A stretch of DNA of 22,558 nucleotides from a virus. The translations under genes were made by a program, and so were the position numbers. Below the pieces are notes generated by a model, which saw only the letters and a program-made list of their open reading frames with translations, was not told the DNA's origin and searched no databases. Positions 1 through 22,558 of the stretch are shown here, in pieces; the stretch's first letter is position 1, and each line of letters begins with the position of its first letter. The stretch spans positions 1 to 22,558 of IMG/VR virus record IMGVR_UViG_3300025853_000723. The stretch is one strand, 5' to 3'.

Positions 1-930
1 GCCTATCGTAAGATAGGTATGGAACACACTCTTGTAATTGCAGATGAGATACATGATTCCCTATCTCCGGCATATTCAAAGTATTATCATAACAACAGTT
101 ATGACCGTATAATGGGACTGTCAGCTACGATAGATGACGATGAAGTGACCATAGATGGGGAAGAGACCACAAAGATGGACCTGCTCAATACCATTGCACC
201 CATATGCTTTTCATACACGTTGGATGAGGGACAGGAGGATGGTACTTCCAGACCGCTTGATATCTATGTACTGCACCATAAGTTGGACAGTACCAAAAAG
301 ATCATACCTGGAGGTAGTAAGAAGAAACCGTTCATGACCACTGAGGCAAAGACATACGAGTATTGGGACAAGAGATTCAAAAGATCCATGTTCTATCGTA
401 ATCCATCTCAGAAAGAGGTCGAGTTCAGGATAAGCTCCAATAGAAGAGCTGAGCTTCTGTATTCCCTTCCCTCAAAAGTAGAAGCTATAAATCAGATACT
501 TGCAGAACTTAATGGTAAAACCATTATCTTTGGCAACGATCTCAATGCACTGGAGCAGATAACTCCTAACGTAGTGAGATCAGCTAAGAAGGGAGAGTCT
601 GCCAAACAGCGTGAGTCAGAGAACTCAAGCATCAGGCAGAAGTTTGACAACGGGGACATAGATGTGATAGCATCATTCAAGATGCTGAAACAAGGTGCCA
701 ATCTTAAAGGCATCGATAATGTCATTCTCATGTCGTACTACAGTAAGGAGAGAGATCTTCTTCAACGTGTAGGTCGATTGAGAAAGGATGGCAATCGCAT
801 CGGTACCGTTATCATCCCGGTAACTGTAGGTACACAAGAAGAAAAATGGTTCACAAAGATGACAGAGGGAGTGAACATAAGAATGACTCCCTGTTTGAAC
901 GTGACGGATCTTGTATCCAGGCTGAAATAG
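1..930 (+). CDS. SF2 DNA/RNA helicase, C-terminal part (cut by left edge)
   Basis: The reading frame is open to base 1, so the N-terminus with the Walker A (motif I) lies outside the window; the Met at base 19 is internal. Motifs are visible in order: DEIH (motif II, Walker B, about residue 9 after that Met), LSAT (motif III), then a second RecA-like domain with a motif V region (SFKMLKQGANLKG) and motif VI (QRVGRLRKDG, with the arginine finger). This is the standard order of superfamily 2 ATP-dependent translocases found in many phage replication regions, where they remodel branched DNA or assist recombination. It is first in a run of replication genes on the same strand. Family membership is clear; the exact subfamily (UvsW-like or other) cannot be judged without the N-terminus. 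Confidence 0.9.
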   Translation, partial: AYRKIGMEHTLVIADEIHDSLSPAYSKYYHNNSYDRIMGLSATIDDDEVTIDGEETTKMDLLNTIAPICFSYTLDEGQEDGTSRPLDIYVLHHKLDSTKKIIPGGSKKKPFMTTEAKTYEYWDKRFKRSMFYRNPSQKEVEFRISSNRRAELLYSLPSKVEAINQILAELNGKTIIFGNDLNALEQITPNVVRSAKKGESAKQRESENSSIRQKFDNGDIDVIASFKMLKQGANLKGIDNVILMSYYSKERDLLQRVGRLRKDGNRIGTVIIPVTVGTQEEKWFTKMTEGVNIRMTPCLNVTDLVSRLK

Positions 931-1109
931 AGAATGTTGATCTTATACAGGCATTCATCGATATCCTGCGGGAAGAGATGGATGATATACAGGAGGATCA
1001 ACTACCACTGTTGTTAAGGAAAAGGTTCGGTATCGGTCTCAGTTATGAGCAGGTACAGGACATTCTTTACGGCAGACCGTATATTGTAGAAGAAGGGATA
1101 CAGGGATAG
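846..1109 (+). CDS. small hypothetical protein, start uncertain
   Basis: An 87-aa frame that begins inside the end of the helicase gene (85 bp overlap). The part beyond the helicase stop looks like a real protein: an acidic amphipathic helix (LIQAFIDILREEMDDIQ) followed by LLLRKRFGIGLSYEQVQDIL, which could be a small helical or helix-turn-helix-like fold. The first 27 or so residues are hydrophilic and read like an out-of-frame overlap. The only later ATG in frame is at 978, which would leave 43 residues. The frame fills the gap between the helicase and the next gene, supporting a gene here. I do not recognise the family. Confidence 0.5.
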   Translation: MVHKDDRGSEHKNDSLFERDGSCIQAEIENVDLIQAFIDILREEMDDIQEDQLPLLLRKRFGIGLSYEQVQDILYGRPYIVEEGIQG

Positions 1110-1128
1110 TATATTTATGATCCTTGTA
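1110..1128 (+). promoter_or_regulatory. candidate promoter -7-like element (TATATTTA)
   Basis: TATATTTATGATC lies in the short gap before the gene at 1139. It closely resembles the sequence at 11957 (TATATTTGTGATC), which matches the Bacteroidota -7 consensus TAnnTTTG. Here the last consensus base is A instead of G, and no clear -33 TTTG box was found, so this is tentative. Confidence 0.25.
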
Positions 1129-1138
1129 AAGTAGTAGA

Positions 1139-1732
1139 ATGATTATTACAATCGATACGGAGATTCTTGATGAACATCTTATAAGACCTGATGAGTATGT
1201 ATATCTGGCCAGACTCATGGCCGATACGGATGCTCTGAAGAAAGTACTGTTGAATGTTGACGGTAAGAAACTTGTAAGACGTGGATACATTGAGATAAAT
1301 GATGGGCAGGCCTATCTGACAGATAAGACCAGAGAACTTTTCAAGATACCGAGAGAAGGATTTGTTACTCCTAAGGTGGACATTGATGCTGCAGTAAGTG
1401 TAGAGAACATCAAAGAGTTCGCTAAGAAGTATCAGGCCCTGTTCCCTGTAGGTGTGAGAAGTGGAGGTTATCTTGTAAGAGGTACTGCACAGTCATGTGA
1501 AAGTAAGCTTAGATCCTTTAGAAGAAAGTATCCTGATTATGATGAGGCGATCATCCTTCAGGCGACCAAGAACTATGTGGACAGAAAAGCAAGAGAGGCC
1601 TATAATCATATGAAGCTGGCACCATATTTCATCGAAAAGGATGGAATATCGATGCTTGCAGCAGAATGTGAGGAATTATTGGCCAAAGGTACAACAGGAA
1701 GAAGTGATGATGACTGGGGAAAGGACGTATGA
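1139..1732 (+). CDS. putative winged-helix replication protein (possible helicase loader or replisome organiser)
   Basis: 197 aa. The N-terminal part (about residues 10-68) has the pattern of a winged helix: helices around EYVYLARLM and ALKKVLL, then LVRRGYIEIND and AYLTDKTRELF, typical of a recognition helix followed by a beta wing. The C-terminal part is helical and charged, with RSFRRKYPDYDEAIILQATK and an acidic, low-complexity tail (GRSDDDWGKDV). I do not recognise a named family. Its position directly before a DnaB-type helicase, which starts inside this gene, is where phages often encode a helicase loader or origin-binding organiser; that role is inferred from context only. It could instead be a transcription regulator. 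Confidence 0.75.
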   Translation: MIITIDTEILDEHLIRPDEYVYLARLMADTDALKKVLLNVDGKKLVRRGYIEINDGQAYLTDKTRELFKIPREGFVTPKVDIDAAVSVENIKEFAKKYQALFPVGVRSGGYLVRGTAQSCESKLRSFRRKYPDYDEAIILQATKNYVDRKAREAYNHMKLAPYFIEKDGISMLAAECEELLAKGTTGRSDDDWGKDV

Positions 1733-2786
1733 TGCTGCGTATGATCGAATAATTGGAAACCGTGACAGGGTTCTGTCAGGAAAGGTCAACTGTATACCTT
1801 TCAAACTACCAAGACTCCAAAAATTCGTACCGGGACTTGAACCAAAGACCTACACCATAATCACAGCATCAAGTGGTGTGGGGAAGTCAAAGCTTGCTAA
1901 GCTGTTGTATGTGATAAGGGCGTATGATTACATCAGGGAGAACCCCGATTGTGGGATCAAACTGAAGATCTTTTACTTCTGCCTTGAGGAGTATAGAGAG
2001 ATATTCATGCAGTCACTTATCATCCACCGTCTTTATACTCTGTACAATAAGAGGGTGGATATCAAGGTACTGAACTCCATGCATCCTGAGAAGGTGTTGG
2101 ATGAGGAAACTGTTGAGCAGATAAGAGGGCTCAAGGAGTATTTTGATGAGATGGAGCGTAACTGTCTGGTGATCTATGATAGACTGAAAAGTCCTGAGAA
2201 GATATACCATGCGTTGAAAAGTTATGCTGAGACGAACGGTAAATGGGAGAATGATGTTTACGTTCCCAATGATCCTGAAGAGCTGGTGGTACCGATCTTT
2301 GATCACATATCACTTCTTCAACCCGGCAAGGGAGAATCATTGATGGATGCGATAAACAGATTCTCTTCAAACTTTCTTGTCGATCTCAGGAATACTTACG
2401 GAATGTCCCCTATTGTGGTGCAACAGCAGTCCTCTGATAAGGAGAAGCAGGTCTATACCACATCAGGTTCTTCTGTGGAATCAAAGTTGGAGCCGTCACT
2501 GGACGGCCTGGCCGACAATAAGAAGACACAGAGGGATGCGGACATGGTAATAGGACTGTTTGCACCTAACAGATATGAGATACCTCAGCACAGAGGTTAC
2601 AATATCCGTAAGATGCAGGACTTCTATCGATCCATCTCAGTTCTCAAGAACAGGTATGGGGCTTCAAATCTGAGAGTAGGGACGTTCTTTGACGGTTGCG
2701 TAGGTGACTTCGTAGAACTGCCCAATGTATCAGATGAAGTACAGATGAGTAGAGTTTTCAATTTAATAGAAACACTTAATGAGTGA
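1707..2786 (+). CDS. DnaB-family (SF4) replicative helicase
   Basis: 359 aa from the ATG at 1707 (a second ATG follows at once); an upstream ATG at 1641 is in frame but gives a 66 bp longer overlap with the previous gene, whereas 1707 has AGGAAGAAG just before it and overlaps by 26 bp. RecA-fold motifs: Walker A ASSGVGKS (residues 54-61), the acidic strand-end FCLEE (91-95, equivalent to the catalytic Glu region of DnaB), Walker B PIFDH (about 196-200), and a Gln-rich strand VVQQQSS (238-243, motif H4). There is little N-terminal domain, so it is close to the core ATPase alone. It should act as the ring-shaped 5'-3' helicase at the phage replication fork with the primase encoded at 4321. Confidence 0.85.
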   Translation: MMTGERTYDAAYDRIIGNRDRVLSGKVNCIPFKLPRLQKFVPGLEPKTYTIITASSGVGKSKLAKLLYVIRAYDYIRENPDCGIKLKIFYFCLEEYREIFMQSLIIHRLYTLYNKRVDIKVLNSMHPEKVLDEETVEQIRGLKEYFDEMERNCLVIYDRLKSPEKIYHALKSYAETNGKWENDVYVPNDPEELVVPIFDHISLLQPGKGESLMDAINRFSSNFLVDLRNTYGMSPIVVQQQSSDKEKQVYTTSGSSVESKLEPSLDGLADNKKTQRDADMVIGLFAPNRYEIPQHRGYNIRKMQDFYRSISVLKNRYGASNLRVGTFFDGCVGDFVELPNVSDEVQMSRVFNLIETLNE

Positions 2787-3513
2787 AATTATCCTGCCAA
2801 GGGAGAAGGTAAAGGCCACCCAGGTGAATCCTAGAAGGCTTGTGCTATATGCACCTCCCAAAATGGGGAAGACCACACTTGTATCAATGTTGGGCAACTG
2901 TCTGATACTTGATCTGGAGAACGGTTCTGACTTCGTTGATGCCATGAAACTGAAGGCGAACAGCGTAGATGAGATCCGTCAGATCATGGACAAGATAGAT
3001 GAAGCCGGAAAACCCTATGACTATATAGCCATAGACACGGTGACCAAACTTGAGGAGATGGTACTTCCACTTGCCCTCAAGTTGTACAAGAACACACCTA
3101 TGGGTAAGAACTTCAAGGGTGATGATGTCAGAAAGTTACCTAACGGTGCAGGTTATCTGTATCTGCGTGAGGCCTTTTCAAAGGTGATAGCACGGATAGA
3201 GAAGAGTGCATCAAAGGGTATAATCCTGATAGGTCACCTGAAGGAGAAGATGCTCGGTAAGGAAGGTAAAGAGGTGAATGCAAAGGACATCAACCTTACA
3301 GGACAGAACAAGAACATTGTCTGTGCTGATGCAGATGCCATCGGATACCTGTACCGGGACAAGAACAAGACCATTCTCAACTTCTCATCATCTGAGGAAG
3401 TGCTCTGCGGATCCCGATCTGCACACCTTAAAGGTAAAAGCATCATACTCGGTGAAGAGGTTGATGGTAATTTGGTATCCCACTGGGATGAAGTATATTT
3501 AACTAATCAGTAA
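2779..3513 (+). CDS. Sak4-like RecA-fold ATPase (recombination mediator)
   Basis: 244 aa. Walker A APPKMGKTT (25-33), a short acidic strand LILDLENGSD (42-51), and Walker B YDYIAIDTV (80-88). This spacing and the conserved KMGKT and LDLENG signatures match the AAA_24/Sak4 family of single-domain phage ATPases, known as RecA-like single-strand annealing partners that work with SSB. The ATG overlaps the helicase stop by 8 bp, indicating translational coupling. The next gene encodes an SSB-like protein, the usual partner of Sak4. Confidence in the ATPase family is high; the annealing role is from family knowledge. Confidence 0.82.
   Translation: MSEIILPREKVKATQVNPRRLVLYAPPKMGKTTLVSMLGNCLILDLENGSDFVDAMKLKANSVDEIRQIMDKIDEAGKPYDYIAIDTVTKLEEMVLPLALKLYKNTPMGKNFKGDDVRKLPNGAGYLYLREAFSKVIARIEKSASKGIILIGHLKEKMLGKEGKEVNAKDINLTGQNKNIVCADADAIGYLYRDKNKTILNFSSSEEVLCGSRSAHLKGKSIILGEEVDGNLVSHWDEVYLTNQ
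3494..3512 (+). promoter_or_regulatory. candidate promoter-like element (TATATTTA) before the SSB-like gene
   Basis: TATATTTAACTAATCAGTA overlaps the last codons of the ATPase gene, 31 bases before the next ATG. It shares TATATTT and a trailing CAGTA with the element at 11957. Only sequence similarity supports it. Confidence 0.2.
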
Positions 3514-3524
3514 AACTGATAAAA

Positions 3525-4319
3525 ATGAAGATCGATAATAGATCAAATGACGAAGGTGGATCAAGAAAATTGTACACCGGCATTGCTAACATGAAAGTAG
3601 TAGCGATCAATCCTACAATGTCTGAGCTCACTGATCTTGGATACAATCCACAACAGGAACCTGAGTACATCTCAGTGACACCTGAAGGCCATGCCAAGGT
3701 AGTGATCGATTTCTTCCTCAAGCATGAGGAGACAGGACTTCTTGCAAAGAGAAGATTCTGGTTGGAGAACCGTGATCGTGATACCCGTGCCGGTGATAAG
3801 AAAGAGTACATCAATAACTACGGACAGACAACATTCGTAGAAAGCATTGATGCTCTTCAGCAGTGGTTCGGTAAAGAGGGTGCACGTCCTTCCAAGGTAG
3901 GTGAGGGACAGCTCATCAACTTCATTGCAGCTTGGGCCAATGTGAATCCTTATGCAGATGCAGCAGGTAACAGAGGTCTTTGCTACTTCGAGGACGTGTC
4001 CAAGTTGTTCACCAATGATCTGAGTGAGATCCGTGAGATCTTTGATCAGATCAAGGATGACAATGAGGTAAAGGTGTTACTCAATGTAATTACCACTGAA
4101 GACGGTAAGACCTATCAGGATGTTTACATGCATCACTTTGATAGAGCAGCTTCCAAGTCTACCAAGGCATGGGAGAACGCACTTGCCAATGACTACACTC
4201 AGTGTAAAGGTAACTACCAGAACTCCCTTGAGTTCAAGGAGTACGTTCCTAAACCAGTGGAAACCACTGATACTCCAGACTCTGTGATCCCAGAGCCTGA
4301 GACAGAGGCACCTTGGTAA
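3525..4319 (+). CDS. SSB-like single-stranded DNA-binding protein
   Basis: 264 aa. The body is rich in beta-strand patterns (AKVVIDFFLKHEE, AKRRFWLENRD, VKVLLNVITTEDG) as expected of an OB-fold-like protein. The last 25 residues are Pro/Glu/Asp/Thr-rich and end in EPETEAPW: an acidic tail closing in an aromatic residue, the hallmark by which phage and bacterial SSBs recruit partners. The position between a Sak4-like ATPase and a primase agrees. The start at 3525 follows an A-rich leader (AACTGATAAAA) 11 bp after the previous stop. The fold is inferred; no cysteine zinc site is seen. Alternative: another phage-specific DNA-binding scaffold protein. Confidence 0.65.
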   Translation: MKIDNRSNDEGGSRKLYTGIANMKVVAINPTMSELTDLGYNPQQEPEYISVTPEGHAKVVIDFFLKHEETGLLAKRRFWLENRDRDTRAGDKKEYINNYGQTTFVESIDALQQWFGKEGARPSKVGEGQLINFIAAWANVNPYADAAGNRGLCYFEDVSKLFTNDLSEIREIFDQIKDDNEVKVLLNVITTEDGKTYQDVYMHHFDRAASKSTKAWENALANDYTQCKGNYQNSLEFKEYVPKPVETTDTPDSVIPEPETEAPW

Positions 4320-4320
4320 G

Positions 4321-5247
4321 ATGTTCCAGACAAGGAATGCGGAAGTACCATTAAGGATAGATATCCTTGAGGAGTACAGTGAGCTGCAGATATACAGACA
4401 CTACTTTCCTGACATTCCTATAGGTGAGTTGACATCCTCTCCGTTCAGAGAGGATAAGAATCCTTCATTCATAATAAGGGTGAAGGATGATCACACCTAT
4501 TATCATGACTATGCATTGGGAGAGACGGGGGATGTTATATCCTTCGTCTCCAATGTATATCCTGAACTGGACCGTGATGAACTGCTGTTACAGATAACAA
4601 AGGATCTTGATACCGGTGAAGTACCTGACGTCACATATGTGAGAAAGAATCCCATAAAGAGGGATCTGAAGATAAAACGCAGGGAATATACTAAAGGAGA
4701 TCTGGCATTCTGGGATCAGTACGGTATCACACAAAGGACTCTGAAACTGTTCAGGGTCAGCCCCATTTCATATTACTGGATAAACGACACGAGGTTCACA
4801 TGTGAAGAGCCTGCATATGCCTATGATCTCGGTGGAGAGTACAAGGTGTACAGACCTACCAAGGAGGATTACAGGTTCATAGCAGGTGGTGTCAAGATAC
4901 AGGGTATAGATCTGTTACCACGCACACACGACATTCTGATCATTCAGAAATCATACAAGGACGTGATGCTGTGCTATGAGTTCGGATATCCTGCAATGGC
5001 ACCGCAGAGTGAGACGTGTCCGATACCTTCTGATATAATGGAGGACATGAAACAAAGATTCAAACGTATTGTCATACTCTATGATAACGATGATGCTGGC
5101 ATAAAGGCCGCAACACAACTGTCAGAACAGTATGATCTTGAGAAAATATTCCTTACTGAGGCAAAAGATCTTTCAGATCATGTATTTTTGCATGGCAAGG
5201 AGTATACCAAGAATACGTTAAAAGAACTGTTGAATGAACAACAATAG
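4321..5247 (+). CDS. DnaG/TOPRIM-type DNA primase
   Basis: 308 aa, starting 1 bp after the SSB-like stop. The N-terminal region contains SPFREDKNPSF (40-50), the signature that in DnaG proteins lies in the zinc-binding domain (CPFH.D..PSF), but without zinc-binding cysteines. A TOPRIM domain follows: ILIIQKSYKDV (205-215) replaces the usual first motif with its catalytic Glu, APQSE (227-231) follows, and the second motif is ILYDNDDAG (252-260) with the metal-binding DxD. The KSxKDV form appears in other phage TOPRIM primases as far as I recall. The protein should lay down RNA primers next to the DnaB-type helicase. It is short for a DnaG and lacks a recognisable C-terminal helicase-binding domain. 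Confidence 0.82.
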   Translation: MFQTRNAEVPLRIDILEEYSELQIYRHYFPDIPIGELTSSPFREDKNPSFIIRVKDDHTYYHDYALGETGDVISFVSNVYPELDRDELLLQITKDLDTGEVPDVTYVRKNPIKRDLKIKRREYTKGDLAFWDQYGITQRTLKLFRVSPISYYWINDTRFTCEEPAYAYDLGGEYKVYRPTKEDYRFIAGGVKIQGIDLLPRTHDILIIQKSYKDVMLCYEFGYPAMAPQSETCPIPSDIMEDMKQRFKRIVILYDNDDAGIKAATQLSEQYDLEKIFLTEAKDLSDHVFLHGKEYTKNTLKELLNEQQ

Positions 5248-5593
5248 AAGAAGGGGTAATAAATGGGAACTGGATTGCATAGCCATCTTGAAGGATATCT
5301 TTCCTGATGCTGTAAGCTCAAGGGCTGAGAGCAGGGCGAGAGATGCTGCCAAGGTGGACATATGTCATACAGGTGAGTTTAATTTCCAATGTAAGAATTT
5401 ATCAAAGAAGGTAAATTACGATGAGATACTGGCAGAGATGCCGGACGAGGGGAAGATCAATGTCATACTCAGTAAGTTGACAGAGAAGAAAGGTAAGCGC
5501 TTCTATGAGAAGGGCAGATTCGTAATGCTCGATATGATGGATTTTGTAAGGATTCTAAATGGATACATTGAGAATAGCAAACCTCGGTCTTGA
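5234..5593 (+). CDS. Holliday-junction-resolvase-like PD-(D/E)XK nuclease
   Basis: 119 aa, overlapping the primase end by 14 bp. Candidate active-site residues are in family order: Glu12 in RRRGNKWELD, Asp42 in AAKVDIC, and Gln52-x-Lys54 in NFQCKN. A basic RRRG N-terminus followed by a Glu-bearing helix and then VD...FQCK is the pattern of archaeal Hjc-like and phage resolvases, which cleave four-way junctions during recombination-dependent replication and before packaging. Length fits that family (about 120-140 aa). The position after the primase agrees with a DNA-processing role. Another small restriction-like endonuclease is possible. Confidence 0.72.
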   Translation: MNNNRRRGNKWELDCIAILKDIFPDAVSSRAESRARDAAKVDICHTGEFNFQCKNLSKKVNYDEILAEMPDEGKINVILSKLTEKKGKRFYEKGRFVMLDMMDFVRILNGYIENSKPRS

Positions 5594-5849
5594 TAGGGAT
5601 GTTCTGGAATATCTGGAGTCAAGGCTCGGGAAGAATGCATCTTTTACACTGGCACGTAATTATCTGGAGGACATGATGACAGAGTATTCACTCAATATCA
5701 TGGTACCTGAACCGGATGAGATGGTGATCCAGTTGATAAAGGATCATTATACACTAAGTACATATTATTCACAACTCATACAAAAATTTGAAGAAAATGA
5801 GAACGATCACAGTAAAAACAGGAAGCGGAGTACAGAGCTATCAGTCTAA
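5559..5849 (+). CDS. small hypothetical protein before the Ubl gene
   Basis: 96 aa, starting 35 bp inside the resolvase gene and ending 53 bp inside the Ubl gene. The sequence is predicted mostly helical (VLEYLESRLGKNASFTLARN, then DEMVIQLIKDHYTLSTYYSQ), with a charged, asparagine-rich tail. No motif is recognised. Because it overlaps both neighbours in other frames, its translation is probably coupled to the Ubl. Possible association with the Ubl pathway is guesswork from position. Confidence 0.6.
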   Translation: MDTLRIANLGLDRDVLEYLESRLGKNASFTLARNYLEDMMTEYSLNIMVPEPDEMVIQLIKDHYTLSTYYSQLIQKFEENENDHSKNRKRSTELSV

Positions 5850-6015
5850 TGCAACAACCTTGGCAGAACTTTCTGCAGAAACAGGAGTTGACTTTACAGG
5901 TCAGTCAGTAATTGCCAAGGAGGCAAGACTGATGATGGATGATCTGAGTACACCGTTACCTACAGGGAATATCACCCTCGTTGCCAGCGCTTCCCGTATG
6001 AAGGCAGGCGCTTAA
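5797..6015 (+). CDS. ubiquitin-like beta-grasp protein (Ubl)
   Basis: 72 aa from the ATG at 5797; a TTG three codons upstream is also in frame. The order of predicted elements fits a beta-grasp fold: strand TITVKT (3-8), turn, strand VQSYQS (12-17), helix TTLAELSAETG (20-30), strand QSVIAKEA (36-43), a loop with LPTG, and a last strand NITLVASASR (58-67). The start (MRTITVKTGSG) resembles the first hairpin of ubiquitin. The C-terminus is flexible and ends Lys-Ala-Gly-Ala, so Gly71 is one residue from the end, as in a Ubl precursor that needs trimming. E2-like, JAMM and E1-like genes follow at 6084-8713. Fold is inferred from pattern and context; ThiS/MoaD-like sulfur carriage is the main alternative. 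Confidence 0.68.
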   Translation: MRTITVKTGSGVQSYQSNATTLAELSAETGVDFTGQSVIAKEARLMMDDLSTPLPTGNITLVASASRMKAGA

Positions 6016-6020
6016 AATGA

Positions 6021-6055
6021 AAGGAGAGAGAGGCGAAAGCCTCTCTTTCTTTTTC
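6021..6055 (+). terminator. rho-independent terminator after the Ubl gene
   Basis: AGAGAGGC (6027-6034), a GAAA tetraloop and GCCTCTCT (6039-6046) form an 8-bp perfect stem, extendable through a G-T wobble and further A-T pairs. The T-rich run CTTTTTCTT follows. It sits 5 bp after the Ubl stop and closes the replication operon. Confidence 0.88.
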
Positions 6056-6083
6056 TTATTCACTAACTATAAATAAATATACC

Positions 6084-6986
6084 ATGGTGATAACACAGGC
6101 CGTCACGGCCGGATCCATAAAAGAATGTGCTCTGCATTTCTTTGATCATGTGGAAGTATCCTCCAATTTTGTGTACATACTGTTTCCGGAGCTTACAGTT
6201 ACCAATGAGCTGGATCTCAGTATAGACATACAGGATCTTGTAGTAAAGTTGGAGTACAGTATACTCAGGGACAATAAGGTCATGTTTGAAAACATGCAGG
6301 GACTGCGTATACAGACCGATCTTACTCAGTTTCTGGGATATTATTCCCACTCCCATCTTCCTAAATTCGGACTTGATGACTTTAACAGATTCTGTCTTGG
6401 AAGTGATACTCCTATGAAAGCTGCTTTGGATACTACAGAAGTTGACATGGATGTTGTATTCGGTCTTGTGAACTCATTCGTACGTAATGAATCAGTAGCA
6501 GGAGTACCTCATGTAAAACTGGATACTGTACTGGACCTGAACAATGTATTGTCACATCTCTTAAAAAGTAAGGTCCCTACCATACGTCACATATCAAGTA
6601 TTGCAAAGGATATGTTGGAGAATGGTAATCTTTCCTATCAGTATGTGTCTGACGGTATTCTTCCTAGAATAAAGATACGGTCAGGAGATGATGAGAGGTT
6701 GCTGAGACTTTTAGTGGACAATGGACTGGGAACAGACATGTCCTCTTATAGTATGTTACAGCTCATGCAAAAGATACACTTATCTGTTCGGGAAGAGGAT
6801 GGAGAGTATCATCTCGGTCTTTTGAATCCCTTTACCATTGACGGTGTGACAATTGACAGAAAACATATAATCCCTACTGAGGAGGAACTGTCCCACATCA
6901 GAGACAATGTGAGTTCAGGGGCTGAAGATGTAAAAAAGGCCTACAAGTATTTAGAAACATTCTTAAATAAATATCTTAATCTATGA
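6084..6986 (+). CDS. E2-like ubiquitin-conjugating-type protein (predicted)
   Basis: 300 aa. Residues 28-95 show strands in the order expected of a UBC/RWD-type fold (NFVYILFPELTV, LVVKLEYSI, LRIQTDL), leading to YYSHSHLP (86-93) and, 13 residues after the second His, FCLG (103-106). An HxH followed by Cys-Leu-Gly matches the pattern of prokaryotic E2-like families in Ubl cassettes (HPH...CLG), where Cys104 would carry the thioester-linked Ubl and the His residues shape the site. Residues 120-300 are a helical extension I do not recognise. The start follows an A/T-rich leader after the terminator. The stop overlaps the JAMM gene by 4 bp (ATGA). E2 identity rests on motif and neighbourhood, so it remains a prediction. 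Confidence 0.6.
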   Translation: MVITQAVTAGSIKECALHFFDHVEVSSNFVYILFPELTVTNELDLSIDIQDLVVKLEYSILRDNKVMFENMQGLRIQTDLTQFLGYYSHSHLPKFGLDDFNRFCLGSDTPMKAALDTTEVDMDVVFGLVNSFVRNESVAGVPHVKLDTVLDLNNVLSHLLKSKVPTIRHISSIAKDMLENGNLSYQYVSDGILPRIKIRSGDDERLLRLLVDNGLGTDMSSYSMLQLMQKIHLSVREEDGEYHLGLLNPFTIDGVTIDRKHIIPTEEELSHIRDNVSSGAEDVKKAYKYLETFLNKYLNL

Positions 6987-8005
6987 AACACTTTGAAATG
7001 CCCCAAGGTTATACCTTGATGATCAGCCCATCGCTGATGAATGAGATAGCGTATCTTCATTCAAAGAATGACAATAAGGAATGGTGCGGTGTACTGTTCT
7101 ACGAAGAAGTATCAGGATCCATCTTTACAGATGATCTTGTGCTACGTGCAAAACACATCTATCTTCTTGACATAGGAAGTTCTTCATATACAGAAGGCTC
7201 CATTGATCTTGAACTCCTTGATTTCTTTGAAGAGGTTCCTGAAGCTGAAGACATGAAACGTGGATTCATTCACACTCATCATGGTATGAAAGCATACTTC
7301 TCAGGAACTGACATGTCTGAGCTGTATGACAATACCAAGTACTATGATTACTATCTGTCCCTCATAGTCAACCATGCTACCCTGTTTGTTACCAAGATAG
7401 GCATGGAGGCTGAGATAGGAGTGACAGGAACTGCATTTAAAATAGAGAACCCACCTATTCTTACATTCGATGGTAAGGTGGAGTTTGATATTCCTGTCAA
7501 CCTTGCAGCAAGACAGTTCAAGCTGTCAAAGCCTGTGGTACAGGGATATCAGAGTTCAAGACAGTTGTACAAGGACACTCCGTTCGAGGATCATATCTCT
7601 CCTAACCAGATGACCATCTTTGATGTGCCTGGAGTGGAGTCTGAGTTTGATAAATATCCGGAGCATATGTACAGCATCAATGCCTTTACTGCAGTACGTA
7701 AGTTGATAGGTCTGCCGATAAGTAAGGAGTTTACAAAGGAAAATATCATAAATGCGTTGAAACCCTTTGAAGCTTTTTCTGAAGAAACAAAGCGGGCCAT
7801 CATTGATACTGAGATAGAGCATTCTATCGGTCTTATTTTACAAGAGGTCTATGGTACTCAGGAAGAGGATGTGGTTTTAGGATGTAATGAGATCTATAAC
7901 GTGATGGCGGATTATTTTCCAGAAGACAGAGAGCTCAAGGATCATCCGTTCGTACAAGAAGTGATAAATACACTTTTTGAAGAAATAGGAGTATTGACCA
8001 TGTAA
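6983..8005 (+). CDS. JAMM/JAB-domain metalloprotease (Ubl isopeptidase/processing)
   Basis: 340 aa. The JAMM zinc site is complete: Glu33 in KEWCGVLFY, His97-x-His99 in FIHTHH, then seven residues, Ser107 and Asp110 (SGTD), i.e. E...HxHx7SxxD. In this family the two His and the Asp bind Zn2+ and the Glu activates water, cleaving the bond after a Ubl glycine. The JAB domain occupies about residues 10-150. Residues 150-340 are an unrecognised extension that may bind the substrate or partner enzymes. It is translationally coupled to the E2-like gene (ATGA overlap) and lies 30 bp before the E1-like gene. It could both trim the Ala from the Ubl C-terminus and remove the Ubl from targets. The JAMM call is very secure. 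Confidence 0.9.
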   Translation: MKHFEMPQGYTLMISPSLMNEIAYLHSKNDNKEWCGVLFYEEVSGSIFTDDLVLRAKHIYLLDIGSSSYTEGSIDLELLDFFEEVPEAEDMKRGFIHTHHGMKAYFSGTDMSELYDNTKYYDYYLSLIVNHATLFVTKIGMEAEIGVTGTAFKIENPPILTFDGKVEFDIPVNLAARQFKLSKPVVQGYQSSRQLYKDTPFEDHISPNQMTIFDVPGVESEFDKYPEHMYSINAFTAVRKLIGLPISKEFTKENIINALKPFEAFSEETKRAIIDTEIEHSIGLILQEVYGTQEEDVVLGCNEIYNVMADYFPEDRELKDHPFVQEVINTLFEEIGVLTM

Positions 8006-8035
8006 TTACAGTAACTTATAATAAAATCATATAAA

Positions 8036-8713
8036 ATGAATGATACACGTTATGGTAGATTCAAGGACAGCCCATGGTTCGGTAAATCCCTCCCTCCTAT
8101 TATTGTAGGAGGTGCGGGCGGTATCGGATCATGGTTCATGATCCTTCTGATGCGTACAGGAGATCATCAGGTAATGCTGATGGATCCTGATATTGTAGAG
8201 GAGAGCAATCTTGCAGGTCAGTTCTACACTGAAGCTGATATAGGTAAAACAAAGGTGGCTGCTGTCTCTGATCATGTTGATAGGATGTGCGGTAATAAGC
8301 CTGGGCTGTTTTACAATACTGAAAGATATCTTCCAGGATCTGAGGCTACTCCCATCATGGTCTCATGTTTTGATAACATGCAGGCCAGACAGGACATGTT
8401 CGCCAACTGGGAGAAGCAGGACAACCCTAAGCTCTTTATAGATGGTAGGATGAATGCTGAGGCGTTTCAGTTATTTGCAGTGACCCCTAAGAATGCAGAG
8501 AGGTATAAAGAACATCTGTATGATGATTCCTCTGTACCGGATCTTGCATGCAGTTACAAGGCAACTTCTCACACTGCAGCCATGCTTGCAGGTAAGATGG
8601 TCGCTGTTTTGAACAATTGGATATGCATTGATCATGGATCTGATGCGACCAGGGAGTTGCCTTTCTTCATAAAGTATGATCTTTCAATGATGATGGAAAC
8701 CGTAGAGTTATGA
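8036..8713 (+). CDS. ThiF/E1-like Ubl-activating enzyme
   Basis: 225 aa, the size of a minimal adenylation domain. The Rossmann nucleotide-binding loop is VGGAGGIGS (24-32). Acidic MDPDIVEESNLAGQFY (49-64) matches the E1 signature DxD..(S)NxxRQ except that the Arg is Gly61. ADIGKTK (67-73) supplies the conserved lysines, and CFDNMQARQD (111-120) matches the conserved Asp-Asn...Arg strand. DLACSYKATSH (169-179) gives Cys172 at the position of the usual catalytic-Cys or CxxC region, followed by the hydrophobic helix typical of ThiF/MoeB proteins. Expected reaction: ATP-dependent adenylation of the Ubl C-terminal glycine and possibly thioester formation on Cys172. The genomic context argues for conjugation over cofactor sulfuration. 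Confidence 0.9.
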   Translation: MNDTRYGRFKDSPWFGKSLPPIIVGGAGGIGSWFMILLMRTGDHQVMLMDPDIVEESNLAGQFYTEADIGKTKVAAVSDHVDRMCGNKPGLFYNTERYLPGSEATPIMVSCFDNMQARQDMFANWEKQDNPKLFIDGRMNAEAFQLFAVTPKNAERYKEHLYDDSSVPDLACSYKATSHTAAMLAGKMVAVLNNWICIDHGSDATRELPFFIKYDLSMMMETVEL

Positions 8714-9432
8714 GAATAATACACAATAAAAGCAATAAGAAGGTGATACGGTCCATGCCGGTCACAGGTTGGCCTGTAGAACATAGAGTGATTGATGGTT
8801 ATATCTATGGATTCTCAAACTCAGTACCTCTGTTTGAGATGAAGTACAACACTTCAGCTAGATTCATTCCTCTTGATGCCATTATTCAAGGGTCAAGCTC
8901 CATAAGCTGTAAGATCATACACAGTTATGGAAAGAAACGTAAGGATATAATGGATCTTGTAAATGATCATGTGGGAAATGATGTTGCCAACTATATGATG
9001 AGCAGTAGAGCTCCTTATGATGATACTCTGTTCCTTAAGGATGGGGTCATGTACAGACATAAGGATGATGTTGTTATCCCACTGTTCGGATTATTCATAA
9101 AGAACAATACTACGAACAGGATATCCATTAAGAAGGATGTTGCCATCAACGCTGCAATAGGTAGCTCTGTCATCAATGTTCCGCATGACTCAGTACTGTA
9201 TGTTCATCCGCTATGCCTTACAAAAGGTACAAAGGAGGAGTATACTTTCGGACCACATGTGAGAAAATTGAAAAAGACCTTTGAAAGACTTGAGTATTCT
9301 GAGGATCTGAGTATATTTGACGACATGTTCGATCACAGGATCAAGGCCCCTAAGGGATTTGGCGAGTTTGAACAGTTCAACAGTAAAGTAAATACACACT
9401 TAAAACAACTAATAAATGAAATCTATGAATGA
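8710..9432 (+). CDS. unknown protein coupled to the E1-like gene
   Basis: 240 aa, starting at an ATGA overlap with the E1-like gene, so probably made in step with it. It appears alpha/beta and soluble, with no signal peptide or membrane segment. A notable short motif is YVHPLCLTKG (164-173), a His-Pro..Cys-Leu that is superficially like an E2 site but lacks the surrounding strand pattern. The C-terminal third is helical and basic (VRKLKKTFERLEY). I do not recognise the family. Its fixed place in the cassette makes it a candidate accessory or target-recruiting (E3-like) factor, by association only. Confidence 0.8.
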   Translation: MRIIHNKSNKKVIRSMPVTGWPVEHRVIDGYIYGFSNSVPLFEMKYNTSARFIPLDAIIQGSSSISCKIIHSYGKKRKDIMDLVNDHVGNDVANYMMSSRAPYDDTLFLKDGVMYRHKDDVVIPLFGLFIKNNTTNRISIKKDVAINAAIGSSVINVPHDSVLYVHPLCLTKGTKEEYTFGPHVRKLKKTFERLEYSEDLSIFDDMFDHRIKAPKGFGEFEQFNSKVNTHLKQLINEIYE

Positions 9433-10438
9433 ACAGGAGTACAGAAATGCAGAGGGTATATCAAGGTCACTTCTCAGTGACTTTGATGATCACCCCATGA
9501 ATGTGAAAGAACCCAGAGAAAGTGTAGAATCAGATGCATTCCGTATAGGGAGTGCATTTGACGCTCTGATGTTCCAGACACCGGATGAATGGAATGAGAG
9601 ATACTATGTATCGACTGCAACTCCTCCTACAGGAATGATGGTAGGTATGGTAGAGGCTGCAATAAACATCAAACTTGCAGATCCTTTTGGAGATGTTGAT
9701 GTTGCAGATCTTGCGTTTGAAGCCTCTGACTACAAGCCTTCCTATAAGAAGACCGCACTTACTCAGTTTGAGACCTTCAGTGACTACATCAACGAAAGAT
9801 GTGAGAATGATGGTAAGGTCTGTATTTCTCAGGAAGAGTATGATATGATGAGCAGAATGAAGGCGAACTGTCTGACAGACAGCTCTGCCAGAAGATTCTT
9901 TATCAGAAATGCACATCCTGATCTTGAGCTGAAGTTTCAGGTACCGGTATTCTGGGAGCAGTCAGGAGTAACATGCAAGGCCCTTCTTGATATTGTACTT
10001 GTAGATCATGCGGAGAAGAAGATATACCCTGTGGATCTGAAGACAACTTCAAGCAGTGTATATTATTTTGCATCTTCATTCATCAAGTACAAGTATTATC
10101 TACAGTCCTCCATGTACACTGCAGCAGTTGAAGAGCTGTTCGCCAATGAGATCTCTGAGGGTTATACTGTTGAGAACTTCAAGTTCATTGTAGTAGGCAC
10201 TACTGGACGCAATGAAGTTCTTACATATACTGTATCTGATGCAGATCTGCGGGCAGGAGATTACGGTTATACTGATCTGTATGGTAACTATCATAGAGGT
10301 TGGATAACCCTTCTTGAAGATCTGTCATGGCACTATGAGAATGATCTTTGGCAACATCCACGTAATGTGTATGCACACGATCATGACATGCCTTTAAACT
10401 GTACAGCACCATGGAAACAGCAACTGCAGTTACAATAA
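9416..10438 (+). CDS. RecE/Exo8-like PD-(D/E)XK exonuclease
   Basis: 340 aa, with an alternative Met at codon 4 (9425); 9416 overlaps the previous gene by 17 bp. The motif order is that of the PDDEXK_1/exodeoxyribonuclease-VIII group: an N-terminal ISRSLLSDFDDHP, then FRIGSAFDALMF (42-53) where the family usually has GxxxH, Asp192 in LLDIVLVD, Asp207-x-Lys209 in YPVDLKTTS, and Gln230/Tyr234 in YLQSSMYTAAV (the QxxxY motif). These enzymes resect double-stranded DNA 5'-3' and pair with an annealing protein; the Sak4-like ATPase at 2779 and the SSB-like protein are the obvious partners. The GxxxH histidine seems replaced by Asp49. Confidence 0.85.
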   Translation: MKSMNEQEYRNAEGISRSLLSDFDDHPMNVKEPRESVESDAFRIGSAFDALMFQTPDEWNERYYVSTATPPTGMMVGMVEAAINIKLADPFGDVDVADLAFEASDYKPSYKKTALTQFETFSDYINERCENDGKVCISQEEYDMMSRMKANCLTDSSARRFFIRNAHPDLELKFQVPVFWEQSGVTCKALLDIVLVDHAEKKIYPVDLKTTSSSVYYFASSFIKYKYYLQSSMYTAAVEELFANEISEGYTVENFKFIVVGTTGRNEVLTYTVSDADLRAGDYGYTDLYGNYHRGWITLLEDLSWHYENDLWQHPRNVYAHDHDMPLNCTAPWKQQLQLQ

Positions 10439-11154
10439 AGGATCCTACCTGTGTAAGTATCAGAGTAGATGATACTGCAGAGATACGGCAGGATGATAAG
10501 ACCATTCATGAAGTACGTCACTCCGGTATGAGTTACGCTCCTGGCAGGATTATTCCTGTCCAGGACGGACTCTTCCGTATAGAGAGTATAGAGAAGAAGG
10601 GACCTAACCTTTATTATCTGTATTCCATGGAGACGTCTGACTCTTCCATATTCCTGACACCGATGTTATTCAATACAAGGTCTCAGGTAATGTGGGACAC
10701 ATACTTCATGAATGTATTTCTGTGGATGGAAGATGTACCTACCATGAGACTTCATGTTCTTTTACGTAAAGGTTATACTGATGCATTCAATGCACTGGAG
10801 GCCATTATAAAGAACCATGATGACTTTGTGGACAGGTTGGAGGTCGATGATTTCTCTGTCATGTACGTGTTCAACGTACCTATGATATATGAGGATGACT
10901 TCCTTAAGTTTGTAAAAGGCAAATACTCTCAGATGTCAGATGCCTATAAGGTAAGGATACTTGATTTTCATTCAATGAAAAAGACCCATGAGGTCTATGG
11001 TATCCTGTACAGGACAGATAAGAGAAAGGCCAAAGTAGAAGAAAGAATAGGCGAGGATCTTCCTGATTCTGCCGAACTATATCACATAATAGATGAAGAT
11101 AGGGAAACATATAAAACCAGATACAGGATCTTCAGATCTCAAGCAATGGGATAG
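10411..11154 (+). CDS. hypothetical phage protein between exonuclease and UDG
   Basis: 247 aa, overlapping the exonuclease gene by 28 bp and the UDG gene by 62 bp. The N-terminal 60 residues are strand-rich (VSIRVDDTAEIR, GRIIPVQDGLFRIESIEKKG), then comes an aromatic-rich middle (WDTYFMNVFLWMED), and a helical C-terminal part with charged segments (RTDKRKAKVEERIGED). No catalytic motif, signal peptide or membrane segment is seen and I do not recognise the family. Its position among DNA-repair nucleases suggests a role in DNA metabolism, by association only. Confidence 0.82.
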   Translation: METATAVTIKDPTCVSIRVDDTAEIRQDDKTIHEVRHSGMSYAPGRIIPVQDGLFRIESIEKKGPNLYYLYSMETSDSSIFLTPMLFNTRSQVMWDTYFMNVFLWMEDVPTMRLHVLLRKGYTDAFNALEAIIKNHDDFVDRLEVDDFSVMYVFNVPMIYEDDFLKFVKGKYSQMSDAYKVRILDFHSMKKTHEVYGILYRTDKRKAKVEERIGEDLPDSAELYHIIDEDRETYKTRYRIFRSQAMG

Positions 11155-11803
11155 GATCATGAAGCCTATAATGGCTGATATGTCAGATCTTGGTATGAGA
11201 GTTGCAAAGTTACGGGCAGCTACCTTGGTAATACCTTCCAAGAAAGATACCTTCCGGGCATTTGAACTTACTCAACCTGAGAACTTAAAGGTGATACTTG
11301 TAGGACAGGATCCATATCCTAAGTATGGACAGCCTACAGGTGTGGCCTTTGGAGTTGACATTGAGAGATCCAAGACAGTTCCTTTTTCACTGAAGATGAT
11401 ACTGGAGGAGGTTGAGAACACTACCGGTGTCCTTCAGCTTGATCCTGATCATACTCTTGAGCCATGGTGCAGGCAAGGGGTTCTCATGTTGAACACTGCC
11501 TTTACACTTGAAGCAGGACGGATAGGTTCCCATACAGAGATGTGGAGACCTTTTACTGAAAGACTGTTGACAGCCATCACAAAGGAATATCCTGATGTGC
11601 CTGTCATCTTCTTAGGATCCAAAGCTGCTGCATTTGAGAAGTGTCTGAACGGCAATCCCGTACTCAAGGCATCCCATCCTGCAGCAGAGGCCTATGGTAG
11701 AAGAGGAGGTTTTCTTAAAAGTGGTATCTTCAGTAAATGCAATATAGTATTGGAAGAACAGGGTAAAGAGCCTATAGACTGGAATCTACATGAAAGCGTA
11801 TAA
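11093..11803 (+). CDS. ung: uracil-DNA glycosylase, family 1
   Basis: 236 aa. Motif A GQDPYP (71-76) has the catalytic Asp73. LMLNTAFT (131-138) carries Asn134, which reads uracil. SHPAAEAYGRRGGF (194-207) is the leucine-loop motif, in which E. coli Ung has HPSPLSAYRGFF; here His195 is kept but the inserted Leu is not obvious. It removes uracil from DNA to start base-excision repair. The start at 11093 gives a 62 bp overlap, but the residues it adds (QWDRIMKPIM) align with the WHDVL region at the start of known UDGs, so I keep it over the ATG at 11159. UDGs recur in crAss-like and other large Bacteroidota phages. Confidence 0.92.
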   Translation: MKIGKHIKPDTGSSDLKQWDRIMKPIMADMSDLGMRVAKLRAATLVIPSKKDTFRAFELTQPENLKVILVGQDPYPKYGQPTGVAFGVDIERSKTVPFSLKMILEEVENTTGVLQLDPDHTLEPWCRQGVLMLNTAFTLEAGRIGSHTEMWRPFTERLLTAITKEYPDVPVIFLGSKAAAFEKCLNGNPVLKASHPAAEAYGRRGGFLKSGIFSKCNIVLEEQGKEPIDWNLHESV

Positions 11804-11951
11804 AGTAGTACTGACCCATAAAAAGAGGTTGGAAACAAGAATAGTGGTCGTACTGGCTACTGACACTGCAGGTCTTAAACTGCAAATTGCTATGCAATTT
11901 CCGGATTATGATTGGTTTGCACCTGCAGATGAGGTCTATGATGTTGTTTAA
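11790..11951 (+). CDS. small hypothetical protein (53 aa)
   Basis: ATG at 11790 overlaps the UDG stop by 14 bp and the frame runs to TAA at 11949-11951. The protein starts MKAYKVVLTHKKRLETRIVV and ends in an acidic, aromatic tail (FPDYDWFAPADEVYDVV). It has the look of a short strand-helix-strand phage protein: two strands (YKVVLTH, TRIVVVLAT), a helix (AGLKLQIAMQF) and a final strand. It fills the space between UDG and the next intergenic gap exactly, which supports it as a real gene. Function unknown. Confidence 0.65.
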   Translation: MKAYKVVLTHKKRLETRIVVVLATDTAGLKLQIAMQFPDYDWFAPADEVYDVV

Positions 11952-11956
11952 AACAT

Positions 11957-11970
11957 TATATTTGTGATCT
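11957..11970 (+). promoter_or_regulatory. candidate Bacteroidota-type promoter -7 element TATATTTG
   Basis: TATATTTG (11957-11964) is an exact match to TAnnTTTG, in the only gap between 11951 and the MazG-like start at 12002. A -33 TTTG at the usual spacing is not evident. A start just downstream would give a leader of about 30 bases, rich in A/T, before the ATG. Confidence 0.4.
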
Positions 11971-12001
11971 CAGTATATTTTTAATTCAATAACTAACTAA
12001 A

Positions 12002-12538
12002 ATGAATAGAGGTGGACCCAAGTATGTGGTCAAAAGACCAACTCTTATCAATAGAGTTGCAAACTGGAGTCGTATCGGAGGACTTCCAAAGATGAATCAA
12101 CCTGGATTTCCTGAATCAAATGTTCAGGGATCCCATTACGAACAGATCGTAGAGGAACTTGAAGAGCTCAGACAGGCTCTTAACAGGGATACTCAGAATA
12201 TCGTAGAGATAGCTGACGCTCTTGGAGATCTTGTGTGGGTGACCTTACGTATGAGTATGGTACATGGACTTGACATCAATTATGTGATGACCAAGATCTA
12301 TGAGAGTAACATGTCAAAGTTCTGCAGTTCAAAGGAAGAGGCGGAAGAGACAGTTACAGCATACCTTAACGGAGAGCATCCCAACAAACAGGGTCAAAAG
12401 ATCAAATGCTATTTTCAGGAAATGGACAACGGACGTTACTACGTGATCAAGAGAGAATCAGATCATAAGGTAATGAAGTCCATCAATTACGTTGAACCTG
12501 ATTTCAACGAACTCTTAGGAGAAGAGGTAACTCAGTAA
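12002..12538 (+). CDS. MazG-like nucleotide pyrophosphohydrolase
   Basis: 178 aa. Residues 47-110 carry the all-alpha NTP pyrophosphohydrolase signature ExxE(12-28)ExxD: EELEELRQAL (51-60) with Glu51/52 and Glu54/55, then EIADALGDLVWV (69-80) with Glu69, Asp72 and Asp76 as Mg2+ ligands. The downstream helix (INYVMTKIYESNMSKF) also matches phage MazG/PRA-PH-like proteins. Residues 120-178 are a strand-rich extension (KCYFQEMDNGRYYVIKRES). Likely roles are clean-up of non-canonical dNTPs or lowering of host alarmone. It starts a short unit with a candidate promoter before it and a terminator after it, so it can be expressed apart from its neighbours. Confidence 0.82.
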   Translation: MNRGGPKYVVKRPTLINRVANWSRIGGLPKMNQPGFPESNVQGSHYEQIVEELEELRQALNRDTQNIVEIADALGDLVWVTLRMSMVHGLDINYVMTKIYESNMSKFCSSKEEAEETVTAYLNGEHPNKQGQKIKCYFQEMDNGRYYVIKRESDHKVMKSINYVEPDFNELLGEEVTQ

Positions 12539-12558
12539 TTATAATAACAGTGGCAGTT

Positions 12559-12588
12559 AAAGACGAGGTAACCCCTCGTCTTTTCTGT
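12559..12588 (+). terminator. rho-independent terminator after the MazG-like gene
   Basis: AGACGAGG (12561-12568), loop TAACC, CCTCGTCT (12574-12581): an 8-bp perfect stem extended by two A-T pairs and followed by TTTTCTGTCT. It lies 20 bp after the MazG-like stop and 16 bp before the reductase gene, so the latter probably has its own transcription start or depends on read-through. Confidence 0.85.
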
Positions 12589-12603
12589 CTCTAAACAATT
12601 CAA

Positions 12604-14463
12604 ATGGATAAAAGTAATCAGATCCTAAGTGACATAGTTGTCTTTAACAAGTACGCAAAGTACTTATCGAACGAAGAAAGAAGAGAGACGTGGGAAGAGA
12701 TAGTTGATAGGTACATCATTATGATGAAGAAGAAGTACCCCAACCTTACTCCTGAAATAGAAGAGAATGCCAAGTTCATATATGACAAGAAGATACTCAT
12801 GTCGATGAGAGGTGCTCAATTTGCAGGACCTGCCATTGAAAAGTCAGAATCCAGGGTATATAACTGTGCATATCTTCCTATTGATGACTACCGTGCATTC
12901 AGTGAGACGATGTTCCTGCTTCTTGGTGGTACCGGTGTAGGATATTCTGTACAGCGTGATCATGTGAATAACCTTCCAGAGATAGTAAAGCCTAAGAAAA
13001 AGCAGAAGTATCTTGTAGGAGATTCCATTGAGGGATGGGCAGATGCAGTGCGTCATCTTATGGCAGCCTACTTCGGACTACGTAAGACAAAGCCTGTGTT
13101 TGATTTCTCTGATATCAGACCTAAAGGTGCAAGACTGGTAACTGCAGGTGGTAAAGCTCCTGGGCCTGAGCCGCTTAAGAAATGTCTGTTCAATCTTGAG
13201 CTTATGCTTGAGCGTAAAGAGGATGGTGAGAAGCTGACACCTATTGAAGTACATGACATGATCTGTCATATTGCAGATGCTGTACTTGCCGGAGGTATCA
13301 GACGGGCAGCACTTATTTCTTTATTCTCTGCAGATGATGATGAGATGATAGCATGTAAGAGCGGATCATGGTGGGAAAAGAATCCTCAACGTGGACGTGC
13401 CAATAACTCTGCTGTACTGTTACGTCATAGGATTACAAAGGATTTCTTTGTGAATTTATGGAAGAAGATAGAGGAGTCAGGATCAGGAGAGCCAGGTACA
13501 TATCTTACAAATGATAAGGACTGGGGAACCAATCCATGTTGTGAGATAGCATTGAGACCATTTCAGTTCTGTAACCTTACAGAGATCAATGCAGGTAATG
13601 TAACAGATCAGCTTGATCTAAATAATCGTGCAAGAGCTGCTGCATTCTTCGGTACATTACAGGCAGGATTCACAGACTTTCATTATCTCAGACCTATCTG
13701 GAAAGAGACAACTGAGAAGGATGCTCTTGTAGGTGTAGGTATGACAGGTATCTGTAACGGTGCTGTTTATCCTTTAGATCTTAAAGAGGCTGCAGGTGTT
13801 GCAATAGAAAGCAATTACAGTACTGCTCAGGTAATAGGTATCAATCCTGCTGCACGTATCACTACAGTGAAGCCTTCAGGGACCACTTCATGTGTAGTAG
13901 GTACAAGCTCCGGTATCCATGCATGGCATTCAAAGTATTACATCAGACGTATGCAGTGCAATAAAGATGAAGCATTGTACCAATATCTTGCAATCAATCA
14001 TCCTGAGCTTGTAGATGATATGAAGCTCATTCCTAACTCTGCGGTCATTGAGATACCTCAGAAGGCTCCAGATACAGCTACTCTACGTGAGGATGAAACA
14101 GCTTTGCAGATGCTGGAACGTGTTCAGCGTTGGAATACAGAATGGGTAAGATCAGGCCATATCCATGGAGCAAATACGCATAATGTATCTGCCACTGTAT
14201 CAGTAAAGCCTGATGAGTGGGAAGGCATCGTAGAATGGATGTGGGAGAACAAGGACACCTTCAATGGTCTGTCAGTTCTTCCTTATGATGGTGGTACTTA
14301 TGTACAGGCACCGTTTGAGGAGATCACTGAGGAAGAGTTCAATAAAAGATATGCAGCTCTTTCTGAAGTTGATCTGACCAAGGTTGTTGAGATAGATGAT
14401 AATACTGATCTATCAAATGAGCTTGCGTGTAGTGGTGGTTCATGTGAAGTTGTAAATTTGTAA
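12604..14463 (+). CDS. nrdJ: adenosylcobalamin-dependent ribonucleotide reductase, class II monomeric
   Basis: 619 aa. All cysteines of the Lactobacillus RTPR-type enzyme can be matched: Cys88 in YNCAYLP (like C119), Cys312 in NPCCEIALR (thiyl radical, like C408) with Glu314, Cys323 in QFCNLTEIN (like C419; same 11-residue spacing), and the C-terminal pair Cys609/Cys614 in ACSGGSC (like C731/C736), which re-reduces the active site. LLGGTGVGYSV (106-116) and VKPSGTTS are further conserved loops. The product converts ribonucleotides to deoxyribonucleotides using vitamin B12 coenzyme, so the phage relies on host cobalamin. It is shorter than the approximately 740-aa Lactobacillus enzyme. No separate R2 or activase gene is present, as expected for class II. 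I saw no intein signature. Confidence 0.95.
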   Translation: MDKSNQILSDIVVFNKYAKYLSNEERRETWEEIVDRYIIMMKKKYPNLTPEIEENAKFIYDKKILMSMRGAQFAGPAIEKSESRVYNCAYLPIDDYRAFSETMFLLLGGTGVGYSVQRDHVNNLPEIVKPKKKQKYLVGDSIEGWADAVRHLMAAYFGLRKTKPVFDFSDIRPKGARLVTAGGKAPGPEPLKKCLFNLELMLERKEDGEKLTPIEVHDMICHIADAVLAGGIRRAALISLFSADDDEMIACKSGSWWEKNPQRGRANNSAVLLRHRITKDFFVNLWKKIEESGSGEPGTYLTNDKDWGTNPCCEIALRPFQFCNLTEINAGNVTDQLDLNNRARAAAFFGTLQAGFTDFHYLRPIWKETTEKDALVGVGMTGICNGAVYPLDLKEAAGVAIESNYSTAQVIGINPAARITTVKPSGTTSCVVGTSSGIHAWHSKYYIRRMQCNKDEALYQYLAINHPELVDDMKLIPNSAVIEIPQKAPDTATLREDETALQMLERVQRWNTEWVRSGHIHGANTHNVSATVSVKPDEWEGIVEWMWENKDTFNGLSVLPYDGGTYVQAPFEEITEEEFNKRYAALSEVDLTKVVEIDDNTDLSNELACSGGSCEVVNL

Positions 14464-14465
14464 TA

Positions 14466-14774
14466 ATGGAAGAGATGTTGAAGGAGTGGATGAAGATACT
14501 CCGACTGGAAGATTGGAACATAACTCTGGAAAGAATAGATCCGGAGCAGGTAGAGTATGATGATGAGTCCTATTTCATTGGCATTGCCAGGGATTTTGGA
14601 CAGAAAAGCGCCATCATATACCATGATGTTGATCTTGATGAAGAGAGTATCATACATGAACTCCTTCACATCGTATTTCCTGTACCTCAGGAGGATGAGA
14701 CCTACGAAGACTATGAGCGTTGGATAACAGAAGCTGCAGAAAATCTTACAAAGAATGGAAGAGGCCTATCATAA
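14466..14774 (+). CDS. small zincin-like metalloprotease (HELLH)
   Basis: 102 aa, 2 bp after the reductase stop. IIHELLHIVFP (62-72) is a textbook HExxH zinc motif: His64, Glu65 (general base) and His68. A downstream acidic helix WITEAAENL (86-94) can give the third ligand, Glu89 or Glu92, as in gluzincins. The N-terminus (EEMLKEWMKILRLEDWNITLE) resembles the opening of small phage/plasmid zincin-like proteins with a WxI strand. No signal peptide is seen, so the protein is cytosolic. Likely a host- or phage-protein protease; whether it is active cannot be told from sequence. Confidence 0.75.
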   Translation: MEEMLKEWMKILRLEDWNITLERIDPEQVEYDDESYFIGIARDFGQKSAIIYHDVDLDEESIIHELLHIVFPVPQEDETYEDYERWITEAAENLTKNGRGLS

Positions 14775-14937
14775 TGCCTATCTTTTACTGATAGGTGAGA
14801 CAACTTATGACGAACTTGCAGAGCAGGAAGAGTTCTACCTGCCTGAGAACCATGAAGACCCAGATGTTTTACTGAAGTATTACGAGTCCATTGAGGACTA
14901 CGAGAAGTGTAAGAAAATAGTGGAGCGAAACTCTTGA
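14755..14937 (+). CDS. small acidic hypothetical protein
   Basis: 60 aa, overlapping the zincin gene by 20 bp. It is highly acidic and ends with VLLKYYESIEDYEKCKKIVE, a segment that resembles the end of many small phage proteins (Y-x-S-x-E-D-Y-E-x-C). No enzymatic motif is present. It closes the nucleotide-metabolism unit; a 97-bp non-coding gap follows. Confidence 0.65.
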   Translation: MEEAYHNAYLLLIGETTYDELAEQEEFYLPENHEDPDVLLKYYESIEDYEKCKKIVERNS

Positions 14938-15034
14938 TCAGAGTATAAACAGCCGTAAATTCCATGGATCAGCTCGGTGATAATGGTGGTAACATATGCC
15001 CACCCGCTCTTAACTTTTAACCTAAAACAATAAA

Positions 15035-15226
15035 ATGAATAGTTGGAAATTAAATGGACAAGCAGGTCATCATTATAGATCTGCTATTTGCAAAACTTTA
15101 AATATCCCTCATAGAGAGATCTACAAAACTGTAAAAGATATCGATAGCAAAGGTGTTATTACTACTAAAGATGGTAGAAGATTTATAATGAAATTAGAAG
15201 AAATAGATCAAAATAAAGATGGCTAA
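15035..15226 (+). CDS. small hypothetical protein, possibly DNA-binding
   Basis: 63 aa, preceded by an A/T-rich leader (TTAACTTTTAACCTAAAACAATAAA) in the 97-bp gap. The order helix (HHYRSAICKTLNI), turn, helix (PHREIYKTVKDIDSKG), then strands (VITTKDGRRFIMKL) is like a small winged helix-turn-helix, but no family is recognised. It is first in a run of eight short overlapping genes, so it could regulate that run. This is speculative. Confidence 0.6.
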   Translation: MNSWKLNGQAGHHYRSAICKTLNIPHREIYKTVKDIDSKGVITTKDGRRFIMKLEEIDQNKDG

Positions 15227-15395
15227 GATAAAGATCGATGTAGAGGTGCTTGAGCTTGTATGCGATTGCGCCAAAGACCTTCCAAAGCTTCCGAGAAAGA
15301 AGAAGAAGCAGTGCAAGAAGGAGGTATCAATAAAGCTTAACGAACTATTGAAATGGTATATTGAAAATGAGCAAAGCAACGAACATAAAATGTGA
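15219..15395 (+). CDS. small basic hypothetical protein (58 aa)
   Basis: ATG at 15219 overlaps the previous stop by 8 bp; the frame ends at TGA 15393-15395. The protein has CDC near residue 15, then a lysine/arginine run (LPRKKKKQCKK, 24-34) and an amphipathic helix (VSIKLNELLKWYIE). The basic cluster suggests nucleic-acid binding. It fills exactly the space between two neighbours with overlapping ends, which supports it. No family recognised. Confidence 0.6.
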   Translation: MAKIKIDVEVLELVCDCAKDLPKLPRKKKKQCKKEVSIKLNELLKWYIENEQSNEHKM

Positions 15396-15582
15396 GTACT
15401 GCCACAAGGTAGGCTTCCATAAACTGAGCTGCTCAACGCAGAAGGTAACGGTGTTCCTGTCGGATGAAAACCCAGAGCAAAAAGAAATCAGAAAAAGGTT
15501 AATAGATAGAGCTATTGAGCTTCAGAATGAGTGTGAAGAGTATATGCAGAAAATAAGAGAGAAATTAAAAAAAGATGAATAA
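15367..15582 (+). CDS. small zinc-knuckle-like protein
   Basis: 71 aa from the ATG at 15367 (a TTG two codons upstream is less likely). CEYCHKVGFHKLSC carries CxxC and a later HxxxC, close to a CCHC zinc knuckle though with one extra residue between the second Cys and the His. The rest is a long charged helix (EQKEIRKRLIDRAIELQNEC). It overlaps its upstream neighbour by 29 bp and its downstream neighbour by 8 bp. A small nucleic-acid- or protein-binding adaptor is plausible; function unknown. Confidence 0.6.
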   Translation: MSKATNIKCEYCHKVGFHKLSCSTQKVTVFLSDENPEQKEIRKRLIDRAIELQNECEEYMQKIREKLKKDE

Positions 15583-15784
15583 CTATATCCCAACACTTGA
15601 AGGAGACGAAGCAGAGCAGTTCATCCGCAAGGTAGAATCAGCAGAACGAGCAACCATTGACTGGAGCAGACAGATGAAACAGATGGAACGTATCTTAGAG
15701 AAATCGCGAATCGCGAATCGCAAATTAAAGTACACAAAAAGTGAAGCACCTAAAGTGAAAAGAAGTAAAGACGTAGAAGAATGA
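15575..15784 (+). CDS. small hypothetical helical protein
   Basis: 69 aa, 8 bp overlap upstream and ATGA overlap downstream. It starts MNNYIPTLEGDEAEQFIRKV and continues as one charged helix, ending in a lysine-rich tail (KYTKSEAPKVKRSKDVEE). Codons 43-49 contain three copies of a 7-base tandem repeat. No family recognised. Confidence 0.55.
   Translation: MNNYIPTLEGDEAEQFIRKVESAERATIDWSRQMKQMERILEKSRIANRKLKYTKSEAPKVKRSKDVEE
15702..15722 (+). repeat. tandem heptamer (AATCGCG)x3
   Basis: AATCGCG occurs three times in a row (third copy ends in A), inside the gene at 15575. Two copies overlap to give TCGCGA palindromes. Such CG-dense sequence is rare in this A/T-leaning window. Confidence 0.8.
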
Positions 15785-16095
15785 TAAAACAGATCACAGG
15801 GTATAAAGTAGAAAGCACTGGTAGAGTGTTTGAAACTCAAGAAGAAGCAGTTGAGCATGAACGTCAAGTAGAAATACACCAAAGGTGGATCCATATATCT
15901 GAAAGATTCAGAGAAAGGTACAAGCACACTAAAGCGATAGGGGTTCTTGAACAGCTTTCAAATCAGTCTTTAGAAGAGTTTAATGAGTTTTATGAGGATG
16001 TTAGAGTTCTTATGAACGCAAGAGAAGCCATTTATCAGCAAGGTCAAAGTGATTTTACGGCTAAGGATTTTAGTGTAACAAAACAGGAAGAATGA
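15781..16095 (+). CDS. hypothetical phage protein
   Basis: 104 aa. It begins with two short strands and a turn (KQITGYKVESTGRVFETQEEAVEHER), a form common in small phage proteins that sense or bind through a beta-hairpin plus helix, then continues as charged helices (RWIHISERFRERYKHTK; SLEEFNEFYEDVRVLM). ATGA overlaps link it to both neighbours. No family or function recognised. Confidence 0.65.
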   Translation: MIKQITGYKVESTGRVFETQEEAVEHERQVEIHQRWIHISERFRERYKHTKAIGVLEQLSNQSLEEFNEFYEDVRVLMNAREAIYQQGQSDFTAKDFSVTKQEE

Positions 16096-16280
16096 ACACA
16101 ACGATAACAATCAAGAATGAAAGCGGTGAGTATTTAGTATCTGCACCGATAGACGTTACAACTCACGACCTTATAGACCTGTTCGTATCTGCTGCAATGG
16201 TGGCAGGATGGTCAATTGAATCAATCGAACAGGCCATCATTGAGAAGTCATATGAACTGCAAGATAAAGAAGAAGAATAG
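16092..16280 (+). CDS. small hypothetical protein
   Basis: 62 aa. Strand TTITIKNESGEYLVSAPI, then two helices: HDLIDLFVSAAMVAGW and SIESIEQAIIEKSYELQ. The AAMVAGWS...IEQAI pattern is one I associate with small phage proteins of unknown role. Overlaps upstream by 4 bp and is 2 bp from the next gene. Confidence 0.65.
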   Translation: MNTTITIKNESGEYLVSAPIDVTTHDLIDLFVSAAMVAGWSIESIEQAIIEKSYELQDKEEE

Positions 16281-16282
16281 CC

Positions 16283-16471
16283 ATGCCAGACATTACGATG
16301 TGTTCGGGCGAGAAATGCCCACTGAAGCAGATATGCTACAGATACACTGCAAAGCCGAGTGATTACCAATCATACTTCGCAAAACCTCCTGTACTTGGAG
16401 GAACGTGTGAGTATTTTTGGAGAGATGAGGTCAAGTCAAAGACTGACGAAACAGATCAAAAAGTCAACTGA
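16283..16471 (+). CDS. small Cys-rich metal-binding protein (predicted)
   Basis: 62 aa. Four cysteines at 7, 12, 18 and 42 (MCSGEKCPLKQIC and GTCEYFW) fit a single zinc or iron-sulfur site; the wording CPLKxxCYRYTA is typical of small Cys-rich phage proteins. The C-terminus is charged and probably disordered. Function unknown; likely a structural zinc. Confidence 0.65.
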   Translation: MPDITMCSGEKCPLKQICYRYTAKPSDYQSYFAKPPVLGGTCEYFWRDEVKSKTDETDQKVN

Positions 16472-16483
16472 TAACCTTACGAA

Positions 16484-16834
16484 ATGACAAGCAACATAAC
16501 CAAGAAGATAATTGAAGACCTAATAGAGTCTGATAAGAAAGGTCTGGAAGAGTACGGTGTGACAGTTGACAGGGAAGACTACACCCTGAGAGACTGGTTA
16601 CAGGAAGCCTATGAAGAGACCTGTGATACAGCTAAATATCTTAAAGCAGCGATAGAAAAGATGGATAATAAAGCAGAACTCAATAAAGCCATGGAAGCTC
16701 TTAGTTGCGTTGTAGAAGACGTAGAGATGCTTCAGGACGGTAGATGGTCTGAAATAACAGATGAGAATTGTGAAGCTACTCTTGACAACCTGGTGATCAT
16801 TAGAAATTACCTGGAAGGTCAGATGAAGAAATAG
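16484..16834 (+). CDS. phage protein with MazG-like helical segment
   Basis: 116 aa, almost all helix. EYGVTVDREDYTLRDWLQEAYEETCDTAKYL (about 22-52) resembles the helix in phage MazG-like proteins where HAYEExxDxxxYL binds metal; Glu residues of YEET and Asp of CDTA are kept, but the second metal-binding helix is not clear. Last gene of the rightward arm, ending 40 bp before a terminator. It may be a degenerate nucleotide pyrophosphohydrolase; uncertain. Confidence 0.65.
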   Translation: MTSNITKKIIEDLIESDKKGLEEYGVTVDREDYTLRDWLQEAYEETCDTAKYLKAAIEKMDNKAELNKAMEALSCVVEDVEMLQDGRWSEITDENCEATLDNLVIIRNYLEGQMKK

Positions 16835-16873
16835 GTTGCTAAGTGCCTTAAACTTGGCGTTAGACAGAAGAAG

Positions 16874-16901
16874 AGGGGAGGTGTAAAAGCCTCCCCTTTT
16901 T
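16874..16901. terminator. terminator hairpin between convergent operons
   Basis: AGGGGAGG (16874-16881) pairs perfectly with CCTCCCCT (16890-16897) and is followed by TTTTTATTT on the + strand, a strong rightward terminator. On the - strand the hairpin is followed by CTTCTTCT, weaker but possibly usable. The minus-strand gene stops at 16904, so the T tract abuts its stop codon. Confidence 0.87.
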
Positions 16902-16903
16902 AT

Positions 16904-19900
16904 TTAGTTTGCTAGAACTTCTTCTATCAATTGTTCTGTGATCGTTTCCTCTGTTTCGTAGATCGATGGGTTGAACAGTCCTGCTACATTCATTACCTGA
17001 TTGAGCAGTGGTATCTGCTTAGAGGTATAGTACAACATAGGAGTTGTGTCCCTTCTTGAGTTTTCTCCTAATAGCAGGTCTCTTGTTTCATCTACACCAT
17101 TGGATATTATTTTATCTATACTCTTTATTAAGGACATTACCGGGAATGGAAACTTTGCAAGTTCTACTACAGATTTTGGAGAATGTGGGAATGAAAGTTC
17201 AACAGATGTTCTTTTCAGCATCAGGAACAGATTTCTTGTTATTATGTTGTTCTCATCAGGATCATCCCAATTTAGTCCTGCTGATAGGAACAATACCATT
17301 GCACCAAGAGCTGCGGCCATCCTGGCCTCTATTATAGCTCCCCTCATCTTATCTTCCATAAGCTGGATAAAATCCTGCTTTGTGAATCTACCTCTGAGTT
17401 GTGGGTTTATTTCCAGGAACTCCTGATACTTCTTTTCAGCATACTCTCCCTTTAATTTACCTTGATAGTAGTCCAACATGAGAGGCATGGTGGATATCAT
17501 TACATTTTTCAGGTTTTCAAGTCCCGGTGCTATTCCCTGTTTGAACATCATTCCTAAAAATACTTTGTATCTACCTATTTCAAGGTCATCAAGTATTGCA
17601 TCGTATTTTATATCTCCAAACCTTGACTGCACTATACCAGGCATCCATGTCCTGAACTTCATTGCCATTTGAAACAGAATGTTTCCTTGCATTGCAGCTC
17701 TCTGCTCTTCAGAGATGGATCCTTTTACATTGAATGCTACCTTTCTTGTACGGTTACGTAGAGTAGTGAACAGTGATGGATTCTCTTTGAATATGTCCTT
17801 ACCATTGTGTATGATGCTCAGCTTTCCCTTTTCATTTTTGAACTCCATGTCCATGATGGATGTGAAGTCTCCTTTGGCCCTGTCACGTCTTACCACTTTA
17901 CCGGTACTGTCTACACCATGGCTTTTTAGTAGAGATATGAGGATCTTGTTGTCAATGGCATCATCACCAAGTCTGTGAAGCACAAATGCATTTCTCCAGG
18001 TCATGAACTGTTTGCCCCATGATGATGAGGTCTTTTCAGCTTCCTCATATGTAAGATTTCTTGTAGATGGTCTGAAAAAGGCAACAGCATGTGCAGCTTT
18101 TATCTTATCATCTGTCATATCATCCTCTGCAGTGAACTCTGCAGATCTTATGATAGGTATTATCCTGTCAGCGTATTTAAGATCTTCCTGATTGAACACA
18201 CGCCCTTCACCTGCAAGGAATTTGAGGTTTGCCTTTGCTCCCTGATAAGATGCAAAACCCAGAGGTACGTTAAGTGCAAGTGCTTTGAGAGATAGATAGG
18301 AATGGAACTTATTAAGTAGTTTCTGTCCTGCTACTCCTGCAAATTCCACATCGGATCCTTTCTTTCCATATAGTAGGAAATCCACATGTCTATCGAACAG
18401 AGCCACTGTATCGTTACTGATGCCTATACGCTCAGCTATCTTTCCCATGAGTTTATCCTTGATAGGACGACCGAACTCATCTACTACAGTTTCGTTGACA
18501 TCTCCGTTGACGAGTATTTCCCTTAATGTGAGTACATCCTCTTCAATATTCTTCATCTCAGCAAATCTATGCACTGAGTTTGTAAGAAGTATCAATGAAG
18601 ACGTCAGGTCCACTGACTTTACATTCCTTCCTTTCTTGTACTCTGCTGCAGCTATTGCAGTGTCAGTTGCAGTTTTCAATGCATTCTGAAAATCCCTACT
18701 TGTAATACTTTTTTGTTTTTGCTTGAACTCCTCTTCCAGTTTTATTCTGGTAGTTGATTCTATCTGCTTTTGTTCTTTAGGAGATAACTTTATTCTCATC
18801 TCATCAGTATACAACAGAGGTATACTTCTTTTTCTTTCACCGGTTTCTGGATCTGTCCTACCTACTACTTCATCCTGTTCACGGATCTGCAGATCATACT
18901 TAAAGGCATTCCACAGCTCTTTTACCCCTTCAACCGGTCCCAACTCCATTATCTTATCGGTCATTGACTGAGATACATTTGCAATGAAGTTTCTTTTGAT
19001 CTTTGTCTCAGAACCTACAAGAGAGTCAAACTTCTCGTTCAGACCGGTGTACATCTCATAATAATCTTTCAGGGCCTGATTCCCTGATTGATTCATAAGA
19101 CGGTACAACTCTGATGCATATTGTCCTGACTCTACATTAGGTTGAAGGAATGCAGATGTCAGATATGCACTTTTATTTTTGTTAGGGTTATGCTGTTTTT
19201 CAAAGGTCTCTTTTGCATCCTTTACCTTTTGATCAAGTCTCTTTTTAAAGTCAGCGTCACTTTCTTTGAACCCCTTTCTCATATTGAAAAAGGCTGCAGC
19301 ATCAAAAGCCGGATCATTGTAGATGGCAAGCTCCTGATCTCTGGCCTCCTGATATTTCTTTTCGTTGAATGTAGTATTGGTCTCAAACCATTTTACATCC
19401 TTATTCTTTTTGGCCTTTTCCCTATCATCATAGAACTCCTGTCTTGCAGGCGTTACCAGTGACATGTTCTTTTTATTTATCATCATGTCGAACACTTCCT
19501 GCAAAGACCTTCCACTTGACTTTGCCCATGCCTTTAAGGCCTCATGTTTTTCCTGGATCTCTCTGATATCATCAAAGGTATTGTTCTCTGCAGCATCCCT
19601 TGCCTGTGTGAACAGTTGAGTGAATCTCTGAAATACTGGAGAATCCACTTCAGCTACTCCTAAGAAGGCCCTTCCCATTACTCCAGGCTTCTTACCTGTA
19701 TGTCTCAGGTCTATTTCGTCTCCTGCCTCCTCATTCATACGGTCGAACAACATTCCTTCCAGAGTGCTTACCATATTATTGATCTGACTTCCTACGTATA
19801 AGGCCTCACTTTTATCAAGGATACCTTGAAGCTCTCCAGACTTCAGAAGTTTTTTAAGCTCTTTCTCTGTTTTACCCTTTAAGGCTACAAACTCATCTGA

Positions 19901-21277
19901 GTTAGGATCCACTGCCTTTATTATCTCTCCAAAGAACTGCAGTTCGTTGATGTAGTTTCTGATGTCTCCGGCAGAAAGATATGATCTTGACCCTTTTTTG
20001 ATCACATTCATTTTCTTTGTGATCTCTTCAATGGTATTGGACGCCATCTTGGTGACATCCTTTACATCATCATAGAGTCTGAGTGCCTGCATTGCAGTAT
20101 CTATCTGATTGAGTTTGATCTCTATCAGTTTACGTGACTTTTTATTTGAAGTGGATCTGTAGTCTGACAACAGCTTTGCTCTTTGACCTTCCAATCTTTT
20201 GATGGCATTGTCTGTAAGTTTCTTTCCAGTGACCTCTCCAGCAACCGGTACAGGATCAAGTGTTCTTGTACCTATGGTACCTGCCATGTTTATGGCTTTA
20301 ACTCTGTCTGCAATGACAAGCTTGTTCTGTTTTTTGTCAAATACCTTATAGTCGACTCCAATAGGTATGATACGTGACTCTCGAAGGTCTTCAATACCGA
20401 GTTGACTCTTTAGCATTTCCTTGTAGTTGCTCAACTGAATGTTCCACTCAGTGATCTTACTACTGTTCACCACATTCCTACCCTCATCAAGAGCGGACTT
20501 TGAAGTGTACATGGTCTTGAAGTCAAGTATTCCCACCTGACCATTGGAGTATACTATGACAGCATCTATTGTACCGGCAAGGTCTTTGAACTTGTCATGC
20601 ACAACATGCTCTGTAAGTATGATGGGTTTTTTATCAGGATCTATTGTTTCCTGGGTCTTGATGATATTATCATACAGCTCACGCACACCTTTATCAAGAT
20701 TAAGCATTGTCTTATTGTCAATGCTCTTTACCCACTTAGAATCTATACCTGCAGATACCAATGCCTTTTCAACCTCAGATATCATTTCAGCATGGGACAT
20801 TTTCTTTATACCGGTAAAGTGCTTGAACATGTTCTCCACTAACATGTGTACAGTTGTACCGATGTCTGCTGCAGTAGTATCACTGCTCGAGTATGCTCCT
20901 ATCTCATCACGGTATTTCTTTACCAGATCTGAAACACGGTTTGCTATTACTGTAGAGGTTTCCATGTCTTTGTAACCTTCAGGAGTTTTGACTGCTGTCT
21001 GATTTACAAGTTTTTTCAGTACCTCGACCTGAAGCTCAACTCCTTCAGGATCTGCTTCCAGTATGGCATCTACCACAGGCTCTCCGTTCTCATCCCTGGC
21101 ACCTTCATACTTATCTATGAATGAAGGTACATATGCAAGTAACCATTTGTCCAATGCTACTTCAGCATCCCCTGTCTTTTCTACAAGATCCTTATACAGT
21201 TTAGAGGAGTTTCCGTTATCAGCAAAGACCCCCTCTATGATCTGGCTGTTACTGTTTCTTACTATTGAGCAACTCAT
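16904..21277 (-). CDS. giant multidomain protein with N-terminal PD-(D/E)XK nuclease domain
   Basis: 1457 aa. Residues about 135-290 form a RecB/Cas4-type nuclease: DIGTTVHMLVE (138-148, the GxxxH motif with His144), TEHVVHDK with Glu223, LAGTIDAVIV (Asp238), GILDFKT (Asp252, Lys254) and WNIQLSNYKEML (Gln281, Tyr285). Residues about 20-75 contain KYEGARDENGEPV, a wording that recurs in large polyvalent phage proteins. The middle is highly charged and helical (about 370-870). Near 1318-1338 lies a hydrophobic stretch (AAALGAMVLFLSAGLNW) able to span a membrane. There is no polymerase-type DxDGD motif. Size, membrane segment and position in the leftward arm suggest a virion protein injected with the DNA; that is inference. 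Its ATG overlaps the upstream gene's stop by 4 bp. Confidence 0.82.
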   Translation of the reverse strand: MSCSIVRNSNSQIIEGVFADNGNSSKLYKDLVEKTGDAEVALDKWLLAYVPSFIDKYEGARDENGEPVVDAILEADPEGVELQVEVLKKLVNQTAVKTPEGYKDMETSTVIANRVSDLVKKYRDEIGAYSSSDTTAADIGTTVHMLVENMFKHFTGIKKMSHAEMISEVEKALVSAGIDSKWVKSIDNKTMLNLDKGVRELYDNIIKTQETIDPDKKPIILTEHVVHDKFKDLAGTIDAVIVYSNGQVGILDFKTMYTSKSALDEGRNVVNSSKITEWNIQLSNYKEMLKSQLGIEDLRESRIIPIGVDYKVFDKKQNKLVIADRVKAINMAGTIGTRTLDPVPVAGEVTGKKLTDNAIKRLEGQRAKLLSDYRSTSNKKSRKLIEIKLNQIDTAMQALRLYDDVKDVTKMASNTIEEITKKMNVIKKGSRSYLSAGDIRNYINELQFFGEIIKAVDPNSDEFVALKGKTEKELKKLLKSGELQGILDKSEALYVGSQINNMVSTLEGMLFDRMNEEAGDEIDLRHTGKKPGVMGRAFLGVAEVDSPVFQRFTQLFTQARDAAENNTFDDIREIQEKHEALKAWAKSSGRSLQEVFDMMINKKNMSLVTPARQEFYDDREKAKKNKDVKWFETNTTFNEKKYQEARDQELAIYNDPAFDAAAFFNMRKGFKESDADFKKRLDQKVKDAKETFEKQHNPNKNKSAYLTSAFLQPNVESGQYASELYRLMNQSGNQALKDYYEMYTGLNEKFDSLVGSETKIKRNFIANVSQSMTDKIMELGPVEGVKELWNAFKYDLQIREQDEVVGRTDPETGERKRSIPLLYTDEMRIKLSPKEQKQIESTTRIKLEEEFKQKQKSITSRDFQNALKTATDTAIAAAEYKKGRNVKSVDLTSSLILLTNSVHRFAEMKNIEEDVLTLREILVNGDVNETVVDEFGRPIKDKLMGKIAERIGISNDTVALFDRHVDFLLYGKKGSDVEFAGVAGQKLLNKFHSYLSLKALALNVPLGFASYQGAKANLKFLAGEGRVFNQEDLKYADRIIPIIRSAEFTAEDDMTDDKIKAAHAVAFFRPSTRNLTYEEAEKTSSSWGKQFMTWRNAFVLHRLGDDAIDNKILISLLKSHGVDSTGKVVRRDRAKGDFTSIMDMEFKNEKGKLSIIHNGKDIFKENPSLFTTLRNRTRKVAFNVKGSISEEQRAAMQGNILFQMAMKFRTWMPGIVQSRFGDIKYDAILDDLEIGRYKVFLGMMFKQGIAPGLENLKNVMISTMPLMLDYYQGKLKGEYAEKKYQEFLEINPQLRGRFTKQDFIQLMEDKMRGAIIEARMAAALGAMVLFLSAGLNWDDPDENNIITRNLFLMLKRTSVELSFPHSPKSVVELAKFPFPVMSLIKSIDKIISNGVDETRDLLLGENSRRDTTPMLYYTSKQIPLLNQVMNVAGLFNPSIYETEETITEQLIEEVLAN

Positions 21278-22558
21278 TTACAAGTATCTTCTGTTCCGTT
21301 AGTATCTTTTTTCTCCTTCACTGCCTCCTTTCCTTTAAGTTCTCTGGTATTCTCATCAGCATCTTCAACTATAGGCGCTATGTTCTGAGCCTTATCGAAC
21401 AATGGATTTTCTGATGCAGCTTTACCCTTCATCTTAGTATGCATTGTACCTTTAAGGATCTTTCTGTTTGTAGTATCAGTGAAGAGTTTTACAGCTCCTC
21501 TGCCTTTTAACATCTCATATTGCTTGACATACTGTTCCATAGGTATGAATGTAACTCCTTCAGGCCCTCCAAAGATAGGCATCATTCTGTCTATCAACTC
21601 TCCGTTATTGTCATATGTTTTAGTTGTAACTTTCAATCTTTTAATGAAAACATCCATACCGGCAGCTCTATCAGCCTCAAGTTTCTTTTCATTGTCTTTT
21701 CCAAGATACTCAGGTTTAAGAGCATACTCCAGTTTAAGAGCCACTCTTCCTTTTCTTGGAAGTATGTCAGTGTTGTTGTAGTTACCAAGTACACTGTCAA
21801 AGAATGTATAGTTCTTGAACAGACGTTGACTTTGAATACCCATTGATCTGTATTGATCATATGCATTCTGTACCAGTTCTGAGGTATACTCGGAAGGTAT
21901 GTATTTGGTAAATCCTACTGGATGGTTTCTGAATCCGAACTGTACTATTGCAGTTTTTGCAAGTCTGTCTGCAAAGCTTCTTATTCTTCTGTCATTATGC
22001 GTCATAAGTTCTCTCCAACCATCTATTACATCATCTATGTCTGTAGGCTCCTTAGGCTGATCATACATCAATATCCTATCACCTCCCTCTTCATTGAATA
22101 TAGGAGTAAGTCTGGATATGAATGCATTCTCTTTTGCAAGGTCAGGTAGCTGTTCTTTGAACTTTTTAAGCTGCAGAGCTGATGATGCATTTCCTGATTC
22201 CACATCTGTTACAAGAAGATTTCTTATTTCCTGTGTAAGAGTTGATGTCGAGCCTTTCAATGGCATCAGCGTTACAAGATTATGGATCATGTCATTCATG
22301 AATATGTCCATCATGTTTACCATGGTGTCAAATGACATGAACATGTCCTTGTAGTACTCCTCAAACTGCATTTCAATTGCAGGAGTTGCAAGTGATTTAT
22401 TGAACTCAGGGAAGAACGGTTTGTACATTTCCGGTATGGAATCCACTGATTTTTTGAACTCTTTTAGATAATTACCTTCAGTGAATACTGTATTGTAACC
22501 TTTGATGAAGTTGTTCTTTCTGATCTTTTTCATCTGCCAGTCTCTTATTAAGGTAACT
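21274..22558 (-). CDS. large phage protein, C-terminal part (runs off right edge)
   Basis: The frame is open to the window end (VTLIRDWQ precedes the Met at 22533), so the true start is probably outside. The 427 visible codons begin with a basic segment (KKIRKNNFIKGYN), then helices rich in Met and Phe (EYYKDMFMSFDTMVNMMDIF, MNDMIHNLVTLMP), a mixed alpha/beta centre, and a charged disordered tail (ENTRELKGKEAVKEKKDTNG). The visible Met at 22533 is a possible but unproven start. It is translated just before the 1457-aa protein (ATGA overlap), so the two probably act together. No family recognised; likely structural or ejected. Confidence 0.7.
   Translation of the reverse strand, partial: VTLIRDWQMKKIRKNNFIKGYNTVFTEGNYLKEFKKSVDSIPEMYKPFFPEFNKSLATPAIEMQFEEYYKDMFMSFDTMVNMMDIFMNDMIHNLVTLMPLKGSTSTLTQEIRNLLVTDVESGNASSALQLKKFKEQLPDLAKENAFISRLTPIFNEEGGDRILMYDQPKEPTDIDDVIDGWRELMTHNDRRIRSFADRLAKTAIVQFGFRNHPVGFTKYIPSEYTSELVQNAYDQYRSMGIQSQRLFKNYTFFDSVLGNYNNTDILPRKGRVALKLEYALKPEYLGKDNEKKLEADRAAGMDVFIKRLKVTTKTYDNNGELIDRMMPIFGGPEGVTFIPMEQYVKQYEMLKGRGAVKLFTDTTNRKILKGTMHTKMKGKAASENPLFDKAQNIAPIVEDADENTRELKGKEAVKEKKDTNGTEDTCK

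Follow-up and report, generated by a model that had tools for sequence, protein, structure and literature searches.

A candidate E2-like protein in a putative ubiquitin-like conjugation cassette of Crassvirales and related phages

Work on ubiquitin-like conjugation in bacteria has centred on defence against phages (CBASS Cap2/3, Bil), and eukaryotes steer replication and repair with ubiquitin and SUMO. Here we ask whether a phage could encode such machinery for itself. The question is raised by a 22,558-base IMG/VR virus record, the whole of which is referred to here as the window. A first-pass annotation read one of its products, a 300-residue protein, as a divergent E2-like enzyme with a long helical C-terminal extension. 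We examined the conserved residues of this protein, its predicted structure and its genomic neighbours.

Conserved residues of the E2-like protein

The gene is a complete open reading frame with an ATG start on the plus strand (6084 to 6986). Both motifs from which the annotation started, YSHSHLP and then FCLG at Cys104, are present in its translation: Y87-S88-H89-S90-H91 is encoded at 6342 to 6356 (+), with L92 and P93 continuing the motif to 6362, and F103, C104, L105 and G106 follow downstream, the candidate thioester cysteine Cys104 occupying 6393 to 6395 (+). In a first ten-sequence alignment, the HSH motif, Cys104 and an ES..G.P pattern were all invariant. Scanning IMG/VR with this alignment gave 46 loci. 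Since the scan patterns themselves contained HSH, which biases any count of that motif, loci were recruited a second time through an alignment of the neighbouring E1 gene. This gave 80 loci, and from L070-L143 we obtained 66 non-identical E2 sequences, six of them shared with the first set.

In this motif-independent set C104, H91, G106 and G140 are each found in 66/66 sequences, while S90, E136, S137 and P142 are each found in 65/66. Residue 89 is more variable, being His in 54, Gln in 10 and Phe in two of the 66. Cys104 is likewise invariant in the first-scan set (50/50), and in a 54-member E2 set it is the sole alignment column with more than 50% Cys (54/54). The expectation that this cysteine would be kept among homologues was therefore borne out, and given such conservation the motif is not due to chance. 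The HxH...C arrangement that had been proposed holds only in part: H91 and C104 are invariant, but H89 varies and HxH itself is not the signature. Thus, the conservation suggests H91...C104, and not HxH as such, as the candidate catalytic pair.

The annotation had also judged similarity to known E2s to be low, and the family searches agree, as none of the E2 families in Pfam, NCBIfam and PADLOC matched the protein. Its sole noteworthy match is phrog_15310, a PHROG of unknown function (E 1.8e-5), and no Prok-E2 or UBC model was among the matches listed for 43, and then 54, E2 homologues. A PDB profile search with the E2 alignment returned chance-level matches only. The HPN motif is absent from the family, with Y-x-[H/Q]-S-H in its place; HPN is also missing in several accepted prokaryotic E2s (PMC1779556). 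Neither this E2 nor the candidate modifier described below matches a named family in any library that was searched. Some of the E2 homologues (575-712 aa; L097, L109, L110, L117 and L131) have long N-terminal extensions with no recognised domain.

Predicted structure and the C-terminal extension

The AlphaFold2 model of the full-length protein (38 homologues) has a mean pLDDT of 84.8 and a pTM of 0.78, and that of the core (residues 1-151, 73 homologues) a pLDDT of 91.7 and a pTM of 0.86. The E2-like core, residues 1-150 (6084 to 6533, +), is predicted to comprise a helix (9-17), a four-strand meander (23-25, 29-41, 46-60 and 66-77), a short helix (80-84), the active-site loop with H91 and C104, and two further helices (110-116 and 122-134). 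This alpha-beta4-loop(H91..C104)-alpha-alpha arrangement is the UBC order, as judged by comparing the order of elements and not by superposition. The expected E2-like fold was thus upheld to the extent that the topology of the model is compatible with UBC, but the structure comparison yielded no significant match: Foldseek against the PDB found nothing at E <= 0.001, all E values being above 0.09 for the full model and above 0.16 for the core. Each of the two top-50 lists contained one E2, both non-significant (CdnG-E2 8yjy, E 0.77, TM 0.36 by target; Atg10 4ebr, E 0.73), and a BFVD structure search returned phage homologues alone. Because neither a significant Foldseek match in the PDB nor a match to a Pfam E2 model was obtained, a UBC-type fold is something that we infer from topology, motif and context taken together.

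The region beyond the core, residues 151-300 (6534 to 6983, +), is of mixed alpha/beta character according to the model and the alignment. It had been described as helical, and this is too simple: strands are predicted at 183-187, 194-198, 236-238, 241-252 and 255-262 in addition to helices. The earlier estimate was of about 180 residues past the core; 196 residues follow Cys104 and about 150 the structured core. An extension is found in every homologue (188-280 residues past Cys104) and is less conserved than the core, with a mean majority residue of 0.37 against 0.55. C-terminal extensions occur in some eukaryotic E2s as well. The annotation had suggested that this region might recruit targets and so unite E2 and E3 roles in one chain, an idea for which the analysis gave no specific support.

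The cassette and its genes

The E2-like gene is part of a set with the order Ubl, terminator-like hairpin, E2, JAB, E1 and a protein that we call X, lying between primase and exonuclease/UDG genes. This cassette was seen in more than 100 phage loci, including the cultured phages crAss001 and DAC15 and the Flavobacterium Fpv phages. Searches of phage records by tblastn placed the E2 homologues in Bacteroides crAss-like Steigviridae and in Flavobacterium psychrophilum Fpv phages, and the E1-like neighbour, when used as the query, recovered the same phages more clearly. Nine records (crAss001, Fpv3, cr85_1, cr126_1, cr106_1, DAC15, cr128_1, cr111_1 and frurule) share the order primase, Ubl gene, E2-like gene, JAB, E1 and X, mostly followed by uracil-DNA glycosylase, exonuclease and ribonucleotide reductase. 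In these records the JAB is labelled 'contains metalloprotease domain' and the E1 'thiamine biosynthesis protein ThiF', while the E2-like protein and the Ubl are hypothetical. The E2 homologue of crAss001 is gp78. Thiamine biosynthesis was rejected as the role of the E1, since its companions are E2, JAB and Ubl and include no thiamine genes.

Among the 80 loci recruited through E1, the E1 was found in 80, the JAB in 79, the E2 in 78 and the Ubl in 75, several of the incomplete loci being contigs cut at an end, and the order was always Ubl-E2-JAB-E1. Across 84,980 bacterial and archaeal genomes, E1 relatives were found at three loci, all on MAG contigs, and therefore the cassette looks restricted to phages at the sensitivity of the E1 pattern. 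In L016, L032/L033, L047 and L054 the cassette is interrupted, or the JAB gene split, by gaps of ~1-2 kb, suggesting inserted ORFs or introns. Elsewhere in the window (16904 to 22533), the minus strand, opposite to that of the replication module, carries two large ORFs, one of 419 aa and one of 1457 aa; residues 120-430 of the latter weakly match exonuclease PHROGs (E 0.006).

The candidate modifier is a 72-residue protein ending in ...MKAGA (5797 to 6015, +). The ORF list gives a TTG start at 5788; the ATG at 5797 agrees with homologues. It had no Pfam match, a PDB profile search gave chance-level matches only, and its sequence pattern and context point to a putative beta-grasp fold. Across 50 Ubl homologues Gly71 is invariant and K-S-G occurs in about 90%, the version in the window being K-A-G-A. 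What follows the glycine is not conserved: the short forms usually stop after one further residue (K, R, I, F, E, H, Y or A), and the long forms run on into a tail about 60 to 230 residues long. The invariant glycine with a non-conserved residue or tail behind it implies that a Ubl precursor would be trimmed past Gly71 by the JAB. Such trimming of a precursor by a JAB is known for BilA (PMC11354881). Three of the 50 Ubl tails matched the Pfam SAP domain, and that of cr126_1 contains a ribosomal L7/L12 C-terminal-like domain (Pfam, 5e-12). Long-form genes with tails past K-S-G include L005 5208-5885 and L008 4870-5796. The reading of an upstream gene as a poly-Ubl (225 aa, about 3 x 75) was ruled out, as it consists of one Ubl domain and a non-repeat tail. 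In cr106_1 (L009 4459-5662), and likewise in L053, an HNH endonuclease gene lies within the Ubl gene; the interrupted ORF ends just past K-S-G, and the tail resumes in an ORF of its own on the far side of the HNH ORF.

The interval that separates the Ubl stop from the E2 start contains a GC-rich, terminator-like hairpin (6023 to 6060, +) with a 12-bp stem, a GAAA loop (6035-6038) and a T-rich run after it. Of 107 non-redundant loci, 84 have a hairpin at the equivalent position, and the shuffled controls have none. With a second, slightly altered criterion, the counts were 46/69 after the Ubl, 0/72 after the E2, 3/73 after the JAB and 1/73 after the E1. A terminator scan with stricter stem and T-run rules did not list 6023-6060 on the plus strand. 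Since the sequence of the hairpin varies while its pairing and position are kept, the comparison argues for selection. It is probably a partial terminator that would keep Ubl mRNA above the enzyme transcripts, as a stoichiometric tag requires.

Downstream of the E2 is a JAB/MPN metallopeptidase (6983 to 8005, +) with an intact JAMM motif (HTHHGMKAYFSGTD) and a Pfam Prok-JAB match of 4e-5, just under the cut-off. The HxHx7SxxD pattern is kept in 67/67 JAB homologues, the upstream Glu of the JAMM is conserved at >=90% in a ten-member set, and the PDB relatives are weak JAMM/CSN5 matches. This protein is predicted to perform both Ubl trimming and deconjugation. The following gene encodes a 225-residue E1/ThiF-like adenylating enzyme (8036 to 8713, +; Pfam ThiF 5e-17, PRTRC_ThiF 6e-11). 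Its candidate thioester Cys172, within C-S-Y-K-A-T, is invariant in ten homologues, alongside conserved GxGGIGS and DxD motifs, and the pattern C[ST]x[KR]xT is present in 60/68. In the N-x-x-R-Q motif Gly replaces the usual Arg in all 63 readable homologues, and ATP handling may therefore differ. A promoter-like match (11/12) is located at 7994 to 8022, just upstream of the E1 gene, and is perhaps of a promoter type that Bacteroidota phages do not use. Overlapping the E1 stop is the gene for the fast-evolving, 240-residue protein X (8710 to 9432, +), which has counterparts at the equivalent position in Steigviridae and Fpv phages and was found by profile in 22 of 80 independent loci. No family was recognised for X, and we regard it as a candidate substrate or adaptor.

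Proposed pathway, alternatives and known systems

Taken together, the gene is probably the E2 of a phage-encoded Ubl conjugation cassette consisting of modifier, E1, E2 and trimming protease. This reading is well supported because the cassette is fixed, Cys104 and His91 are invariant, and the AlphaFold2 model follows the UBC order of elements. In the pathway that we propose, the JAB peptidase would cut the modifier after the invariant Gly71; the E1, by analogy with its family, would use ATP to adenylate the C-terminal glycine and then hold the modifier on Cys172. The modifier would next move to Cys104 of the E2-like protein, where His91, to go by its invariance and the model, should lie near the active site. 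The E2 would then hand the modifier to an amine or hydroxyl of a target, no separate E3 being recognised in the cassette, and the JAB could undo the conjugation. The location in the replication module suggests that the likeliest substrates are proteins of replication or recombination, or else an early target in the host. More tentatively, and as an idea that is plausible without yet being probable, Crassvirales and related phages may run their own reversible Ubl tagging during infection with a new modifier and a new E2 family. The C-terminal domain of the E2 would pick the target with no need of a separate E3, and many modifiers would be made with a tail, in some cases SAP-like or L7/L12-like, that the JAB must remove.

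The phages that appear to own a full cassette within their replication module include relatives, available in culture, of the viruses most abundant in the human gut. No literature linking Crassvirales or these phages to ubiquitin-like conjugation was found in a search that left subscription papers and preprints outside its scope, and the Ubl-E2-JAB-E1 kit appears to be previously undescribed in phages. Such a reading would assign roles to several uncharacterised PHROG families and would put right the many phage records that carry the label 'thiamine biosynthesis protein'. The idea is directly testable, as both crAss001, which infects Bacteroides intestinalis, and DAC15, which infects B. thetaiotaomicron, are cultured.

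Three other readings have to be weighed. The cassette could serve sulfur transfer, with the Ubl as a ThiS/MoaD-type carrier on which the E1 makes a thiocarboxylate, the JAB freeing the carrier and the E2-like protein acting as a cysteine-dependent acceptor for a modified nucleotide, tRNA base or cofactor. The E1 does also resemble ThiF and MoeB, the cassette adjoins nucleotide-metabolism genes (RNR, UDG, dUTPase), and JAB-Ubl-E1 sets without an E2 are known from sulfur assimilation operons (PMC1779556). However, the cassette has no recognised sulfurtransferase, rhodanese or cysteine desulfurase, and sulfur-transfer pathways do not have an E2-like partner bearing an invariant His/Cys and the UBC element order, which leaves this reading quite improbable. 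We give only slightly more credence to the 300-residue protein being an unrelated cysteine protein, such as a Ubl-binding scaffold or a different transferase, and not a UBC-fold E2. The Foldseek E values against all solved structures, the lack of any E2 HMM match in about 100 homologues and a motif that reads HSH and not HPN would all fit this. Against it, the topology agrees with the UBC order, as does the position of His and Cys within the loop that follows strand 4, and an E2 appeared, albeit non-significantly, in both Foldseek lists. The likeness to eukaryotic UBC-fold E2s lies in the same features, namely a helix, four strands, an active-site loop with His and then Cys, and helices, whereas the phage protein differs from them in having no HPN and no significant sequence or Foldseek match.

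The remaining reading, unlikely but to be taken more seriously, is that the cassette arose as a phage branch of the plasmid PRTRC operon (Prok-E2_D/PRTRC_B, type 6d of Iyer et al.) and shares its plasmid-maintenance role, with no phage-specific one. The gene order C(Ubl)-B(E2)-A(JAB)-ThiF is identical, both have a small Ubl ending in or near Gly and a mobile-element setting, and profile comparison aligns the E1 with PRTRC_ThiF over about 194 columns (E 2e-16), with a weaker link between the JABs (1e-4). C-x-G is found in both E2s, with H-[AS]-P ahead of it in PRTRC_B. Yet this motif alone aligns, and without significance, when the two E2 profiles are compared; neither the E2 nor the Ubl profile has significant similarity to PRTRC_B or PRTRC_C (1% and 0.1%). 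PF14460 finds PRTRC plasmids and none of the three phage genomes tested, and on these profile tests direct membership in PRTRC_B/Prok-E2_D was rejected. Moreover, type 6d E2s (PRTRC, PF14460) have no His before the Cys and an absolutely conserved His after it (PMC1779556). This is reversed in the phage E2, in which invariant H91 precedes C104 and the conserved residues after the Cys are G106, E136, S137, G140 and P142 (E136, S137 and P142 in 65/66). The PRTRC Ubl usually ends in TKG and a stop codon, while in that of the phages K-S/A-G is followed by a single residue or by a long tail. Beside the phage cassette, which is encoded by lytic-type phages in their replication module, we recognised neither the ParB-related protein of PRTRC nor its proteins E and F.

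The conjugation cassette proposed here can also be set beside other known systems. Lambda-type phages encode TAPI/TAPK, a Ubl with a conserved terminal Gly and a JAB-NlpC peptidase (PMC1779556); these have no E1 or E2 and are found in the tail gene cluster, not in the replication module. BilABCD and type II CBASS Cap2/Cap3 resemble the cassette in having E1, E2 and JAB acting on a C-terminal Gly, but they are bacterial anti-phage defences, in contrast to the present phage-encoded set. The BilB spacing C-x5-E-x-H-x4-H (PMC11354881) is absent from the E2 of the window and from the family alignment, and unlike BilD, an IAD-AAD pseudodimer with a Cys domain, the phage E1 is a single adenylation domain of 225 aa. 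The phage cassette would work like the PRTRC-type operons and may be a distant descendant of them.

Follow-up and report, generated by a model that had tools for sequence, protein, structure and literature searches.

A predicted RecB-family nuclease in a probable virion-cargo protein of a crAss-like phage

We analyzed a 22,558-nucleotide stretch of viral DNA (IMG/VR record IMGVR_UViG_3300025853_000723, positions 1 to 22,558; hereafter the window) and found that it encodes a 1457-aa protein, P0001, that is likely to be a late-expressed crAss-like virion-cargo protein with an N-terminal RecB-family nuclease, the counterpart of crAss001 gp49 and Cellulophaga phage phi14:2 g065. The P0001 reading frame contains no internal stops (Table 1). 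Nuclease-bearing cargo proteins are a known kind: PDDEXK domains inside large crAss-like transcription-block proteins, the domain architecture of P0001, were reported by Yutin et al. 2021 (PMC7886860), the available part of which does not cover mechanism or domain shifts between cargo polypeptides. New here are a nuclease that, judged by sequence, keeps perfect motifs throughout a clade of environmental crAss-like phages, a related domain in gp47 of crAss001-type relatives, zincin-like and ADP-ribosyltransferase heads, and a weak T7 gp16-type similarity of the body.

Table 1 Features of P0001 and its surroundings in the window
Feature	Position	Strand	Basis
Nuclease-bearing virion-cargo protein gene (P0001), 1457 aa	16904..21277	(-)	ORF list; homologues
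RecB-family PD-(D/E)XK nuclease domain (predicted), residues ~114-319 (H144, D238, D252, K254; Q281/Y285)	20321..20938	(-)	Pfam, family HMM and motif table, fold
Conserved N-terminal segment, residues 1-76, SxLFxDLL-like motif (SSKLYKDL), common to crAss001 gp49	21050..21277	(-)	blastp, motif list
Residues 421-1457, alpha-helical body with homology to crAss001 gp49 and, via gp49, to phi14:2 g065	16907..20017	(-)	Body HMM; BFVD
Conserved motif GSISEEQRAAMQGNILFQMAMKFRTWMPGIVQSRF, residues 1186-1220, similar to T7 gp16 KVSLQDSHAFGALGKMVMQFKSF	17618..17722	(-)	hhalign
Hydrophobic membrane-like helix, residues 1313-1331, position conserved across family	17285..17341	(-)	Hydropathy scan
Virion RNA polymerase gene, C-terminal part (P0002), frame open to window end	21274..22558	(-)	ORF; homology to L008 protein
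Terminator-like hairpin GGGGAGG-CTTTTACA-CCTCCCC, then TCTTCTTCT, between two convergent gene arms	16875..16896	(-)	Read directly from sequence

The N-terminal nuclease domain

The original prediction had placed a full PD-(D/E)XK motif set within the first 300 residues, and each residue was found where it had been assigned: G140-T-x-x-H144, E223, G235-T-x-D238, D252-F-K254, and Q281-x-x-x-Y285. An ordered regular expression for the nuclease motifs matched one of 5000 shuffles of P0001. H144, E223, D238, D252, and K254 were identical in all 20 family members compared, mostly only 19-25% identical overall, while Q281 and Y285 were kept in 18 of the 20. Pfam PDDEXK_1 matched residues 130-336 (E = 9.6e-6, 26.1 bits), above its cutoff of 22 bits; other Pfam matches (SRP54_N, HTH_63, TraI_2_C, and others) fell below cutoff and were rejected. 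In PHROGs, the only matches were weak ones to exonucleases, covering the nuclease domain.

Structure prediction in segments, which the original prediction had suggested as a check, gave a nuclease fold for residues 1-420 (mean pLDDT 77.6) rather than the absence of one. Alignments of this model with the nuclease domains of AddAB/RecB spanned 164-187 residues and gave Z 9.5-12.2; when residues 106-348 were compared, Z was 12.2 for AddAB and 10.3 for RecB. The Pfam match, the five invariant residues, and the fold agree with the RecB/Cas4-like domain originally proposed, and P0001 is predicted to carry a complete PD-(D/E)XK nuclease of the RecB/AddB/Cas4 type. With that family it shares the GxxxH, GxxD, DxK, and QxxxY motifs and the fold (Z ~10-12); it differs in that no helicase was found and the nuclease is fused to a phage cargo body. 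We infer that the domain cuts DNA.

The closest folds were those of the end-dependent exonucleases AddB, RecB, RecE, and MGME1, which favors an alternative that we consider unlikely though worth weighing, namely that the nuclease resects the ends of entering linear phage DNA for recombination or circularization. The phage also has recombination-type genes, a DUF3799 PDDEXK protein (9416-10438 of the window) and, judged by eye, a Sak4-like ATPase (2779-3513); however, the replication-arm exonuclease could do that job once expressed.

A cargo-family body beside the virion RNA polymerase gene

The original prediction had described over 1100 residues without a recognized domain behind the nuclease. 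This no longer holds, as the body is homologous to crAss001 gp49 and phi14:2 g065 and, by sequence, belongs to this known crAss-like cargo family. A body profile from which gp49 had been left out recovered it (E = 4.5e-36), along with further homologues from Steigviridae/Suoliviridae (E = 1e-47 to 1e-23). With gp49 as the query, phi14:2 g065 was found at E = 3e-21, and the body model, whose confidence is low (pLDDT 61.6), matched a phi14:2 structural protein in BFVD at E = 1.2e-11. At the N-terminus, residues 3-74 aligned with gp49 residues 5-72 at 30% identity (blastp, E = 0.001). PDB sequence searches with P0001 and the body profile returned nothing credible, apolipoprotein and helical-bundle matches at E > 0.04 being taken as composition, and members of the body alignment gave nothing consistent against PHROGs and Pfam. 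The hydrophobic stretch originally noted near residues 1318-1338 was recovered: the best 19-residue window, 1313-1331, has a mean hydropathy of 1.75, equal to that of the control (1.73), a transmembrane helix predicted in crAss001 gp45, and a hydrophobic stretch lies at the corresponding place in 9/9 family members checked.

We compared P0001 with its relatives. A homologue 75% identical to it is encoded in IMG/VR contig 3300030376_004413. Scans of viral contigs with the single sequences of P0001 and cr108_1 gp052 found no relatives, whereas alignment queries did find some. cr108_1 gp052 (YP_010111146.1; Steigviridae, Pipoluvirus) combines nuclease and body as in P0001 and is alignable over its full length (24% identity, E = 6e-79); it differs in sequence (24-26% identity), in its annotation as hypothetical, and in 390 additional N-terminal residues that include an EExxH zincin-like segment. 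crAss001 gp49, a virion-cargo protein annotated "putative RNA-polymerase subunit", shares the body and N-terminal segment and adjoins the RNA polymerase gene, but lacks the nuclease, whose place is taken by an EExxH zincin-like domain. The nuclease-like domain of crAss001 instead sits in another cargo protein, gp47 (residues 1718-1878, profile E = 1e-11); this crAss001-type domain is related to the P0001 nuclease, with H changed to D. phi14:2 g065, homologous in the body via gp49, is present in virions and adjoins the characterized virion RNA polymerase g066; no nuclease was detected in it, and it has an intact HExxH motif at 245. The relative in cr55_1 has an ART-PolyVal domain (E = 6e-10). 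Relatives of P0001 carry ADP-ribosyltransferase or EExxH/HExxH zincin-like heads at the N-terminal end. We abandoned the notion that every genome places the nuclease in exactly one cargo protein, as the nuclease profile detected none in the tested subset of cargo genes from phi14:2, cr111_1, crAss002, cr118_1, and cr50_1.

Directly upstream of P0001 lies P0002, whose stop overlaps the P0001 start (ATGA). P0002 is 62% identical to the C-terminus of a 2595-aa protein at IMG/VR locus L008, which has GSDYDVDK and matches the phi14:2 gp66 RNA polymerase at E = 1e-21. On this sequence evidence, P0002 is the C-terminus of a crAss-like virion RNA polymerase; we did not accept it as a complete gene of 419 aa, since the frame continues open to the end of the window, and a PDB sequence search with P0002 gave nothing credible. 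The polymerase motif GSD(Y/F)D(V/I)DK occurs in the gene immediately upstream at eight IMG/VR loci (L008, L027, L030, L031, L037, L044, L045, and L046). This ATGA overlap, together with the annotation of homologues as RNA polymerase-associated, would suit a nuclease that processes nucleic acid as a component of the virion RNA polymerase complex, handling transcripts or templates, for example. We regard this as improbable, as relatives keep the polymerase though the domain is absent or in gp47.

The P0001 gene comes last in the late arm, which converges on the replication arm, a placement also seen in cr108_1, phi14:2, cr111_1, cr55_1, cr4_1, and cr118_1. Late-arm location alone would also fit an ordinary cytosolic late protein for head assembly or DNA packaging that is not ejected. 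This is very improbable, given that mature virions contain the homologues gp49 and g065 (PMC10172136; phi14:2 MS/MS annotation): crAss001 gp47, gp49, and gp50 were detected in virions by mass spectrometry (PMC10172136), and phi14:2 g065 and g066 are annotated from MS/MS as virion proteins. Because its body homologues are in virions and its gene is coupled to that of the virion RNA polymerase, P0001 is very probably packaged and ejected.

The original prediction had suggested that P0001 fits an injected polyvalent protein. Injection is strongly supported by homology and the polymerase gene coupling; polyvalence survives as a theme, seen in the ART-PolyVal and zincin-like heads of relatives. Set against the description of polyvalent proteins by Iyer et al. 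2017, the gene lies near late virion genes and overlaps the virion RNA polymerase gene; as to multiple effector domains, P0001 has one recognized enzyme domain, and relatives add ART-PolyVal or EExxH/HExxH. The "NGEP" wording originally cited for injection is weak evidence alone.

Similarity of the body to T7 gp16

A more specific form of the cargo reading, and compatible with it, would make the body an ejection (ejectosome) protein of the T7 gp16 type, with the nuclease replacing the N-terminal peptidoglycan-cutting domain of gp16. P0001 would then be part of an inner-membrane DNA channel rather than an RNA polymerase subunit. We hold this to be possible but somewhat doubtful. T7 gp16 (internal virion protein D) likewise begins with an enzyme that is followed by a large helical body, and it has a weakly similar C-terminal motif, beyond which both proteins have a hydrophobic stretch; its enzyme is a peptidoglycan transglycosylase, whereas the N-terminus of P0001 is a nuclease and not the lytic transglycosylase of gp16 proteins.

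When the body model was compared with 353 re-aligned chains, phage ejection/core proteins ranked 4 and 8 (8vb2_A, PhiM1 ejectosome, Z 7.1 over 214 residues; 9vvp_W, Z 6.4 over 196 residues), with the longest alignments in the top fourteen. These Z values are below a trustworthy level for helical models, and plain Foldseek of the body against the PDB gave no ejection proteins at E ≤ 10. BFVD matches included "Protein inside capsid D" (E = 2.4e-3) and "Internal virion protein D" (0.03), ranking after crAss homologues. In hhalign, the score of the body against the T7 gp16 family rose from 34.7 to 43.5 (E from 0.013 to 0.0011, over 79 columns) as both profiles were deepened. Shuffled controls averaged 18-20 (maximum 27) and unrelated crAss protein families scored 14-24 against the body profile; however, reversed gp16 scored 29.9 and a short RNA-polymerase segment scored 40 against gp16. 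The two halves of the family, when built separately, agreed on the gp16 segment chosen, although one did so weakly; single body sequences had no gp16 family match in PHROGs or Pfam. A literature search found no report of a gp16 link for crAss-like cargo proteins. The broader proposal, that the crAss-like "RNA polymerase-associated" giants are gp16-type ejection proteins whose peptidoglycan-cutting head was swapped for effector heads (nuclease, zincin-like, ADP-ribosyltransferase), is speculative and rather unlikely; a single polypeptide would then help to thread DNA into the cell and deliver an anti-host enzyme.

Proposed role in early infection

Under the preferred virion-cargo reading, translation of P0001 would follow directly on that of the virion RNA polymerase, probably off one transcript, and the two would be packed together in the head. 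At infection P0001 would be threaded through the tail and refold inside the cell, with the ~1000-residue helical body and the C-terminal hydrophobic helix serving packaging and ejection; the body may touch the inner membrane or the polymerase. During the first minutes of infection, ahead of new phage protein synthesis, the nuclease would act on DNA. Its likeliest substrate, at slightly less than an even chance, is host, rival, or defense-associated DNA; the phage's own DNA ends come next, with a distinctly smaller probability. Several points weigh against the virion-cargo reading: the virion data stem from body homologues, not from a nuclease-bearing protein, because crAss001 gp49 lacks such a nuclease; an injected exonuclease would meet incoming linear phage DNA, so that protection or regulation would be needed; and the body model is of low confidence.

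Clade-wide retention of a motif-perfect nuclease, together with the related domain that crAss001-type phages carry in another cargo protein, suggests a function in the first minutes of infection, which may be attack on host or rival DNA, counter-defense, or processing of the entering genome. The gp16 link of the body, if real, would assign crAss cargo proteins a DNA-ejection role.

Nuclease head of the window protein

The window protein carries a RecB-family PD-(D/E)XK nuclease in its first third. Pfam PDDEXK_1 matched residues 130-336 over the curated cutoff (E = 9.6e-6), and the motifs GxxxH, E, GxxD, DxK and QxxxY occurred in order in 1 of 5000 shuffles of the protein. We modelled residues 1-420 from 18 sequences (window and IMG/VR), with a pLDDT of 77.6. 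Over residues 106-348, the nearest solved structures were nearly all PD-(D/E)XK family nucleases, with Z scores of 12.2 for AddAB, 10.3 for RecB and about 8-9 for MGME1, Dna2, Cas4 and RecE; plain Foldseek ranked the same families at the top, yet at E values of only about 1e-3. Pfam match, motif order and RecB/AddAB fold model agree with the original prediction of a complete motif set in the first 300 residues.

We analyzed conservation across 20 family members, most of them about 19-25% identical to the window protein and one 75% identical. The few columns kept in at least 85% of members were chiefly the catalytic set; G140, H144, E223, D238, D252, K254 and P305 were invariant, and Q281, Y285 and G235 were kept in 18. 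Because the conserved columns are mostly catalytic, the nuclease reads as an active enzyme: the pattern is the signature of one rather than of a relic, a predicted activity short of proof.

Coordinates of features in the window and in compared crAss-like loci
Feature	Location	Strand	Details
Window protein gene	window 16904-21277	-	intact, 1457 aa
Second, separate PD-(D/E)XK protein	window 9416-10438	+	DUF3799, E = 1.3e-6
Possible ubiquitin-like modification module	window 5788-9432	+	small 75-aa protein; JAB peptidase-like (Prok-JAB, E = 4e-5); ThiF/E1 (E = 5e-17)
Two unassigned proteins adjoining the JAB/ThiF genes	window 6084-6986, 8710-9432
Terminator-like hairpin	window 16875-16896		T-rich tail; sits precisely where the two convergent arms meet
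crAss001 gp47	L003:13120-20145		unannotated nuclease-like domain, residues 1718-1878
cr55_1 gp071	L013:3972-9995		ART-PolyVal domain, E = 5.9e-10
cr4_1 cargo gene	L014:4437-9848		18 in-frame stops (table 11), all TAG except terminal TAA
cr114_1 cargo gene	L019:3945-8699		38 in-frame stops (table 11)

A probable cargo body with known relatives

The body had been described as lacking any recognised domain; this did not hold, as profile search and a BFVD match link it to crAss001 gp49 and phi14:2 g065. Its profile, built without gp49, matched gp49 at E = 4.5e-36, and its matches to other proteins of the Steigviridae and Suoliviridae ranged from E = 1e-47 to 1e-23. The gp49 query matched g065 (E = 3e-21), whose BFVD model matched the predicted body structure (E = 1.2e-11). 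The N-terminal 75 residues are also common to gp49 (E = 0.001), and tblastn gave a full-length relative, cr108_1 gp052 (Crassvirales, Steigviridae), with 24% identity and E = 6e-79. Mass spectrometry placed the broadly conserved cargo proteins gp47, gp49 and gp50 in crAss001 virions (PMC10172136); annotation of phi14:2 g065 and g066 is based on MS/MS.

We also compared the body with T7 gp16. A single C-terminal motif (approximately S-x-x-D-x-x-A ... M-x-M-x-F-(K/R)-(S/T)-(W/F) ... (R/K)F) aligned with the gp16 profile at E = 0.013, and at 0.0011 once both families were enlarged (score 34.7, then 43.5). Shuffles scored 18-20 (maximum 27) and unrelated crAss families, against the body profile, 14-24; with reversed profiles the score was 27-30. 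Against gp16, however, a short segment of RNA polymerase scored 40. The model of the helical body has a low pLDDT, 61.6; in its re-alignment against PDB, ranks 4 and 8 went to phage ejection/core proteins (about 200 residues aligned), and BFVD listed "Protein inside capsid D" beneath the crAss homologues. We treat kinship with gp16 as a lead, not membership.

Different heads on a common body

On the body tree, the 18 window and IMG/VR proteins with the nuclease fell together with that of cr108_1 in a single group of 19 (SH-aLRT 100); cr55_1 and cr4_1 have the nuclease but fall elsewhere. crAss001 gp49 and its near relatives are without the nuclease and have a zincin-like EExxH segment at that place. 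The segment reads HExxH in phi14:2 g065 (L018/L053), cr55_1 (L013), cr4_1 (L014) and cr114_1 (L019), and EExxH in many others, crAss001 gp49 among them. Since this substitution recurs across the family, the segment may have a non-peptidase role. With the ART-PolyVal domain of cr55_1 gp071, a member of the same cargo family, the relatives bear differing heads on one common body, which, judged from sequence, is the varied-domain theme of polyvalent proteins (PMC5512222).

A related nuclease-like domain was detected in the second of the large cargo proteins (gp47 or its counterpart) in crAss001, cr128_1, cr116_1, a bajarodcaudo virus and DAC15 (E = 1e-11 to 7e-8), weakly in Dulem virus (0.002), and not in every genome compared. 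These domains have D in place of H144 and N or D in place of E223; that of virion-packaged crAss001 gp47 reads GTSVD and retains DxK and QxxxY. Given both locations, the nuclease-type domain resides in different cargo polypeptides. The in-frame stops of the cr4_1 and cr114_1 cargo genes are consistent with stop reassignment; under the standard code, the gene in the window stays open, as do those of its IMG/VR relatives.

Genomic setting and proposed role

A 419-aa ORF lies upstream of the nuclease gene; as its frame is open up to the window end, we ruled it out as a whole gene. In L008, a close IMG/VR relative, the C-terminus of a 2595-aa protein matches it at 62% identity; that protein has the polymerase motif GSDYDVDK and matches the phi14:2 gp66 virion RNA polymerase (E = 1e-21). 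The stop of the 419-aa ORF overlaps the nuclease start (ATGA), and eight IMG/VR loci have the polymerase motif in the gene directly upstream of the homologue. The nuclease gene closes the late arm and converges on the replication arm, an arrangement shared with cr108_1, cr111_1, cr55_1, cr4_1, cr118_1 and phi14:2; GC and AT skew flip where the arms meet. The DUF3799 protein, in the replication arm, probably corresponds to the PDDEXK_b of crAss-like phages. Besides the ThiF/E1 protein of the window's possible ubiquitin-like modification module, a ThiF gene is annotated close to UDG in Dulem virus 41, whose cargo genes are crAss-like.

The window protein is one more example of the architecture already reported by Yutin et al. 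(2021; PMC7886860). It would most likely be synthesised late together with the virion RNA polymerase, packaged into the capsid cargo zone and ejected, partly unfolded, ahead of the DNA, as proposed for crAss001 cargo (PMC10172136). Once refolded, the nuclease would act on DNA prior to phage gene expression. It could possibly process the phage's own DNA ends; since a separate exonuclease-like protein (DUF3799) is encoded in the replication arm for later steps, we favour host, rival or defence-linked DNA as its substrate.
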